DNA of 64,000 bases, from contig ONJS01000006.1 of NCBI GenBank assembly GCA_900318205.1, forward strand, positions 62,001 to 126,000, given 5' to 3'. The position numbers and the translations under genes were made by a program. The stretch comes from an uncultured Prevotellaceae bacterium. Its GTDB lineage: Bacteria; Bacteroidota; Bacteroidia; Bacteroidales; Muribaculaceae. Shown here piece by piece: positions 1 to 64,000 of the stretch (the first letter of the stretch is position 1; each line of letters starts with the position of its first letter). Below the pieces are notes generated by a model, which saw only the letters and a list, made by a program, of their open reading frames with translations, was not told where the DNA came from and did no database searches.

Positions 1-7
1 ATATACT

Positions 8-15
8 TACCTTTG
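8..15 (+). promoter_or_regulatory. -7 promoter element for trkAH
   Basis: The octamer TACCTTTG matches the Bacteroidetes -7 consensus TAnnTTTG. It lies about 62 bases before the trkA start codon and would give a leader of roughly 55 bases. Confidence 0.6.
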
Positions 16-77
16 CCAGCGTGACTTTGTATTAATTCACGCATTACAGTTTATCGACCCTAACCCAAATTAAGTAT

Positions 78-1424
78 ATGAAAGTCATTATCGTAGGAGC
101 AGGAGCCATCGGAGCCCATCTTGCCGACCTGTTCTCCAAAATCAGGCAGGACATTGTCATCATTGATGACGACGAGGAAAAGCTTGAGCGCATCCAGGCC
201 GACTGTGACCTGATGACAATATACTCCTCTTCCAATACACCCATCAAATCGCTAAAAGAAGCAGGCGTGAAGAGCGCCGACCTTTTCATCGCCGTGACCC
301 GTGACGAGAACCTGAACCTGAGCCTCTGCGTACTGGCCAAGTCGATGGGGGCTCGCCAAACCGTTGCCAAGGTCGAAAACGTCGAGTTCACCGACCAGCA
401 AATCGTCAACTCGTTCAAGTCAGCCGGCATCTCGTCGATCATCTACCCCGACCAACTGGCAGCCATCGACATCGTCAACGGTCTGGAACTGACCTGGGCC
501 CGCCAGCGGTGGGAAGTGCATGGCGGCTTGCTCACGCTGCTGGGCATCAAGCTGAGGAACAGTTGCGAAATTCTCAACCAGCCCTTCAAGGACATCTTTA
601 AGCCCGATTCGCCCTACCACGTCGTCGCCATCAAGCGTGGCACGACGACCATCATACCCACTGGCAATGACATGCTCCTCGACGGTGACTATGCCTATTT
701 CATGACCACCAGGGAGTTTGTGCCCAACTTGAAACACATCATGGGCAAGAGTCATTATCCCGATGTGAAGAATGTCTTTATCGTGGGCGGCGGCAAGACT
801 GCCGTAAGGGTTGCCAACATGCTGCCCAGCGGGATGCGTGCCAAGATTTTTGAGAGCAACACCCATCGCTGCGAGGAACTCATTGAGCTGGTGGATACCG
901 ACCGTGTGATGATCATCAATGCCGACGGACGCTCGGTGGCCAACCTGATGGAAGAAAACATTAAGAGCGCTCAGGCCTTTATCGCATTGACAGGAAACGC
1001 CGAAGCCAACATCCTGGCATGCCTCACCGCCAAGCAGCTCGGCGTGAGCAAGACCATTGCCATGATCGAAAACATGGACTACATGGACATCGCCGGCAAT
1101 GTCGATATCGGGACCATCATCAACAAGCAGGCCCTCACTGCCAGCCACATTTACCAACTGCTGCTCAACGGAGACGTCCGCAACATGCGCAACCTGCTGA
1201 CTGTCAATGCCGACGTGGCAGAATTTACAGCCCATCCCGGTTCACGCATCACCCGCAAGCGGGTGCGTGACCTTGACTTCCCTGTCGAAGCCGAGTTGGG
1301 TGGCATCGTCCGCAGCGGCAAGGGTTTACTCGTGAACGGCAACACACTGATTGAGCCAGGCGATATCGTGGTTGTCTTCTGCCACGGAACAGAAATCAGC
1401 CGCATTGAAAAGTATTTCATCTGA
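78..1424 (+). CDS. trkA: Trk potassium uptake protein TrkA
   Basis: Cytoplasmic NAD-binding gating subunit of the Trk K+ transporter. The 448-aa protein has two RCK units, each with a Rossmann N-domain and a C-domain. The first dinucleotide-binding glycine motif is GAGAIG at residues 7-12, followed by the acidic strand end IIDDDE. The second unit begins near residue 232 (NVFIVGGGK). Length and tandem arrangement are typical of TrkA. The channel gene trkH follows after 8 bases, so the two subunits are almost certainly cotranscribed from the promoter at 8-15. Confidence 0.95.
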   Translation: MKVIIVGAGAIGAHLADLFSKIRQDIVIIDDDEEKLERIQADCDLMTIYSSSNTPIKSLKEAGVKSADLFIAVTRDENLNLSLCVLAKSMGARQTVAKVENVEFTDQQIVNSFKSAGISSIIYPDQLAAIDIVNGLELTWARQRWEVHGGLLTLLGIKLRNSCEILNQPFKDIFKPDSPYHVVAIKRGTTTIIPTGNDMLLDGDYAYFMTTREFVPNLKHIMGKSHYPDVKNVFIVGGGKTAVRVANMLPSGMRAKIFESNTHRCEELIELVDTDRVMIINADGRSVANLMEENIKSAQAFIALTGNAEANILACLTAKQLGVSKTIAMIENMDYMDIAGNVDIGTIINKQALTASHIYQLLLNGDVRNMRNLLTVNADVAEFTAHPGSRITRKRVRDLDFPVEAELGGIVRSGKGLLVNGNTLIEPGDIVVVFCHGTEISRIEKYFI

Positions 1425-1432
1425 GCACTACC

Positions 1433-2893
1433 ATGTTCAATAGCCGATTGATATTCAAAATTCTAGGCACACTGCTCTGGATAGAGGCAGCATTCATGAC
1501 GCTGAGCCTCATCTTGGCCCTGTGCTACCAGGAGAGCGACATCATGCCTTTTGCCGTGACAATCGCCCTCACCGCACTAGTGGGAACAGGACTGAGGCTC
1601 CTGCTTGGACGCCATGCCGATAGTGCATTGAGCCGCCGTGACGCCTATCTGCTGGTCACGGTCGTCTGGATAGCCTTTGCGCTGTTCGGGATGCTGCCGT
1701 TTCTCATCGGCGGATATATCGACAATGCCACCGACGCCTTCTTTGAGACCATGTCAGGACTGACGACGACAGGAGCGACATGCATCGACAAGGTGGAAGG
1801 CCTGCCTCACGGCCTGCTCTTCTGGCGTTCATTGACACAATGGATAGGCGGGTTGGGAATTGTTTTCTTCACCATCGCCATCATTCCATCCTTTGTCGGC
1901 GGTTCGGTCAAGGTCTTTGCCGCCGAAGCGACCGGCCCCATCAAAAGCAAGATGCATCCTCGATTGACGACCAGCGCCAAGGCCCTGTGGGGCATCTATC
2001 TGCTGTTGACCGCTGTTTGTGCCGCACTGTTTTTCGTCTTCGGCATGGGCCCGTTCGACGCCATCAACTATGCCATGACAATCACTGCCACTGGGGGCTT
2101 TGCCACCCATGACGCCAGCACGGGCTACTTCAACAATGCCGCCATCGACTACACCGCTATCGTGTTCATGTTCCTCTCGGGCATGAGTTTCGCCTTGCTC
2201 TATGCAGCGTTGTTCAAGGGCAAGGTCAAGCAGTTGCTCAAGAATGCCGAGGTCCGTCTCTATGGAGCGTTGGCGCTAACATCCACCGTCCTCATTGTCT
2301 TTTTCCTGCTGCGGTACAACAACTACGATGTCGCCGACGCCATCCGCGTTGCCTTGTTCCAGGTCGTATCGTTCCTGACCACTACCGGAATGTTTAACGA
2401 GGACGCTGCCCAGTGGCACCACATCACGTGGGTAATCCTGAGCTTGTGCATGTTCTTTGGCGGATGTGCAGGGAGCACGGCGAGTGGATTCAAGTGCGCT
2501 CGCGGAGTCATCGCATTGAAAATCCTGCGCAACGAGATTCGCCACATGCTGCATCCCAAGGCACTGCTGCCCCTCAAGGTCAATGACTCGACCGTACACA
2601 CGTCAGGGCAAATCACGCTGCTGGCGTTCTTTCTTGCCTATATCACCCTGTGCTTTACCGCTTACTTCATCATGATTCTCGCTGGCGTGGACAGCACCAA
2701 CTCCTTTACCATCGCCTTGAGTTGCGGCAGCAACGTGGGTCCCACTTTGGGCTTGGAAATCGGACCCACCATGTCATGGAGCATCCTGCCAGCCATGGTC
2801 AAGTGGATTCTATCGCTCCTGATGCTGATGGGGCGTCTTGAGATCTTCACTGTCCTGGTCATCTTCACTCCTTCATTCTGGAAAAACCACTGA
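1433..2893 (+). CDS. trkH: Trk potassium uptake membrane subunit TrkH
   Basis: Integral membrane K+-translocating subunit, 486 aa and strongly hydrophobic along its length. Selectivity-filter-type segments are visible, such as SGLTTTGAT near residues 107-115 and TATGGFATH near 220. These are typical of the SKT superfamily, in which four related M1-P-M2 units form the pore. It starts 8 bases after trkA and forms an operon with it. K+ uptake would be gated by nucleotide binding to TrkA. Confidence 0.94.
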   Translation: MFNSRLIFKILGTLLWIEAAFMTLSLILALCYQESDIMPFAVTIALTALVGTGLRLLLGRHADSALSRRDAYLLVTVVWIAFALFGMLPFLIGGYIDNATDAFFETMSGLTTTGATCIDKVEGLPHGLLFWRSLTQWIGGLGIVFFTIAIIPSFVGGSVKVFAAEATGPIKSKMHPRLTTSAKALWGIYLLLTAVCAALFFVFGMGPFDAINYAMTITATGGFATHDASTGYFNNAAIDYTAIVFMFLSGMSFALLYAALFKGKVKQLLKNAEVRLYGALALTSTVLIVFFLLRYNNYDVADAIRVALFQVVSFLTTTGMFNEDAAQWHHITWVILSLCMFFGGCAGSTASGFKCARGVIALKILRNEIRHMLHPKALLPLKVNDSTVHTSGQITLLAFFLAYITLCFTAYFIMILAGVDSTNSFTIALSCGSNVGPTLGLEIGPTMSWSILPAMVKWILSLLMLMGRLEIFTVLVIFTPSFWKNH

Positions 2894-2941
2894 TAATCAA
2901 AAAAAAGAGCGAAAAAGTTTTTCCAGTTCAAAAAATGGTTG

Positions 2942-2949
2942 TACCTTTG
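2942..2949 (+). promoter_or_regulatory. -7 promoter element for rpmE
   Basis: TACCTTTG matches TAnnTTTG and lies in the gap after trkH. It is 75 bases before the L31 start codon, leaving room for a leader of about 70 bases that could carry autogenous control. Confidence 0.6.
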
Positions 2950-3024
2950 CACGCCATTACAAAAAATAGGCGTTTACCACCGCCAAAATATTGTAAGTTT
3001 AACATTTAAAGATATATCGAAACA

Positions 3025-3279
3025 ATGAAGAAGGATATCCATCCCAGCAACTATCGCGAGGTTGCTTTCAAGGACATGTCTAATGAGGAGGTCTTCATCA
3101 CCCGCAGCACGGTGAACACCAAGGAGACCATTGAGATCGACGGTACCACCTATCCCCTGGTGAAGCTTGAGATTACCAACACCTCACACCCGTTCTTCAC
3201 CGGTAAGCAGAAGCTCGTCGACACCGCAGGTCGCGTGGACAAGTTCATGCAGCGCTACGGCAACCGCAAGAAGAAATAA
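3025..3279 (+). CDS. rpmE: Ribosomal protein bL31, type B
   Basis: An 84-aa large-subunit ribosomal protein. The start MKKDIHP.NYREV, the internal [20 protein letters not shown] block and the basic C-terminus are diagnostic of L31. It contains no cysteines, so it is the zinc-independent type B form, usual as the sole copy in Bacteroidales. It has its own promoter and a hairpin downstream at about 3333-3366. Confidence 0.95.
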
Positions 3280-3332
3280 GAAGACATCCCGTCACCGCCG
3301 TGAGCGCTCACGGCCCAGACTCAGAAAACACA

Positions 3333-3366
3333 GCGGCGCACCTTCATCAACGAGGGTGCGTCGCTT
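3333..3366 (+). terminator. Hairpin downstream of rpmE, probable terminator
   Basis: An imperfect stem pairs AGCGGCGCACC with GGGTGCGTCGCT around an AT-rich loop. It is followed by TTGCTATTGTT rather than a strict T-run, so it is a weak intrinsic terminator candidate. Confidence 0.45.
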
Positions 3367-3376
3367 GCTATTGTTA

Positions 3377-3563
3377 TAACGTGAGTTCGATGAAAAAAGT
3401 ACTGATACTCAACTCTTCCGCGATGTAGAGACGCAAAATCTTGCGTCTAAAGGGTAGCATTTTGGTAATGTCTAACGTTTGGAGACGCAAAATTTTGCGT
3501 CTCTACATGTCTCAGCTGCTAACTAGTTGAGTTCAAGAGTATATTCACGTCGAAATCACGTTA
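3377..3563. repeat. 187-bp MITE-like inverted-repeat element
   Basis: The outer ends are inverted repeats: TAACGTGAGTTCGA at 3377-3390 and, reading inward on the other strand, TAACGTGATTTCGA at 3550-3563. A second matching pair (ACTCAACT/AGTTGAGT) lies inside. The core at 3425-3506 is itself bounded by GTAGAGACGCAA and its complement. It holds two palindromes, AGACGCAA-AATC-TTGCGTCT and the perfect AGACGCAAAATTTTGCGTCT (3483-3502). There is no coding capacity. A relative of the core lies inside the gene at 28706-30124, and a diverged copy of one end is at 45042-45081. Confidence 0.65.
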
Positions 3564-3705
3564 ATATACTTGATTATAGAACAACTTCTCATAAGCATGA
3601 TAAAGTTCAGTGATGGTATTACCATAGCCTAAACAGCAGCAAGTGCAACAGGTCACCACAAGAGCCGCAGTTGCAGGCATCAGGCGTTTTAGTGGTTCAG
3701 CGGAC

Positions 3706-3792
3706 AAAAGGTGGGGACTGCGGGCGTGGTCGTAGACCACAGCAAGGCCAGCGGCCTTGTCGAGGTCTTCGACCTCATAGTCCCCACCTTTT
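3706..3792. repeat. Four-way-junction hairpin element
   Basis: A perfect 14-bp closing stem (AAAAGGTGGGGACT at 3706-3719 with its complement at 3779-3792) encloses three consecutive hairpins with three-base loops. These are GTGGTC-GTA-GACCAC (3726-3740), CAAGGCC-AGC-GGCCTTG (3743-3759) and GAGGTC-TTC-GACCTC (3762-3776). The whole 87 bases can fold as a cloverleaf in RNA or a cruciform in DNA. It lies in a gene-free gap, just beyond the stop codon of the minus-strand gene that ends at 3823. Confidence 0.65.
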
Positions 3793-3822
3793 ATCGGGTG
3801 AGGTATTTCTCCTTGAGCGAAC

Positions 3823-4443
3823 TCATTGCTCAGGTTCAATAATTTTGTCATCCACAGCGATGGGATGATTCTCAACAACCTGATTATCGGTTGGTTGTGT
3901 GATGGCACGGCGCACACGACGCTCAGCGAGATACTCCTGCAGGCTCGTGAAGTTGAACAGCAACAGACAGATGCCCGTAATGAGCACAACGACAGGCACA
4001 TTCTCACGCAGTGACGGCACCACGAGTGAAAGGATGCCGCACAAAGCCACAATCACAGGGCACAGGTGATACCAGCCCTTAGTCTTCAGGCTATCGCGCG
4101 ACAAGAACAGGTAGATGATGTGGAACAACCCGAGAACAATGAGCAGCAGTGCCATAAACATCTGCAGGATGCCATCAAACAAGTGTGCCTTGATGATCAT
4201 CACCAATCCGAAGCACAAGCCGCCCACAGCGGGCAGCACGCCCAGGTAGTCAGTACTGGTGCGGGCATCGGAATGGCGCACGGCAACCATGATCAGGTAA
4301 ATGATTGCTGGTAACAAGAACATGGCACCCATCACACGGCACCCCCACAACATGACGTTGGGAACACCATGAAAAATGATAAGAATGATACCAGCCAATA
4401 GTAATACAACATTTGTAAGGAGGTTAATACTTACCTTTTTCAT
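3823..4443 (-). CDS. Multi-pass membrane protein, DUF308-like
   Basis: A 206-aa protein with about six hydrophobic helices in the first 155 residues, paired as short hairpins (for example LLTNVVLLLAGIILIIFHG and VPVVVLITGICLLLFNF). A hydrophilic acidic tail of about 40 residues is probably cytoplasmic. The pattern resembles the DUF308/HdeD family of small six-helix membrane proteins, but I see no diagnostic motif. It is divergent from the lipid kinase gene at 4552. No function is assigned. Confidence 0.8.
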   Translation of the reverse strand: MKKVSINLLTNVVLLLAGIILIIFHGVPNVMLWGCRVMGAMFLLPAIIYLIMVAVRHSDARTSTDYLGVLPAVGGLCFGLVMIIKAHLFDGILQMFMALLLIVLGLFHIIYLFLSRDSLKTKGWYHLCPVIVALCGILSLVVPSLRENVPVVVLITGICLLLFNFTSLQEYLAERRVRRAITQPTDNQVVENHPIAVDDKIIEPEQ

Positions 4444-4537
4444 TAGTTTTTTGCAATATTTAATGAGTTGTTAATAATTTTTCCACAAAAATACCCTAAA
4501 AACATCTATTATCAAAAAATATCACATAAAAAAGTAT

Positions 4538-4545
4538 TATCTTTG
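4538..4545 (+). promoter_or_regulatory. -7 promoter element directly at the lipid kinase start
   Basis: TATCTTTG matches TAnnTTTG. Its last base is only 6 nucleotides before the ATG at 4552, so the transcript probably starts at or within a few bases of the start codon. Confidence 0.6.
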
Positions 4546-4551
4546 CAGGGA

Positions 4552-5469
4552 ATGGAAGAGAAACGAAGACACATAGTCGCTATCATTAATCCAGTGTCGG
4601 GTACAGGCAACAAGGATAAGTTACCACGCCTAATCGACACCGTCGTAAACCACGACACCAATGACGTGAGCATTATCGCAACAGAATATCCCGGTCACGC
4701 CCGTGAGATTGCCGCCCAAGCCGTCAGTGACGGAGCCGATGTGGTAGTCGCCATCGGAGGCGACGGCACCGTCAACGAGGTGGGCAGCGCCCTGTGCAAC
4801 ACCAATACCGCCCTTGCCATCATCCCAGTCGGTTCAGGAAACGGCCTGGCACGCCACCTGCGCATCCCGATGAATGCCAGTCGAGCCCTGCAAGTGCTCA
4901 ACAATGGCGCTGTCGGGCAATTTGATTACTGTACCATTAACGGCAGGCCATTCTTCTGCACCTGTGGCATGGGCTTTGATGCCGAGGTGAGCTATAAGTT
5001 CTCCAACGAGGGCACACGCGGCTTCATCACCTATATTAAGTCAACACTTAAGGAGTATTTCAAGTACAAGCCCAAGGAATACCTGATCGACATTGATGGT
5101 GCCAAGCTCAAGGAGAAAGCCTTTGTCATCGCTTGCTGCAACGCGGCACAATATGGCAACAACGCCTTTATCGCCCCGCGCGCGACCATGCAGGACGGCT
5201 TGATTGACATTACGGTGATGCACCCCTTCAATTTCATCTCAAGTCCCATCCTTGGCGCTCGCCTGTTCCTGAAACAGCTTGACCGCGATCACCACGTGAG
5301 CATCTACCGCGGCAAGCGCATCGTCATTGACCGCCAAAGCGACGAAATCATGCACATCGACGGTGATCCCATGAAGATGCCCGCCCATATCGTCATCGAA
5401 ATCGTAAGCAAAGGCATCAACATCTTGGTGCCCCCCTCCCTTCTTGACGACACTGAAACCAACAACTAG
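4552..5469 (+). CDS. Diacylglycerol kinase-family lipid kinase
   Basis: ATP-dependent lipid kinase of the DAGK catalytic family (YegS/DgkB type), 305 aa from this start. The nucleotide-binding elements are NPVSGTGNK (about residues 13-21) and GGDGTVNEV (about 69-77), then PVGSGNGLARHL. The C-terminal half matches the beta-sandwich of this family. The frame is open 84 bases further upstream, but that would start upstream of the promoter octamer. The family normally begins a few residues before the NPxSG motif, so 4552 is chosen. The substrate (diacylglycerol, sphingoid base or similar) cannot be told from sequence. Confidence 0.9.
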   Translation: MEEKRRHIVAIINPVSGTGNKDKLPRLIDTVVNHDTNDVSIIATEYPGHAREIAAQAVSDGADVVVAIGGDGTVNEVGSALCNTNTALAIIPVGSGNGLARHLRIPMNASRALQVLNNGAVGQFDYCTINGRPFFCTCGMGFDAEVSYKFSNEGTRGFITYIKSTLKEYFKYKPKEYLIDIDGAKLKEKAFVIACCNAAQYGNNAFIAPRATMQDGLIDITVMHPFNFISSPILGARLFLKQLDRDHHVSIYRGKRIVIDRQSDEIMHIDGDPMKMPAHIVIEIVSKGINILVPPSLLDDTETNN

Positions 5470-5517
5470 AATCTACTGAAAGATTAACCAGAAGATATAA
5501 AACCAAAATAAGACCTT

Positions 5518-7476
5518 ATGAGTTATCTGAAATTTGACAAAAACCTGATGATCAACTTGGAGCAGTCACTGCCCAAGGAGATGTTGCGCACCAACCAGTC
5601 GGGAGCCTATCACTGCACTACCATTGTGGGCTGTAACACCCGCAAGCAGCACGGCCTGCTGGTTATCCCGGTGCCCGAGCTTGATGACAACAACCACGTG
5701 TTGCTGTCCTCGCTCGACGAGACGGTCATCCAACATGGAGCCCCATTCAACTTGGGTCTGCACCGCTACAAGGGTGACACCTACAGTCCCAACGGACACA
5801 AGTACATCCGTGAATACAACTGCGAGCGCGTGCCCACCACAACCTACCGCGTGGGCGGTGTGATCCTGAAGAAGGAGAAAATCTTCATCACCCACGAGAA
5901 CCGCATTCTCATCCGCTACACGCTGGTGGATGCCCACTCGGCGACGACGCTGCAGTTCAGGCCCTTCCTGGCCTTCCGCAACGCCAACGACCTGTGTGTA
6001 GAGAATGCTGTTGCCAGCCGTGAATACCAGGAGGTTTCTAACGGTATTTCCACCTGCATGTATAATGGCTATCCCACGCTGTACATGCAGATGAACCACA
6101 AGCCCAAGTTCGTGTTTGACCCCCATTGGTACAAAAACATCGAGTACACCAAGGACCAGGAGCGCGGCATCCCCTACAGCGAGGACCTGTATGTGCCCGG
6201 CTATTTCGAGGTCGAGATCAAGAAGGGTGAGCCCCTCATCTTCTCGGCTGGCGTCGAGGAAGTGAATACCAGGACGCTGACCAAGATGTATGAGGACGAG
6301 ATCAAGCCGCGCACACCGCGCACGAGCTTCTACAACTGCATGAAGAACAGCGCCAAGCAGTTCTACATCACCAATAAGGAAGGTCACTACCTGCTGGCAG
6401 GTTATCCTTGGTTCAAGATCCGTGCCCGCGACGAGTTTATTGCCCTGCCTGGTTGTACGCTGTCAGTACACCACCGTCAGGACTTCGAGCTCATCATGGA
6501 CACTGCCCAGCGTGCACTCAACGACTGGATGCGTGACGGAACGCTCGACAAGCACCTTGTTGGTCTGGACCTGCCCGACGTGCCCCTGTGGGCCATCTGG
6601 GCAGTACAGCGCTATGCCCATGACCTGAATGCCGAAGCTGCCCGTGAGCGCTACGGCAAACTGGTCATGGATATCATCAACTTTATTGCCGACGGCCACC
6701 ATCCTAACCTCAAGCTGGATCATAACGGCCTGATTGCCACCGACGGAACCAAGCGCCCCGTCTCGTGGATGAACAGCACCCACCCCGACGGCACGCCGCT
6801 GATCCCGCGCACGGGCTATCTGGTAGAGTTCAACGCCCTGTGGTATAACGCACTGCGCTTTGCCACCGAGGAGCTCTTTGTTGACCGTTATGACGAGAAG
6901 GACTTTGTAGAGCGCTGCAACGAGATTGCCGACAAGTGCAAACCAGCGTTCATCGAGACCTTCATGACCGACTACGGCTATCTGTACGACTACGTGAACG
7001 GCAGTTATACCGACCTGAGCGTGCGGCCCAACATGATCATTGCCGCCGCTACCGACTACAGTCCCCTGGACCGCCGCCAGCGCAAACGCGTGTTGGATAT
7101 CACAACCCGCGAGCTGCTGACGCCCAAGGGCCTGCGCACCCTCAGTCCCAACAGCTACGGCTACATCCCCTGGTATCTAGGCACCCCCGAGGAACGCCAG
7201 ACCGCTTATTATGCCGGCAGCGCCCGTCCCTGGCTGATGGACTTCTACAGCAAGGCCTACATCCGCGTCTTCGGCCTGAACAGCATCTCATTCATTGAGC
7301 GTATGATGATCGGCTTCGAGGACGAGATGAAGGAAGGCTGCATCGGCTCGTTGAGCGAACTCTATGACGGCAACCCGCCCTTTATCGGCCGCGGTGCCGT
7401 GAGCTTCGCCCCTAACGTGGGTGGCATCCTGCGCGTGCTGCGCACCTTCAAGAACCTGCACATCATTGACGAATAA
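5518..7476 (+). CDS. Glycogen debranching enzyme (amylo-alpha-1,6-glucosidase)
   Basis: A 652-aa cytoplasmic enzyme that hydrolyses alpha-1,6 branch points of glycogen. The N-terminal beta-sandwich has the family signature TNQSGAYHCTTIVGCNTRKQHGLLV (about residues 26-50). The C-terminal (alpha/alpha)6 barrel, from about residue 270, has GYPWFKIRARDEFIALPG and the acidic SVRPNMIIAA segment. This is the short Bacteroidetes-type GH133 form. It is first in a three-gene alpha-glucan operon with the glycosyltransferase 13 bases downstream and GH57 after it. No clear promoter was found in the 48 bases before it. Confidence 0.92.
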   Translation: MSYLKFDKNLMINLEQSLPKEMLRTNQSGAYHCTTIVGCNTRKQHGLLVIPVPELDDNNHVLLSSLDETVIQHGAPFNLGLHRYKGDTYSPNGHKYIREYNCERVPTTTYRVGGVILKKEKIFITHENRILIRYTLVDAHSATTLQFRPFLAFRNANDLCVENAVASREYQEVSNGISTCMYNGYPTLYMQMNHKPKFVFDPHWYKNIEYTKDQERGIPYSEDLYVPGYFEVEIKKGEPLIFSAGVEEVNTRTLTKMYEDEIKPRTPRTSFYNCMKNSAKQFYITNKEGHYLLAGYPWFKIRARDEFIALPGCTLSVHHRQDFELIMDTAQRALNDWMRDGTLDKHLVGLDLPDVPLWAIWAVQRYAHDLNAEAARERYGKLVMDIINFIADGHHPNLKLDHNGLIATDGTKRPVSWMNSTHPDGTPLIPRTGYLVEFNALWYNALRFATEELFVDRYDEKDFVERCNEIADKCKPAFIETFMTDYGYLYDYVNGSYTDLSVRPNMIIAAATDYSPLDRRQRKRVLDITTRELLTPKGLRTLSPNSYGYIPWYLGTPEERQTAYYAGSARPWLMDFYSKAYIRVFGLNSISFIERMMIGFEDEMKEGCIGSLSELYDGNPPFIGRGAVSFAPNVGGILRVLRTFKNLHIIDE

Positions 7477-7489
7477 AACGACAAGAGAT

Positions 7490-8752
7490 ATGAAAGCATT
7501 AATGTTTGGCTGGGAGTTCCCCCCTCACATCCTGGGAGGACTGGGAACAGCAAGTTACGGCTTGACCAAGGGCATGTGGCAGAACGGAGACATGGATATC
7601 ACCTTTGTCATCCCCAAGCCTTGGGGCGACGAGCCTAAAGAATTTGCCAACATCATCGGTGCCAACTCTACACCTATAGCTTGGCGCGATGTGAATATGG
7701 ATTATGTGAAAAGCCGCATCGGCGATGTGATGGACCCGCAGCTGTATTTTGACCTGCGCAACCACATCTATGGCGACTTCAACTACATGAGCACCAACGA
7801 CCTGGGGTGCATCGAGTTTTCGGGCCGTTATCCCGAGAACCTGCTGGAAGAAATCAACAACTACAGCATCGTGGCAGGCGTCATCGCCCGTACCGTGGAC
7901 TGCGACGTCATCCACAGCCACGACTGGCTCACCTACCCTGCCGGCATCCACGCCAAGCAGGTGACGGGCAAGCCGCTGGTCATCCACGTGCATGCTACCG
8001 ATTTTGACCGCTCACGCGGCAATGTCAACCCCACGGTCTTCAGCATCGAGAAGGACGGTATGAACAATGCCGACCACATCATCACCGTGAGCAACCTCAC
8101 GCGCCGCACCGTCATCGAGAAATACGGCATCAGCCCCGACAAGGTGACCACCGTTCACAATGCTGTGGAACCCCTGAACGAGGAACTGCTCAACCTGGAG
8201 GCGCCTCCCGGCAAGACCAGCAAAGTCATCACATTCCTGGGCCGCATCACGATGCAAAAGGGCCCCGAGTACTTCGTAGAGGCTGCTGCACAGGTGTTGC
8301 ACAAGGTGAATAATGCCCAGTTTGTCATGGCTGGCAGCGGTGACATGATGGACAAGATGATTCGCCTCGCCGCCAAGCGCGATATCGCCGACCGCTTCCA
8401 CTTCACTGGCTTCCTCAAGGGCAAGCAGGTGTATGAGATGCTGGCAGCCAGCGACGTGTATATCATGCCTAGTGTGAGTGAGCCGTTCGGCATCTCACCG
8501 CTCGAGGCGATGCAGATGGGCGTGCCGTCCATCATCAGCAAGCAGAGCGGCTGTGCCGAGATTCTGGACAACGTCATCAAGATTGACTACTGGGATACTA
8601 ATGCCATGGCCGATGCCATCTACAGCATCATCAAGTATCCCGCCATGTATAACGAGTTGCGTGAGCAGGGCCTTGCCGAGGTCAACCAGATTACCTGGGA
8701 TAAAGCCGGTGCCAAGGTTATCAACATCTACCGTAACCTCATCAACCGTTAG
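7490..8752 (+). CDS. Glycosyltransferase family 4/5, probable glycogen synthase-like
   Basis: A 420-aa GT-B glycosyltransferase. The N-terminal ALMFGWEFPPHILGGLGTASYGL loop is typical of starch/glycogen synthase-like enzymes in this operon type. The C-terminal domain has FLGRITMQKGPEYFVEAA and the nucleotide-sugar binding E-x7-E segment SEPFGISPLEAMQMG. The frame is open upstream into the debranching gene, but the ATG at 7490, 13 bases after that stop, begins exactly at the conserved MKALMFGWE. It probably extends an alpha-1,4-glucan. The donor (UDP- or ADP-glucose) is not evident. Confidence 0.9.
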   Translation: MKALMFGWEFPPHILGGLGTASYGLTKGMWQNGDMDITFVIPKPWGDEPKEFANIIGANSTPIAWRDVNMDYVKSRIGDVMDPQLYFDLRNHIYGDFNYMSTNDLGCIEFSGRYPENLLEEINNYSIVAGVIARTVDCDVIHSHDWLTYPAGIHAKQVTGKPLVIHVHATDFDRSRGNVNPTVFSIEKDGMNNADHIITVSNLTRRTVIEKYGISPDKVTTVHNAVEPLNEELLNLEAPPGKTSKVITFLGRITMQKGPEYFVEAAAQVLHKVNNAQFVMAGSGDMMDKMIRLAAKRDIADRFHFTGFLKGKQVYEMLAASDVYIMPSVSEPFGISPLEAMQMGVPSIISKQSGCAEILDNVIKIDYWDTNAMADAIYSIIKYPAMYNELREQGLAEVNQITWDKAGAKVINIYRNLINR

Positions 8753-8764
8753 CAATCAAGAAAA

Positions 8765-8782
8765 TCTAGACCATCTAGAATG
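8765..8782. repeat. Two-unit TCTAGNNNN nonamer repeat
   Basis: Two adjacent 9-bp units, TCTAGACCA and TCTAGAATG, lie in the gap between the glycosyltransferase and GH57 genes. This is the shortest member of the nonamer family also at 15238, 37739 and 39314. Confidence 0.5.
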
Positions 8783-8824
8783 AATAAGATTCAAGAAAAC
8801 AAAACATAAAACGACAATAAGAAT

Positions 8825-10351
8825 ATGAAAGCGATTTGTTTTTATTTCCAGATTCATCAGCCGTTCCGCCTGAAACACTACCGTTTCTTTGACATCGGCA
8901 ACGACCACTACTATTATGATGACTTTGCCGACGATGACATCATCACGCGCATCGCCCAGCGGTCCTACCTGCCCGCCAACGAGATGCTGCTTGATATGAT
9001 CAAGGAAAACGGCAAGAAGTTTAAGGTGGCATTCTCTATCAGCGGCACCGCACTGGAGCAGCTGGAGCAGTATGTGCCCGAGTTCATCGACTCCATGAAG
9101 GAACTGGCAGCCACTGGTTGCGTTGAGTTCCTGAGCGAAACCTATGCCCACAGCCTGTCGTCACTCTTTGACCCCGACGAGTTTGTGGCTCAGGTTAAGG
9201 CCCATGATGAGAAGATTTTCCAACTTTTCGGTCAGAAACCCAAGGTGTTCCGCAACACCGAGTTGATCTATGACGACGACATCGCCTCGATGGTCTATGC
9301 CATGGGCTTCAAGGCTGCCATCACCGCCGATGCCAAGCACGTGCTGGGTTGGCGTTCGCCCAACTTCCTGTACAGCAGTGCCTCGGCTCCCAAGCTCAAA
9401 CTGCTGTTGAAGAACGGCAAGCTGAGCGACGACATCTCATTCCGCTTCAGCAACCCCGAGTGGGCTTCCTATCCCCTCACTGCCGACAAGTACATCAACT
9501 GGATCAACGAGCTGCCCCAAGAGGAGCAGTTGGTGAACCTGTTCATGAACTATGACGCACTGGGTGAGCTGCAACCTCGTGAGAGCGGCATCTTTGAGTT
9601 CATCAAGGCTTTGCCACGCTTTGCTGCCGAGAACGATATCCAGTTCTGGACACCGAGCGAGGTGGTTTCCAAGTTCAAACCAGTCGCCGAACTCGCAGTG
9701 CCCTACCCCATGTCCTGGACCGACGAGGCCCGCGACACTAGTGCCTGGTTGGGTAACACGCTGCAGAACGAGGCTGTAAAGAAGTTGTACACCATCGGTG
9801 AGCGCGTGCGCCTGTGCCGCGACCGCCGCATCAAGCAGGACTGGAACTACCTGCAGGCCAGCGACCACTTCTTCTACATGTCCACCAAGCACAACGACGA
9901 CGGTTCGGTACACTCGCACTACAGCCCCTATGACTCGCCATATACCGCGTTCACCAACTACATGAACGTGCTGAGCGACTTCATGACACGCGTCGAGGAG
10001 CAGTATCCTGCCAGCATCGACAACGAGGAGCTGAACTCGCTGCTGCTGACCATCCGCAACCAGGAGCAGGAAATCGAGAAGCTGCACCGCGAGGTCGAGA
10101 TGATGCGTAACAACATCGTCCAGGACACCACTGGTGACTTCCCCATCGACGAGCCCGAGCCCGTTGTGGAAGAAAAGCCCGCTCCTGAACCCGCTCCCGA
10201 GCCCAAGCCTGAGAAGAAACCCGCTGCCAAAAAGAAAGCTCCGGCTAAGAAGCCCGAGGCAAAGAAAGCACCGGCTAAAAAAGCTCCGGCCAAGAAGGCT
10301 GAGACAAAGAAGGATCCTGCCAAGAAGCCTGCAGCTAAGAAGGCTAAATAA
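8825..10351 (+). CDS. GH57 alpha-amylase-like enzyme with a Lys/Ala/Pro tail
   Basis: A 508-aa protein. Residues 1 to about 395 are a glycoside hydrolase family 57 domain that starts with the conserved HQPFR. The putative nucleophile is E146 in FRNTELIYDDD, and the putative acid is D244 in NLFMNYDALGE. Residues about 400-435 look like a short coiled coil (IRNQEQEIEKLHREVEMM). From about 442 the protein becomes an E/P-rich then strongly basic tail built from AKKAP/KKPA repeats, resembling histone H1. That tail is not part of GH57. It is third in the glycogen operon and probably acts on intracellular alpha-glucan. There is no signal peptide. Confidence 0.9.
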   Translation: MKAICFYFQIHQPFRLKHYRFFDIGNDHYYYDDFADDDIITRIAQRSYLPANEMLLDMIKENGKKFKVAFSISGTALEQLEQYVPEFIDSMKELAATGCVEFLSETYAHSLSSLFDPDEFVAQVKAHDEKIFQLFGQKPKVFRNTELIYDDDIASMVYAMGFKAAITADAKHVLGWRSPNFLYSSASAPKLKLLLKNGKLSDDISFRFSNPEWASYPLTADKYINWINELPQEEQLVNLFMNYDALGELQPRESGIFEFIKALPRFAAENDIQFWTPSEVVSKFKPVAELAVPYPMSWTDEARDTSAWLGNTLQNEAVKKLYTIGERVRLCRDRRIKQDWNYLQASDHFFYMSTKHNDDGSVHSHYSPYDSPYTAFTNYMNVLSDFMTRVEEQYPASIDNEELNSLLLTIRNQEQEIEKLHREVEMMRNNIVQDTTGDFPIDEPEPVVEEKPAPEPAPEPKPEKKPAAKKKAPAKKPEAKKAPAKKAPAKKAETKKDPAKKPAAKKAK

Positions 10352-10436
10352 TGTCTATCGTCTGTTTAAAGGTCCCACTCTAAAAAGACGCTAAGTGGGA
10401 TTACTAGCAAGACATTAGACAAGACTTATTGTTATT

Positions 10437-10477
10437 GATGAGGGTGCGCTAATTCAGTTTAGCTCACCCTCATCTTT
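10437..10477 (+). terminator. Intrinsic terminator of the glycogen operon
   Basis: The stem GATGAGGGTGcGCTAA pairs with TTAGCtCACCCTCATC with one internal mismatch, followed by TTT. It lies about 85 bases after the GH57 stop and before the next promoter. Confidence 0.7.
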
Positions 10478-10563
10478 ATGCCTATTTTCCCGGAAATGTG
10501 GCAGCTTCACAATAAAAACAAAAAAGATTTTGTTTTTGTGCTCAACTTGCACTAGAATTGTTG

Positions 10564-10571
10564 TAACTTTG
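10564..10571 (+). promoter_or_regulatory. -7 promoter element for the 5'-nucleotidase gene
   Basis: TAACTTTG matches TAnnTTTG. A TTTTTG stretch lies further upstream at 10533-10538. The start codon is 48 bases downstream. Confidence 0.6.
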
Positions 10572-10618
10572 TCGGTTAATAGTAAACGAACACTCAACCT
10601 AAAAAAGATACTACGATT

Positions 10619-12136
10619 ATGGCAAGACTACGCAATTTCATGCTCCTGTGCCTGTGCGCACTGGTGATGGTGCCCGCCCTGCGTGCTGAGCACCTGATGA
10701 TTATCGCTGTTAATGACACACACAGCCAGATTGACCCGGCAAGTGACGGCAAGGGCGGTGTGGCACGACGCCGCGCCATCTATGACCAACTGCGTGCAGA
10801 GAACCCCAACACAGTGCTTATCCATGCCGGTGATGCCGTGCAAGGCACGCTGTTCTTCTCGCTCTATCGTGGCGATGTGGAATATGCGCTCATGGACACC
10901 CTGGGCTATGACATCATCATTCTGGGCAACCATGAATTTGATAACGGTATGGAAGAGTTGGCAGCCCACTACCGCAATGTCGACGCCGTAAAAATCAGCG
11001 CCAACTACGATTTCAGCGCCACGCCTCTCAATGGTCTGTTCCAGCCCTTCTGGATCAAGGCTGTGGGCGACAAGCGGGTGGCCTTCTTCGGCATCAATGT
11101 CAACCCGACGGGCCTGATAGCCGACATGAACTGCGTGAACCTCCGCTACAGTTTTGCCCCCAGCGTAGCTGATGCCACAGCACGTTACCTCAAGGAGGTG
11201 CTCGGTATGGACTATGCCATCATGGTGTCACACATCGGCTACAGCAGCTATGAGCCCACCGAGCCCAATGACTCACTGATCATTGCTCAAAGCCACTATA
11301 TTGACATGGCCATCAGCAGCCATTCCCACACCACCATCAAGCCCGGTAGCGGCATGGACCGCATCCGCAATGCCAACGGCAAGATGATTCCCATCGGCCA
11401 GAACGGTAAGAGCGGCAAGGTGGTCGCCACCTATGACCTGGACCTGGAGACTGGAGAAGTTGTATATAACCACATCCCCGTTGATGCCAGCTGGGATGCT
11501 GCTGCAAGCCGCTACACCGCCATGAACCAGTGGCTCGATAATTATCGTCACGGTGTTGACTCGATCATGAACAACCCCGTAGCCACCAGCGTCCGCTTCC
11601 TGAAAAACTCCAGCGATGCGATGCAGAACTGGGTGAGCGACGCCGCAATGGACATCATCAAGGATTTGTCAGGCATCAAGAACATCGATTGCGCCATCAT
11701 GAACAAGGGCGGCATCCGCACCGACATGCCCAAAGGCACTGTTACCGAGGGTGTCATCGGCTCGATGTTCCCCTTTGATAACCGCTTTGTCGTCCTTGAG
11801 ATGCCCGGTACCGAGTTGATCGAGAGCGTCAAGCTGATGTGCGGCCGTGGCGGCGATGCCGTGAGCAAGGAGCTGAAAGCCACTTACAATAACAAGGGCG
11901 AACTCGTCAAGGCTACCGTCAAGGGCAAGAAGATTGATCCCAATAAGACCTATATCGTGGCCACTATAGACTACCTGGCCAATGGCGGTGACTACATGGT
12001 GCCCATGACCCGCTGCAAACGCTTGTTCGTCGATACCCAGAAGTATGGCAACCACATCTTGGACTACGTCAAGAAACTTGAGGCTGCCGGCAAGAAGATC
12101 GACGCCAAGGACGAAGTGAGAATCAAGAAGAACTAA
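10619..12136 (+). CDS. Exported 5'-nucleotidase/metallophosphoesterase (UshA family)
   Basis: A 505-aa protein with a signal peptide (MARLRNFMLLCLCALVMVPALRA). The N-terminal calcineurin-like metallophosphatase domain has metal ligands in NDTHSQ, HAGDAVQG, GNHEFD and a later SHSHT. The C-terminal 5'-nucleotidase domain (from about residue 320) has NKGGIRTDMP and the substrate-binding loop MFPFDN. The single-chain two-domain layout is that of UshA. It probably hydrolyses periplasmic or extracellular nucleotides for nucleoside and phosphate salvage. The GH3 fusion gene follows after a short gap. Confidence 0.92.
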   Translation: MARLRNFMLLCLCALVMVPALRAEHLMIIAVNDTHSQIDPASDGKGGVARRRAIYDQLRAENPNTVLIHAGDAVQGTLFFSLYRGDVEYALMDTLGYDIIILGNHEFDNGMEELAAHYRNVDAVKISANYDFSATPLNGLFQPFWIKAVGDKRVAFFGINVNPTGLIADMNCVNLRYSFAPSVADATARYLKEVLGMDYAIMVSHIGYSSYEPTEPNDSLIIAQSHYIDMAISSHSHTTIKPGSGMDRIRNANGKMIPIGQNGKSGKVVATYDLDLETGEVVYNHIPVDASWDAAASRYTAMNQWLDNYRHGVDSIMNNPVATSVRFLKNSSDAMQNWVSDAAMDIIKDLSGIKNIDCAIMNKGGIRTDMPKGTVTEGVIGSMFPFDNRFVVLEMPGTELIESVKLMCGRGGDAVSKELKATYNNKGELVKATVKGKKIDPNKTYIVATIDYLANGGDYMVPMTRCKRLFVDTQKYGNHILDYVKKLEAAGKKIDAKDEVRIKKN

Positions 12137-12204
12137 AATTAAGAATTTAGGACTTTATGGACCTTGAGGATCATAGACCTAAGGTCCTTATAAAACTAAA
12201 AGCA

Positions 12205-15200
12205 ATGACCAAATTCAAACGTGTATTTCTGTTGACAGCAGCCCTGATGCTGACATTGGGTGCTGCAGCACGTGGTAATGCCAAGTTGCCGAACCTGTTC
12301 AATCAGGTGGATAAGCTGGCGATGAATGCGTGGGTGGACAGCGTGTTTGACAGCATGTCGCCCGATGCCCGCATCGGCCAACTCATCGTTGCTGCCGTTA
12401 CTCCGTCGAGCAACGAGGCGACCCGTGACCTGGTACGCCGCCTGGTGACACAGAACATGGTGGGTGGACTCATCTATGAGAACAGCACCATGGCTGATCA
12501 GGCCGAAGTAACCAACCTGGCACAGTCACTCGCCGCCGTCCCGTTGATGATTACCATCGACGGAGAATGGGGATTGGGAATGAGGCTCAAGGAGGTGCCC
12601 AACTTCCCGCGCAACCTCATCCTGGGAGCCATCGACGATGACATTCTGCTCTATGAATACGGTCGTGAGGTGGCACGCCAGTGCCGCCGCATGGGCATCC
12701 AGGTGAACTTTGCTCCAGTGCTTGACGTGAATGATAATCCGTTGAACCCCGTCATCGGCAACCGTTCCTTCGGCGAGAGTCCCGAACTGGTGGCACGCCA
12801 TGCCATCGCCTTTGCGCGCGGTCTGGAGGACGGAGGCGTGATGGCAGTGGGCAAGCACTTCCCTGGTCATGGCAACTCGAGTGAAGACTCCCACAAGACA
12901 TTGCCCGTCATCAACAAAACCATTCAGGAAATCAACACCTGCGAACTGGTGCCCTTCCGCCGTTTTATCGATGCCGGACTGAGCGGCATCCTCACCGCCC
13001 ACCTGCTGGTACCCTCCATCGACGGAGGTACGGCACCGACAAGCTTGTCGTCGGGCTGTGTGAACGATGTGCTGCGCAACCAGCTGAACTTTGACGGTCT
13101 CATCTTCACCGATGCCCTCAACATGAAGGGTGCCACCCAAATGCTTAAGGGTTCGGCGTGCGTCAACGCTTTGCTGGCAGGCAACGATGTGTTGCTCATG
13201 CCCGAGAACATCAATGACGAAATCGCAGCCGTCAAGGCTGCCATCGCCAACGGGGAACTGAGCCAGAGCGTTATCGACGAGCGATGCAAGAAAATTCTGC
13301 GCTATAAGTATGCTCTGGACCTGACCTCGCGCCAGCACGTTAATACCGCCAACCTGTTGAATGAAGTCAACTCGCAACATGCCGGTGTGCTTAAGCGACA
13401 GCTCATTGCCAGCAGTATTACCGTCATCAAGAACAACGACAATATCCTGCCCATCCACAACCTGCAGAGCCGCCATATCGCTGTCGCTACCATCGGCAAC
13501 GAGAAAGGCACGGCATCCACGTTTACGCGCCGTTGCGCCGACTACGCCCAGGTTAAGCGCTTTGACCTTGCCAAGGCCGGCAAGCCTTCAGATCTTGCCG
13601 AGCAACTGCATGACGGCCACTTCAACACCATTATCGTGGAAGTGGGCGACGACAGCGAGGAAAGTCTGGCAGCACTGAATACTGTGGTCAAGAAATGCAA
13701 AAACGTCATCATCGTGCTGACGTGCAAGCCCTATGACATCAAGAACTACGGCACGGCCATCACCCACAAGCATGTCAAGGCCGTCGTGCTCACCTATGAC
13801 AACACGACTTTGACCGAGGACTATGCCGCACAGACCATCTTTGGTGGCAATGCGGCTGGTGGTAACCTGCCCATTTCTCTGGCCTTCAAGGGCAAGAAGA
13901 CACGCTATGAGGCTGGAGACGGTATCCACTACGAAGCAACCCGCCTGGGGTACACCATCCCCGCCGAGGTAGGTCTGGACAATAAGCTGTCGGCTCAAAT
14001 CGACTCGGTGTGCCGCCTGGGTGTACAACAGCATGCCTTCCCCGGTTGCCAGGTCATCGTGGCACGCCACGGCAAGGTAGTCTATAAAGGCTCCTTCGGT
14101 GCCATCGACTACAACAATCCTGTCAATGTTGACGACAATACCCTGTTCGGTCTTGCATCAGTATCTAAGGCCACCGGTACCATCAGCGGCGTGATGAAAG
14201 CCTTTGATGATGGTAAATTCCGTCTCGACGACAAGGCAAGTGAGTATATTCCCGGCCTGCGTGACGGCGACAAGGAGAATATCACATTCCGTGACCTGCT
14301 CTACCATGAGACAGGTATGCCCGCATCGCTCAACATGTGGTATATGATGATGGATCCCAACAGTTACTCGGGTGATCTGATTGCCGGTGCCGAGGATGCG
14401 ACCCACACCATAAAAATCATGAACGGAGCTTGGGGTCACAAGGACGCCAAGATGCGTACCGACATCCTCTCAACGGTCAAGACTGATAAGTTCAATATTG
14501 CCATTGCCGACGGTCTGTGGGGCGGCCGTGTGACCTATGATTCCATCATGAACCGTATGTACCACGCCAAGCTGGGCAAGAAGAAATACCTGTACAGTTG
14601 CTGCAACTTCTCGTTACTGGCCGATGCCGTGCAGCGCATGACCCACTCGCCGCTCAACTACTATGTGAACAACTACATCTTTGCTCCGCTGGGTGCTTAT
14701 CACACGATGTATCGCCCGTTGAGCAAGTTCTCGCGTGACGAGATTGCCTATACCGAAAAGGACACTTACCTGCGTCGCCAGCACATACATGGCTACGTCC
14801 ATGACGAGTTGGCAGCCTTCTCGGGAGGCGTGCAGGGCAATGCCGGTCTGTTCAGTAACGCCAATGACCTGGCCAAACTATTCCAGATGTGGTTGAACGG
14901 TGGCACCTACGGTGGCGTTCGCCTGTTGAAAGCCTCTACAGTAGAGACGTTTACGACCCAAAAGAGCCCCAACAGCCACCGAGGTCTGGGCTTCGACAAG
15001 CCCGTTGTGGGAGATCCTGACGCTAGCAACACCTGTCCCGAAGCCACTCCCGAGACCTATGGCCACACGGGCTTTACAGGCACATGCTTCTGGGTAGATC
15101 CCAAGAATGACATGTTCTACATCTTCTTGAGCAACCGTGTGTGCCCAACGCGCAACAACCCGAACTTCGGCCGAATCAGTGCCCGCAGCCACATTCAGTC

Positions 15201-15228
15201 GCTTATCTACCGCGCCCTGCGCGATTAA
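12205..15228 (+). CDS. GH3 beta-N-acetylglucosaminidase fused to a serine hydrolase
   Basis: About 1007 aa with a signal peptide (KFKRVFLLTAALMLTLGAAA). The GH3 domain (about 30-390) has the NagZ-type motif KHFPGHGNSSEDSH at 217-230, supplying the His/Asp acid-base, and a nucleophile D303 in FTDALNM. A GH3 C-terminal domain follows. From about 600 comes a class C beta-lactamase-like hydrolase with S652-V-S-K655 and a C-terminal HTG. The expected Tyr-x-Asn element reads YSCCNF, so the Asn position is altered. Such fusions are common in Bacteroidales and probably act on peptidoglycan sugars and peptides. The 48 bases of open frame before 12205 lack signal-peptide character. Confidence 0.9.
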   Translation: MTKFKRVFLLTAALMLTLGAAARGNAKLPNLFNQVDKLAMNAWVDSVFDSMSPDARIGQLIVAAVTPSSNEATRDLVRRLVTQNMVGGLIYENSTMADQAEVTNLAQSLAAVPLMITIDGEWGLGMRLKEVPNFPRNLILGAIDDDILLYEYGREVARQCRRMGIQVNFAPVLDVNDNPLNPVIGNRSFGESPELVARHAIAFARGLEDGGVMAVGKHFPGHGNSSEDSHKTLPVINKTIQEINTCELVPFRRFIDAGLSGILTAHLLVPSIDGGTAPTSLSSGCVNDVLRNQLNFDGLIFTDALNMKGATQMLKGSACVNALLAGNDVLLMPENINDEIAAVKAAIANGELSQSVIDERCKKILRYKYALDLTSRQHVNTANLLNEVNSQHAGVLKRQLIASSITVIKNNDNILPIHNLQSRHIAVATIGNEKGTASTFTRRCADYAQVKRFDLAKAGKPSDLAEQLHDGHFNTIIVEVGDDSEESLAALNTVVKKCKNVIIVLTCKPYDIKNYGTAITHKHVKAVVLTYDNTTLTEDYAAQTIFGGNAAGGNLPISLAFKGKKTRYEAGDGIHYEATRLGYTIPAEVGLDNKLSAQIDSVCRLGVQQHAFPGCQVIVARHGKVVYKGSFGAIDYNNPVNVDDNTLFGLASVSKATGTISGVMKAFDDGKFRLDDKASEYIPGLRDGDKENITFRDLLYHETGMPASLNMWYMMMDPNSYSGDLIAGAEDATHTIKIMNGAWGHKDAKMRTDILSTVKTDKFNIAIADGLWGGRVTYDSIMNRMYHAKLGKKKYLYSCCNFSLLADAVQRMTHSPLNYYVNNYIFAPLGAYHTMYRPLSKFSRDEIAYTEKDTYLRRQHIHGYVHDELAAFSGGVQGNAGLFSNANDLAKLFQMWLNGGTYGGVRLLKASTVETFTTQKSPNSHRGLGFDKPVVGDPDASNTCPEATPETYGHTGFTGTCFWVDPKNDMFYIFLSNRVCPTRNNPNFGRISARSHIQSLIYRALRD

Positions 15229-15237
15229 TCACCACCC

Positions 15238-15273
15238 TCTAGAGCTTCTAGAATATCTAGTTTTTCTAGTTTC
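15238..15273. repeat. Four-unit TCTAGNNNN nonamer array
   Basis: The units TCTAGAGCT, TCTAGAATA, TCTAGTTTT and TCTAGTTTC lie head to tail at exactly 9-bp spacing, just after the GH3 fusion stop codon. Confidence 0.7.
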
Positions 15274-15313
15274 CAACCGATTTCAACCAATCATTCAATT
15301 ACAATAGAAGACA

Positions 15314-16321
15314 ATGAAAAAGTTATCATTCCTGTTTACCGCCTTGTTGCTACTCGCTTCGTGCAGCAAGGGCTACAAGGTGACCGTTACCTTCCCTGAC
15401 GAGAGCACCAATGGCGAAACCGCCTTCCTGACCAACTATGACACAGGCGATACCATCGCCACTGCAACTATCGAGAACAATGTGTGCACCTTTGAGGGCA
15501 CCGCCGACAAGAGCTTCTTTGCTCGCCTGTATGCTGGCGGCAACCCTTATGGCTTTATCGTAGAGCCGGGTGAAGTGCAGCTCAATATCGCAGAAGGAAC
15601 CGCCATCAGTCCCCTCAACCAAAAGATGGAATCATGGAGCAAGGAGATGCAGAAAATTGCCGATGACACCACGTTGACCGAGTCCGAGAACGATGCCCGT
15701 TATGCCGAAGGTCTAATGAAGTTCTATCAGGAGAACAAGGACAACGCCATCGGACCTTGGGCTTTCTGCAACTACTTGATGTATAAAGACATGAGCGAGC
15801 AAGACATTGATGCTCTGCTCAAAGAGGCTCCTGCTGAATATGCCCAGTTAAAACGTGTCGAGAAAGCCAAAAACGCAGCCCGACAACTGGCAGTTACCGC
15901 CGAAGGTCAGAAGTTCACTGACTTTGAGGTCATTGCCGAGGACGGTTCCAAACAGAAACTGTCAGACCACGTAGGCAAGGGCAAAGTCACCCTCGTGGAC
16001 TTCTGGGCGAGCTGGTGTCCTCCCTGCCGTGCCGAGATTCCTAAGTTGCAGGCGCTCAAAAGCAAATACGGCGACAAATTCAACGTATTGGGTGTTGCTG
16101 TGTGGGACAATCCCGACGATACCCGCAAGGCTATCGAGGAACTCAAAATCACCTGGCCCGTCATTGTCGGCACCCAAAAGCTGACCGAGCCGACTGACCT
16201 CTATGGCATCAAGGGTATTCCCCACATCATCATCTTTGGTGCTGACGGTACTATCCTGTCGCGCGGTCTGACTGGCGATGACCTCGCTGCACGCCTTGAA
16301 GAAGCCCTTAAGAACAATTAA
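15314..16321 (+). CDS. TlpA-family thiol-disulfide lipoprotein with DUF4369 domain
   Basis: A 335-aa lipoprotein. The signal peptide ends in a lipobox (LLASC), so the mature protein starts at a lipidated Cys. Residues about 20-190 match the DUF4369 N-terminal domain found before thioredoxin domains in Bacteroidetes. Residues about 200-335 are a TlpA/ResA-like thioredoxin fold with the WASWCPPC active site (cysteines 235 and 238) and the cis-Pro segment KGIPHIIIF. It probably acts as a membrane-anchored disulfide reductase in the periplasm. Confidence 0.92.
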   Translation: MKKLSFLFTALLLLASCSKGYKVTVTFPDESTNGETAFLTNYDTGDTIATATIENNVCTFEGTADKSFFARLYAGGNPYGFIVEPGEVQLNIAEGTAISPLNQKMESWSKEMQKIADDTTLTESENDARYAEGLMKFYQENKDNAIGPWAFCNYLMYKDMSEQDIDALLKEAPAEYAQLKRVEKAKNAARQLAVTAEGQKFTDFEVIAEDGSKQKLSDHVGKGKVTLVDFWASWCPPCRAEIPKLQALKSKYGDKFNVLGVAVWDNPDDTRKAIEELKITWPVIVGTQKLTEPTDLYGIKGIPHIIIFGADGTILSRGLTGDDLAARLEEALKNN

Positions 16322-16348
16322 AAACGATAAAACAATATTATACATATC

Positions 16349-17872
16349 ATGGCAAAGAAAGCTTTATTAATGATTTTAGACGGTTGGGGCGAAGGTCCCA
16401 AAGGTCACAGCAACGCTATTTACAGCACCCCTACTCCATATCTTGACTTCCTGCGTGCCGCTTATCCGCATAGCACGCTTAAGGCATGCGGCGAAGACGT
16501 TGGTCTGCCTGACGGACAGATGGGCAACAGCGAGGTCGGCCACCTGAACATCGGCGGCGGTCGCGTTGTTTACCAAGATCTGGTAAAAATCAACAAGAGC
16601 ATCGAGGACGGCTCAATCATGAAGAATCCGGAAATCGTGAATGCTTACACCTATGCTAAAGAGAACGGAAAAGCCATGCACATCATGGGACTGACCAGTA
16701 CAGGTGGTGTTCACAGCTCGTTAGGTCATCTGATGGCACTATGTGACATTGCTAAAGAGTATGGCCTGGAACGTGTGTTTGTGCATTGCTTCATGGACGG
16801 CCGCGATACCGACCCCGAGAGCGGCAAGGGCTTTGTCGCACAAGTTGTCGAGCACTGCCAGCAGAGTGCCGGCACTGTTGCTACTGTTATCGGTCGCTAC
16901 TATGCTATGGATCGCAACAACAACTGGGACCGTATCAAAGTGGCTTATGACATGCTCACAGCCGGCGTTGGCAAACAGAGCGATGACATGGTGCGTGCCA
17001 TCCAGGAATCCTACAATGAAGGCGTTACCGACGAGTTTATCAAACCCATCGTCAACAGTACCGTGGATGGTCGCATCCAAGAAGGTGATGTGGTTATCTT
17101 CTTCAACTTCCGCAACGACCGCGCAAAACAAATTACCATCGCACTGACCCAGAAAGACAAACCCGAGGACGGCATGAGCGTGATCAAAGGGCTGCAATAC
17201 TATTGCATGACTCCATACGACCCGACCTTCAATGACATGCACATTCTTTTCCCGAAGGAAAATGTTGACAACACCTTATCGGAATACCTGTCAAGCCAGG
17301 GCAAACGTCAGTTGCACATCGCCGAAACTGAGAAGTATGCCCATGTGACTTTCTTCTTCAGTGGCGGCAGAGAGCAACCTTTTGAGAACGAAGACCGCAT
17401 CCTGGTTCCTTCACCTGATGTTGCCACCTATGACCTGAAGCCCGAAATGAGTGCTTACGAAGTGCGCGACAAGCTGGTTGCCGCCATCCGTGAAGACAAA
17501 TATGACTTCATCGTGGTGAATTACGCCAATGGTGACATGGTAGGCCACACGGGTGTCTATGACGCCATCTGCAAGGCCGTGAAGGCTGTGGACCGCTGTG
17601 TGCATGACACCGTTGAGGCAGCACGTGCCACCGGCTATGAAGTCATCATCATCGCCGACCATGGCAATGCTGACCATGCCATCAACACCGATGGTACCGC
17701 CAATACCGCCCATTCGTTGAACCCCGTGCCCATTATCTACGTTACCGAAGATCCCGAACTCATCATCAACACGGGACGCCTTGCCGACGTAGCACCCAGC
17801 ATCCTGCAAATCATGGGGCTGCCACAACCCAAGGAGATGACAGGACACGGACTCATCGACGTGACCAAGTAA
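16349..17872 (+). CDS. gpmI: 2,3-bisphosphoglycerate-independent phosphoglycerate mutase
   Basis: Glycolytic/gluconeogenic enzyme interconverting 3- and 2-phosphoglycerate with Mn2+. The 507-aa length is typical. Family marks include [11 protein letters not shown] at the N-terminus, the catalytic serine in [12 protein letters not shown] (about residue 55-66), [11 protein letters not shown] and the metal ligands in [10 protein letters not shown] near the C-terminus. It starts 27 bases after the TlpA gene and ends before a strong bidirectional terminator. Confidence 0.96.
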
Positions 17873-17899
17873 GGAAGTTGCAACTTCCATCATAAGACA

Positions 17900-17939
17900 A
17901 AAACAAGCCGACTGCCCAAATGGGCAGTCGGCTTGTTTT
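17900..17939. terminator. Bidirectional intrinsic terminator between convergent genes
   Basis: A perfect stem, CAAGCCGACTGCCC with its complement, surrounds an AAAT loop and is flanked by AAAA and TTTT. It can therefore terminate both gpmI on the plus strand and the subtilase gene on the minus strand. Confidence 0.9.
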
Positions 17940-17992
17940 ACATCTCATCTGTTGGTGACACCGATATCTAGATGGAAAGGCCACCCTATTGA

Positions 17993-20239
17993 TCAATTTT
18001 CAATAAACAAGAGCAAGGTAATGAGAGCACTCAAATCACTGATTTCAACATGGCCATTGTCATTGACGTCAGCCGCTCCAAGATTAATACCATCAGCCTC
18101 GCCTTTTAACAGATAATTGATCAATGCTGTCACATCCACGATGTCAACCATTCCATCGTTGTTCACATCACCATCATGATCTTTGATGTTCTTCAAAACA
18201 ATCATCAAGCCTTCCAGTGCATTGATCTTGCCATTCGGACCAAATTGATCGTGATGTGCACCATTTGTGAACCGATCACGAATTGCACTACCAGCAATAA
18301 TGCTCTTGACTTGAGCGACAGTTAAGTTAGGATTGGCCTGCAACCATAAAGCAATGATACCTGCTACTGTCGGTGCAGCCATTGACGTTCCACTCATAAC
18401 GCCCCAATAGCTGTTGTCACTCTTCATGACGGTTGAAGTGCTATTAGCAAGATAAGAATAACGGTTAGCAGCTGCAACGACAAGGGTACCAGGAGCGCAG
18501 ATATCCGGCAAAGCCTTGCCTGTCGGGCCGGCACCAAGAACCTGATAGGATGAGAACGAAGCAATATCGCCAACAGTGACACTATTGTCTTTCACTATCC
18601 TATTCTGGGTTAATGAGTAATAGGAATTGCGAGCCGAATAGGCACCTGCCGAAATCGTAGAATCACTTATGGCATAGGAACCGATACAGCAGGAATCGCT
18701 AGGAGCTGCATAGAAATTATTAACCACAGTACCATCCATTTTGGTTACAGCCCCATTATAAACGCCGAAACGCGTACCCGAGTTGCAACACCATGCATCA
18801 AACTCATAGGAAGCATTTTTGCGAGGATACATCGTGACACCCAGCGCATAGCGGCTTTTCTTCACACCATTGACAAGCGTATATTCCTCAGTGAGGAGGT
18901 TATAAACCCTAAAAGACAGATGGTACTTCTTGCCATCGGAGGCATAGAGGTGTTCTGCTTCAATAAACCCAATCGTGTCTATCGAAGAATAATTACTGTA
19001 GAAACCTTCCAGATCATGGTGTGTGATTTTTGCCTTCGACGTGAAAGAAGCCGACTCCCATACGATGTTCCCGGTTGTCAAATCCAAAACATGAAACTTA
19101 TAATACATGTTGGTAGATTGTTGACGAACCCAGACATCAGCATTAAACCCTCTATAGTAATAAGTTGAATCACCGCCGATTGAGTTCATGCTCTTGAACA
19201 TCAGATTAATGGGTGATGAGGGACTTGCAGCCCTATGGGCATAAAACCGTTTACCGGCATTATTACCCGCAGCGACAACAAAAATTCGTCCAGGTCCCAT
19301 AATTCCCTTAACAACCCTTGACAGATAGTCATTGCCATCATGCTGTCCATTGGGTGTGCTAACGCTCAGACTGATAACGCACGGCTGACCGACACTATCA
19401 GCATAGCTGTCGATATAACGAACACAGTTGGCCACCTCGACGGCCGACATGCCGCCATCAAGCACACTCACAGCACACAAAACAATATCTGAGCCAGGAG
19501 CCATACCGCCATATCCGTTGACATGGGATCCCGCAGCAATGCTCGCAGTATGTGTGCCATGGGTATCATTGCGATTATCGGTAGTCAGAGAATATATCTC
19601 GTCACCCATGAAAACCGAACCAGGCAGTTTGAATATCTTATCATATAATGCTTTGTGGCCAGCAGTAGATTGTGTGTCATAGACCCTGACAATACGAGTC
19701 TTTGACGGATCAGCATTTGACCTGAAAGCACGATGTTGGAAATCAAAACCCAAATCAATAACACCCACAATAACACCGCTACCATCATACGGACCATATA
19801 GCCCATAGAAAGTGTTGTTTTGCACTTCATTGACATGAGTGACACTCATTGTGCTGTCGGTACACAACTGCAGCCTCCTACTAATTTCGACATCACTCAC
19901 TCCCGGCATTCGGGACACCTCGGCCAAACGGTCTACTGGAATCTGAGCAGTAGCAAAGCCATCGAACAGGCTATTGATAATGACGCCAGAAGCCTGGAGA
20001 CGGGATACAGTCAACTCATTTTTGAAGGCAATAAATGCATCTATCACCTCAACACCATTCTCTACCCGTGGTGAGACAAACTGGCTATAAATGCCATCAG
20101 CCTTGAGGGAAGACTTATACCTTTCACTATAATTCTGCTCATTTAGGAACTGCTGAACTGTCACAGGCAACAATCCCTGAGCCCAGTTACTGATTGCCAC
20201 TAATGACACCAGTATACTAAAAAACAATTTTCTCATCAT
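17993..20239 (-). CDS. Secreted subtilisin-like serine protease (S8) with dockerin-like C-terminus
   Basis: A 748-aa protein with an N-terminal signal peptide (LFFSILVSLVAISNWAQG). An inhibitor-like propeptide precedes the S8 catalytic domain. The catalytic triad is D162 (VIDLGFDFQH), H227 (THGTHTAS) and Ser near 617 (MSGTSMAAPTVAG). A beta-rich insert of about 250 residues lies between His and Ser. The last 60 residues hold two EF-hand-like repeats (DGDVNNDGMVDIVDV and AADVNDNGHVEISDL) of dockerin type I. It is paralogous to the gene at 20291, 51 bases away, and probably cotranscribed with it. Both genes look more AT-rich than their neighbours. Confidence 0.9.
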   Translation of the reverse strand: MMRKLFFSILVSLVAISNWAQGLLPVTVQQFLNEQNYSERYKSSLKADGIYSQFVSPRVENGVEVIDAFIAFKNELTVSRLQASGVIINSLFDGFATAQIPVDRLAEVSRMPGVSDVEISRRLQLCTDSTMSVTHVNEVQNNTFYGLYGPYDGSGVIVGVIDLGFDFQHRAFRSNADPSKTRIVRVYDTQSTAGHKALYDKIFKLPGSVFMGDEIYSLTTDNRNDTHGTHTASIAAGSHVNGYGGMAPGSDIVLCAVSVLDGGMSAVEVANCVRYIDSYADSVGQPCVISLSVSTPNGQHDGNDYLSRVVKGIMGPGRIFVVAAGNNAGKRFYAHRAASPSSPINLMFKSMNSIGGDSTYYYRGFNADVWVRQQSTNMYYKFHVLDLTTGNIVWESASFTSKAKITHHDLEGFYSNYSSIDTIGFIEAEHLYASDGKKYHLSFRVYNLLTEEYTLVNGVKKSRYALGVTMYPRKNASYEFDAWCCNSGTRFGVYNGAVTKMDGTVVNNFYAAPSDSCCIGSYAISDSTISAGAYSARNSYYSLTQNRIVKDNSVTVGDIASFSSYQVLGAGPTGKALPDICAPGTLVVAAANRYSYLANSTSTVMKSDNSYWGVMSGTSMAAPTVAGIIALWLQANPNLTVAQVKSIIAGSAIRDRFTNGAHHDQFGPNGKINALEGLMIVLKNIKDHDGDVNNDGMVDIVDVTALINYLLKGEADGINLGAADVNDNGHVEISDLSALITLLLFIEN

Positions 20240-20290
20240 AAAAGACTATCAATAGCCATATTCTAACAACAAAGATGTTGGGGGATGAAT

Positions 20291-22591
20291 TTATTCAGAC
20301 AATAATAATGAAACCAAGAGCGACACATCATTAATCGTGATAACTCCATCTTCATTTATATCGGAATTCACAAAATTTATCTCTGTATCCTCATACAACA
20401 AATAGCTAATGAGGGTCGATACATCCATAACTGTGATTAAGCCATCACCAGTGACGTCTCCCAACAAAATATCATCCTGCATCTGGCTAAGAATATACTG
20501 TGCACCTCCCATCGCATCAATTTTACCATTAGGACCAAATTTATATCCACTGTATTGCTCTTGAGTATAGTAATCCTTTTTGGCCGTTTGAGCAATGACA
20601 TTTTTCACGTCACTGGGAGACATGTTGGGATTAATCTGCAGCCACTCTGCAATGATACCAGCAACTGTAGGTGCAGCCATCGAGGTACCAGTCATCACAC
20701 CCCAACCATTCCAACCAGGAGTCACTGCAACGAGCATACTATTAGCTGTAGTCATGTAGTCAGAATATCTGCTGCATGCAGCCACCACATCATAACTTGG
20801 CGCTGTTACCGTTGGCAAATGTCGCCCAGTCGGTCCATAACCAGGAGCCTGATAACTTGAATAATTATACCGCTCACCAACATAGACGTTCTTAGTAACC
20901 AATGTCCCATAATGATAGGAATAATACTTATTACGTCCCACATAGCCGCCAGCAGAAATAACCGAGTCATGCACAGCGTAAGAACCAATGGAAGAATGAT
21001 CGCTGGGAGTAGCATAAAATTCCAGACCAGGATAAGAAGTTGTTATCGTATCGCCATTCTCATTCACTTGGTCAACATATACCGGATTGTTGAACTCACT
21101 CCATTTAGCACCAGTGTTGCACATCCAAGAATAAAGATAACAACTATCAGGCTGAGTAGTATAAAGCAATGAGGGGGCCAAAACTGTAAGGCCAATTTGA
21201 TAACGGCTCTTTATCTTTCCTGAATCGTTGTAATAAGAACGATTCTTTAGATTATACACTTCGCATCGCAAATTGTATTTTCCTGTAGAGTTATTCGCTA
21301 TCAGAGCTTGTACATAACCGATACTATCTACAGCAGAATCAGGCTGAAAATACTGGCCAAACTCTGAAGCCATAATTCTCTGATATACGGTGATTATTGG
21401 CGATTCCCAAACAATATGCTTTGTGGTTTTATCAAGAATGTGGAATTTCACAATAGGTCTAACACCTTTTGCTTTCATCCATGTGTCAAACCAAAACTTG
21501 GGATAGTAATATGAAACATCCCAGTTCACATGTTGATCATAATAGCCAAACAATAAATTATAAGGCTTATTCTTCTTCGCCCATCCGCTACAAAATTGCA
21601 TCTTTGTTGCATTATTGCCAGCGGCAATCACAAAAATTCGGCCTGGGCCAGTTAAATTGGCAACAGCCTTGGACAACCTATCATTACCATCATGAGGACC
21701 TGATGACGTGCTAACGCTCACACTGACAACACACGGTTTCCCGACGCTATCAGCATAAGAGTAGATGTACTTTAAACAGTTGATTACTTCGGTTTCTTGA
21801 ATAGCGACATTCAGTAAGCGCGAAGAACACAATACGATTTCAGCGCCAGGAGCCATGCCACCATAACCATTAACGTGCATTCCTGCTGCAATGCTTGCAG
21901 TATGAGTACCATGCGAACTTTTATCATCTGTGGTCAGTGTATCAATCTGATCTCCCATGAAAACCGATCCAGGCAGGACATTGTCACCGATCCTCACCAC
22001 GTGACCGGTATTGTTTTCCGGATCATATACCCTGACAATACGTCTGACATTTGTATCCTCAGCTTTACGGAAAGCAATGTGTTGGTAATCAAATCCACAA
22101 TCAATGATACCAATAATCACGCCGCTGCCATCATAGGCCTGAGGCAAACCGTATTCCGTACCGTTCAAAACCTGACCGGCATGGGTTTTGCTCAATGTTG
22201 AATCAGTGCAAAGTTCAATTAGTTTACTGATCTCAAGACCTTTTACGCCACGGATCTCAGTCACCTTATCCAGGATGCTCAAGGGAACTTGAGCAGTGAC
22301 AAAATCATCAAATTCGCAATTGATGATAACGCCAGATTTCCGCAAAGCATTAATGGCGGATTTGTTTTCGATATCAATAAAGGCATCCACCATCTCCACA
22401 CCATTGACCATGCGTGGCGGAGCATACTGTGGAATATAACCATTATTAATTCTATGGGCATTCATCATGCGTTCACTGCTATGAAGGTCATCCATCAAAC
22501 GCTGCAACGGACTGGGCATGACATTCTGCAACTGGGCAAATCCAACAAGTAAAGTCAGTAGTGCTACAATAGCAAGTAATAATCTCTTCAT
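20291..22591 (-). CDS. Secreted subtilisin-like serine protease (S8) with dockerin-like C-terminus
   Basis: A 766-aa paralogue of the protease at 17993, upstream of it in the same transcript. It has a signal peptide (LLLAIVALLTLLVGFAQ) and a propeptide with the shared block VEMVDAFIDIENK. The S8 triad lies in IIDCGFDYQH, SSHGTHTAS and MTGTSMAAPTVAG. The C-terminus carries two Ca-binding-type repeats (LGDVTGDGLITVMDV and NSDINEDGVITINDV). The pair reads as a tandem duplication. The role is probably extracellular protein degradation; the partner of the dockerin-like part is not in the window. Confidence 0.9.
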   Translation of the reverse strand: MKRLLLAIVALLTLLVGFAQLQNVMPSPLQRLMDDLHSSERMMNAHRINNGYIPQYAPPRMVNGVEMVDAFIDIENKSAINALRKSGVIINCEFDDFVTAQVPLSILDKVTEIRGVKGLEISKLIELCTDSTLSKTHAGQVLNGTEYGLPQAYDGSGVIIGIIDCGFDYQHIAFRKAEDTNVRRIVRVYDPENNTGHVVRIGDNVLPGSVFMGDQIDTLTTDDKSSHGTHTASIAAGMHVNGYGGMAPGAEIVLCSSRLLNVAIQETEVINCLKYIYSYADSVGKPCVVSVSVSTSSGPHDGNDRLSKAVANLTGPGRIFVIAAGNNATKMQFCSGWAKKNKPYNLLFGYYDQHVNWDVSYYYPKFWFDTWMKAKGVRPIVKFHILDKTTKHIVWESPIITVYQRIMASEFGQYFQPDSAVDSIGYVQALIANNSTGKYNLRCEVYNLKNRSYYNDSGKIKSRYQIGLTVLAPSLLYTTQPDSCYLYSWMCNTGAKWSEFNNPVYVDQVNENGDTITTSYPGLEFYATPSDHSSIGSYAVHDSVISAGGYVGRNKYYSYHYGTLVTKNVYVGERYNYSSYQAPGYGPTGRHLPTVTAPSYDVVAACSRYSDYMTTANSMLVAVTPGWNGWGVMTGTSMAAPTVAGIIAEWLQINPNMSPSDVKNVIAQTAKKDYYTQEQYSGYKFGPNGKIDAMGGAQYILSQMQDDILLGDVTGDGLITVMDVSTLISYLLYEDTEINFVNSDINEDGVITINDVSLLVSLLLSE

Positions 22592-22617
22592 TTGTATTTT
22601 AATTTTTTATTTTTTTG

Positions 22618-22625
22618 CAAAAGTA
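22618..22625 (-). promoter_or_regulatory. -7 promoter element for the subtilase pair
   Basis: Read on the minus strand the octamer is TACTTTTG (consensus TAnnTTTG), 26 bases before the start at 22591. Confidence 0.6.
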
Positions 22626-22673
22626 GTCATTTCTCATGAAACAGCAAAACAAAGCCATTAACCATCACCTAAC

Positions 22674-24338
22674 TCATTGGTTCAAAACTATTGAAATGAC
22701 ACCACTGACGTCTGTGATCGAAATCTTTCCGTCTTGGTTTACATCGGCATTCGCAGCATTAAATCCAGGTTGTTCACCAGCCAAGAGATAATTGATCAAT
22801 TCTGTCACATCTTTTATGCTGAGGGTTCCATCGCCATTGACATCACCCAGCAGAATTGTCGGTTGGTTTTCAACGGCTTCAATTTTAAAAGTAAGGTGGT
22901 CGGCATCAAATGTGAACACGTAATCGCTTCCATCTCCGGTAAAGTAGTATGAGAAGTCATTGTTACGTTTTTCCGTACTATATTGAGTTCCAACAACAAC
23001 TGTTGTTGTCGAGGCGGGGCCATAACGATATGTGCTATTAAAGGTGGGCCAGTCGTTATTCCAAGCCTCAGGTCCGCCGTCAGCAAAAACGAAATAGATG
23101 GGCTCAGAAATCTTCAGGGTATCTACATAGATACCATTCCCTTGATTCGTCATTTTGCCTAATGGCTCGGTCAGGCTCCAGTTGCCTTCACCGCCCACAA
23201 TATAGATGTCAAGAGGTTCTTCTTCACTGCCTGCTAGGAAGTTGACTGTCTCGAACAAGGCATCCATCACCTGCCCGTTTTGATTGTCCCACCAGCCGCA
23301 GTTGTACCAGTCGGTCGTCACATGATTAACGTAGTTGATGCCGTATTCGTTAGCTTCAGGGAACCACCAGTAAAGGCCATTAACTTGGTTATGGGCATTG
23401 AGTGTTTCCACAAGAGCCGCGGCAAATGCTTTTTGCCCTGCCTCGGTGGCTGGCCAAGTTGATTGCAAGTCATAGCTGGCACCCGAAGGATAATAGGCAT
23501 GTGGATAGCCGGTCTCCAATATCTGAATCTTTTTTGTGGGATATGCTGCCTCGAGGTCGGTCAACAGTTCGTCCAGCACATTCAGGCCACCATGCCAGTA
23601 AGGGTAATAGCTCAGACCGATGATGTCAAAGTCGGTGGTGTAACTCTTGAGGGACTGATAGAACGAAGTGACATTGCTCGTGCGGCCCATCTCGGTGTGG
23701 ATAACGATTTTAGCGGCGGGACACACCTCACGACATGCCCTGATGCCCTGCTTCAGGTAGTTGGCGAAATTGGCGAAGGTGCCGGCACCGTAGTTGGCTC
23801 CGCTTGGATAGCAATGCCCCGTGGGCCACAACATGCCATAGGTCACCTCATTGCCCACCTGTATAAAGTCGGGGGTGGCATTGACGGCAATCATCGCGTT
23901 AAGTACGCGCTTGGTATAGCTGTACACACTGTCGGCAAGAGCGCTGGTGACTGTCCAGGACGATGGTGTTGAGTGTTGACCCGGATCAGTCCAGGTATCG
24001 CTGTAATGGATGTCAAGCAAGAGGTCAAAGCCAGCGGCTTTGATGCGTTGTCCCAAGGCCTGGACATAGGGCAGGTCCTGGCAGACGCCCTCCCCCTGGT
24101 CTTCGGCACTCGCCATGGACGGATCCACGAACAAGCGCACACGCATGGCGTTCATTCCCGTGGACTTGAGGTAACTGAGCATATTGGTGATTCTGGCACC
24201 ATTCTCATTATAATAGATAGCTCCTCGCTCTTCATATTTGGTAAGCAACGAGATATCACCCCCTACATATTTTGTAGCAGAATTAACCGACAAGCCCCAC
24301 ACCAGTAAGACTGCGAGAGCAAAACAAAATCTCTTCAT
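22674..24338 (-). CDS. GH53 endo-beta-1,4-galactanase with carbohydrate-binding-like and dockerin-like domains
   Basis: A 554-aa secreted enzyme for pectic galactan/arabinogalactan. A signal peptide is followed by a GH53 TIM barrel (about 22-360) starting with the GGDISLL...YEERGAIYYNENG pattern. The acid/base is E164 in QVGNEVTYGMLWP and the nucleophile is E275 in ILETGYP. Residues about 370-485 resemble the SusE/F-type starch-binding outer membrane module (IYIVGGEGNWSL...GNGIYVDTLKI). The last 60 residues are dockerin-like repeats (LGDVNGDGTLSIKDV, NADVNQDGKISITDV). It has its own promoter at 24377. Confidence 0.92.
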   Translation of the reverse strand: MKRFCFALAVLLVWGLSVNSATKYVGGDISLLTKYEERGAIYYNENGARITNMLSYLKSTGMNAMRVRLFVDPSMASAEDQGEGVCQDLPYVQALGQRIKAAGFDLLLDIHYSDTWTDPGQHSTPSSWTVTSALADSVYSYTKRVLNAMIAVNATPDFIQVGNEVTYGMLWPTGHCYPSGANYGAGTFANFANYLKQGIRACREVCPAAKIVIHTEMGRTSNVTSFYQSLKSYTTDFDIIGLSYYPYWHGGLNVLDELLTDLEAAYPTKKIQILETGYPHAYYPSGASYDLQSTWPATEAGQKAFAAALVETLNAHNQVNGLYWWFPEANEYGINYVNHVTTDWYNCGWWDNQNGQVMDALFETVNFLAGSEEEPLDIYIVGGEGNWSLTEPLGKMTNQGNGIYVDTLKISEPIYFVFADGGPEAWNNDWPTFNSTYRYGPASTTTVVVGTQYSTEKRNNDFSYYFTGDGSDYVFTFDADHLTFKIEAVENQPTILLGDVNGDGTLSIKDVTELINYLLAGEQPGFNAANADVNQDGKISITDVSGVISIVLNQ

Positions 24339-24376
24339 GATAGTACTAATGATTCCCTTAATTATAACCTATATTG

Positions 24377-24384
24377 CAAAAGTA
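24377..24384 (-). promoter_or_regulatory. -7 promoter element for the GH53 gene
   Basis: The minus-strand octamer is TACTTTTG, matching TAnnTTTG, 38 bases before the start codon. Confidence 0.6.
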
Positions 24385-24477
24385 CACAAACCTCAGTAAA
24401 ACAGCACTATTTCACGATGCATTTTCATCAAAACGGCATATAAAATCATCGAATCAAGCATTTCGACAATGCTTTTT

Positions 24478-25524
24478 TCATGCATGGAGGATTTTATAGA
24501 TCAGCTCCTTGAGAAGTGCATACTGGTCTTGACGCGAGCCGATGCCCTTGCTGCGGGTATCACATTCACGCAGGTAGCCGATGATGTTCACCAGCGAACG
24601 CGTGTTGTACATACGTGTGGCATCCAGGAACTTGCGTGCACGCCACTGGCTGCGGGTGCCCACTATCGCCATGATAGCATCGGGTGACTTGTCCCGAGCG
24701 GTGGCTGCCAGCAGCACATTGGAAAAGAACGAAAACAGCATCGCCACACTGATCATCGAAGGGTTGTTCTTGGGATTGCGTTCAAAGTAATCCACAATTC
24801 GGAACGCCTTCGCTGCATCACGTTTGCTCAGTGCCTCTTCCAACTCAAAGTTATTAAAATCCTTGCTGATGCCGATGTTCTTCTCGATGAGCAATGGCGT
24901 GATGTTGCCGTCTTCGGCAAGCATCGCCAGTTTGTCAAGTTCGCTGAACAGACGGGCTATGTCGGTGCCGATGTGATCGGCGAGCATACTGGTCGCCTTA
25001 TTGTCGATGTTACAGCCCAACGAGTTGGCATAACTCACAATCAGGTTTTCCAGGTCACGTCCCTCTTTTACCTTGTTGGAGTCAAAGACCACACCCGAAT
25101 TGGCCTCCTTGAGTGCGGTGCTGAAGGGTTTGCTCTTGAGGGCGCCGCCCTTGTGGCAGATGACAAGGACCGTCGTGGGCATGGGCTTCTCGGCATAGGA
25201 AGCAAAGAGGTCCAGGTCATTCTTGTGGCCTGGCTGCTTGGCAATGAGCTGAGCCTCGCGCACCACCACGACCTTGCGTTCAGAAAACGCCGGATACTGC
25301 TGGCATGCGCTGATGACCTCACGCACATTGGCCGTGTTGCCGTAGTACAGCGACAGGTTAAAGTCACGCTGGTCCTCAGTCAATGCGGTGTCAATGATGA
25401 GCTGCTGCAGGCGGTCGATATAATAAGGCTCTTCGCCTTGCAAGACGTAGATGTTCCTGAATTTGCCGCCCTTGATCTCTTTACTCAGCGAAGTAAAGGT
25501 CATCGTATCTCGTTTTACTGCCAT
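24478..25524 (-). CDS. holA: DNA polymerase III delta subunit
   Basis: Clamp-loader subunit that opens the beta clamp, 348 aa. The N-terminal AAA+-like fold begins after SLSKEIKGGKFRNIYVLQGEEPYYIDRL. The VVVREAQL segment and the C-terminal collar domain (FELEEALSKRDAAKAFRIVDYF) are typical of HolA. Methionine 8 (25503) is an alternative start. It has a promoter box on the minus strand at 25547-25554. Confidence 0.92.
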   Translation of the reverse strand: MAVKRDTMTFTSLSKEIKGGKFRNIYVLQGEEPYYIDRLQQLIIDTALTEDQRDFNLSLYYGNTANVREVISACQQYPAFSERKVVVVREAQLIAKQPGHKNDLDLFASYAEKPMPTTVLVICHKGGALKSKPFSTALKEANSGVVFDSNKVKEGRDLENLIVSYANSLGCNIDNKATSMLADHIGTDIARLFSELDKLAMLAEDGNITPLLIEKNIGISKDFNNFELEEALSKRDAAKAFRIVDYFERNPKNNPSMISVAMLFSFFSNVLLAATARDKSPDAIMAIVGTRSQWRARKFLDATRMYNTRSLVNIIGYLRECDTRSKGIGSRQDQYALLKELIYKILHA

Positions 25525-25546
25525 TTCGTGTCTGGTTTTCTTGCTG

Positions 25547-25554
25547 CAAAGGTA
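25547..25554 (-). promoter_or_regulatory. -7 promoter element for holA
   Basis: The minus-strand octamer is TACCTTTG, 22 bases before the start at 25524. Confidence 0.6.
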
Positions 25555-25599
25555 GTAAATAGTTTCCTAAGTGAGAAGACAGAACACTAAAAACATTTT

Positions 25600-25789
25600 G
25601 TCCCTTTGCAGAATATCAACATCGTGATATATCATGATGTCCTCTTCCAAGAAACCCAAGAAATCACCAAATCATTAAAAACGCTTTACATGCTTTGCTG
25701 GCGATGGTGTCAGTCGGCTAATTACGCCAATTTAACGAAAGGCTGACGCACACGAGTGGAGATATAAATCATGCATCTCCACTTTTTTG
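25600..25789 (+). ncRNA. Candidate small structured transcript with intrinsic terminator
   Basis: This gene-free stretch has three hairpins in a row: an ACATCgTGATATATCAtGATGT palindrome (25619-25640), a GTGtCAG...CTGACgCAC stem around 25705-25752, and a terminator. In the terminator AGTGGAGAT pairs with ATCTCCACT, followed by TTTTTT (25755-25789). No reading frame or certain promoter was found, so the 5' end is a guess. It could also be the end of a lost gene. Confidence 0.3.
25755..25789 (+). terminator. Strong intrinsic terminator in a gene-free gap
   Basis: The 9-bp stem AGTGGAGAT/ATCTCCACT has an 11-base loop and is followed by six T. There is no annotated gene immediately upstream on the plus strand. 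Confidence 0.75.
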
Positions 25790-26079
25790 TCTGGCCTCGA
25801 AATCAAAAAAAATTTTCAGGGGGAAATGTTAAAATCGGTTAAACATTAGTTCATCTCGAGGTATCCCGGGGGCAAATTTACATCACCGGGAAGGTACAGA
25901 CCATGACAAAAAGCAAACCCTTTATAAAACAACTGAGCAGTCTGAATTATCTGAAAATATTGGGCTGAGGCTGTCATTATTTTACATGAATTACCATGAA
26001 TGTATCATTTAATATTTTTGCCTCGCCTTGGCGAGACCGCTCACACCTTGGAAAAAACTCACGCTAAGACGCAAAGTAG
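25790..26079. other. Gene-free remainder of the gap before the element remnant
   Basis: No convincing reading frame. It contains AT-rich DNA, a short CTCGCCTTGGCGAG palindrome near 26020 and the degenerate repeat-like run CTAAGACGCAAAGTAGCTAAG around 26063. Related CTAAGCCACCAAGTCACTAAG sequence occurs near 49793. Confidence 0.5.
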
Positions 26080-26424
26080 CTAAGTATCAGGATTTGCTCG
26101 CAAGGGCTCGAAGGAACGAATATTATAGCCATCTTCACGAACAAGCCATTTGTGAGGAGGCATCTGATGCAGATTATCTCTCACGAATTGACTCATGTCG
26201 CCTATGAGCGATTAAAAAGGGACGAGCATAACAGGTTTATAAACGCATTACTCAATTGGTTCCGTTCTACCCCTGAAGGCGACGAGTTCATCGAAGAACT
26301 GCATAAAGATACGGATTCAAAAGATTGGGCCACAGAAACCATGGCTTATTTCGTTGGCTTCGAAGTGGAGAATAATAATTGGGAGAAATTGACTATGGTA
26401 ACGAAGATGTTAATAACTTTGTAG
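26080..26424 (+). pseudogene. Polyvalent-protein remnant 1: metallopeptidase motif
   Basis: The frame is open from 26080; a GTG at 26152 is the first usable start, but the homologous-looking sequence begins upstream (GTNIIAIFTNKPF). It contains IISHELTHVAYERL, an HExxH-type zinc peptidase motif (HELTH), followed by an acidic region with WATETMAYFVGFEVEN. The frame is lost around 26380, and the sense continues in another frame as EIDYGNEDVNNFVARIKEIIIDGKENPQ. I read this as the broken N-terminal part of a large multi-domain protein of a phage or conjugative element. Confidence 0.6.
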
Positions 26425-27338
26425 CACGAATCAAAGAGATTATAATCGATGGAAAAGAAAATCCACAAATGCAAGCTCAGCCTGATGGAGCTCGGGATGA
26501 AAGCCAACAAAGAGATCTGGGCGAAGAGGAAGGCGGAGTTAGCGAAAGAGCAGAAGAAAGTTCAGGAGGACGAGAAGACGAAGGAGAAGTAAAGTTCTCG
26601 TTGTCGCTGGGGGCTCCGTATCAGGGTAGCAAGGGGCAGATTGCTACGCGTGTGGTGGACGCGCTGCCGAGTGGCAGGAGGTTTGTGGACCTGTTTTCCG
26701 ATGGCGTTACGGTGACACATGCGGCGATGCTGTCGGGCAAGTATGGCGAGTACCGCATGAACGATATCAACCCTGCAGGGCTGGAGTTGTTCCTGGGTGG
26801 CATGCGCGGCGACTATCATGGTTACCGGCCCAGGGAGTTGAGCGCCGAGGAGTTCAAGGCTATCAAGGGCACACCTGAGGGGCTGATGCTGTCGTATGGT
26901 GGGCTGGACCGCAATGTGGATCCTGACAAGGATAGCGTGGCCCGTCGCGTGCAGCGACTCGAGGACCTGAAGGGTTATGCGGACCAGGTGAAGAGCAGCA
27001 ACAGCGACTACCGCGACGTGGAGCTGGAGCCGGGCGACGTGGTGTATGCCGATATTCCTTACCAGGGGACGAACAAGACCGGGTACCGTGCCGGGGCCAG
27101 GTTCGACAAGCAGGCGTTCAGTGATTGGGGGCTTGCCCAGGATGTGCCCATCTATGTGAGCGAGCAGAGCATACCGGATGGCTGGGTCGAGGTGGCGTCG
27201 TGGGAGATGCCGTCGATGAACGCGCAGAAGAAGCGCGGGGAGAAGCTGTTCGTGCAGGAGCGGTTCGCTGGAGACGGTGGCAAAGCCACCGCCCACGAGA
27301 CTGGCCGCGACACGGAGGACCGGGAGCGGTCGCGTTGA
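26381..27338 (+). pseudogene. Polyvalent-protein remnant 2: D12-class adenine methylase-like domain
   Basis: Continues remnant 1 in a shifted frame. After a low-complexity acidic linker (about 26450-26590) comes the connector GEVKFSLS, then a domain resembling D12-class N6-adenine DNA methyltransferases. The pieces are PYQGSKGQIATRVVDALP (SAM-binding start, compare PFxGxK), FVDLFSDG and DVVYADIPYQGTNKTGYR, where the catalytic DPPY is ADIPY. The methylase-like part is notably G+C-rich. The frame ends at 27338 and the next domain resumes in the frame of remnant 1. The substituted motif and frame breaks argue against activity. Confidence 0.6.
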
Positions 27339-27339
27339 C

Positions 27340-28447
27340 AACGCGACATACAATGACAGCACGGACGCTCGTTTCTCGATCAATGCTGAGGAAGCCACTC
27401 AAGAAGTTAGGCAATATGAGTCTAAATATGGAGGAGCCAAGAAACATATTGTCAATGTTCCAGAAGATTTGATGAAAATACCAGCCCTTCTTGATGCACC
27501 CGAAGAGGCGCAAGATTGTTATGATTACTTAAAAAAACGTGGAGCTTCAGCTATTTGCATCAGAGAAACCGGTGAAATCATTATCTTTGTACCGAATCTT
27601 AAACAAGGCGAGACAGAGCGGAGTTGTTTCCATGACGATTTCCATTCATGGCTTATCAGCAAATATGGGCAAGACCAAGTGAGGGATTTGTGCGAGCATT
27701 ATCTTGATGCCGCAAAAGATAAATACCCGATTACTTACCAAAGCGTTAGGGACAACTACGAAGAAATAGAACACGCTGAGGAGTTTATGGCTTATCGTAT
27801 GGAGAAGTCATTGACCAGTGGCTTGGTTGATAAGGGTATCTATCAGTATCTGAATGAGGAGGACAGCAGACTATTAGATGAATTCTTAGAGTTTATACAC
27901 TATGACAAAGAAAAAGAAAGAGCAGAACGCCGCCAAAAACGAGTGGGCGAATCGTCTCTATCTGGAGGACACGGCGGAACGTATGGGGAAAGTACGCGAA
28001 GCGATGGAAGCAGAAGCGGAGAAGGACCTAGAGGACGAGACGACAGATTAGACGAAGGCTCAGGAGAAGTAAAGTTTTCGCTGAGTGGGGACGGGACTGT
28101 TGAGGCGTACAATAAGGCGGTGAACATGACGGGGCGGACGGTTAACGTCCTGGGGCGAGAGAGGAAGCCGGGGCTGACGCGGTATAACTTCCAGGAGGCG
28201 TTCCAGGATGCTATCCTGAGTGTGAAGAAGCTGCAGCAGGTTGTTGAGCGCCACTTCGGCATCAAGCTGCCGACGCGTGAAAACACGTGGATGTATGAGA
28301 ACCGTTTGAGCTCGATCAACATGCACGAGCGCAAGAGCTTCATCGATAAGGTGTATGAGCCGATGATGAAGATTGCCGACGCCATTATGAAGCGCGGCGT
28401 GAAGGATCCTCAAAGTTCCTCTTCGAGGCACTTGACACATTCAGCCA
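27340..28447 (+). pseudogene. Polyvalent-protein remnant 3: two further domains
   Basis: Reads on from remnant 2 in the frame of remnant 1, starting with the connector ARFSINAEE. A domain of about 190 residues follows, with CFHDDFHSWLISKYG, which looks like a degenerate HExxH peptidase helix. Then a polar linker leads to a second GEVKFSLS (about 28064-28090) and a domain with LTRYNFQEAFQDAILSVKKLQQVVE. Recognisable sequence stops around residue MKRGVKD (about 28408). The rest to the stop is translated hairpin repeat. It is truncated at its 3' end, so this is a decayed element. Confidence 0.55.
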
Positions 28448-28534
28448 TGGGACCAAGCTGCGAACCTCTACGAGGTTCTTGCATGGTCTTTCTCATTGAA
28501 ATCGGTTCTTCGAACCGATAACATCTCCGATGTT
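28418..28534. repeat. Train of hairpins with three-base loops
   Basis: Four short palindromes lie in 117 bases: CCTC-TTC-GAGG (28418-28428), GAACCTC-TAC-GAGGTTC (28462-28478, extended by flanking GACCAAGC/GCATGGTC), ATCGGTTC-TTC-GAACCGAT (28501-28519) and AACATC-TCC-GATGTT (28520-28534). It replaces the end of the polyvalent-protein remnant and resembles the hairpins at 3706-3792. Confidence 0.6.
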
Positions 28535-28596
28535 TTGGGCGGAGGGGTATGATTTACCCTCAAAGCGCTTCCTCTTGTGACATCAACGCCCCCTCA

Positions 28597-28618
28597 CCCC
28601 CTCTAATCTTAGAGGGGG
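28597..28618. repeat. C-rich/G-rich hairpin
   Basis: CCCCCTCT and AGAGGGGG pair around AATCTT, within a C-rich stretch. It lies in the 185-base gap before the M64 peptidase gene. There is no T-run, so I treat it as a repeat rather than a terminator. Confidence 0.5.
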
Positions 28619-28705
28619 AATTGCTAACACGCTGACTGACAACCAATATTATTGTCGAGATTACGTTATTTATTGGTTTCCTTTATTAGAAACCAACCTG
28701 GCGGG

Positions 28706-30124
28706 TTAGAAGCTGGTGTAGAAGTCGGTGATTTGGCGGATGGCGCGGGAGCAGACGGGGCAGAAGTTCTGGACCTCATTGATCTTCATGCGACATTCCT
28801 GGGCGGGGCGGTAGACGCCCTTGGACTGGTATCCCCCACCCTCGAAGACGCCGACGCGCTGGGTGGCGGCGTCGAGGAGGCGCTGCTCTTTTTCGTTGGT
28901 GATTTTACGGTAGTTGGGCACCTTGGGATCGGGAGGCGTGGGGATGGCAGTGCCCTTGGGCAGCATGTCAGCCCACTTGCTCTGGAAATCGACAAGGGTG
29001 GTGAGGTTGGGTTCCCATGGCTCGGTGTCGGCGGGATACATCGACTCGTAGGCGTCATCATAGAAATACTCGTCGCCCAGGCCTGCATAGGCGTGCCCAA
29101 ACTCATGCACCAGCACCTGATGGAAGGTGGGATGGTCACTGGTTGTGACTGTAATCTGGTTATAGATACCGCCACCGCCGTAGGTGTCGCTGTTGACCAG
29201 CACGATAATGTGCTCAAAGGGGACTCCCGACAGCACGTCATACAAGCGGTGGATATCCTGCGTCATCAGGTAACGGTCGCTGTAGAAGGTGTCGTAGTGG
29301 GTGCCGACGGGCGTGTTGCTCCAGCGTCCCAGATGCGGCACACTGGGGCCACTGGTGAGCGACTCGGCAGCCACGGCGACGACATTGAAGCGGTCCTTCA
29401 TCGAGGTGAACGGCTCGTGGGCAAACAGCGCATCGACCACGCGCTGGCAGTCGCTGTAGAACTTGCCCATCTGAGCGCGGGTATAGCCCTCGGCAACAAT
29501 CGCCAGGTCGATACACCCGGTGATGTCGGGCTCGCCGTCAAGAGGGCCCTCGGTGGGCATGTAGTTGCGCTTGCCCGGCTGGTCGGGAGACGTAAGATTT
29601 TGCGTTTCTACCGTCTTGCCTTTCCAAACGTAGTGATACGGGATGCCGTTGTCACCAATCTGGCGGATGAGGATGTCGGCAGGATCAACGGTGTGGGTGA
29701 GATTTGTCACGACCTTGCCATGGAAGTCGAGCAGCGAGACGGTGATGTCAACGGGCTGTTTGGGCATGGGCACGTTATAGCTTGTGGCAAAGGCCTTGCT
29801 GACCTTGGTCGCCTCCTCGGTCGCCAGCCACTCCTGGAAAAGCGTCGAGAAGGTGTGTACAAACAGCGTCTGGCCCGTAGCGTGGTCTTTCACCTGAATC
29901 TGGCCGTTGCCCTTGAGGGGGACGTCGGCGAGGCGGCTCTTGCGACCAGCCCACTGCGGGGTGACATACATCTGCTCCAGATAAATCTGCTGGGCGTCAT
30001 GGTTGCCCGCAAACACATAGTCGAGGCGCAAGGTGCGTCCATCAAAAAACTCGTCAAACTGCTGAGCAGAAGCAGAGAGAGCCATCAAAGCGATGATAAT
30101 GGTAAAGAAGAATGATTTTTTCAT
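28706..30124 (-). CDS. Secreted M64-family (IgA peptidase-like) metallopeptidase
   Basis: A 472-aa protein from this start, with signal peptide MKKSFFFTIIIALMALSASAQ. An N-terminal beta-rich domain (about 22-165) precedes the M64 catalytic domain. The zinc motif HEFGH, near residue 338, is followed by AYAGLGDEYFYDD, the usual M64 arrangement. C-terminal cysteines (ECRM, FCPVC) match the family. The frame continues upstream past the promoter, so the Met with the signal peptide is preferred. A palindromic repeat lies inside the coding sequence at 29586-29611. Divergent from the gene at 30195. Confidence 0.9.
   Translation of the reverse strand: MKKSFFFTIIIALMALSASAQQFDEFFDGRTLRLDYVFAGNHDAQQIYLEQMYVTPQWAGRKSRLADVPLKGNGQIQVKDHATGQTLFVHTFSTLFQEWLATEEATKVSKAFATSYNVPMPKQPVDITVSLLDFHGKVVTNLTHTVDPADILIRQIGDNGIPYHYVWKGKTVETQNLTSPDQPGKRNYMPTEGPLDGEPDITGCIDLAIVAEGYTRAQMGKFYSDCQRVVDALFAHEPFTSMKDRFNVVAVAAESLTSGPSVPHLGRWSNTPVGTHYDTFYSDRYLMTQDIHRLYDVLSGVPFEHIIVLVNSDTYGGGGIYNQITVTTSDHPTFHQVLVHEFGHAYAGLGDEYFYDDAYESMYPADTEPWEPNLTTLVDFQSKWADMLPKGTAIPTPPDPKVPNYRKITNEKEQRLLDAATQRVGVFEGGGYQSKGVYRPAQECRMKINEVQNFCPVCSRAIRQITDFYTSF
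29586..29611. repeat. Palindromic repeat copy inside the M64 gene
   Basis: These 26 bases match 3481-3506 at 23 of 26 positions (core AGACGTAAGATTTTGCGTTT against AGACGCAAAATTTTGCGTCT). Here they encode about nine residues (VETQNLTSP) of the peptidase without breaking the frame. Confidence 0.6.
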
Positions 30125-30148
30125 TGTTATTCTGTTGATTATTTTTTG

Positions 30149-30156
30149 CAAAGGTA
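30149..30156 (-). promoter_or_regulatory. -7 promoter element for the M64 gene
   Basis: The minus-strand octamer is TACCTTTG, 24 bases before the start at 30124. It is back to back with the plus-strand box at 30169. Confidence 0.6.
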
Positions 30157-30168
30157 GTGCTTTTTTTG

Positions 30169-30176
30169 TACTTTTG
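30169..30176 (+). promoter_or_regulatory. -7 promoter element for the small nuclease-fold gene
   Basis: TACTTTTG matches TAnnTTTG and lies 18 bases before the ATG at 30195. It is divergent from the M64 promoter. Confidence 0.6.
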
Positions 30177-30194
30177 TGGAAAGAAAAGACAATT

Positions 30195-30659
30195 ATGGTG
30201 GAGTTGAATTTACCGGAATATGAGTATAAGGTGAAGAAGCGGGAGGATGGCTCGTGGGCCATCTGGGACCGCCTTAGGGAGCGCTGGGTGGCACTCACGC
30301 CCGAGGAATGGGTGCGGCAGCACTTTGTCGAGTGGCTGATTACCGAGAAGAAGTTCCCCGCAGCGCTCATGGGTAACGAGGTGTCGCTCACCCAGAACGG
30401 CATCGCGCGGCGCTGCGACACCGTTGTCGCCGACCGCACGGGCCAGCCGCTGGTCATCGTGGAATACAAGGCGCCGAGCATCCATGTCACGCAGAAGGTG
30501 TTTGACCAGATTGTGCGTTACAACATGGTGCTGAAAGCGCGCTACCTTATCGTGAGCAACGGCCTGGAGCACTACTGCTGCCAAATCGACTACGAGAACA
30601 ACAGTTACCGATTCCTGGAGGACGTGCCATGCTATCGTGAGTTAGGAGTTAGGAGTTAG
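30195..30659 (+). CDS. Small PD-(D/E)xK protein, type I restriction HsdR N-terminal-like
   Basis: A 154-aa protein matching the HSDR_N_2-type domain that stands alone in many Bacteroidetes. Residues about 75-95 contain the nuclease-fold motif RRCDTVVADRTGQPLVIVEYKAP, with D and E-x-K arranged as in PD-(D/E)xK enzymes. No helicase or specificity subunit is nearby, so restriction is not implied. The frame is open upstream, but 30195 is the first Met after the promoter box. The last residues (ELGVRS) and the stop codon are written by the heptamer repeat at 30642, so the natural C-terminus may have been replaced. Confidence 0.8.
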   Translation: MVELNLPEYEYKVKKREDGSWAIWDRLRERWVALTPEEWVRQHFVEWLITEKKFPAALMGNEVSLTQNGIARRCDTVVADRTGQPLVIVEYKAPSIHVTQKVFDQIVRYNMVLKARYLIVSNGLEHYCCQIDYENNSYRFLEDVPCYRELGVRS

Positions 30660-30732
30660 AAGTTAGGAGTTAGAAGTTAGGAGTTGGGAGTTAGGAGTTA
30701 GAAGTTAGGAGTTAGGAGGTGGGAGTTAGGAG
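30642..30732. repeat. Thirteen-unit TTAGRAG heptamer array
   Basis: Thirteen head-to-tail 7-bp units, mostly TTAGGAG and TTAGAAG (two read TTGGGAG and GTGGGAG). The array overlaps the 3' end of the gene at 30195 and provides its stop codon. The same unit occurs at 48390 and 60758. Confidence 0.85.
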
Positions 30733-30793
30733 TTATTCTCTTATTTTGGATAACATTTTTCACAAAATGGTTGATTAATTCGTGGATTTCTTA

Positions 30794-30801
30794 TAATTTT
30801 G
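30794..30801 (+). promoter_or_regulatory. -7 promoter element for the exported-protein operon
   Basis: TAATTTTG matches TAnnTTTG, 24 bases before the ATG at 30826. It is the only good match before the five-gene cluster. Confidence 0.6.
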
Positions 30802-30825
30802 CAAATAGTTAAATGATTTAGGCTT

Positions 30826-31362
30826 ATGAAGAATATTTTTTTAATTACCCTTGCAGCAAGTTTTGCGATGCTTTTCACTAGCAGTAAGGCATTTGCTGCC
30901 GTTCCCGAAGGTTACAGGACCCTTGATTTTCCCGGATTTACCGTGAGTATTCCCAATGAATTTGAGAAGTCAGAGGGTTGGAGCAGTGAAAGCCAGATGA
31001 GCTTTAACTCCAATGCCGTTAACGTGCGTGACGACGGCGAAGAGTACCTCTCAAGTGCCACAATCACCTTGTATGAAATGGATACCGACATGGAGGACCT
31101 GAACATGAACGAGGCAGCCCAAAACGTGTTGTGGTCGGCCAAGGCCATGGAGGAGGTCTGTGACGAGCCCATCATCGAAGGCAACACCATCATGCTGCGT
31201 TCGACCATCGATACTGGGTACGGTTTATTGGTCAGCTGGCGCTTTATCGTCATCAACGAGGATGGCACAACCGCCGGCGGCACCATTTCCTACCATGAAG
31301 GGGATACCAAGGTCTATCAAGGTATCGTGATGCCGATCATTCAATCCATTCAGTTCAAGTGA
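30826..31362 (+). CDS. Exported protein of unknown function, operon gene 1
   Basis: A 178-aa protein with a clear signal peptide (MKNIFLITLAASFAMLFTSSKAFA). The mature part is one compact alpha/beta domain starting YRTLDFPGFTVSIPNEF and ending GIVMPIIQSIQFK. The start and end resemble PsbP/DcrB-like periplasmic domains, in which a short peptide is followed by an edge strand and a final helix plus strand. I do not claim membership. No catalytic motif is visible. It is first of five genes with a promoter at 30794; the next gene starts 1 base after its stop. Confidence 0.75.
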   Translation: MKNIFLITLAASFAMLFTSSKAFAAVPEGYRTLDFPGFTVSIPNEFEKSEGWSSESQMSFNSNAVNVRDDGEEYLSSATITLYEMDTDMEDLNMNEAAQNVLWSAKAMEEVCDEPIIEGNTIMLRSTIDTGYGLLVSWRFIVINEDGTTAGGTISYHEGDTKVYQGIVMPIIQSIQFK

Positions 31363-31363
31363 G

Positions 31364-31978
31364 ATGATAAAGCTACCTGCCATCCTGACGCTGTGCTGTT
31401 GTTTCCTGCTGAATGCTCAGTCCATCAAGGGGGACAACTGTTCTCTGGGCAACGAGACTGGCATGACGTACAGCGAGCGCAATGAGCAAGAGCGCAGCGC
31501 CGCACGTGAAGACTACCGCTTTGAGGTGTCATTCGGCCCCGAGAGCGAAGGCTACATCGGGCGGATATTTGTCAAGGCCTACACACCTCAAAGCGACGAA
31601 CCCGCGATGGAATTTGAACGCGATCTGGTGGAGAGGCTTGCCGAAGCGCCCAGCCCTGAGGAAGCAGCCCGTTGGGTGAATGATACGACGGACATCAACT
31701 TTGACGGCATCCCCGACCTGATGGTTTATATCGGCCTCAATGCCGTGGGGCGCGTTTCGGAGTACTATGACGGCTTTGTGTGGGACGACGAGGAAAAATG
31801 CTTCGCTATGGTTCTGGATTTTGACTTAATCAGCAATCCCGTTATACATCCCGACACCAAGACTATCACCAGTACCGCCCGCACCGATGCGGTGGAAATC
31901 ACCACATGGACCTACGCGTGGGTAGACGGATACCTCGAAGTAATTGATGAAACTACAAGTACTTTTGGCGATGAATAA
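31364..31978 (+). CDS. Exported protein with a Ca-binding-like DxNxDG loop, operon gene 2
   Basis: A 204-aa protein with signal peptide MIKLPAILTLCCCFLLNAQS. The mature domain contains DTTDINFDGIPDLMVYIG, an EF-hand-like DxNxDGxxD loop, then YYDGFVWDDEEKCF and FDLISNPVIHPDTKTI. This order resembles the XAC2610-type periplasmic domain, a Ca-binding beta fold that includes lysozyme inhibitors in Xanthomonas. The match is by eye only. It overlaps the next gene by 8 bases, so the two are probably translationally coupled. Confidence 0.75.
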   Translation: MIKLPAILTLCCCFLLNAQSIKGDNCSLGNETGMTYSERNEQERSAAREDYRFEVSFGPESEGYIGRIFVKAYTPQSDEPAMEFERDLVERLAEAPSPEEAARWVNDTTDINFDGIPDLMVYIGLNAVGRVSEYYDGFVWDDEEKCFAMVLDFDLISNPVIHPDTKTITSTARTDAVEITTWTYAWVDGYLEVIDETTSTFGDE

Positions 31979-33419
31979 GAATCTATTACTCACCTTGATT
32001 TTTGCCTGCTGTATTCTTCCCATGACGGCAGGCAGTGGCCCCGACAAGAACGGCGGGACCACTCCCCCACCCATGTTCCTGCTCGGCACCAACAACGGCA
32101 TGATGCAGATGGTTTACTGGTGCTATCTGGAAGAGCCCCAGCTGGACGAGGAATATCCCGAATACTTTGAAGAAGCACATCGGGCGTGGGAAATCCAGGA
32201 GCAATTTCGCCGCAATGCCTCCAAGTACACCAAACTGATTGTTGACGGCACCACGACACTGGATGTGAAATATGTGGATGAGATTTTTCTCAACCCCGAT
32301 GGCGAAAAAATCTTCCCGGGCGAATTGCACGGCAGGCCCGAAATCCCATCTGCCGGAGCCCGGTTCACCCTCAAGGGCAAGCCCAATATGAATATGGACG
32401 AAGTGGGTGGCAACGTTATCGTTACCGACAGCTATCTCGCCTCCCACAAACCGCTCAAGATTCAGCCAGCCACGACTGATGAGGAAGTGCCGCTACCAAC
32501 TGCCGTCGTCAAGAAGATGGAAGAAAAATACGGCATGAAGGCCACGCAGTCCAAGAAAGTCTATATCATCGGTGACCGATACACCTATGGCGTGATGCAA
32601 TTTGAGGGCGAATACAAGAACAGCACAAGAAAGAAATATAATCCAGACGAGAAGTCGGCATTGGCGCTGGAAATCATCATCGACGGCGATAAAGTCTATG
32701 ACTATCCCGTCGAGGGCTGGTATGACCCAGAATTTGGTTGCACATGGAATGCCGATGACGGTGGCGAGTACTTCCCCAGCAACATTGCGGCGGCATTTGA
32801 AAGCCCTCAAGGTGTGGAACTTTGCTATCTCCATTGGGCTCCCGAGAGTGCCACCACCGGCCTCATGACCCTCAATAACGGCAAACTCGACCGTCAGGAA
32901 TATGCCGTTTACCATTCCCTGATCGACGAGCAGATTCCCGTGTGGAAGAAAGACATCGAGGAGATGAAGAGGCTCTACCTCGACGATGACCCCGGAGAAC
33001 ACGAGTTCGTGAAACTGACCAAGTGGGCCCATGTCTTTATCGACTATATGGGCGAGCAGATATGGATTAGCGACGAGGCAGAGGAAAACGGCGCATTCTT
33101 CAGCCGCGAGGACGGCAAATTCATACTCGTTGGCACCGTGAGAGCCAATTTGAAACCTTCGTTCCCCCAAAGCCAAAACGGCAACTGTTACCTGGTGATC
33201 TCAGGACCTGCCGGAGGTCCGTCCTATTATACCGAAATTTTCAAGTTTCAGGGCGGAAAGTTGGTTGAGAGTTTCAATACCCTGGAGGTTTACGGTGAAA
33301 TTGACGGATGCACCATCAATGGCAAGGAACTCAGCGCTGAGGAAGCAAAGGCCTACATGAAAGCGGTACCTGAAACCTATGAACCCTTTATCTACTGGAA
33401 CGAAATCGACGAGAAATGA
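31971..33419 (+). CDS. Exported protein of unknown function, operon gene 3
   Basis: A 482-aa protein from the ATG that overlaps the previous stop. The signal peptide is MNKNLLLTLIFACCILPMTAG. The mature protein is acidic and rich in aromatic residues and prolines, with alternating beta-strand-like stretches (KVYIIGDRYTYGVMQFEGEY, ALALEIIIDGDKVYDYPVEG). Near the C-terminus the segment KFQGGKLVESFNTLEVYGEIDGCTINGKELSAEEAKAYM resembles the end of other secreted Bacteroidales proteins of unknown role. No known domain is recognised. Ten bases separate it from gene 4. Confidence 0.75.
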   Translation: MNKNLLLTLIFACCILPMTAGSGPDKNGGTTPPPMFLLGTNNGMMQMVYWCYLEEPQLDEEYPEYFEEAHRAWEIQEQFRRNASKYTKLIVDGTTTLDVKYVDEIFLNPDGEKIFPGELHGRPEIPSAGARFTLKGKPNMNMDEVGGNVIVTDSYLASHKPLKIQPATTDEEVPLPTAVVKKMEEKYGMKATQSKKVYIIGDRYTYGVMQFEGEYKNSTRKKYNPDEKSALALEIIIDGDKVYDYPVEGWYDPEFGCTWNADDGGEYFPSNIAAAFESPQGVELCYLHWAPESATTGLMTLNNGKLDRQEYAVYHSLIDEQIPVWKKDIEEMKRLYLDDDPGEHEFVKLTKWAHVFIDYMGEQIWISDEAEENGAFFSREDGKFILVGTVRANLKPSFPQSQNGNCYLVISGPAGGPSYYTEIFKFQGGKLVESFNTLEVYGEIDGCTINGKELSAEEAKAYMKAVPETYEPFIYWNEIDEK

Positions 33420-33429
33420 CAATGAAGCG

Positions 33430-34632
33430 ATGAGAAAGGCGATCACATTCTTATTCTGCTGCTGTGCGTTGGCTTTTGGCGCCCAGGGCATGCCATCCGA
33501 CGTCCTGCCACTCAAGGCCGTGAATGACGGCTGGATGAACAAGAGCATCCCCGTAAAGAGCAGCAACGAAACAGTCGACGTGATGACGCTGATGAAGGCT
33601 TTTCACGCCGTCTGGCCCACTGCCAGCGTGCAGGCAATCATCGGCGCAGCGGGCGACAAGACCTATTATCAGCATGATGAATCGACCATGCCCCCAGGGT
33701 GCCACGGCATTGTGTTTGTGGACTGTGAGGACTTCGGTTGGGCCTATTTCCATCACATGGACGGAGCGACCCAAGATGCTGAAGCACGCGTCTACCACTG
33801 CGATAACGGGTGCGCATACTTCGTCATCAGTTTTGCTGAAGCCGGTGGCGAGGTCCAGCCTTTCTGCTGCTTCTACTACTACGACCCCGCGAGCCAGATC
33901 ATGAAGCCTGAAGGCACTCCCTTCCATAACCTGCCGCGCAAATGGAAGGATTCCACACTGCACTATTATCTGGGATTTGAATATGACCAGACCATCATCG
34001 TGGAAGAGACATCCCCTGCCGGAGAAAACTGGTACCACAAATATGTGTTTACCGGCATGGCCCATGTTTATGACCACTCCAGTGCAGAGGCCTATGAGGA
34101 CATGGACGAGATGGATATCGAGGTGAGGCTGCCCGACGATGCCGAATTGAAAGATGAGGACGACAACAGGGAACTGTATGTGAACCTCGACGGCGTGGGG
34201 TCAGAGAACGGCCAGTGGTCGGTGTGGATGCGTGACAAGAATACGGGCTTTGTGACCTACCTGTTTGCCACCGAGAATAGCGCCGAGCCGAGGTGGGACC
34301 AGATGCGAGACGGCAACGGCATCAAAGTCTCGATGGACCTGATTGCCGCCGGTAACTGCTATACCGCCCTCTTCATTCCATGGGATGCCGACAAGATCTT
34401 TGTCGAGGGATGTCCCGACGATCGCAACGTCTGGTCCTATGTTATCGACATCAACACCAAGGAGGCCATTCAGTTGCCCACCAACGAAGGGCTGGTTGCC
34501 ATCGACCCCGAAAAACGTGAGGTCCACATGAGCAACTACCTTTATCATCCCGATGGCGGGCGATACTCGGTAGAACGTGTCTATACCATCGACGGCCGTT
34601 TTACGGGAAAGGAATACCGAATCGCTGATTAA
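33430..34632 (+). CDS. Exported protein of unknown function, operon gene 4
   Basis: A 400-aa protein from this start, with signal peptide MRKAITFLFCCCALAFGAQG. The mature part is acidic, with many W/Y/F residues and a repeated strand-turn-strand look (YFHHMDGATQDAEARVYHC, YLFATENSAEPRWDQM). The last 60 residues (NVWSYVIDINTKEAIQLPTNEGLVAID...GRYSVERVYTIDGRF) look like a propeller-type blade or WG-like beta repeat, but I cannot assign a family. The frame is open 51 bases upstream inside gene 3; the Met with the signal peptide is preferred. Confidence 0.75.
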   Translation: MRKAITFLFCCCALAFGAQGMPSDVLPLKAVNDGWMNKSIPVKSSNETVDVMTLMKAFHAVWPTASVQAIIGAAGDKTYYQHDESTMPPGCHGIVFVDCEDFGWAYFHHMDGATQDAEARVYHCDNGCAYFVISFAEAGGEVQPFCCFYYYDPASQIMKPEGTPFHNLPRKWKDSTLHYYLGFEYDQTIIVEETSPAGENWYHKYVFTGMAHVYDHSSAEAYEDMDEMDIEVRLPDDAELKDEDDNRELYVNLDGVGSENGQWSVWMRDKNTGFVTYLFATENSAEPRWDQMRDGNGIKVSMDLIAAGNCYTALFIPWDADKIFVEGCPDDRNVWSYVIDINTKEAIQLPTNEGLVAIDPEKREVHMSNYLYHPDGGRYSVERVYTIDGRFTGKEYRIAD

Positions 34633-34663
34633 CAGAGAACAAACACCACAAAATCATATTCAA

Positions 34664-35602
34664 ATGAAAAGAATTGCATTCATCATATTGATGCTCAGCG
34701 CCCTCACAGCAGGGGCACAATACATCGAGCAAGGCAGCATGTGGTACAACGGCGCGCTCGTCTACACCGCAACCCTGCATGAAGGAGGAAAAGTGCTCTT
34801 AGGCTCAACCGTCGAGGGCGAGGAACTCGAATTCATGCTGGTGCCCCTGAAAGGCGAACCCGGCGCCTACACCATCGCCCAGGGTCCCAACGACGCGATG
34901 ATGGTCGAAGAAGAAGGGCACACAGTTCGCCTCATCCAGCAAGAGGACTTGAATATCCTCTGTTTCTATGACGCAGAAGACACCCTGTACAAATTGATGA
35001 GCGCAACCAGGGAAGAGGACAACCAGAAGCTCAATGTGGAAAACTGGATGACGCTGCTCAGGGGCGACTACACCATGGCCGACGGCACCCGCGTGACCAT
35101 CGACTGGAACAAGGCCCTCGTGGGTGGCACCTATGTGCCCATCGAAGCCATCACCTTTAACGGCCATACGACAGGCATCCTCCGCATCGACGGTGAAGGC
35201 ACTCCGTTGAACGGATGTATGGAAGTGCAGTTCATCAAGGACGGCCTGTGCCTGTATCCGGTGGGGTTTGACGAGTATGAATTTCCGCACCGATTGCTTG
35301 TTGACAGCATCACCCTCACCAGTTCCAACTCAAAGTACGGGTGCTATGACTACGTCTGCAACACGTTGCTCCACGGCAGTGAACTGAACTACTACGACAA
35401 ACCGACGCTGCGCCTGTTGCGCAATTTCATCCTTGCCCGTCGCGGCTATGTGTTCCAGTCCAAGGACCTGAAGGAATACTTCGGCAAACAGCCGTGGTAC
35501 AAACCCGCCGACAACAACGATGATATCCAGCTCTCGCTCCTCGAGAAGTTGAACATCGAACTCATCAAGTACCGAGAGGCCACCTTTGATAAAGAGGTAT
35601 AG
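34664..35602 (+). CDS. Exported YARHG-domain protein, operon gene 5
   Basis: A 312-aa protein with signal peptide MKRIAFIILMLSALTAGAQ. Residues about 20-220 form an unrecognised beta-rich domain. The C-terminal 80 residues match the YARHG domain: LRLLRNFILARRGYVFQSKDLKEYFGKQPWYKP, the usual (L)RN-(A)R-GY.F.s..L..YF....WY pattern. YARHG is an extracellular domain thought to bind peptidoglycan or another envelope component. It is last in the operon and suggests that the five products act at the cell envelope. Confidence 0.85.
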   Translation: MKRIAFIILMLSALTAGAQYIEQGSMWYNGALVYTATLHEGGKVLLGSTVEGEELEFMLVPLKGEPGAYTIAQGPNDAMMVEEEGHTVRLIQQEDLNILCFYDAEDTLYKLMSATREEDNQKLNVENWMTLLRGDYTMADGTRVTIDWNKALVGGTYVPIEAITFNGHTTGILRIDGEGTPLNGCMEVQFIKDGLCLYPVGFDEYEFPHRLLVDSITLTSSNSKYGCYDYVCNTLLHGSELNYYDKPTLRLLRNFILARRGYVFQSKDLKEYFGKQPWYKPADNNDDIQLSLLEKLNIELIKYREATFDKEV

Positions 35603-35658
35603 AACAGGATTTGCCAGATTCTGCCCCAAATAACCTGAAGACACACCGAAAAAATTAG

Positions 35659-35666
35659 TATATTTG
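35659..35666 (+). promoter_or_regulatory. -7 promoter element directly at the helicase start
   Basis: TATATTTG matches TAnnTTTG and ends 5 bases before the ATG at 35672, so the transcript is probably leaderless. Confidence 0.6.
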
Positions 35667-35671
35667 CAACC

Positions 35672-38044
35672 ATGAATGAAGATTATCTGGAGAAACTGAA
35701 TGAACAGCAGCGGGCCGCCGTCGAGTATTGCGACGGACCGCAGTTGGTGATTGCCGGTGCAGGGTCGGGAAAGACACGTGTGCTGACTTATAAAATCGTG
35801 CACCTGCTCAAGCAGGGGTATGAACCATGGCGCATCATGGCACTCACCTTCACCAACAAGGCTGCCCGTGAGATGCGCGAACGCATCGAACCGCTGGCGG
35901 GTCCCGAGGTTGCCGCCCAACTGTGGATGGGCACCTTCCACTCCATTTTCTCCCGCCTGCTGCGCCGCAATGCCGATCGCATCGGCTTCAAGAGTGATTT
36001 CACCATCTATGACCAGAGCGACTCGCGCTCCCTCATCAAGCTCATTGTCAAGGATATGGGCCTTGATGACAAGGTCTATAAGCCGGCAAGCATACAGACG
36101 CAGATCAGCAATGCCAAAAACGCCCTTATCACGCCCGAGGATTATGCCCGCAACCAGGCGCTCATCGATGCCGACCGTGACGCACAACGTCCCGAGACCG
36201 CCAGCATCTACAACGCCTATTGGAGCCGCTGCCGCATCGCCGGAGCGATGGACTTTGACGACCTGCTGCTCTATACCAATATCCTGCTGCGCGACCATGA
36301 GGACGTCCTGGAGCAATACCAGGAATTCTTCCGCTACATCCTCGTTGACGAGTACCAGGACACCAACTTCTCACAGCACCTGATTGTTCACCAGTTGAGC
36401 AAGAAATACAACCGCCTGTGCGTTGTGGGCGATGATGCCCAAAGCATCTACAGTTTCCGTGGCGCCAACATCGACAACATCCTCAGGCTGCAACGGTTCT
36501 ACCCTGATATCAAGACCTTCAAGTTGGAGCGCAATTACCGCTCTACACAAAATATCACCGAGGCCGCCAACAGCCTCATTGAGAAGAACAACCGACAGAT
36601 TGCCAAGCACTTGTTCAGCAAGAACGCCATCGGTGACCGCATTCCCGTCATCCAGTGCTTCAGCGACTATGAGGAGGCCTATGTTGTCGCCAACCAGATT
36701 GCCGCATTGAAGGCACGGCAGGGCGACAGCTACGAGGACTACGCCGTGCTGTACCGCACCAATGCCCAGTCGCGCGTGCTGGAGGAAGCCCTGAGCAATG
36801 GAGGTCGCCGCGACAAGCACGGCAATATGCGCAGTGCAATTCCTTACCGCATCTATGGTGGCTTGTCGTTCTACCAGCGCAAGGAAGTGAAAGATGCCAT
36901 CTGCTACCTGCGCCTGATCATCAACCCCGACGATGACGAGGCGCTGAGACGTGTCATCAACTACCCGTCGCGCGGCATCGGCGATACCACAGTAGGGAAA
37001 ATCACCCACTGCGCCACGCAGAACGGCGTGAGCCTGTGGCAAGTCATCAACAATCCCGAGCCAAACGGGCTGAACGTGAACCGCGGCACCCTGACCAAAC
37101 TGGAAGGCTTCATCACGCTGATGAAAGGACTCATCGAGTTGAACCAGAATGGCGGTGATGCACTGACGGTAGCCAAAGAAATGGTCAAGCAGACCCGCAT
37201 CAAGAGCGTGCTACTGGGTGATAACACACCCGAGAACATCAGCCGCATCGAGAACCTTGACGAGTTGGTAAACGCTGTAAACGACTTCCAGCAAATCAAG
37301 GAGGAAAGCGGCGACGAGCATTACCAGATCGGCGATTTCCTCGCCGAGACCTCGTTGCTTACCGACCAAGACATGAACGACCCCGACGGCGAGAAAGTCA
37401 CCCTGATGACCGTTCACGCCGCCAAGGGCCTGGAGTTCCGCAACGTCATCATCGTGGGCGTAGAGGAAGACCTGTTCCCGAGCGCCATGAGTGCCGGCTC
37501 TCTGTACCAGATTGAAGAGGAGCGACGCCTGTTGTATGTCGCCATCACGCGTGCCGAGGTGAACTGCATCATCACCTATGCCACCTCGCGCTACCACAAC
37601 GGACAGACCAAATCGTGCGTGATGAGCCGCTTCTTGCGTGACATCGCGCCCGAATACCTGCTGATGGGCAGTACCAATTCGGCACCCGTTCCGTCACGCA
37701 AACGAGTCAATAGATGGGATGATGACCTGGAAACTCCCCCTAGACCTTCTAGGCCATCCAGTCCATCTAGGCCCTCTAGTCCATCTAGGCCCTCTAGCCA
37801 ACCACGACCCGACACCCCATCACGGCCCGCTGCGACACCACCGCAAGCTCCCGCTAGCGGCAACTTCACGATTCATACGGTTGATGAATTGAAGGTGGGA
37901 AGAGAAATCTTGCATCAACGGTTTGGACGCGGGACTGTTACCAGTATCGACACCAGTGGCGACGCCAAGATTGACGTCATGTTTACTGACGGGCAGACGA
38001 GAAAACTGCTGCTGAAATTCGCAAAATTTGAGATACTTAATTGA
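35672..38044 (+). CDS. UvrD/PcrA-type ATP-dependent DNA helicase
   Basis: A superfamily 1A 3'-5' helicase of 790 aa. The Walker A GAGSGKT is at 29-35, the Walker B/motif II DEYQDTN is near 227, and motif III-IV (GDDAQSIYSFRGA, LERNYRS) and VTLMTVHAAKGLEF (motif V) follow. The C-terminal Tudor-like domain (VGREILHQRFGRGTVTSID) that binds RNA polymerase in PcrA is present. Between helicase core and Tudor is a disordered S/R/P linker. Residues 690-710 of it are encoded by seven perfect codon-register TCTAGNNNN nonamers (37739-37801). Function is excision repair and replication-transcription conflict. Confidence 0.95.
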   Translation: MNEDYLEKLNEQQRAAVEYCDGPQLVIAGAGSGKTRVLTYKIVHLLKQGYEPWRIMALTFTNKAAREMRERIEPLAGPEVAAQLWMGTFHSIFSRLLRRNADRIGFKSDFTIYDQSDSRSLIKLIVKDMGLDDKVYKPASIQTQISNAKNALITPEDYARNQALIDADRDAQRPETASIYNAYWSRCRIAGAMDFDDLLLYTNILLRDHEDVLEQYQEFFRYILVDEYQDTNFSQHLIVHQLSKKYNRLCVVGDDAQSIYSFRGANIDNILRLQRFYPDIKTFKLERNYRSTQNITEAANSLIEKNNRQIAKHLFSKNAIGDRIPVIQCFSDYEEAYVVANQIAALKARQGDSYEDYAVLYRTNAQSRVLEEALSNGGRRDKHGNMRSAIPYRIYGGLSFYQRKEVKDAICYLRLIINPDDDEALRRVINYPSRGIGDTTVGKITHCATQNGVSLWQVINNPEPNGLNVNRGTLTKLEGFITLMKGLIELNQNGGDALTVAKEMVKQTRIKSVLLGDNTPENISRIENLDELVNAVNDFQQIKEESGDEHYQIGDFLAETSLLTDQDMNDPDGEKVTLMTVHAAKGLEFRNVIIVGVEEDLFPSAMSAGSLYQIEEERRLLYVAITRAEVNCIITYATSRYHNGQTKSCVMSRFLRDIAPEYLLMGSTNSAPVPSRKRVNRWDDDLETPPRPSRPSSPSRPSSPSRPSSQPRPDTPSRPAATPPQAPASGNFTIHTVDELKVGREILHQRFGRGTVTSIDTSGDAKIDVMFTDGQTRKLLLKFAKFEILN
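37739..37801. repeat. Seven-unit TCTAGNNNN nonamer array inside the helicase gene
   Basis: Seven consecutive 9-bp units (first CCTAGACCT, then TCTAGGCCA, TCCAGTCCA, TCTAGGCCC, TCTAGTCCA, TCTAGGCCC, TCTAGCCAA). The array starts exactly on a codon boundary, so each unit encodes a triplet such as Ser-Arg-Pro or Ser-Ser-Pro. Confidence 0.85.
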
Positions 38045-38048
38045 GATA

Positions 38049-38160
38049 TTAGACGTTAGACTTTAGACGTTAGATTTTAGACGTTAGATTTTAGACGTTA
38101 GACGTTAGACTTTAGACGTTAGATTTTAGACGTTAGACGTCAGATATTAGACTTTAGACA
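38049..38160. repeat. Sixteen-unit TTAGANN heptamer array
   Basis: Sixteen exact 7-bp units (TTAGACG, TTAGATT, TTAGACT and one TCAGATA) fill the gap between the uvrD-like stop (38042-38044) and the nspC start (38163). The helicase stop codon itself lies in a diverged unit (TGAGATA). Confidence 0.9.
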
Positions 38161-38162
38161 CA

Positions 38163-39308
38163 ATGGAAGAGTACAAGACGCCTTATTATATCGTGTATGA
38201 GGAGAAGTTGCGCCGCAACATCGAGTTGATTACCGGAGTTGCCCAGCGCACGGGGGTGGACATCATTATGGCATTCAAGGCCAATGCCTTGTGGCGCACA
38301 TTCGGTGTGTTCCGTGAATACGGCGTTGAGTCCACCGCCAGCTCGGTGAACGAGATGCTGCTCGCCAACGACGAGCTCAAATGCCGCACCCACACCTATT
38401 GCCCTGCCTACACCGACGAGACCATCGATGCTTATATCGCCGGCAGCTCGCACATCACTTTCAACTCCATTGAGCAGTACCTGCGTTTTGCCGACCGTGT
38501 GAACCAGCACAATGCTGACTGGCCCGGTGAGCAGGTGAGCTGCGGTCTGCGCGTCAACCCCATGTGTTCGGTCATCGAGACCGACATCTACAACCCCTGC
38601 TGCCCCGGATCACGCTTCGGCGTACTGGCGAGCGACCTCAAGGAGTTGCCCGAGGGGATTGAAGGCTTCCACTTCCATGCCTTGTGCGAGAGCACGAGTT
38701 TTGATCTGGAAAAGGTGCTGCTGGCCCTGAAACAGCAGTTCGGACAGTATCTGCCGCGCCTCAAGTGGCTCAACATGGGCGGCGGCCACCTGATGACCCG
38801 TGAGGGTTACAACATCAGGCATCTGGAACAGGTGCTGGGCGCATTCCAAGGTGCCTACCCCAACCTGCAAATCATCCTGGAGCCCGGCAGCGCATGGTGC
38901 TGGCAAACGGGTGACCTGGAGGCAAGCGTAGTGGATGTGGTGACCAACAGCGGCATCACTACAGCGATTACCGATGTGTCATTTGCCTGCCACATGCCCG
39001 ACTGCCTGGAAATGCCTTACAAGCCCAAAATCACCCAAGCTCTCGACGAGGTGGACCCGACGAAGCCCACCTACCGCATGGGCGGCAACTCATGCCTGAG
39101 TGGAGACTATGTGGGGGATTGGAGCTTTGAGAAACCGCTGAAGCGCGGTGACCGCATCACCTTTGAGGACATGAACCACTACACAACAGTCAAGACCAAC
39201 ATGTTCAACGGCATCCAGCACCCCGCCATCCTGTTCAAGCGCATGGACGGCACCCTCGAAGTCCTTCGAGAGTTCGATTACATCGACTACAAAACAAGAA
39301 TGAGTTAG
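38163..39308 (+). CDS. nspC: Carboxynorspermidine decarboxylase
   Basis: A PLP-dependent fold III decarboxylase of 381 aa that makes (nor)spermidine from carboxy(nor)spermidine in the alternative polyamine route. The PLP lysine is K39 in IIMAFKANALW. GFHFHALCES, LNMGGGHLMT and EPGSAWCW supply the phosphate and dimer-site motifs. The carboxynorspermidine dehydrogenase partner is not in the window. The upstream gap is entirely heptamer repeat, so its promoter is either in that repeat or in the helicase gene. Confidence 0.93.
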   Translation: MEEYKTPYYIVYEEKLRRNIELITGVAQRTGVDIIMAFKANALWRTFGVFREYGVESTASSVNEMLLANDELKCRTHTYCPAYTDETIDAYIAGSSHITFNSIEQYLRFADRVNQHNADWPGEQVSCGLRVNPMCSVIETDIYNPCCPGSRFGVLASDLKELPEGIEGFHFHALCESTSFDLEKVLLALKQQFGQYLPRLKWLNMGGGHLMTREGYNIRHLEQVLGAFQGAYPNLQIILEPGSAWCWQTGDLEASVVDVVTNSGITTAITDVSFACHMPDCLEMPYKPKITQALDEVDPTKPTYRMGGNSCLSGDYVGDWSFEKPLKRGDRITFEDMNHYTTVKTNMFNGIQHPAILFKRMDGTLEVLREFDYIDYKTRMS

Positions 39309-39313
39309 TCTCA

Positions 39314-39358
39314 TCTAGATGTTCTAGATGATCTAGATAATCTAGAACACACTAGACA
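39314..39358. repeat. Five-unit TCTAGNNNN nonamer array
   Basis: The units TCTAGATGT, TCTAGATGA, TCTAGATAA, TCTAGAACA and the diverged CACTAGACA lie between the convergent nspC and plug-protein genes. Their TCTAGA palindromes could pair with each other as hairpins. Confidence 0.8.
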
Positions 39359-39365
39359 AATAATA

Positions 39366-40640
39366 TTATTTGCCGGAGTAGGCGACGCCGAAGCCGATGA
39401 GGCGGTCGTAGCGCTCGCCCATGGGACGGTCATAGACCTTGACGAGGTACTCGTTGACGGTCTCGTAGTGATCGCCCTCGATTTTGGACGTCAGCCCTAC
39501 GGTGGTGCCATCGGGTATCCACAGGTACATATAGTTATAGGCTCCTTGCTTGAGCAGTACGTCTGAAGTATAGTATCCGCTCGAGGGGTCATACTTCATG
39601 ACCACCTGGGACGCCGGACAACCTTGCATGAATTCACCATAGAGCACCACATTGCCGCCATTGAGTTTTCCTCCAGCGTCAAGGGCAAAATGGGTAATCA
39701 TGTAGTCTGCCTCCAGCGAATTTTCATTGTAAGCCTCGGCATTGCGAATGGTAAAACGGCCGAACTGGGTCCTGTCATACAGGTACTGCGTCTCGTTGCG
39801 CGGCTCATCAATCATCAGGGTGGCATGGTACATCGGCTCATAGTAACGGATAGCCTGCACCCCCATGTTGAGGTTATGGGCATTGACCGTCTCAAAGCGT
39901 CGGAATTCATTGCCTGCCGGGAAGATGAGGTCACGGTTGTGGTCATAGGTCACATGATCGGTTGCGACCATCATGGGTCGCGTAACGGTCACGGCATTGT
40001 CCTCTCGTGAGTTCTGAGACACGACACACATGAGTTCGCTGTAAGGATCCTTAATCTGGTTGGGTTTATAGCGAACGTCAAACGATACTTGCTGGTAACG
40101 GTTGTTGTATTCCACATCGGTGCGCGAGGTGACCTGGGGATAAACACCCACCTTACTCTCGCAGACCGAGAAACGCGTCTGGAAGAGGACCTTGGAGGGG
40201 TCATCCTGCTCATAGACCGTGAGCAAGTAGTTGCCGCTCACGAGCAGTTCCATGTCAGAATTGGGGAGGGCAAACTGGTAGTTATAGTAATGGACATAAG
40301 TTGCCTCACTCTGCTCATAGTCATCAATGTCGGCATAGTTGAAGCCGCTCACATACTCACTCTCGACCAGTTGCGACGGCTGCCAGTCGGCATTGCAGTG
40401 GGTGACACTGTAACGCAAATAATGCACGTCATAGCCTAGATAGTCAAAATTGACGAGGAGCAGGTCGTCACTGCCCATCATGTAGATGGGCGGAGTGTAC
40501 ATGTTGTTCATCAAGCACACCTTGAGGGAGCGCACATTGCTGTCAAAGATGTGAGGGCGGGTATCTACCCTACCCTGTGCCAGACTCACAACCGTGGCCA
40601 AGCAGCAGCCCACAAACGTCAGATATCTATTCCATTTCAT
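39366..40640 (-). CDS. Type IX secretion system plug protein (DUF5103)
   Basis: A 424-aa exported protein. The chosen Met gives the signal peptide MKWNRYLTFVGCCLATVVSLAQG; two further Met codons lie just upstream (40643, 40652). The mature protein has the family pattern of an N-terminal beta domain with YLRYSVTHCNADWQPSQLVESEYVSGFNYADI and GNYLLTVYEQDDPSKVLFQTRFSV. It matches the PF17116-type T9SS plug protein that closes the SprA translocon channel in Bacteroidetes. No other T9SS gene is nearby. It ends convergent to nspC. Confidence 0.85.
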   Translation of the reverse strand: MKWNRYLTFVGCCLATVVSLAQGRVDTRPHIFDSNVRSLKVCLMNNMYTPPIYMMGSDDLLLVNFDYLGYDVHYLRYSVTHCNADWQPSQLVESEYVSGFNYADIDDYEQSEATYVHYYNYQFALPNSDMELLVSGNYLLTVYEQDDPSKVLFQTRFSVCESKVGVYPQVTSRTDVEYNNRYQQVSFDVRYKPNQIKDPYSELMCVVSQNSREDNAVTVTRPMMVATDHVTYDHNRDLIFPAGNEFRRFETVNAHNLNMGVQAIRYYEPMYHATLMIDEPRNETQYLYDRTQFGRFTIRNAEAYNENSLEADYMITHFALDAGGKLNGGNVVLYGEFMQGCPASQVVMKYDPSSGYYTSDVLLKQGAYNYMYLWIPDGTTVGLTSKIEGDHYETVNEYLVKVYDRPMGERYDRLIGFGVAYSGK

Positions 40641-40710
40641 CATTATAGTCAATCAACTGGTTATCTTGGGGTTTGACGAATAAATCGCTCTAAGGTTTAA
40701 CCAAACAAGT

Positions 40711-41691
40711 TCAACGCAGCAGCAAATAAACCGTATAAGCTACATAAGCGCCAAAGAAGAGGATGCCCTCGACACGGTCAAACTTGTTCTTCTTGAACGT
40801 GAACACGACAAGATAGAGCATGAATGCAGCAACTACCATCACCAGATAATCAATGATGCTGATGGACTGGAAATAGAGAGGCTTGACAGTGGATGCCGTA
40901 CCCAATATGAACATCAGATTAAACAGGTTGCTGCCAATGACATTGCCCAGTGCCAATTGAGGATTCTTCTTGCTGGCGGCAATGATGGCAGTGACCAATT
41001 CGGGCAATGAGGTGCCGATAGCAACAATCGTGATGGCGATCACCGCGTCACTCATACCCCAAGCATGCGCCAGGTTCTTGGCGCTGTCCAGGAACAAGTT
41101 ACCGCCAAAGATGAGCGCTGCCAGCGAAACGATGGCGATGCTCCACAGCAGCCACGGGTTCTTCCCCGCGAGCGAAGATTTGGCTTCCTCGTCGGCTTCG
41201 GCAAGCGCCTTATTGGGGTCTTTCCCCTTCTGGACCACTACCCATCCCATGTAGCCAATGAAGACAATGAGCAGCACGATACCGTCCAGGCGGTTCAACG
41301 AACTGTCAAGTCCGGGCACCATGGAATCATTGGCAATGGCCGTGACCAGTAACGACATGAAGATGAGGAACGGAATATCCCTCACGCGCTGCAACCGCTC
41401 GATGGGGAACGGCAGAATCATCGCTGTAACACCCAGAATGAGTAAGACATTGGCAATATTGGAGCCCAACACATTACCCATGGCGATATCACCATTGTTA
41501 GGCACATTGCTCAGTGCCGAAGACACCGAGACAAACAATTCGGGCGCACTGGTGCCGATGCCCACAATCGTGAGGCCGATAATGAAGTTAGAGATTTTGG
41601 CACGCTGGGCGATGGCTACCGATGAATCCACGAGGTAATTGGCAGCGAGCAACAACAGTCCCAGCCCGACAATTAGTAACAGATAATCCAT
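40711..41691 (-). CDS. Calcium/sodium antiporter (CaCA family, YrbG-like)
   Basis: A 326-aa inner membrane exchanger with about ten hydrophobic helices in two inverted halves. Each half carries an alpha-repeat: GIGTSAPELFVSVSSAL (about residues 46-62) and AIGTSLPELVTAIIAA (about 227-242). Each is followed by GNVLGSNIANVLLILG or GNVIGSNLFNLMFILG. A hydrophilic loop rich in K/E (about 160-180) separates the halves. It swaps Ca2+ for Na+ or H+. Transcribed on the minus strand after a gap containing a miniature element. Confidence 0.93.
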   Translation of the reverse strand: MDYLLLIVGLGLLLLAANYLVDSSVAIAQRAKISNFIIGLTIVGIGTSAPELFVSVSSALSNVPNNGDIAMGNVLGSNIANVLLILGVTAMILPFPIERLQRVRDIPFLIFMSLLVTAIANDSMVPGLDSSLNRLDGIVLLIVFIGYMGWVVVQKGKDPNKALAEADEEAKSSLAGKNPWLLWSIAIVSLAALIFGGNLFLDSAKNLAHAWGMSDAVIAITIVAIGTSLPELVTAIIAASKKNPQLALGNVIGSNLFNLMFILGTASTVKPLYFQSISIIDYLVMVVAAFMLYLVVFTFKKNKFDRVEGILFFGAYVAYTVYLLLR

Positions 41692-41715
41692 ATAAAATCA
41701 GAATATCAATAACAC

Positions 41716-41864
41716 GGCTGTGTCATAATCCGTTCTTCAAACTTTGATCGGCCTAACGGCCGAGAAATTAAACAAAATTATAAATAAAATTAAAACAATT
41801 CATCTTGTTTAATTTCTCGCGCGAAGCGCGATTCAAGTTACATCGAATGGATTATGACACAGCC
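41716..41864. mobile_element. 149-bp MITE-like element
   Basis: Terminal inverted repeats of 16 of 16 bases (GGCTGTGTCATAATCC at 41716-41731, complement at 41849-41864). Inside, hairpin TCGGCC-TAAC-GGCCGA (41748-41763) and hairpin TCGCGC-GAA-GCGCGA (41817-41831) flank a 14-bp stem, GAGAAATTAAACAA with its complement (41762-41775/41805-41818). There is no reading frame and no clear target duplication. The inner part recurs inverted at 52666. It lies between the antiporter start and the alaS stop. Confidence 0.75.
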
Positions 41865-41880
41865 ACTGTAATTATATCTT

Positions 41881-44499
41881 TTAGAGTCCCAAAGCCTCGA
41901 GCATAGTCTGCATGGCGTCGTTCAATCCTTGAGGATTGCGGCCACCAGCCTGGGCAAAGTGGGGCTGACCGCCGCCACCGCCCTGGATGCACTTGGCGGC
42001 ACCACGCACGATATCACCAGCCTTCTTGCCGCTCTTGACCACGTCCTCGCTCAACATGACGGTGAGCATGGGCTTGCCCTCAAACTCGGTAGCGGCAAGG
42101 AATGCCGTTGCCGTGGGACAGTCGGCCTTGACTGCGAGAGCCACACCCTTAACGATATCGGGCATGCGCACGCCGGTCATCATGAGGACGTTGATACCGT
42201 TCTTCTGCTTGGCTTCATCCTGCACCTGCTTGGCCAGGATGGCAATGCGCTGTTTCATGAACTCATCAACCTGCTTCTTGAGATCGGCATTCTCGGTCAG
42301 TGACTTGTGAAGTGCTGCGATAGCATCAGGAGCATTGTTGAGCATCTCCTTGATATGGCCAAGGGTGTCCTGTACAGTATCGACCATCTCCTCAACCCTG
42401 GCACCGGTAACAGCCTCGATGCGGCGGATGCCGGCAGCAATACTGCTCTCGCTGACGATGCGTACCATACCGATGTTACCCGTGTTGGGCACATGGGTAC
42501 CACCACACAGCTCAACCGAGTCGCCATACTTGATGACGCGTACGCGGTCACCGTATTTCTCGCCGAAGAGTGCCATGGCTCCCATCTGCTTGGCCTCGTC
42601 GATGGGCACCTCACGATGCTCTTCACGCACGATGGCTTCGCGGATCATCTGGTTGGCGAGGTGCTCAACCTGACGGATTTCCTCGGGCGTCACCTTGCGG
42701 AAGTGAGAGAAGTCAAAGCGCAACGAGACGGGATCGACGTATGAACCTTTCTGCTCCACATGAGTGCCCAATACTTGACGCAGGGCGGCATGGAGCAGGT
42801 GGGTTGCCGTGTGGTTGCATTCGGTGGCACGGCGTGCCTTCACATCGATAGCGGCACGGAAGGTGGCATTGACGTCGCTGGGCAACTTGCTGGTGATGTG
42901 CACGGGCAGGTTGTTCTCACGCTTGGTATCGGTCACCTCGATGACCTCATCGCCCATTGTGAGGGTACCACGGTCACCCACCTGACCACCCATCTCGGCA
43001 TAGAACGGCGAGCGGTCAAGCACGATCTGATAGAAGGATTTGTTCTTCTGGGTCACCTTGCGGTAGCGCAGGATGTTCACGTCACACTCGGTGAGGTCAT
43101 AGCCCACGAACTCGGTCACGCCGTCACGCAGCTCTACCCAGTCGGTAGCCTCGACAGCGGCGGCATTGCGGGCACGCTGTTTCTGCTTCTGCATCTCGAC
43201 GTTGAATTCCTCCTCGTTGACGGTCATATTATTCTCACGCAGAATCAGTTCGGTGAGGTCCAAGGGGAAGCCGAAGGTGTCATAGAGCGTAAAGGCCTCC
43301 TTGCCGTCAACCACGGTCTTACCGGCAGCCTTGGTGTCGGCGATGACCTTCTCGATGAGTTTCATACCCGTCTCCAGGGTGCGCAGGAAGGCGTCTTCCT
43401 CCTCCTTGGTGACATGCTTGATGAGGTCGGCCTGTGCCTTGATCTCGGGATAAGCGTCGCCCATGCTCTCGATGAGCGTGTCGATGAGGCGGTACATGAA
43501 CGCCTCGCGGAAGCCTAAGAAGGTATAACCGTAGCGCACGGCACGGCGCAGGATGCGACGGATGACGTAGCCAGCCTTGGCATTGCTGGGCAACTGACCG
43601 TCGGCAATCGAGAAGGCGATGGTGCGCACGTGGTCGGCAATGACGCGCATGGCGATGTCCACGTCCTTGTTGTCGCCGTATTTCTTGCCGCACATCTCAC
43701 CCAGCTTGCCGATGAGGGGCTGGAAGACGTCGGTGTCATAGTTGGATTTCTTGCCCTGAAGCACCATGCACAGGCGCTCCAGACCCATACCGGTGTCAAT
43801 CACCTTGTTGGGCAGCGGCTCGAGCGAGCCGTCGGCCTTGCGGTTATACTGCATGAACACGAGGTTCCAGATTTCAATCACGAGGGGGTTGTCCTTGTTG
43901 ACAAGTTCGGCACCGGGAATGGCAGCCTTCTCTTCCTCGCTGCGCAGGTCGATATGGATCTCACTGCAAGGACCGCAGGGACCGGTATCACCCATTTCCC
44001 AGAAGTTGTCGTGGGCGTTGCCGTTGATGATGTGATCCTTGGGCAGATGGGCTTCCCAGAAGCCTGCAGCCTCGTCGTCGCGTCCAAGTCCATTACGCTC
44101 ATCGCCCTCAAACACCGTTGCATACAACAGTTTCGGGTCAATCTTCAGCACATTGACCAGCAGGTCCCAGCCCCAGTCGATAGCCTCATGCTTGAAGTAG
44201 TCGCCAAACGACCAGTTGCCCAGCATCTCAAACATCGTGTGGTGGTAGGTATCATGTCCTACCTCCTCCAGGTCGTTGTGCTTGCCGCTCACGCGGAGGC
44301 ACTTCTGGGAATCGGCGACACGACGCCACTGGGGTTCCTTATTGCCCAGGATAATGTCCTTGAACTGGTTCATACCGGCATTGGTAAACATGAGGGTGGG
44401 ATCGTCCTTGATCACCATCGGGGCCGAGGGCACAATGTGATGCCCATGCTCCTCAAAGTAGCGTTTGAAAGTCTCTCGGATTTCTTTTGCAGTAAGCAT
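41881..44499 (-). CDS. alaS: Alanyl-tRNA synthetase
   Basis: Charges tRNA-Ala; 872 aa, the usual length. A class II catalytic core begins ...[14 protein letters not shown], with the motif 1 region [24 protein letters not shown]. The editing domain has zinc ligands in [11 protein letters not shown] and CGGTH. The C-terminal region has the expected C-Ala segment and ends [14 protein letters not shown]. Divergent from the MerR-type gene, with face-to-face promoters at 44562-44596. Confidence 0.97.
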
Positions 44500-44561
44500 G
44501 TTTTTTTATCTTAATATGTTATAAATGTTCTCATTTTATTGCAAAGTCTAAACTTTTTGTT

Positions 44562-44569
44562 TACCTTTG
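44562..44569 (+). promoter_or_regulatory. -7 promoter element for the MerR-type gene
   Basis: TACCTTTG on the plus strand, 54 bases before the ATG at 44624. It faces the minus-strand box at 44589-44596, with initiation sites that must lie between or across them. Confidence 0.6.
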
Positions 44570-44588
44570 CACGGTTATTTTCAACCTG

Positions 44589-44596
44589 CAAAGGTA
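44589..44596 (-). promoter_or_regulatory. -7 promoter element for alaS
   Basis: TACCTTTG on the minus strand, 89 bases before the alaS start at 44499. It is located downstream of the plus-strand box, so the two promoters point at each other. Confidence 0.6.
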
Positions 44597-44623
44597 AATA
44601 ATTCTATTAACTTGTGCAAGACC

Positions 44624-44980
44624 ATGCGAGAACTGGATAAAAAATTCTACAAAATCGGTGATGTTTCCGAGATACTGGGTATCCCCGAGTCCACCCTGCG
44701 CTACTGGGAGTCGCAGTTTACCATCATTCGCCCCAAGCGCAACAAGAAAAACATCCGCTACTACACGCCCAACGACATCGAGATCATCAGCAAGGTCTAT
44801 TATCTGGTCAAGGAGAAGGGCCTGAAGCTGGATGCCGCCCAGGCACAGATACGCCACAATCGCGACGGTGTGGACAAGCGCTTTGACGCCATCGAGCAAC
44901 TCAAGGACATCAAGAATCAACTGCTGGCCTTCCAGAATGCCCTCGACGAGTTGTTCCCCGATGCCCCCGCTGACAAGTAA
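44624..44980 (+). CDS. MerR-family transcriptional regulator
   Basis: A 118-aa protein with an N-terminal winged helix-turn-helix (FYKIGDVSEILGIPESTLRYWESQFTIIRP..NKKNIRYYTPNDIEII, about residues 7-55), then a helical segment. There is no long effector-binding domain or cysteine cluster, so metal sensing is not supported. This short form, beginning KKFYKIGDVSEILGI, is common next to alaS in Bacteroidales. The regulon is unknown. The Met at 44624 is the first after the promoter and precedes the DNA-binding domain by a normal distance. Confidence 0.88.
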   Translation: MRELDKKFYKIGDVSEILGIPESTLRYWESQFTIIRPKRNKKNIRYYTPNDIEIISKVYYLVKEKGLKLDAAQAQIRHNRDGVDKRFDAIEQLKDIKNQLLAFQNALDELFPDAPADK

Positions 44981-45003
44981 TTTGATACAACCCACATAAC
45001 AAG

Positions 45004-45044
45004 AGAGAGCCGTCCCTGCCATTGAGACGGCTCTCTTTGTTTAA
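45004..45044 (+). terminator. Intrinsic terminator after the MerR-type gene
   Basis: The perfect 11-bp stem AGAGAGCCGTC/GACGGCTCTCT is followed by TTGTTT. Confidence 0.8.
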
Positions 45045-45081
45045 CGCATATTCGATGAAATAAAGTGTTTATATTCAGTTC
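45042..45081. repeat. Diverged solo end of the 187-bp inverted-repeat element
   Basis: TAACGnnnnTTCGATGAAAtAAAGT aligns with the left end at 3377 (TAACGTGAGTTCGATGAAAAAAGT). It is followed by a weaker match at TATTCAGTTC. Confidence 0.4.
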
Positions 45082-45190
45082 ATTCGCTATGTGGGACTAT
45101 GCCATCATTCGCCTCTGATTTTTAACCGGACGCTCACATTTGCTTACACGAGAAAAGAGCATGGGGTTTTCACGACGACCTCTTGACACG

Positions 45191-45226
45191 AAAAAACCGG
45201 CAACACGCGTCACCGCGCATTGCCGG
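45191..45226 (-). terminator. Intrinsic terminator for the FadL-like gene
   Basis: On the minus strand CCGGCAAtGCGCG pairs with CGCGtgTTGCCGG, followed by TTTTTT. It lies about 57 bases after the stop at 45283. Confidence 0.8.
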
Positions 45227-45282
45227 ACAGACAGTTAATGAATTTTATAAACGTAATATTCCGGGTTAAAAATCTCTATTGA

Positions 45283-46911
45283 TCAGAACCTCATGCCCAG
45301 GGTGAGCGAGATGCGGTTGTTGTGATCCGTCACATCGGCACTGACGTTGGGCTCGTAACCATAGTCGTCATTGATGGGCGAGAAGGCGTTGTAAACGCTC
45401 TTGCGCATCTTGTGTACATAGGCCAGATCGGCATAGAACTTCTGGTAACGGTAGCCAAAACCACCAGTGATGTTATGAACTGCATTGTCATACTGATAGG
45501 CAGGATTGGTGCCCACGGTGGCAATATTGTAGTCATAGTCATCAACGCCCTTCTCGACCTGGGTGGTCTTGTAACTGTAACCGGCGCGCACACTCCAGTT
45601 GGGGGTCAGGCGGTACTCGCCACCGACGCGGATGATGTGGGAGGGCTTGAAGTAGGCCTTCACATTATCGGTCACATCAGGATAGTCGTTGCTGCGGTCG
45701 TCACCGATGCGCATCGTCTCGTTGGCCACATACTCATAGTCCATGCTGAGGATAGCGTTGGTGCCGATAACACCTGCCACGCTGCCCATAAAGTGCCACG
45801 GAGTCTTGATGGTGTAAGTACCGGAGTAGTTATAACCATCGTTGCTGCTCTTGCTGGCACGATAAAGCAAGTTGTTATCCTCATAAGCAAGCAGGTTGGC
45901 GCTCACAAGGTAGGTATCGCGCATATCATAGTAGGTGGGCGTGTGGAACGCGGCACCGATACGCAATGCCTGGACGGGCTTCCAGATAAGACCGAACTTG
46001 AAGTTGACACCAGTACCAGAAGTGTGCAGGTAATTGGTCAGGTTCCAGTCAGCACGGGTATTCTCATTGATGATGGGGCTGGTGAACAGGTCAATATCGT
46101 CAGCCATGACATAGGCATTGTTCAAGTCCTCCTCGTAGGTCTGATAGCTCTTGTAATCCAGGTCAAGGATACCAAAGTCAAGACCGAAGTAGAGCTTGTT
46201 GGCGATGTTGCCACCGAAGCCGATGTTGTACTCGTCGGCATGGCCACGCTCTTCCACCTCATAGTAGGCGTTACCCGTGGTGCCCTGGCCAAAGAGACCC
46301 TGCATGTAGCCGTCATTGGAATTGATGATGCCCACATAGCCGCCATTCTGAGTCGTCATGTCAAACATCGTCACGGCTGCCCAGGGTGCATAACCGTCAA
46401 AGTAGGGGTTGTAATCATCGTCCCAGTAGAGATCGCCATCGGTAAAGCCCGGCACGTTGACAAACTCATCGGCAACAAAGTTACTCATTGAGGTCGGGAT
46501 ATTGGCCACACCACCGATGTAGTGACGGTTGAAGGACTGCAGACGGTTGTAAGTAAAACCGAAGTTCAGGTTAGGCACCGACTCGCTGTTGAGGCGGATA
46601 GCACCCACATAGCCCACGTTGTTCACGTTGAACTTGGTCTCGTTGATCTTGTCGACACCAGCCTTGGTACTGTTAAAGTCCAGGCTAAGGGTGACACCCA
46701 GGTCGGAACTGCGATAGACGCCGATACCGGCAGGGTTCTGGGTCAGTGTTGAGAGATCGCCTCCGAGGGCTCCGAAGGCCCCCGCCATCGACTGGAAGCG
46801 GGATGAGCCTCGGAGTTCGGTTTGTGACATCTGCAGGACATCAAAAGCGTCCTGTGCGTTTATCAGGAGAGGAAGTCCGCACAACAGCATGGCTAAAACT
46901 TTCTTCTTCAT
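45283..46911 (-). CDS. OmpP1/FadL-like outer membrane protein
   Basis: A 542-aa protein with signal peptide MKKKVLAMLLCGLPLLINAQ. The N-terminus after cleavage, DAFDVLQMSQTELRGSSRFQSMAGAFGALGGDLSTLTQNPAGIGVYRSSDLGVTLSL, is the typical OMPP1/FadL-like hatch (ARxxxMGGAF..L..D.s....NPAG pattern). Alternating aromatic strands follow and it ends with a strand ...HNNRISLTLGMRF, with a terminal Phe. It probably transports hydrophobic compounds across the outer membrane. It follows the exported Y/W-rich gene after a 66-base gap and is probably cotranscribed with it. Confidence 0.88.
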   Translation of the reverse strand: MKKKVLAMLLCGLPLLINAQDAFDVLQMSQTELRGSSRFQSMAGAFGALGGDLSTLTQNPAGIGVYRSSDLGVTLSLDFNSTKAGVDKINETKFNVNNVGYVGAIRLNSESVPNLNFGFTYNRLQSFNRHYIGGVANIPTSMSNFVADEFVNVPGFTDGDLYWDDDYNPYFDGYAPWAAVTMFDMTTQNGGYVGIINSNDGYMQGLFGQGTTGNAYYEVEERGHADEYNIGFGGNIANKLYFGLDFGILDLDYKSYQTYEEDLNNAYVMADDIDLFTSPIINENTRADWNLTNYLHTSGTGVNFKFGLIWKPVQALRIGAAFHTPTYYDMRDTYLVSANLLAYEDNNLLYRASKSSNDGYNYSGTYTIKTPWHFMGSVAGVIGTNAILSMDYEYVANETMRIGDDRSNDYPDVTDNVKAYFKPSHIIRVGGEYRLTPNWSVRAGYSYKTTQVEKGVDDYDYNIATVGTNPAYQYDNAVHNITGGFGYRYQKFYADLAYVHKMRKSVYNAFSPINDDYGYEPNVSADVTDHNNRISLTLGMRF

Positions 46912-46977
46912 AGCTTCAAATGTTTAGATTATAATACAATGTTCTATTACTAATGCGTGTGTGAAAGGGAGGATCGA

Positions 46978-48177
46978 TTAGCGACGATGTCCGCCACCAC
47001 CTGATGATCCGCTATGGCCACCGCCACCGCCAGAGCTGCGACCGCCGCCACTGCTGCCGCTGCTATATGAGCCACTGCTGCCGCCGTAGCTGCCGCCAGA
47101 ACGGCTACCACTACTGTAACTGCTGCCGGAACGGCCACCGCTGTAGCTGCCGCTGGAGCGTCCGCTGCTGCTGTAGCTGCCTGAACGACCGCTACTGCTG
47201 GAACGGCTGCCGCTGTAGCCGCTACTGTTGCGAGGTGATACGCCGCTGTTGGTGCGGGAACCCATGTTGCCGCTGCCACGGCCGGTAGCATAGCCACCAC
47301 GACCACGACCGGTAGTGTTGCCCACGCTGGGACGGTTGCCATCGGTGCCGCGTGCCGAGATGCCGTTGCGGCTGGTTCCCCTAGCATCTACACGAGGACG
47401 GGTGTTACGATTGGTTGCCAGGCCGCTACGTTGTCCGAGCGTGCGTCCCGAATAGCCGTCATAATGAGGCCTGCCGGGACGGACGTGGCCGCCAGTATTG
47501 CCATGCCATGCCCAGTCATTCCAGCCGTGGTGATAACCACTACCCCAATACCAGTGAGTATGTCCCCAGTACCAGGGAGAGTAAGTCCAGCCCCAGTAGT
47601 GATAAGGACGATACCAGCTGTAATAATACGGTGAATACCAGGGATACCAGGAATGCCAGGAGTACCAGGGATCATACCATCCCGTATACCAGGGATAATA
47701 GCTCGAGGCCCATCCGTAGTATGAGCCATAGCCCCAGTCGCTGCCCACGATCAGGTTGATGCTGGGAGACTCGTCATAGTAGAGCTCGATCAGGTCATCA
47801 TCACTGCTCAGGATCACAATGTCAGGATTATAGAAACGCTCAATCAAGTGGGTGTTGGCAAATGCCTCCTCATAGATTGTGTCTCCATAAATCGTGTCAC
47901 CGTTCAGATCAATAGCATACTCTGGATCATAGGCGCCGCGACGGTTATACTCGTCCACGTCGCGCTCATCGCGGTAATTACTCTGGGCGGTCACCTTGTA
48001 AGTGTCGGGAACCTCGCCATAGACAGCAATCGTCTTGACTGGCTTCTCGACCTTAGTCTTCTTGACCGTCGTAGACTTAGAAGCATCGTAATAGATGTCG
48101 TCGTAGTCTTGTGCTTGAAGGATGGAGCCGGCACTCAAGGCCAGCAGTCCCACCAGTGTTAAAATACGGTACTTCAT
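46978..48177 (-). CDS. Exported Trp/Tyr-rich then Ser/Gly-rich low-complexity protein
   Basis: A 399-aa protein with signal peptide MKYRILTLVGLLALSAGSILQAQ. Residues about 24-147 are an acidic domain with GDTIYGDTIYEE and IERFYNPDIVILSSDDDLIELYY. Residues about 148-226 contain roughly 18 Trp and even more Tyr in alternating WY/PWY/SWH patterns. From about 235 the chain is Gly/Ser/Arg-rich (SGSYSSGRS-type repeats) to the end, GGGHRR. I recognise no enzyme motif. It may be an envelope-associated or adhesive structural protein. It is first of a two-gene unit with the FadL-like protein. Confidence 0.75.
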   Translation of the reverse strand: MKYRILTLVGLLALSAGSILQAQDYDDIYYDASKSTTVKKTKVEKPVKTIAVYGEVPDTYKVTAQSNYRDERDVDEYNRRGAYDPEYAIDLNGDTIYGDTIYEEAFANTHLIERFYNPDIVILSSDDDLIELYYDESPSINLIVGSDWGYGSYYGWASSYYPWYTGWYDPWYSWHSWYPWYSPYYYSWYRPYHYWGWTYSPWYWGHTHWYWGSGYHHGWNDWAWHGNTGGHVRPGRPHYDGYSGRTLGQRSGLATNRNTRPRVDARGTSRNGISARGTDGNRPSVGNTTGRGRGGYATGRGSGNMGSRTNSGVSPRNSSGYSGSRSSSSGRSGSYSSSGRSSGSYSGGRSGSSYSSGSRSGGSYGGSSGSYSSGSSGGGRSSGGGGGHSGSSGGGGHRR

Positions 48178-48389
48178 AATTTATTACGTTTTAAAAATTC
48201 ATTAAATGTTTCTTCTGCCTTTTAGACAAAACAAATTTAGAAAAGTTTAAGATTGTGTTTAAAAAAGTGTTGCAAGTTATCACATTAAAATGAATTAAGG
48301 AGCAATTCAACGTGAAAAAATGCAAAAAATGACTGTTTTTAACTTTATCATGACGCGCACATGCTTTTGCAAGTATCGTGCCAAGTGAG

Positions 48390-48508
48390 TGAGGAGTTAG
48401 AAGTTAGGAGTTAGGAGTTAGAAGTTAGGAGTTAGAAGTTAGAAGTTAGAAGTTAGAAGTTAGAAGTTAGAAGTTAGGAGTTAGGAGTGAGAAGTGAGGA
48501 GTGAAAAG
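48390..48508. repeat. Seventeen-unit TTAGRAG heptamer array
   Basis: Seventeen 7-bp units, mostly TTAGAAG or TTAGGAG, with end units decayed to TGAGGAG, TGAGAAG and TGAAAAG. The array is oriented as at 30642. Confidence 0.85.
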
Positions 48509-48522
48509 TTTGCATCCGGCAT

Positions 48523-48578
48523 CTAACGTCTAAAGTCTAAAGTCTAATGTCTAAAGTCTAACGCCTAATGTCTAAAAA
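48523..48578. repeat. Eight-unit CTAANGT heptamer array, inverted type
   Basis: Eight 7-bp units (CTAAAGT, CTAATGT, CTAACGT and a final CTAAAAA). Read on the other strand they are ACNTTAG, the same family as the array at 38049. It starts 14 bases after the TTAGRAG array and ends 5 bases before the trmN6 promoter octamer. Confidence 0.85.
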
Positions 48579-48583
48579 ATGAC

Positions 48584-48591
48584 TACCTTTG
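48584..48591 (+). promoter_or_regulatory. -7 promoter element at the trmN6 start
   Basis: TACCTTTG ends 9 bases before the ATG at 48601, implying a leader of only a few bases. The octamer abuts the heptamer arrays. Confidence 0.6.
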
Positions 48592-48600
48592 CAGGTAATT

Positions 48601-49311
48601 ATGGGACGAGAGAAGGTTTTTAGGTTCAAGCAGTTTGCCGTGGTCAATGACCGCACGGCAATGAAAGTGGGCACCGACGGGGTCCTGCTGGGCGCATGGT
48701 GCCCAGTTGAAGGGGCTCGTCACGTGCTGGATGTGGGGACGGGGTGTGGCGTCATCGCCCTGATGATAGCCCAGCGCAACGCGAGTGCCGTCCTCGATGC
48801 CATCGATATCGATCATGATGCCATCGAGGAGGCTACGCTCAACTTCAAAGCCTCGCCATGGGGCGAACGGCTGACCGCCATAGAAGGGGACTTTAACGAA
48901 CTGCAAACCGCTGAACGCTATGACCTTATTGTCTCTAACCCACCCTACTTCACCAACGGTGTCCTGCCAACCGGTGACGCACGGACCCAAGCCCGCCACA
49001 CTGGCACACTCTCCTATCGCCAACTCATTGAGGGCGCTTCACGCCTGTTGAGCGATGACGGCACGCTAGCACTCATCACGCCCACCGATGCCGAGCAGGA
49101 CATCATCGAGGCTGCTACCTTCGCTTCCCTGCCCGTTCGCCGACTCACTCGCGTCATCCCCGTCGAGGATGCCGCCCCCAAGCGCACCATGTGGCTCCTC
49201 TCCCGCCGCGACATGGCTTATTGCGAGGACACACTGACCATCGCCCACCGCGACGGCACCTTCACCAGCGACTACATCGCCCTCACAGGCGCCTTCTACC
49301 TGAAAATGTAA
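48601..49311 (+). CDS. trmN6: tRNA1(Val) adenine-37-N6 methyltransferase
   Basis: A 236-aa SAM-dependent methyltransferase of the YfiC/TrmN6 group that methylates A37 in tRNA-Val. It has the N-terminal FRFKQFAVVNDRTAMKVGTDGVLLGAW signature, SAM motif I VLDVGTGCGVIALM, and the catalytic NPPY at SNPPYFTNG. Four codons of open frame lie before 48601, but they overlap the promoter box, so the ATG at 48601 is used. Confidence 0.92.
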   Translation: MGREKVFRFKQFAVVNDRTAMKVGTDGVLLGAWCPVEGARHVLDVGTGCGVIALMIAQRNASAVLDAIDIDHDAIEEATLNFKASPWGERLTAIEGDFNELQTAERYDLIVSNPPYFTNGVLPTGDARTQARHTGTLSYRQLIEGASRLLSDDGTLALITPTDAEQDIIEAATFASLPVRRLTRVIPVEDAAPKRTMWLLSRRDMAYCEDTLTIAHRDGTFTSDYIALTGAFYLKM

Positions 49312-49701
49312 AACACGAATGGCCATGAATCTTTCATGAATGCCATCCGGGGCCATGCGTTTTTTTTGAACATGAATATCCATGAAATGTTCATTAATAA
49401 TTTTTTTCTAGGAAAATTGTGTTTTGTGATTTTACGCGGAGAATTAATATAAGCATTTGAGTAATAGTTACTTATCGTCATATTTTAAACTCCAAAGAGA
49501 TACTGGATGAAGGGGTTAAATCTTAACAAATGTTAAATATAAGATTATGATTAAACTTTTTGATATTTAATTAGTCTTTATATTGACTTCAATGAAGACT
49601 TAACTGCTTCAAACGAGTAAAACTGACTTTTTCTTAATAATAAAACACTTCAACCTTGTGTCGAACTGCTGACGAAGCATCACTAGGCACAGAACATATA
49701 G

Positions 49702-49743
49702 GTCCCGATCGACTTTCAACAGTCCCGGGACTTTTGTTTTTTT
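49702..49743 (+). terminator. Terminator-like hairpin without an obvious gene
   Basis: GTCCCG pairs with CGGGAC across an 18-base loop, followed by TTTTGTTTTTTT. It may end a small RNA transcribed from upstream AT-rich DNA. Confidence 0.55.
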
Positions 49744-49972
49744 ATCCAGACAGCAAAAACGACTGGCAGACGAGACCCTTTTGCTCACTCTAAGCCACCA
49801 AGTCACTAAGTCTATTGTGCTGATTAACTTGCAATTAAATGATTTATGAATGATTCGTGAGCATTCGCGTATTTAATCGCATGGCGCCGGCTGGCGTTAT
49901 TGTTATCCTTTTGGAACTTTGTAGTTTCGGGTAGTGCTATGGGGAGGCGTTTTTTTGCTCATCGGGTGATTT

Positions 49973-49998
49973 ATCCCCATAAATGGGGATATTTTTTT
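49973..49998 (+). terminator. Terminator upstream of the feo promoter
   Basis: ATCCCC pairs with GGGGAT around ATAAAT, followed by ATTTTTTT. It lies 48 bases before the feoAB -7 box. Confidence 0.7.
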
Positions 49999-50045
49999 GA
50001 CCAAAAACACTAAAAAATGGGATTGCACGACATCATATACTGTAG

Positions 50046-50053
50046 TAATTTTG
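50046..50053 (+). promoter_or_regulatory. -7 promoter element for feoAB
   Basis: TAATTTTG matches TAnnTTTG, 27 bases before the ATG at 50081. I did not recognise a Fur box with confidence. Confidence 0.55.
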
Positions 50054-50080
50054 CAAAATGGAATATAATATCATTACGAC

Positions 50081-52459
50081 ATGAATAAAAACCAAGATAA
50101 TAAACCGAATAACGCCACACGACTGCTTGACAATGAGCCCGTTGGCAAGACCGTGCAGGTCGTGCGCGTAATGGGCGACGGTGCCTTCCGCCAGCGCTTG
50201 CTGGAGATGGGCTTCGTGCGCGGTGCCAAGGTCACCGTGCTCAAGAACGCACCGCTCAAGGACCCAGTGGAATACATGATCATGGGATCACACATCTCGC
50301 TGCGCCACAGCGAGGCCGCCCAAATTGAGGTCACCGACCAGAACGCTGAGTTCTGTGACATGGAGGACGCCTTCAACGGCATCGTCGAGACTGAGGTCGC
50401 CGGCGTTGACCCCATGGCCGACAACGTGTTACGCGTGGTGCTCGTCGGCAACCCCAACTGCGGCAAGACGTCACTGTTCAACAATGTAACGGGTGCCAAG
50501 GAGAAAGTGGGCAACTATGGCGGCGTGACCGTTGACAGCAAGGAAGGCTGGTTCAGCATCGACGGCCGCAAGGTGCAACTGGTCGATCTGCCCGGCACCT
50601 ACTCGCTGACCGAATACTCTCCCGAGGAAATGTATGTGCGCACCTACATCCGCGACAACCACCCTGACGCCATCCTCAACATCGTGGATGCCGGCAACCT
50701 GGAGCGCAACCTCTACCTGACGACCCAGATCATGGACATGAACATCCCGATGGTTGTCGCCTTGAACATGTGGGACGAACTGGAGAAAAGCGGCGACAAA
50801 CTGGACATCGAGATGATGAGCCGCCTGCTGGGTGCCCGCATGGTGCCCCTCACCGCCTACAATGGCCACGGCGTGAAAGACGTACTGAAAGCCGCGATGG
50901 AAGCCATCGAGGAGAGCGAACAGGAAACGCTGCACCACAACGTGAACTACGGCACACTCATTGAGGACAGCCTCAAGGAGTTGGGAGACATGTGCCCCGA
51001 ACTGGACCGCTATACCGTGCTCAAGGTCATCGAGAACGACCAGCACGCCATCCACTTGCTGGACGGCAAGGATAACGCCGACGAAGTGAAAAAGACAGCC
51101 GCCGAGTTGCGCCAGCGCATCGAGCGGGACTACAACGACGACATCGTGAGCATCATCACCGACCTGAAATACGGTTTTGTGCGCGGTGCTCTTGCCGAGG
51201 CGCTCACGCCCAACCCTGAGCGCTCAACCGGCGAGACCAAGCCCGGCTACTCGATGGACCGCCTGCTGACCAACCGCTGGCTGGCGCTGCCCATCCTGCT
51301 GGTGCTGATGTGGCTGATGTTTGAAGCTACCTTCACCCTGGGTGCCTATCCGCAGGAGTGGATTGAGAGCGGCATCGGCTGGATTGGAGAATGGATCGGC
51401 AAGGCAATGCCCGACGGCATCCTGCGAGACCTGATTGTGGACGGTATCATCGGCGGTGTGGGCGGAGTGCTCGTATTCCTGCCGCAAATCCTGATTCTGT
51501 TCTTCTTCATCTCCTTGCTCGAAGACAGTGGATACATGGCACGCGCGGCATTTATTGTCGATCGCGTCATGCACCGCGTGGGCCTGCACGGCAAGTCGTT
51601 CATCCCCTACCTCATCGGCTTCGGCTGCGGCGTGCCTGCCATTATGGCGACCCGCACCCTGGAGAACCGCCGCGACCGTCTGGTGACAATATTGACGGTG
51701 CCCTTCATGTCGTGCTCGGCACGTCTGCCGGCCTACCTGCTGCTGGTTGCCGCCTTCTTCACTGCCAACCAGGGCCTTATCTTGATGAGCATCTACCTCA
51801 TCGGTATCCTCGTGGCAGCCCTCACCGCCATCCTGATGAGCAAGACGTTCCTCAAGCATGACAAGACGCAGTTTGTGATGGAGTTGCCGCCCTATCGCAA
51901 ACCCACTGCCCGCAACGCCACCATCCACATGTGGAGCAAGGGTAAGCAGTACCTGCAGAAGATGGCGACCATCATCCTCGCCGCCTCGATCATCGTGTGG
52001 GCGCTGGGCTACTTCCCTCGCCACGAGGGACAGACGCCACAGGAACAAATTGAGAATTCCTACATGGGAAAGATGGGCAAAGCCATCGAGCCGATTGTGG
52101 AGCCGCTGGGCTTCAACTGGCAGATGGGCGTGAGCGTGCTGACCGGTGCCGCCGCCAAGGAGATTGTCGTCTCGACGATGGGCGTGCTCTACACTGGCGA
52201 GGCCGATGCCACCGAGGAGAGCGCCTCCCTCAAGGAAAAACTGCAGACAGCCACCAAACCCAACGGCGAGCATGTGTTCAATCCCATCATCGCCTACTCC
52301 TTCATGTTATTTATCCTGCTCTACTTCCCCTGCATAGCGGCACTGGCCGCCATCAAGCGCGAAGCGGGCTGGAAATGGGTCGCCTTTGAGGTGGTTTACA
52401 CCACTGGCGTCGCCTGGCTCGTGTCATTCATTTTCTACCAGATTGCAATAAGATTATAA
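50081..52459 (+). CDS. feoB: Ferrous iron transporter, FeoA-FeoB fusion
   Basis: A 792-aa Fe2+ uptake protein of the inner membrane. Residues about 15-90 are a FeoA-type SH3 domain (GKTVQVVRVMGDGAFRQRLLEMGFVRGAKVTVLKNAPLKDPVEY). Then a G protein domain has G1 GNPNCGKT (123-130), G3 DLPGTYSLTEYSPEE and G4 NMWD. A GDI region and the transmembrane domain (about 400-792) follow, with the Cys-containing gate segments LIGFGCGVPAIMATRTL and PFMSCSARLPAYLL. The fusion is usual in Bacteroidetes. A small Cys-rich partner gene follows after 6 bases. Confidence 0.95.
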   Translation: MNKNQDNKPNNATRLLDNEPVGKTVQVVRVMGDGAFRQRLLEMGFVRGAKVTVLKNAPLKDPVEYMIMGSHISLRHSEAAQIEVTDQNAEFCDMEDAFNGIVETEVAGVDPMADNVLRVVLVGNPNCGKTSLFNNVTGAKEKVGNYGGVTVDSKEGWFSIDGRKVQLVDLPGTYSLTEYSPEEMYVRTYIRDNHPDAILNIVDAGNLERNLYLTTQIMDMNIPMVVALNMWDELEKSGDKLDIEMMSRLLGARMVPLTAYNGHGVKDVLKAAMEAIEESEQETLHHNVNYGTLIEDSLKELGDMCPELDRYTVLKVIENDQHAIHLLDGKDNADEVKKTAAELRQRIERDYNDDIVSIITDLKYGFVRGALAEALTPNPERSTGETKPGYSMDRLLTNRWLALPILLVLMWLMFEATFTLGAYPQEWIESGIGWIGEWIGKAMPDGILRDLIVDGIIGGVGGVLVFLPQILILFFFISLLEDSGYMARAAFIVDRVMHRVGLHGKSFIPYLIGFGCGVPAIMATRTLENRRDRLVTILTVPFMSCSARLPAYLLLVAAFFTANQGLILMSIYLIGILVAALTAILMSKTFLKHDKTQFVMELPPYRKPTARNATIHMWSKGKQYLQKMATIILAASIIVWALGYFPRHEGQTPQEQIENSYMGKMGKAIEPIVEPLGFNWQMGVSVLTGAAAKEIVVSTMGVLYTGEADATEESASLKEKLQTATKPNGEHVFNPIIAYSFMLFILLYFPCIAALAAIKREAGWKWVAFEVVYTTGVAWLVSFIFYQIAIRL

Positions 52460-52465
52460 GACCAT

Positions 52466-52627
52466 ATGGATACATTAACTATTATACAGACCATCGTGGT
52501 GCTCGGCATCGTTGCCGTGGCACTGGTGTACGTCCTGCGGCGCGTTATCAAGACGGCACGCGGAAATGGCGACTGCGGCTGTGGCCGCGGCAAGGACTGC
52601 CACTGTAAAGACAAGAAGAAGTGGTAA
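52466..52627 (+). CDS. FeoB-associated Cys-rich membrane protein
   Basis: A 53-aa protein starting MDTLTIIQTIVVLG. It has one membrane helix (residues about 5-24), a basic stretch RRVIKTARG, and a cytoplasmic tail with four cysteines in C-G-C...C-H-C spacing (C37, C39, C45, C47), then KDKKKW. This is the layout of the small FeoB-associated Cys-rich proteins that follow feoB in many anaerobes. It starts 6 bases after feoB, so it is cotranscribed. The cysteines could bind iron or an Fe-S cluster; that is inference. Confidence 0.85.
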   Translation: MDTLTIIQTIVVLGIVAVALVYVLRRVIKTARGNGDCGCGRGKDCHCKDKKKW

Positions 52628-52665
52628 AAAACCATCTCGGCTCTGCCGCCTAATACCTTATCTCA

Positions 52666-52735
52666 TCGCGCTTCGCGCGAGAAATTAAACAGAATTAGAA
52701 ATATTTTGCTCAATTTCTCGGCCGTAAAACCGATT
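52666..52735. repeat. Second copy of the palindromic core of the 149-bp element
   Basis: Hairpin TCGCGC-TTC-GCGCGA (52666-52680) is followed by GAGAAATTAAACAGAAT pairing with ATTTTGCTCAATTTCTC (14 of 17), then CGGCCG...CCG. It is the core of the 41716 element in inverted orientation but lacks its terminal repeats. It lies between the convergent feo and radA genes. Confidence 0.7.
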
Positions 52736-52746
52736 AAGACGCAAGG

Positions 52747-54135
52747 TTAGCCGAAGAGGTAACGGAAGGAGTCCTCGACGCGGGCGACCTCTACGACCTT
52801 GATGGTCCAGGCGTCACGTTTCACGCCCTTGAGGTTGTTCTTGGGAACGATGATGGTCTCGAAACCGAGTTTCTGGGCCTCGGCGACACGTTGCTCGCAG
52901 CGGGTAATCTGACGAATCTCTCCCGAGAGCCCCACCTCGCCTGCAAAGCACACATTATTATTTATAGCCATATCGACATTGGATGACAGGATGGCACTGA
53001 TAACTGCCAAGTCCAGGGCTGGGTCATTGACCTTGATGCCGCCCACAATGTTGAGAAAGACATCCTTCTGGGCCAATTTGAAACCCAAGCGTTTCTCCAA
53101 CACCGCCAGCAACATGTTCATGCGGCGCTGGTCGAATCCAGTGACCGAGCGTTGTGCCGTGCCATAGGCTGCAGTGCTCACCAATGCCTGCACCTCGATG
53201 AGGAAAGGCCGCATACCGTCGATAGTCACGCCGATGGCTGTGCCCGACAATTCGCCGTCACGGTCGCTAAGCAGCAGTTCGCTGGGATTGGTCACCTCGC
53301 GCAAGCCGTCCTCCTTCATCTCATAGATGCCAATCTCGCTCGTGTTGCCGAAGCGGTTTTTAATCGGACGCAGGATACGGTACAGGTAGTTGCGGTCGCC
53401 CTCAAACTGGATGACGGCATCAACGATGTGCTCCAGCACCTTGGGGCCGGCTATGCTGCCCTCTTTATTGATGTGACCGATCAGGATGACAGGAGTATAG
53501 GTTTCCTTGGCATAGCGCTGGAAGGCCGCGGCACACTCGCGCACCTGCGTCACGCTGCCGGGTGCACTCTCCAACTGCTCATTGGCAATGGTCTGGATAG
53601 AGTCCACGATGATGAGGCCGGGCTGGAAGGCGCGGATGCTGGCGAAGATATTGTCCAGCGACGTCTCGCACAGCAGATAGCACTCGCAGTCCATGCGTCC
53701 GCCGGCAATGCGGTCGGCACGCATGCGCAACTGCTGCGGGCTTTCCTCGCCCGAGACATACAGCACGCGGCGCGAACGGATGCGCAACACATTCTGCAGG
53801 ACAAGTGTGGATTTGCCGATACCCGGCTCTCCACCCAGCAGCACGATGCTGCCCGGCACGAGTCCGCCACCCAGCACGCGGTTGAGCTCATTGCTGGGAA
53901 GGTTGATGCGCGGCTGGTCCTCGGCACGGATTTCTGAAATCTTGACGGGCTCCAGCGTCTTGTGGCCATTGTCGGCAACAGCACCATAGCGCACCGAAGC
54001 GGATGACTTGGGGACCTTGGGCTCCTCGATATAGGTGTTCCACTCACCGCAAGCGGGACACTTGCCGAGCCACTTGGGTGACTCATTGCCGCAGTTCTTG
54101 CAGAAGAAGGTGGTCTTGTTCTGTTGCTTGGCCAC
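52747..54135 (-). CDS. radA: DNA repair protein RadA
   Basis: A RecA-like branch-migration helicase for recombination, 462 aa. The N-terminal C4 zinc finger is FFCKNCGNESPKWLGKCPACGEW. The Walker A GEPGIGKSTLV is near residues 103-113. The RadA-specific KNRFGNTSEIG motif is near 259-269, and a Lon-like C-terminal domain follows. It is third in the operon after the methyltransferase, 23 bases downstream of that gene. Confidence 0.96.
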   Translation of the reverse strand: MAKQQNKTTFFCKNCGNESPKWLGKCPACGEWNTYIEEPKVPKSSASVRYGAVADNGHKTLEPVKISEIRAEDQPRINLPSNELNRVLGGGLVPGSIVLLGGEPGIGKSTLVLQNVLRIRSRRVLYVSGEESPQQLRMRADRIAGGRMDCECYLLCETSLDNIFASIRAFQPGLIIVDSIQTIANEQLESAPGSVTQVRECAAAFQRYAKETYTPVILIGHINKEGSIAGPKVLEHIVDAVIQFEGDRNYLYRILRPIKNRFGNTSEIGIYEMKEDGLREVTNPSELLLSDRDGELSGTAIGVTIDGMRPFLIEVQALVSTAAYGTAQRSVTGFDQRRMNMLLAVLEKRLGFKLAQKDVFLNIVGGIKVNDPALDLAVISAILSSNVDMAINNNVCFAGEVGLSGEIRQITRCEQRVAEAQKLGFETIIVPKNNLKGVKRDAWTIKVVEVARVEDSFRYLFG

Positions 54136-54158
54136 GATTGTGATAGATTAATTGATGA

Positions 54159-54908
54159 TTAACGGCGGAAAAACTCGCTGATGGTGATGGCAGCGGCAAC
54201 GCCCACGTTGAGCGACTCGCTGCCGGCAGTCTTGGCCTTGGGGATGAGCAGGCGCTGATCTACATGCTTGGCGACCTTGGCGCTGATGCCTTGCCCCTCG
54301 TTGCCGAAGATGACAAAACCCGTCTTGCCCAACTCGCTGCGGTAGATATCCTTACCGTCAAGGAAAGTGCCGTAGACCGGCAGGTCAGGATACTCCTCAA
54401 ACAGTGCCTCGAGGTCACCATAATGCACCTTGACACGGGCGATAGCACCCATCGTCGCCTGTACCACCTTGTGGTTATAGACATCGACAGTCGTGCGGCT
54501 GGCAAAGATATCGCGGATGCCGAACCAGTCGGCCAAACGGATGATTGTACCCAGATTGCCAGGGTCCTGAATGTTGTCAAGCACGATGTTCAGACCCTTG
54601 GCGACACGTTCGGTGTCGATGGTGTCCTCGGGCTTCTCATAGACAGCGATGACGTCGCTGGGCGTGTCAAACTGCGAGAGGCGGGCCATCTGCTGGCCGT
54701 TGGCAAACACGATTTTGTCATAGTGTTCAGCCGTGCCACACTGCTCATACCACGACCGCTTAGCGATAAGCCAGCGGCAGTTGAAGTGTTGCCACGTGTC
54801 ACGCACACACTTGGTGCCCTCGGCGACAAACAGTCCCTCCTCGTCACGATATTTCTTGGCAGCCAGGCTTTTTACCACCTTGAGGATGCCGTTGTTCATG
54901 TCCATCAT
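54159..54908 (-). CDS. TrmH/SpoU-family RNA 2'-O-methyltransferase
   Basis: A 249-aa SAM-dependent ribose methyltransferase with a SPOUT knot. An N-terminal substrate-binding domain (VKSLAAKKYRDEEGLFVAEGTK) precedes the catalytic motifs NIQDPGNLGTIIRLADWFG, VIFGNEGQGIS and IPKAKTAGSESLNVGVAAAI. The target (rRNA or tRNA) is not evident. The start at 54908 overlaps the upstream stop by the classic ATGA, which supports the first of three Met codons. Confidence 0.92.
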   Translation of the reverse strand: MMDMNNGILKVVKSLAAKKYRDEEGLFVAEGTKCVRDTWQHFNCRWLIAKRSWYEQCGTAEHYDKIVFANGQQMARLSQFDTPSDVIAVYEKPEDTIDTERVAKGLNIVLDNIQDPGNLGTIIRLADWFGIRDIFASRTTVDVYNHKVVQATMGAIARVKVHYGDLEALFEEYPDLPVYGTFLDGKDIYRSELGKTGFVIFGNEGQGISAKVAKHVDQRLLIPKAKTAGSESLNVGVAAAITISEFFRR

Positions 54909-55714
54909 TTTTTGTCCTGCTCGCGTTTTGCCACCAGTTCGTTGAAACGTAGCAGCGTTGTACAGAACTCTTCACTCAGCAATGAGATGACCTGCTGCGA
55001 AACCTCGGAGGACACATCCCATACAGCCGAGGCAATGCTACCGGCAATAGCAGCCAGTGTGTCGGCATCGCCTGCAAGGGCAACCGCCAGGCGGACCACA
55101 TCCTCATAGTCTTTTCCCTCAAGGTAACAGGTAATGGCCTCGGGGACGGTGCGCTGGCAAGTCTCGTCGAAGGTAAACGTCGGGCGGATCTCGTCAAGTT
55201 TGCGGGAGAGGTCATAATCAAACGTCTTCTCCACATATTCTCGCAAATCCCACTTGTTCTCGCCCTGTCGCACCAAGAAGATGGCTGCTGCCGTTGCCTG
55301 AGCGCCCTTGACGCCCTCGGGGTGGTTGTGGGTCACCTCGGCAGATATCCTCGCCAACTCCAGCGCCTCGTCGAGCGTCTGTGCGTAATAGCCGATGGGA
55401 CTCACGCGCATCGCCGAGCCGTTACCGAAGGAGTTATAGGGCTGCGGGTCAGTTTTGTGGATCCATTGGGCAAAACGACCGCCATAACCTCTGTCGGGAT
55501 AGCGCCGGCACAGGTCAAGCATGATCTTGACCAGTGTCTCGGGCCGATGCTTCTCGTCTTCAAGCAGCCAGATGGCGTTGGCCATCGTGAGCACCGTGTC
55601 ATCGGTGAATGTGCTCTTGGGCGTGAACAACTCAAAGGTGTAATCACGCGTAGGGTTAAACTCGTATGCCGACCCGATGACATCGCCGGCAATAGCTCCA
55701 ATAATTCCTTTCAT
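54905..55714 (-). CDS. ADP-ribosylglycohydrolase-family protein
   Basis: A 269-aa protein beginning MKGIIGAIAGDVIGSAYEF, the conserved start of the DraG/ARH family. Mg2+-binding residues are in FTDDTVLTMANA near residue 33 and in GDADTLAAIAGSIASAVW near 215. It would remove ADP-ribose from proteins or nucleic acids; no ADP-ribosyltransferase is visible here. First of a three-gene operon with a -7 box at 55743-55750. The frame is open 13 codons further upstream, but the family start is at 55714. Confidence 0.9.
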   Translation of the reverse strand: MKGIIGAIAGDVIGSAYEFNPTRDYTFELFTPKSTFTDDTVLTMANAIWLLEDEKHRPETLVKIMLDLCRRYPDRGYGGRFAQWIHKTDPQPYNSFGNGSAMRVSPIGYYAQTLDEALELARISAEVTHNHPEGVKGAQATAAAIFLVRQGENKWDLREYVEKTFDYDLSRKLDEIRPTFTFDETCQRTVPEAITCYLEGKDYEDVVRLAVALAGDADTLAAIAGSIASAVWDVSSEVSQQVISLLSEEFCTTLLRFNELVAKREQDKK

Positions 55715-55742
55715 AACAAGTGTATCATGTGTTTTGAGATGA

Positions 55743-55750
55743 CAAATATA
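55743..55750 (-). promoter_or_regulatory. -7 promoter element for the ADP-ribosylglycohydrolase operon
   Basis: The minus-strand octamer TATATTTG matches TAnnTTTG, 28 bases before the start at 55714. Confidence 0.55.
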
Positions 55751-55794
55751 CAAATAATTCTTCTACCTTGATACTATTCCTCGCACATTTATTT

Positions 55795-56100
55795 TCAGGA
55801 TGCCCACGGAATGAGATATTGGGCACCACTGCGGGGAGCAGAGAGATTCACCTCGGGGCGCATGGCCGGGCGCCGCATGGTGGCAAGGGCTGTCACGTCG
55901 CGCCAGCCGCGGGTGCAGTTGCGCACGGTGAGCACCGCCATCCCGACATAGCGACCCGCCATGTCGAGCAAGGCACGCTTCACGGCCTCAAGGCTGTTGA
56001 AATTCATCCCGTTAACGCTGGCCAGGCGGCGACCGTTACATTCCAGGGTGGCACAGATCTGGTCACCACAGTTCACGATGTTGCTGATGTCAGTTTTCAT
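55795..56100 (-). CDS. Small hypothetical protein, 101 aa
   Basis: MKTDISNIVNCGDQICATLECNG..., with two early cysteines and a central MAGRYVGMAVLTVRNCTRGWRD segment, then a basic C-terminal tail. I recognise no family. It has one of the few true Shine-Dalgarno sites in the window: AGGAGG seven bases before this ATG, which decides the start. A promoter octamer TACCTTTG on the minus strand is at 56132-56139. Confidence 0.65.
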   Translation of the reverse strand: MKTDISNIVNCGDQICATLECNGRRLASVNGMNFNSLEAVKRALLDMAGRYVGMAVLTVRNCTRGWRDVTALATMRRPAMRPEVNLSAPRSGAQYLIPWAS

Positions 56101-56131
56101 TGTCATTCCTCCTTTTTTTAGTTTTACACTG

Positions 56132-56139
56132 CAAAGGTA
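56132..56139 (-). promoter_or_regulatory. -7 promoter element for the 101-aa gene
   Basis: The minus-strand octamer TACCTTTG is 31 bases before the start at 56100, with AGGAGG between. Confidence 0.6.
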
Positions 56140-56342
56140 GAATGACATAGTGCCATATTTTGGCACCCTAAATAGAAATAATCTTAATTCACTAAATAAC
56201 GGCTGTCTTTCCCTAGAATTACTTGACAGATTTGAGAGCGATTAACTAAGTTGGTTTACACTAATTTTATCGTTCGCCTAAACCGGGTTGACAGTTTGGC
56301 GGTTTTATCACTGAATGGGTGTACAGTGCAAAGGTATCAACA

Positions 56343-56379
56343 AAAAAACGGAAGGACGCACCCATCGGCACGTCCTTCT
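56343..56379 (-). terminator. Intrinsic terminator of the beta-barrel gene
   Basis: On the minus strand GAAGGACG pairs with CGTCCTTC around a 12-base loop and is followed by CGTTTTTTT. It is about 70 bases past the stop at 56451. Confidence 0.8.
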
Positions 56380-56450
56380 ATTTTATTAATGTGGATTTCC
56401 TGAGATTGATCCTCCACTGGCTAATGCCTTGCGGCAATGAGGAAGGAAGA

Positions 56451-57017
56451 TCAGAGCCGGTAACCGAACGAGACCAGGACAGTACTGGTCCTCGTTCTCT
56501 TGATGTCAAGCCTATTGATGAATCCAAACTCACCTCCAACCGAGAAAATCCATTTCTCGTTCAGGTCAAGACCTGCCCGCAGACCCAAGCCAGCGTCAAA
56601 ACGCTTGTAGCCCGCCTCCTTGGAGAACACGTTGCGACCCTCGGACTTGCCAAACAAGCCGATGCTGAAATAAGGTCCAGCCTCGACAAACAGATACTTC
56701 TTGAGGTCCAACTCATACTTGTAACCGGCATGAATGGGAATGACAAGGGAAATCGGGGAATAATTGATCGAATCCAGCTTGAATCCCGTGAGCGTAAACA
56801 TTGCAGCAGCGTTGGTATAGAAGCCATTGGCCACACTGGGCAGATCCAAGGTTCCACGAATTCCCAAATGAGCGCCAACACGATAATCCACACCGCTATG
56901 GTCGATGGTGGTGAAATTCAGACCTGCAAAGGCGTCCCAATAGGGAGCCTCGGCCTGGGCCGAGAAGCTAAAGACAGCCATGAGGGCTGCAATAAACACT
57001 GAATAGAACTTTTTCAT
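56451..57017 (-). CDS. Outer membrane beta-barrel protein (PorT-like/OMP_b-brl fold)
   Basis: A 188-aa protein with signal peptide MKKFYSVFIAALMAVFSFSAQA. The mature part alternates hydrophobic and polar residues in about eight strands, each opened by glycine-aromatic patterns (FAGLNFTTI, VGAHLGIRGTLDLP, KYLFVEAGPYFSIGLFG, GLGLRAGLDL, FSVGGEFGFI). It ends with the strand STVLVSFGYRL. Length and pattern fit small eight-stranded barrel proteins of the outer-membrane-beta-barrel group. No specific role can be assigned. Confidence 0.82.
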   Translation of the reverse strand: MKKFYSVFIAALMAVFSFSAQAEAPYWDAFAGLNFTTIDHSGVDYRVGAHLGIRGTLDLPSVANGFYTNAAAMFTLTGFKLDSINYSPISLVIPIHAGYKYELDLKKYLFVEAGPYFSIGLFGKSEGRNVFSKEAGYKRFDAGLGLRAGLDLNEKWIFSVGGEFGFINRLDIKRTRTSTVLVSFGYRL

Positions 57018-57044
57018 GTGTACCTTATTATATTATTTTGGTCG

Positions 57045-57052
57045 CAAAGGTA
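57045..57052 (-). promoter_or_regulatory. -7 promoter element for the beta-barrel gene
   Basis: The minus-strand octamer TACCTTTG is 27 bases before the start at 57017. Confidence 0.6.
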
Positions 57053-57221
57053 ATCATTTATCAGGAAATGGACGTGCTATTGACGTAAAAAAAAGGTACC
57101 CAAATTCCAGCATTTTCAGCACGTTTTCACACGCTCATGGCAATGACAAACGTGTAAAATAACGCACATTTTGCGACGTTTTTGCCGATTAAACGCCTGA
57201 AGGTCCTCTTGTGGGCAAAAG

Positions 57222-57254
57222 AAAAGGACCTGTCCAAGCGGACAGGTCCCTTTT
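57222..57254 (-). terminator. Intrinsic terminator of ppdK
   Basis: A 14-base arm AAAAGGACCTGTCC pairs with GGACAGGTCCCTTTT around AAGC, with flanking A and T runs. It lies 22 bases after the ppdK stop. Confidence 0.85.
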
Positions 57255-57276
57255 GTCAATTAGCAGAGTGTGAAGT

Positions 57277-59991
57277 TTACTCCTCAACGGCTGCCTGGGC
57301 GGCGGCGAGGCGTGCGATGGGCACACGGTAAGGTGAGCAGGAAACGTAGTTCATACCCAACCTAGCGCAGAACTTAACACTGGAGGGTTCACCACCGTGC
57401 TCGCCACAGATACCCACGTTGAGCTCGGGCTTGGTAGCACGGCCCTTGCGGGTAGCCATCTCTACGAGCTGGCCAACACCTTCCTGGTCCAGAACCTCGA
57501 ACGGATCAACCTTCAAGATACCCAGCTTCTTGTAGATAGCGAGGAACTTGCCGGCGTCATCACGTGAGTAACCGAAGGTCATCTGGGTCAAGTCGTTGGT
57601 ACCGAATGAGAAGAAGTCAACAACCTCAGCAATCTGGTCGGCAACGAGGGCAGCACGCGGAATCTCGATCATGGTACCTACCTTGTAGGCCACGGTCTCG
57701 CCACGCTCAGCAAATACCTGCTGAGCAACCCTGTTGATAATGTCGGCCTGCATCTGGATCTCGGGCTTCACACCGATGAGGGGCACCATGATCTTGGGAT
57801 GAACGTCAATGCCCTTGGCCTTGACGTTGAGAGCGGCCTCGATAATGGCACGAGCCTGCATCTCGGTGATCTCGGGATAGGTGTTACCCAGACGGCAGCC
57901 ACGATGACCCAGCATGGGGTTGAACTCTTCCAGACCGTCGCAAACGAGCTTCACCTCGTCAAGGCTGCGGCCAGTCTCCTCAGCGAGCTCACGCATGGTC
58001 TCGAGCTGATGGGGAACGAACTCATGCAAGGGAGGATCGAGCAGACGGATGGTTACCTCGTAGCCGTCCATGGCCTCGAAGATACCCTCGAAGTCGCCAC
58101 GCTGCAGCGGCAGAAGCTTACCCAGGGCGATGCGGCGTGAGGGCTCATCGGGAGCGATGATCATCTCGCGCATGGCCTTGATGCGGTCACCCTCAAAGAA
58201 CATGTGCTCGGTACGGCACAGGCCGATACCGTGGGCACCCAGCTTGCGGGCTACGCTGGCATCGCGGGGCGAGTCGGCGTTGGTATAAACGTCCATCTTG
58301 CTAAACTTCTCAGCAAGGTTCATTACGGCAGCAAAGTCACCGCTCAGGTCGGCGTCAACAGTTGCCACGAGGCCGTCATAAACCTCACCGGTGCTACCGT
58401 TGATCGAGATCCAGTCACCCTCTTTGTAGGTCTTGCCACTCATCTCAACGGTGCGGGCCTTGTAGTCCACCTTGATTTCACCGGCACCCGAAACGCAGCA
58501 CTTACCCATACCACGAGCCACAACGGCAGCGTGTGAGGTCATACCGCCACGTGCGGTGAGGATACCCTGAGCCACGCTCATACCGCGCAGGTCCTCGGGA
58601 GAGGTCTCCAGGCGTACCATGATGACTTTCTTCTTGCGAGATGCCCATTCCTCGGCGTCGTCGGCAAAGAATACGATTTGACCGGTAGCGGCACCGGGGC
58701 TGGCGGGCAGACCCTTGGCCATCACCTTGGCACTCTTAACGGCCGTCTTGTCAAATACGGGGTGCAGCAGCTCATCGAGCTTACCAGGCTCCATACGCTT
58801 GATGACGGTCTTCTCGTCGATAGCGCCTTCACGCAACAGGTCCATGGCGATCTTCACCATAGCGGCACCAGTGCGCTTACCATTGCGGGTCTGCAGCAAC
58901 CAGAGCTTGCCGTCCTGGATGGTGAACTCCATGTCCTGCATGTCGCGGTAGTGGTCCTCGAGCTTCTGCTGGATGTCAACGAGCTGCTTGGCGCACTCGG
59001 GCATCGACTCCTCGAGAGAGGGATACTTGGCGGCGCGCTCTTCCTCGCTGATGCCCTGCAGCTTAGCCCAACGGCGGCTGCCCTCGGTCATGATCTGTTG
59101 CGGGGTGCGAACACCAGCCACAACGTCTTCACCCTGAGCATTGATCAGGTACTCACCATTGAACAGGTTCTCACCGGTTCCGGCGTCACGTGAGAAGCAC
59201 ACACCAGTAGCACTGTTGTTGCCCATGTTACCATAGACCATGGCCTGTACGTTAACAGCCGTACCATACTCCTCGGGAATCTGGTTCATGCGGCGGTACA
59301 GGATAGCGCGGTCGTTGTTCCAGCTGTCAAATACAGCATAGATGGCACCCCACAGCTGATCGTAAGCGTCGGTGGGGAAGTCCTTACCGGTATTCTCTTT
59401 CACAGCAGCCTTGAAGCGTGCCACCAGTTCCTTGAGGTCATCGACATCAAGCTCGGTGTCAAACTTCACGCCCTTCTTCTCCTTCAGGTCCTCGATGATG
59501 GCCTCAAAGGGGTCGATGTCGGTCTTGTTGGTCGGCTTCATGCCAAGCACAACGTCACCGTACATCTGCACGAAGCGGCGATAGCTGTCCCAAGCGAAGC
59601 GGGGGTTGCCCGACTTCTTGGCGAGCGTCTCGGCTACCTCGTCGTTGATACCCAGGTTCAGGACGGTGTCCATCATACCCGGCATAGACACGGGCGCACC
59701 CGAGCGAACAGATACCAGCTGGGGGTTGCTGGGATCGTTGAACTTGTTACCTGTCAGTTTCTCGATGTGCTCAATAGACTTCTTCACATCATCCTTGATC
59801 ATCTCAACGACAGCTTCGCGACCCTTCTGGTTATAGAGGGTGCAAATCTCGGTGGTAATGGTGAAACCCGGGGGAACGGGAACGCCAATCAAGTTCATCT
59901 CGGCAAGGTTAGCGCCCTTGCCACCCAGCAAATCTCTCATGTCGGCACGACCTTCTGCCTGGCCGTTACCAAAAGTGTAAATCGCTTTCAT
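57277..59991 (-). CDS. ppdK: Pyruvate, phosphate dikinase
   Basis: Interconverts PEP, AMP and PPi with pyruvate, ATP and Pi; 904 aa, the usual length. The N-terminal nucleotide-binding domain begins IYTFGNGQAEG...LLGGKGANLAEM. The central swivelling domain has the phospho-histidine in GGMTSHAAVVARGMGKCCVSG (about residue 460). The C-terminal PEP/pyruvate barrel has GIGLCRTEHMFF and NVGICGEHGG. In Bacteroidales it supports PPi-linked glycolysis or gluconeogenesis. The promoter octamer is at 60052; a second box lies further upstream at 60234. Confidence 0.96.
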   Translation of the reverse strand: MKAIYTFGNGQAEGRADMRDLLGGKGANLAEMNLIGVPVPPGFTITTEICTLYNQKGREAVVEMIKDDVKKSIEHIEKLTGNKFNDPSNPQLVSVRSGAPVSMPGMMDTVLNLGINDEVAETLAKKSGNPRFAWDSYRRFVQMYGDVVLGMKPTNKTDIDPFEAIIEDLKEKKGVKFDTELDVDDLKELVARFKAAVKENTGKDFPTDAYDQLWGAIYAVFDSWNNDRAILYRRMNQIPEEYGTAVNVQAMVYGNMGNNSATGVCFSRDAGTGENLFNGEYLINAQGEDVVAGVRTPQQIMTEGSRRWAKLQGISEEERAAKYPSLEESMPECAKQLVDIQQKLEDHYRDMQDMEFTIQDGKLWLLQTRNGKRTGAAMVKIAMDLLREGAIDEKTVIKRMEPGKLDELLHPVFDKTAVKSAKVMAKGLPASPGAATGQIVFFADDAEEWASRKKKVIMVRLETSPEDLRGMSVAQGILTARGGMTSHAAVVARGMGKCCVSGAGEIKVDYKARTVEMSGKTYKEGDWISINGSTGEVYDGLVATVDADLSGDFAAVMNLAEKFSKMDVYTNADSPRDASVARKLGAHGIGLCRTEHMFFEGDRIKAMREMIIAPDEPSRRIALGKLLPLQRGDFEGIFEAMDGYEVTIRLLDPPLHEFVPHQLETMRELAEETGRSLDEVKLVCDGLEEFNPMLGHRGCRLGNTYPEITEMQARAIIEAALNVKAKGIDVHPKIMVPLIGVKPEIQMQADIINRVAQQVFAERGETVAYKVGTMIEIPRAALVADQIAEVVDFFSFGTNDLTQMTFGYSRDDAGKFLAIYKKLGILKVDPFEVLDQEGVGQLVEMATRKGRATKPELNVGICGEHGGEPSSVKFCARLGMNYVSCSPYRVPIARLAAAQAAVEE

Positions 59992-60051
59992 TTACTTTAC
60001 TTTTTCAATATGAATATTTAGCAAATATTTATTAATTCTATTTTTGCGGTG

Positions 60052-60059
60052 CAAAGGTA
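60052..60059 (-). promoter_or_regulatory. -7 promoter element for ppdK
   Basis: The minus-strand octamer TACCTTTG is 60 bases before the ppdK start. Confidence 0.65.
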
Positions 60060-60159
60060 GTGATTTTAACTCAATTTTCCACATAATTGGCCCTAAAAAT
60101 CACATTATTTTAATTAACAGCCCCATTTCCCTCAAATCTTTTACACACTGCAAGAAAAA

Positions 60160-60241
60160 GCGCTATTTTTCATTACAGATTACTTGAATAATCCGCACCA
60201 ACGAGGGTGTTGAACGTGGAAACCCACCGACAGCAAAGGTA
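60160..60241 (-). ncRNA. Candidate small RNA with three hairpins
   Basis: On the minus strand a -7 octamer TACCTTTG (60234-60241) is followed directly by GTGG-GTTT-CCAC, CACC-CTCGTT-GGTG and GATTA-CTTGAATAATC-type hairpins, then a GAAAAATAGCGCTTTTTC stem. There is no start codon or frame. It could be a free small RNA or the structured leader of a longer ppdK transcript. The exact ends are unknown. Confidence 0.35.
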
Positions 60242-60337
60242 ATTGACGCTTGTTACGTTTTTAAAAGCCAATGCTTCACTCATGGGCACAGAGTGAACAT
60301 TTTTGACCGAAATAGCCTGCGAAAATGAAAAATGCAT

Positions 60338-60345
60338 TATCTTTG
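60338..60345 (+). promoter_or_regulatory. -7 promoter element for the 124-aa gene
   Basis: TATCTTTG matches TAnnTTTG. In-frame ATG codons lie 12 (60358) and 33 (60379) bases after it. Confidence 0.6.
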
Positions 60346-60378
60346 CGGATTGTATTAATGAACAACATTACTATTTTT

Positions 60379-60753
60379 ATGGACAACGATACTAAAAAAT
60401 TACTCGACGCCGACACCAACGGACTGTTGACCTACGAGTACATCGCCAACAACATGGGCAGCATCGACAACGACCTTCCCGCACTGGTGGACAACATGAT
60501 ACTGAAGGACCGCACGGGACAGTTTGTGGTGAGCACGGCGCGTTACCTCAACGCCATCGACCGCGACAAGTATGCACCCAGCATCGACCTGCTCGTCAAG
60601 GCCGCCATCGCCAAGGATCGCGACCATGTCTATCTTGCCTACCTGGCCTCATCATTGTGGGGCTCGGACTACAAGGAGCACGCTGCCGAGCTGAGCGCCA
60701 AGGACGACAACTTCCGCCGCATCTTCAAGCGCCTCTACCCCGTTGGCATCTAA
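60379..60753 (+). CDS. Small hypothetical protein, 124 aa
   Basis: MDNDTKKLLDADTNGLLTYEYIANNMGSI..., an acidic, mainly helical soluble protein ending FRRIFKRLYPVGI. I recognise no family. Pattern and length suggest a small alpha-helical bundle. An ATG at 60358 is in the same frame and would add seven residues (MNNITIF). The 60379 start is favoured because it leaves a normal leader and has A-rich sequence before it, but this is not decisive. The stop is followed at once by a heptamer repeat. Confidence 0.65.
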   Translation: MDNDTKKLLDADTNGLLTYEYIANNMGSIDNDLPALVDNMILKDRTGQFVVSTARYLNAIDRDKYAPSIDLLVKAAIAKDRDHVYLAYLASSLWGSDYKEHAAELSAKDDNFRRIFKRLYPVGI

Positions 60754-60757
60754 TCAG

Positions 60758-60792
60758 TTAGGAGTTAGAAGTTAGGAGTTAGGAGTTAGGGG
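60758..60792. repeat. Five-unit TTAGRAG heptamer array
   Basis: TTAGGAG, TTAGAAG, TTAGGAG, TTAGGAG and TTAGGGG, beginning 5 bases after a stop codon. Same family and orientation as at 30642 and 48390. Confidence 0.8.
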
Positions 60793-60837
60793 CCTCAAGG
60801 GTTTCAAGCTCTTCCAAAGAAAAGAAACTGGAATACA

Positions 60838-61695
60838 ATGAAAAAGAATTTATTATTATCTATTCTGATGGCGGTATTCACGCTCATGTCATGCCAGGCA
60901 AACAATGCTGGCAGCGAGAGCACCCCCACCAAGAAAACTGCTGACAACAAAATGACGAAAGTTGAATTAGAAACCAGCTACGGCAACATCGTTGTCGAAC
61001 TCTACAACGAGACGCCGCAACACCGCGACAATTTCATCAAGCTCGTCGAGTCAGGTTACTATGACGGCGTGCTTTTCCACCGTGTCATCAAGGACTTTAT
61101 GATTCAGACCGGTGACGGCAACAGCAAGACCGCTGGCCCCGACACCTCTCTGGGCGACGGAGATCCCGGCTATACCATCGAGGCCGAGTTTGTCTATCCC
61201 AAGTATTTCCACAAGCGTGGCGCACTCGCCGCAGCACGCACTGGCGACCAGGTGAATCCCGAGCGTCGCAGCAGTGGCAGCCAGTTCTACATCGTGACCG
61301 GCAAGATTTACGGCAGCGATGAGCTGAAGATGATGACCCAGCGACTGGCCGAGGTACAGAAGCAGGACATCTTCCGCAGGCTGGCAACCGAGAACCGCGA
61401 AAAGATCATCGAGCTGCAGAAGAACCAAGACAACGAGGGCATGAACGCCTTGCAGAATGAGCTCATCATGCAGACCGAGGCCGAAGCCGCCAAGCACCCC
61501 TTCAAACTCACCGACGAACAGCTTGATGCCTATACCAGCATCGGCGGCACGCCCCACCTTGACGGACAATACACCGTATTCGGCGAGGTCATCGAGGGCA
61601 TGGACGTCGTTGACAAGATCCAGAATGTCACCACTGGACGCATGGACCGTCCTACCGTTGACGTCAAGATCATCAAGGCCAAGATTGTGAAATAA
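60838..61695 (+). CDS. Cyclophilin-type peptidyl-prolyl isomerase, lipoprotein
   Basis: A 285-aa protein. The signal peptide ends in lipobox LMSC, so the enzyme is tethered to a membrane in the periplasm or at the surface. The cyclophilin domain starts VELETSYGNIVVELYNETPQHRDNFIKLVESGYYDGVLFHRVIKDFMIQTGD. It has the usual FHRV and GSQFYIVTG catalytic segments. A charged insert of about 70 residues (KMMTQRLAEVQKQ...LIMQTEAEAAKHP) splits the domain before the final GQYTVFGEVIEGMDVVDKI. This insert is seen in Bacteroidales homologues. Likely a folding catalyst for envelope proteins. Confidence 0.92.
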   Translation: MKKNLLLSILMAVFTLMSCQANNAGSESTPTKKTADNKMTKVELETSYGNIVVELYNETPQHRDNFIKLVESGYYDGVLFHRVIKDFMIQTGDGNSKTAGPDTSLGDGDPGYTIEAEFVYPKYFHKRGALAAARTGDQVNPERRSSGSQFYIVTGKIYGSDELKMMTQRLAEVQKQDIFRRLATENREKIIELQKNQDNEGMNALQNELIMQTEAEAAKHPFKLTDEQLDAYTSIGGTPHLDGQYTVFGEVIEGMDVVDKIQNVTTGRMDRPTVDVKIIKAKIVK

Positions 61696-61717
61696 CCGAC
61701 GATACAATCATTTTACA

Positions 61718-61760
61718 GGGCTTATAAGGCACATTATCCTTATAGGCCCTTTATTTTTTC
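61718..61760 (+). terminator. Intrinsic terminator after the cyclophilin gene
   Basis: GGGCTTATAAGG pairs with CCTTATAGGCCC (one offset), followed by TTTATTTTTT. It lies about 25 bases past the stop codon. Confidence 0.85.
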
Positions 61761-61822
61761 AAAAAAACGGGGGGAAAATGAAAAAAAACCGCAAAATGGC
61801 TTTGTGATTGAGAAAAAGTGAG

Positions 61823-61830
61823 TAAATTTG
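61823..61830 (+). promoter_or_regulatory. -7 promoter element for the DUF349 gene
   Basis: TAAATTTG matches TAnnTTTG, 54 bases before the ATG at 61885. Confidence 0.55.
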
Positions 61831-61884
61831 GGGTTTAGAATTTAACAACAGGGTGCCAAAAGCACTCTAAAAACAATAGTTATT

Positions 61885-63798
61885 ATGATGGAACCGTGTG
61901 AAAAATCTGAATCGATGAACAATCTCGAGAAGGATCAAATCCTGAGCACTGAGCCCCAGAACGAGGCCCAGGAAGTAGTGAATGAAGAAGTAAAAGTTGA
62001 GGAACCCGCACCTGTCGAGGAACCCGTAGCCGAGGAGCCCGCAGCCGAAGCACCCGCCGAGGAGCCCGCTGTTGAGGAACCTAAAGCCGAGGAGACGCCG
62101 CGTCTTGACCTTGCCGGCAAGAGCAAGACCGAACTCGTGGACATGATGCGCGAAATGGCAGCCCGCCCCATCGAGGAGGTGAAGGACGAGGTACAAGCCA
62201 TCAAGGCCGCTTTCTTTGCCTTGCGTCGCGAGGAAGTTGCCAAGGAGAAAGAGGAGTTCCTGGCCAACGGAAACAACGAGATGGACTTCACCCCGAAGGA
62301 CGACGTTGACGAAGACAACTTGAAAGAACTGCTTAACGTGCTCAAGGAGCGCCGCACCGAATATAACGCAGCCCAGGAGGCCAACCGTGAAGCCAACCTC
62401 GAGAAGAAGCGCCAGATCATCGCGCTCATCAACGAGATTGCCAACGACCCCGACAATATCAACCGCCAGTTCAACCGCGTCAAGCAGCTCCAGCAGGAAT
62501 TCAAGGACGCCGGCGACGTGCCTGCCACCGCCGAGACCGAGATCTGGAAAGAGTTCCAGCGTGCTACCGAGCGCTTCTATGACGTGCTCAAGATGAACAA
62601 GGAGTTGCGTGACTATGACTTCAAGAAGAACCTGGAGTTGAAGCAGCAGCTCTGTGAGGAGGCCGAGGCCCTTGACGAGGAGTCGGATGTCGTTACCGCC
62701 TTCAGGAAACTGCAGGAGCTCCACAACAAGTGGCGCGAGATCGGTCCCGTTGCCAAGGAACTGCGCGAGGAACTGTGGGCCCGCTTCAAGGCCGCTTCCA
62801 GCGCCATCAACAAGAAATACCAGACCTTCTTTGAGGACCGCAAGAGCAAGGAGAAGGAGAACGCCGACGCCAAGACCGAACTATGTGAGAAGATTGAGCA
62901 AATCACTACCGATGACCTCAAGACCTATGCCCAGTGGGACGAGGTGACCAAGCAGATTATCGCCCTCCAGGAAGACTGGAAGAAGCTGGGTTACGCTTCA
63001 CGCAAGGCCAATGCCGCGCTGTTTGCCCGCTTCCGCAAGTCGTGTGACGAATTCTTTGCCAAGAAGGCCGAGTTCTACAAGTCGATGAAGGAAGAGTTGA
63101 GCACTAACCTCGCCAAGAAGATTGACCTGTGTGAGCGTGCCGAGGCCCTGATGGAATCCACCGAGTGGAAAGAGGCCACCGACAAGTTCGTCGAGATGCA
63201 GAAGGAATGGAAGACCATCGGCCCCGTAGTGAAGAAGCACAGCGATGCCGTGTGGAAACGTTTCATCGCCGCATGTGACCACTTCTTTGAGCAGAAGAAG
63301 AAACAGAACGTCAACGTCCACGCCGTCGAGCACGACAACCTCAAAGCCAAGAAGGACGTCATCGCCAGCCTCAAGAGCACCATCGAGGAGGCTGCCGAGG
63401 ATGCTGCTCAGACCGTACGCGACCTGATGGATCGCTGGCAGGAAATCGGCCATGTACCCTTCAAGGAGAAAGACAAGATCTACGCCCAGTACCGTGAGCT
63501 GGTGGACAAGGCATTTGAGACGCTCAACATGCGCGGCTCACGTCCCCGCAACGAGGGTGGTTCATCACGCGGTCCCCGTCAGGGCAGCGACCGCAACCTG
63601 AGCGAGCGCGACCGTCTGGTGCGCACCTATGAGCAACGCATGAGCGAGTTGAAGACCTTTGAGAACAACATGGGCTTCCTGACCGCCAACACCAAGAGCG
63701 GCAACTCACTGGTGCAGCAGATGGAACAGCGCATCGTCAGCCTCAAGGAGGAAATCGCTCAGTTGGAACAGAAGATTAAAGAAATGGACAACGAGTAA
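61885..63798 (+). CDS. DUF349 domain-containing coiled-coil protein
   Basis: A 637-aa cytoplasmic protein. Residues about 25-70 are an E/P/A-rich acidic tract (VEEPVAEEPAAEAPAEEPAVEE). From about 140 there are five DUF349-type helical repeats, each with the W..I.....L...F mark (ETEIWKEFQRATERFYD, LHNKWREIGPVAKELREELWARFKAA, ALQEDWKKLGYASRKANAALFARFR, EWKTIGPVVKKHSDAVWKRFIAA, DRWQEIGHVPFKEKDKIYAQYRELVD). A C-terminal coiled coil follows. The function of DUF349 in Bacteroidetes is not established. Later in-frame Met codons exist (61915), so the exact start is uncertain. Confidence 0.88.
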   Translation: MMEPCEKSESMNNLEKDQILSTEPQNEAQEVVNEEVKVEEPAPVEEPVAEEPAAEAPAEEPAVEEPKAEETPRLDLAGKSKTELVDMMREMAARPIEEVKDEVQAIKAAFFALRREEVAKEKEEFLANGNNEMDFTPKDDVDEDNLKELLNVLKERRTEYNAAQEANREANLEKKRQIIALINEIANDPDNINRQFNRVKQLQQEFKDAGDVPATAETEIWKEFQRATERFYDVLKMNKELRDYDFKKNLELKQQLCEEAEALDEESDVVTAFRKLQELHNKWREIGPVAKELREELWARFKAASSAINKKYQTFFEDRKSKEKENADAKTELCEKIEQITTDDLKTYAQWDEVTKQIIALQEDWKKLGYASRKANAALFARFRKSCDEFFAKKAEFYKSMKEELSTNLAKKIDLCERAEALMESTEWKEATDKFVEMQKEWKTIGPVVKKHSDAVWKRFIAACDHFFEQKKKQNVNVHAVEHDNLKAKKDVIASLKSTIEEAAEDAAQTVRDLMDRWQEIGHVPFKEKDKIYAQYRELVDKAFETLNMRGSRPRNEGGSSRGPRQGSDRNLSERDRLVRTYEQRMSELKTFENNMGFLTANTKSGNSLVQQMEQRIVSLKEEIAQLEQKIKEMDNE

Positions 63799-63837
63799 GT
63801 CGTGACAACGACCACCGTTACAACCGAATAACACCCG

Positions 63838-63869
63838 ATGCAGAGGGAGCTTAACCGCTCCCCCTGCAT
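63838..63869 (+). terminator. Hairpin after the DUF349 gene
   Basis: ATGCAGAGGGAGC pairs with GCTCCCCCTGCAT (one mismatch) around TTAACC. No T-run follows, so termination would be weak. Confidence 0.5.
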
Positions 63870-63907
63870 TAACATTGACATGACCAAGTGACTACCATCA
63901 GTGCCGA

Positions 63908-64000
63908 ATGAAGAGTAAGGGCCGATACGGACAATTTGTAAGATGGATATTCAGCATCATCGACTTGCTGATCACCAACCTCGTCTATTTCATCACCATG
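63908..64000 (+). CDS. Start of a sugar transferase (undecaprenyl-phosphate glucose phosphotransferase-like), partial
   Basis: Only the first 31 codons are present: MKSKGRYGQFVRWIFSIID and LLITNLVYFITM. The pattern, a short basic N-terminus with GRYG..VRWI and then a first membrane helix starting at IID, is what I expect of the N-terminal membrane region of WcaJ/EpsE-type priming glycosyltransferases in Bacteroidales. The catalytic domain lies beyond the window, so the call rests on this short segment. Confidence 0.5.
   Translation, partial: MKSKGRYGQFVRWIFSIIDLLITNLVYFITM

Follow-up and report, generated by a model that had tools for sequence, protein, structure and literature searches.

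A pcrA/uvrD-type SF1 helicase gene lies on the forward strand at 35672..38044 of the window, the whole 64,000-nucleotide stretch of DNA that was analysed. Its product of 790 aa gave profile matches to PF00580 and PF13361, and the top NCBIfam match was TIGR01073 (pcrA) at 750 bits, below the equivalog cut-off of 911. The gene called uvrD-like in an earlier reading of this DNA (the first-pass annotation) is thus a PcrA/UvrD helicase. Seven 9-bp units in codon register occupy 37739..37801 on the same strand (PRPSRPSSPSRPSSPSRPSSQ; codons 690−710), and these 63 bp (7×9) are translated as PRP SRP SSP SRP SSP SRP SSQ. The first-pass annotation had described seven TCTAGNNNN units starting on a codon boundary; the boundary (37739, codon 690) and the layout of 7×9 bp were confirmed, but exact TCTAG was present in only five of the seven units, unit 1 reading CCTAG and unit 3 TCCAG. 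Tandem Repeats Finder scored a period of 18 bp at 89, one of 27 bp at 74 and one of 9 bp at 60, and the preference for 18 bp over 9 bp makes SRPSSP the better repeat unit.

The Tudor-like domain that had been placed just behind this linker was found downstream of the array as a match to PF21196 (37895..38023, forward strand, residues 742−784), although its 21.8 bits fell just below the cut-off of 23.9. The 9-bp unit keeps the reading frame, and the linker had been considered disordered. In agreement with the latter, the region between the helicase core and the Tudor domain is described as natively disordered in PcrA, where it is poorly conserved (PMC5397179), and as highly disordered in UvrD (PMC7585439).

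The linker in the sister species and the genus

The linkers of the best 30 of 88 UvrD matches in the genus were read, comprising the source genome, its sister species (G054) and 28 others. The array was present in two species only, the source and the sister. The sister array also consists of seven units and differs at 9 of 63 bases (three in the cores and six elsewhere), with four amino-acid differences within the array. Both linkers are 78 aa long and fall within the range of the 28 others (72−91 aa), so the array gave no net length. The proposal that copy number varies the length of the linker was therefore not borne out in these two species.

S-R-P or S-S-P was present in 21 of the 28 other linkers and missing from seven. 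The 30 motifs in these linkers comprised 13 encoded as TCN AGR, 11 as TCN CGN and six S-S-P, the TCN AGR class being made up of TCA AGG (five), TCA AGA (three), TCG AGG (three), TCC AGA (one) and TCT AGG (one). According to the first-pass annotation, S-R-P linkers in distant relatives without arrays would point to ordinary protein-level selection. Such linkers were found among the closer, array-less members of the genus, but outside the genus the linkers were variable and, judged by eye, not S-R-P-rich. TCTAG itself was absent from all 68 linkers read among 80 named relatives (63 plus five more, three partial), some of them conspecific with other genomes read; the named relatives were mostly Muribaculaceae, Prevotellaceae and Bacteroidales MAGs, many from rumen.

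In the source genome, TCT accounts for 6% of Ser codons (about 12% of TCN) and AGA and AGG together for 12% of Arg codons, which gives exact TCTAG in the linker a low prior. Runs in which one 5-mer, whatever its letters, recurs at least four times every 9 bp were found twice within genes and 24 times between genes in 464 kb of this genome, a sample of stretches partly picked around arrays. One of the two in-gene runs, that of uvrD, has the same core as the repeat that predominates between the genes of this genome, and the second is CCAGG at 47638. The latter run (CCAGG×4, window 47638−47669) has a Trp/Tyr-rich reading. Within the coding sequence of the same sample, CTAG pairs 9 bp apart numbered four, all inside the uvrD array.

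The gap between uvrD and nspC is filled by a 7-bp TTAGACN array, identified with Tandem Repeats Finder at 38049..38159. This gap measures 118 bp in the source genome and 70 bp in the sister, both with the array, while at the 28 other genus loci it is at most 51 bp and array-free. Among the 30 loci, the 7-bp array thus marks the same two species only, which indicates that the locus was repeat-active.

Intergenic TCTAG arrays

Relative to the base composition, CTAG is depleted in the window, with 40 occurrences seen versus approximately 248 expected. Arrays of the 9-bp unit had been reported at 8765, 15238 and 39314. All three exist and are intergenic, but the first has only two units of TCTAGA (8765..8779, 12 bp behind a stop codon). 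The second is a four-unit TCTAG array (15238..15269, 9 bp behind a stop codon), and the third has four TCTAGA units with a shifted ACTAGA (39314..39356) and lies between the convergent nspC and T9SS plug genes. The genome-wide count of three-unit runs that had been proposed as a check was clear: both strands of the 3.62-Mb genome gave 61+79=140 overlapping matches to TCTAGN4TCTAGN4TCTAG and none to the reversed control, the arrays being far fewer than 140 since overlapping matches to a palindromic core count one array repeatedly. The pattern occurs in 81 of 101 genomes of the genus. In a family-wide sample it was found in 48 of 297 genomes, namely 45/54 within the genus and 3/243 outside. The 9-bp TCTAG arrays are therefore a real family of repeats that is found mainly in this genus. 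With regard to viral carriage, a four-unit version of the pattern matched four stretches in a viral collection.

To place the arrays relative to genes, those with at least three units were located in stretches of 22 genomes, mostly picked around a subset of the array matches and additionally around uvrD; genes were called by our own codon-score script rather than a trained gene finder. In total, 118 arrays were located. The suspected excess in gaps was evident, 116 being intergenic (112 of those bordered by a stop codon on one side or both), whereas in-gene placement was restricted to the uvrD linker and the orthologous linker of the sister. The gaps were of the types stop-start (48), start-stop (47), stop-stop (13) and start-start (4), with one side unknown for four. 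Start-start gaps thus held 4 of the 112 arrays with both sides known, compared to an expectation of 19% from gap length (p 9e-7) or 12% from gap count (p 0.002), p-values that are too small because arrays common to related species are not independent. The distance from array to nearest stop codon had quartiles of 10, 28 and 60 bp (n=112). A role as rho-independent terminator was not supported, as the 20 nt behind the arrays on the sense strand were A-rich (47%) and not T-rich (25%).

The 432 intergenic units can be summarized as TCTAGANNN, with T at position 1 (0.83) and A at position 6 (0.86) followed by three free, A/T-rich bases; the CTAG is constant by the way the arrays were found. The spacers made use of 55 of the 64 possible triplets. 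Neighbouring intergenic CTAG pairs within 40 bp were exactly 9 bp apart in 93 of 107 cases, counted in array-chosen stretches. Spacer identity was 0.41 between adjacent units and 0.51 between units four apart, above the 0.31 found between arrays, and duplication has therefore left some trace. Complementarity of neighbouring spacers was also considered, but the identity to the reverse complement was 0.24, giving no signal.

The units in uvrD differ from these in make-up, with most of their variation at positions 6 and 9. In the source array, positions 1−5 and 7−8 are constant in at least six of the seven units; in the sister, position 8 is constant in only four. CC at positions 7−8 was found in six of seven units in the source and four of seven in the sister, compared to 5/432 intergenic units on one strand and 7/432 on the other. 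Conversely, A at position 6 occurs in one of seven and three of seven units, respectively, and in 380/432 intergenic units. The variation in uvrD is accordingly a codon pattern, since positions 6 and 9 are free and the CC of proline is mostly kept.

For change between species, 13 orthologous arrays with at least three units in both the source and the sister were compared. After the alignments were reread, unit number was equal in four pairs, clearly different in six and unclear in three; the counts made by script differ in nine pairs, with L158, L164 and L172 representing decayed cores or small shifts. Aligned spacers matched at 79 of 126 bases, versus 0.44 for unrelated arrays, and the 600-bp flanks, which are largely coding, were mostly 83−98% identical, with a single flank at 70%. 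Two arrays had identical spacers and one a single-base difference. At L160:9953, all five TCTAGA cores were kept while the spacers matched at only 3 of 12 bases, with 600-bp flanks that were 92% identical. Two sister spacers of another pair read as the inversion of two source spacers, and one sister array stands opposite decayed cores in the source genome. Across the four equal-length pairs, 93 of 96 core bases and 26 of 36 spacer bases matched, figures that overstate core conservation and under-represent decayed arrays because the pairs were found via arrays with intact cores.

Two further arrays were of note. Sixteen near-identical CCTAGAATC/T units in G021 (L262 from 2000) look like a recent pure expansion amid variable spacers. 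An intergenic 9-bp array with another core, ACGGA×11, is present in the source genome at L160 18437−18584.

7-bp arrays and ORF cassettes in the gaps

Three 7-bp features were found elsewhere in the window: an inverted pair of arrays at 48395..48576, AGTTAGR then TCTAANG; a GAGTTAG array overlapping the end of an ORF at 30639..30735; and an AGTTAGG array just behind a stop codon at 60756..60790. In G000, AGTTAGR 7-bp arrays directly adjoin TCTAGA arrays in the same gaps (C13:28359, C13:31538 and C16:139916). Between genes, identical 5-mers are spaced 7 or 9 bp apart or a multiple of these, and rarely at any other distance up to 40 bp, the 9-bp peak being inflated because the stretches were chosen around 9-bp arrays; coding sequence exhibited a period of three only.

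The contents of the nspC gap, inspected by eye, vary across species: TCTAGA arrays in some, 9-bp ACGGA arrays in two and 10-bp inverted arrays in three. In further species it holds short unremarkable DNA or, in three including the sister, a GxxExxY gene (confirmed). Coordinates suggest that this gene is in the nspC gap of G053, G064, G081 and G084 as well. At one gap, a seven-unit TCTAGA array in the sister corresponds to an ORF in the source genome that encodes a PF05635 four-helix bundle and is flanked by inverted 7-bp arrays. PF05635 is the family of 23S rRNA intervening-sequence proteins. To our knowledge, PF05635 and PF13366, the GxxExxY family, are both widespread families of small proteins whose role is unsettled.

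Inverted arms were then scored against shuffled sequence. Arms above the 99% shuffle line flanked 26 of 31 GxxExxY (PF13366) loci, with six in the direct-repeat control (3/34 left out), and 28 of 30 PF05635 loci, again with six in the control (2/32 left out). The loci were the best-scoring matches, nearly all one per genome (five GxxExxY and three PF05635 in the source genome). The shuffles superseded earlier tests against other loci, which share related arms and had placed 11/34 and 12/34 above a 95% line. The best internal period of the GxxExxY arms was 9 bp in 21 of 26, although weak (identity of at least 0.55 in one), and 23 of the 28 PF05635 loci had a best period of 7 or 14 bp. Of 27 GxxExxY loci from other genera of the phylum, 18 had arms, compared to nine in the direct control (2/29 left out). 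The cassette loci examined span L175−L208, L305−L307 and L312−L340. Upstream of the ORF of L208, apparent hairpins without an ORF, made of inverted AATTCG-type 9-bp units, resembled miniature cassettes by eye.

None of the 66 loci in the genus had a TCTAG array as a cassette arm, and only L181 has an array of at least two units in the flanks examined, approximately 900 bp from the ORF. GxxExxY as a required partner of TCTAG arrays was rejected, since G092 has no GxxExxY match yet 55 TCTAG matches. TCTAG arrays were absent from 3/6 genomes without GxxExxY versus 9/55 with it (p 0.08), and from 8/10 genomes without PF05635 versus 8/71 with it (p 1.5e-5, kinship ignored), both tallied by hand. 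With no TCTAG arm in 66 loci and the array-rich G092 lacking GxxExxY, TCTAG arrays are linked to cassettes by pitch and place only. It is a speculative and rather doubtful proposal that the intergenic short-pitch arrays all belong to a single system of small elements that are mobile or rewrite themselves. The PF05635 cassettes (inverted arms with a 7-bp pitch) and those of PF13366 (inverted arms with a pitch of approximately 9 bp) would be part of it, the dispersed 7- and 9-bp arrays, TCTAGANNN included, would be ORF-less members spread or rewritten by the cassette machinery, and the uvrD array would be the only copy caught in a gene.

Origin of the in-gene array and comparison with known systems

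The first-pass annotation had regarded the array as a noncoding repeat process creating protein sequence. This was not supported, in view of the single in-gene site, in two sister species, among 118 arrays, together with the codon-shaped variation and the S-R-P/S-S-P of 21/28 relatives. On balance, the array in uvrD and those in the gaps are probably two separate things that share five letters: an ordinary in-frame duplication in a disordered linker, and a REP-like element of the genus with the unit TCTAGANNN. It is the codon-shaped variation that carries the argument for ordinary duplication, supplemented by S-R-P in array-less relatives. Ser-Arg-Pro/Ser-Ser-Pro codons would have been duplicated in frame before the source and sister species split, and synonymous change to TCT with strand slippage of 9 or 18 bp could have given rise to the TCTAG units. 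The protein may tolerate the array as the linker would only tether the Tudor domain. In the gaps, neighbouring TCTAGA cores may work as units that fold into hairpins or cruciforms and are maintained either by selection or through some copying process, with the spacers being replaced as arrays slip, invert between their palindromes or exchange sequence with one another. The arrays might survive behind genes because an insertion is least damaging at such positions. Counted against ordinary duplication are the rarity of TCT, the fact that one of only two in-gene runs has the main core, and the adjacent 7-bp array.

These observations, along with the exact TCTAG in five of seven units at a 9-bp pitch and the confinement of coding CTAG pairs at 9 bp to the uvrD array, could instead reflect a shared process, in which DNA-level amplification of CTAG-cored 9-bp units hit a chance TCTAG and protein selection then shaped the Pro spacers. 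We regard this as possible but less likely: a single orthologous site within genes contrasts with 116 arrays between genes, the unit make-up in uvrD is unlike that of the gaps, and the protein motif is also found in relatives without the array. Unit number was also unchanged in uvrD and clearly different in 6/13 intergenic pairs, although this is weak evidence because 4/13 of the intergenic pairs are equal too. Selection on the protein for S-R-P repeats, for example as a binding or modification motif, with the DNA pattern as a by-product, would account for the recurrence of S-R-P/S-S-P with varied codons in 21 of 28 linkers of the genus. It is judged unlikely, given that the motif is missing from the other seven, that linkers outside the genus are variable and by eye not S-R-P-rich, and that four amino acids differ between source and sister inside the array. 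Insertion or gene conversion of an intergenic TCTAG array into the linker in frame, in the style of Rickettsia palindromic elements (RPEs), has precedents in RPEs that lie in frame within genes (PMC10969869) and in REPs reported from repair genes, that of the UvrD/REP helicase among them (PMC3733652). It is nevertheless highly improbable here, as linkers of 78 aa within a range of 72−91 aa leave no net insertion and the uvrD spacers are mostly CCN, which was seen in 5/432 intergenic units.

Read as an ordinary duplication, the uvrD array is a warning that a shared 5-mer and codon register cannot alone derive protein from a noncoding repeat. The intergenic arrays are stranger than the in-gene one: they occupy 3' gaps with palindromic cores and changeable spacers, and the gaps of relatives can hold small ORFs enclosed by inverted arrays of short pitch. 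The family keeps a palindromic core at strict pitch while sister species differ in spacers and in the number of units, and with approximately 100 genomes of the genus one can trace gap by gap how REP-like elements arise, spread and are lost. If the 7- and 9-bp arrays do belong with the PF05635 and PF13366 cassettes, both protein families would gain a place among mobile elements.

In the literature searched, which omits most subscription literature, no description was found of TCTAGA nonamer arrays or of PDDEXK_3 with inverted repeats. The passage found on GxxExxY was unrelated to cassettes, and among the best-ranked matches on repeats in Muribaculaceae and Bacteroidales none concerned such arrays by title. 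Already published are REPs that lie downstream of genes or within those for UvrD/REP helicase (PMC3733652), in-frame RPEs (PMC10969869) and heptamer arrays (PMC4679880).

REP elements of the GTAG/CGTC type are described in Di Nocera 2013 (PMC3733652) as palindromic, mostly between codirectional or convergent genes, downstream of coding regions and occasionally intragenic, with UvrD/REP helicase named among the repair proteins that carry them. Hallmarks of this type are a tag tetranucleotide at one end of a 20−40 bp palindrome and an associated RAYT tyrosine transposase. TCTAG arrays are similarly palindromic-cored, extragenic and downstream of coding regions (116/118 intergenic; 4/112 start-start). 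However, their unit is 9 bp and occurs in arrays, and no GTAG or CGTC tag was present in the conserved part of the 432 units. RPEs are insertions of approximately 150 bp with a conserved peptide, found in frame in genes according to a passage of PMC10969869. The uvrD array shares with them a noncoding palindromic repeat in frame within a gene, but it involved no net insertion, and the four amino-acid differences between source and sister leave no fixed peptide.

TAACTGA heptamer arrays are, according to MacGregor 2015 (PMC4679880), short tandem units in gaps that are longer than those of relatives, with a few inside ORFs; they also occur in Bacteroidetes, and in the main genome studied the unit is exact and mostly just upstream of start codons. 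The 7-bp arrays of the window resemble this kind, whereas TCTAGANNN differs in its position behind stop codons, its free spacers and its 9-bp pitch. Intragenic tandem repeats in disordered linkers have units that are a multiple of 3, low complexity and codon-shaped variation. The uvrD array departs from these in having the same unit number in both species compared (7 and 7), and otherwise agrees with them in its unit length, its S/R/P low complexity and variation that follows codon positions.
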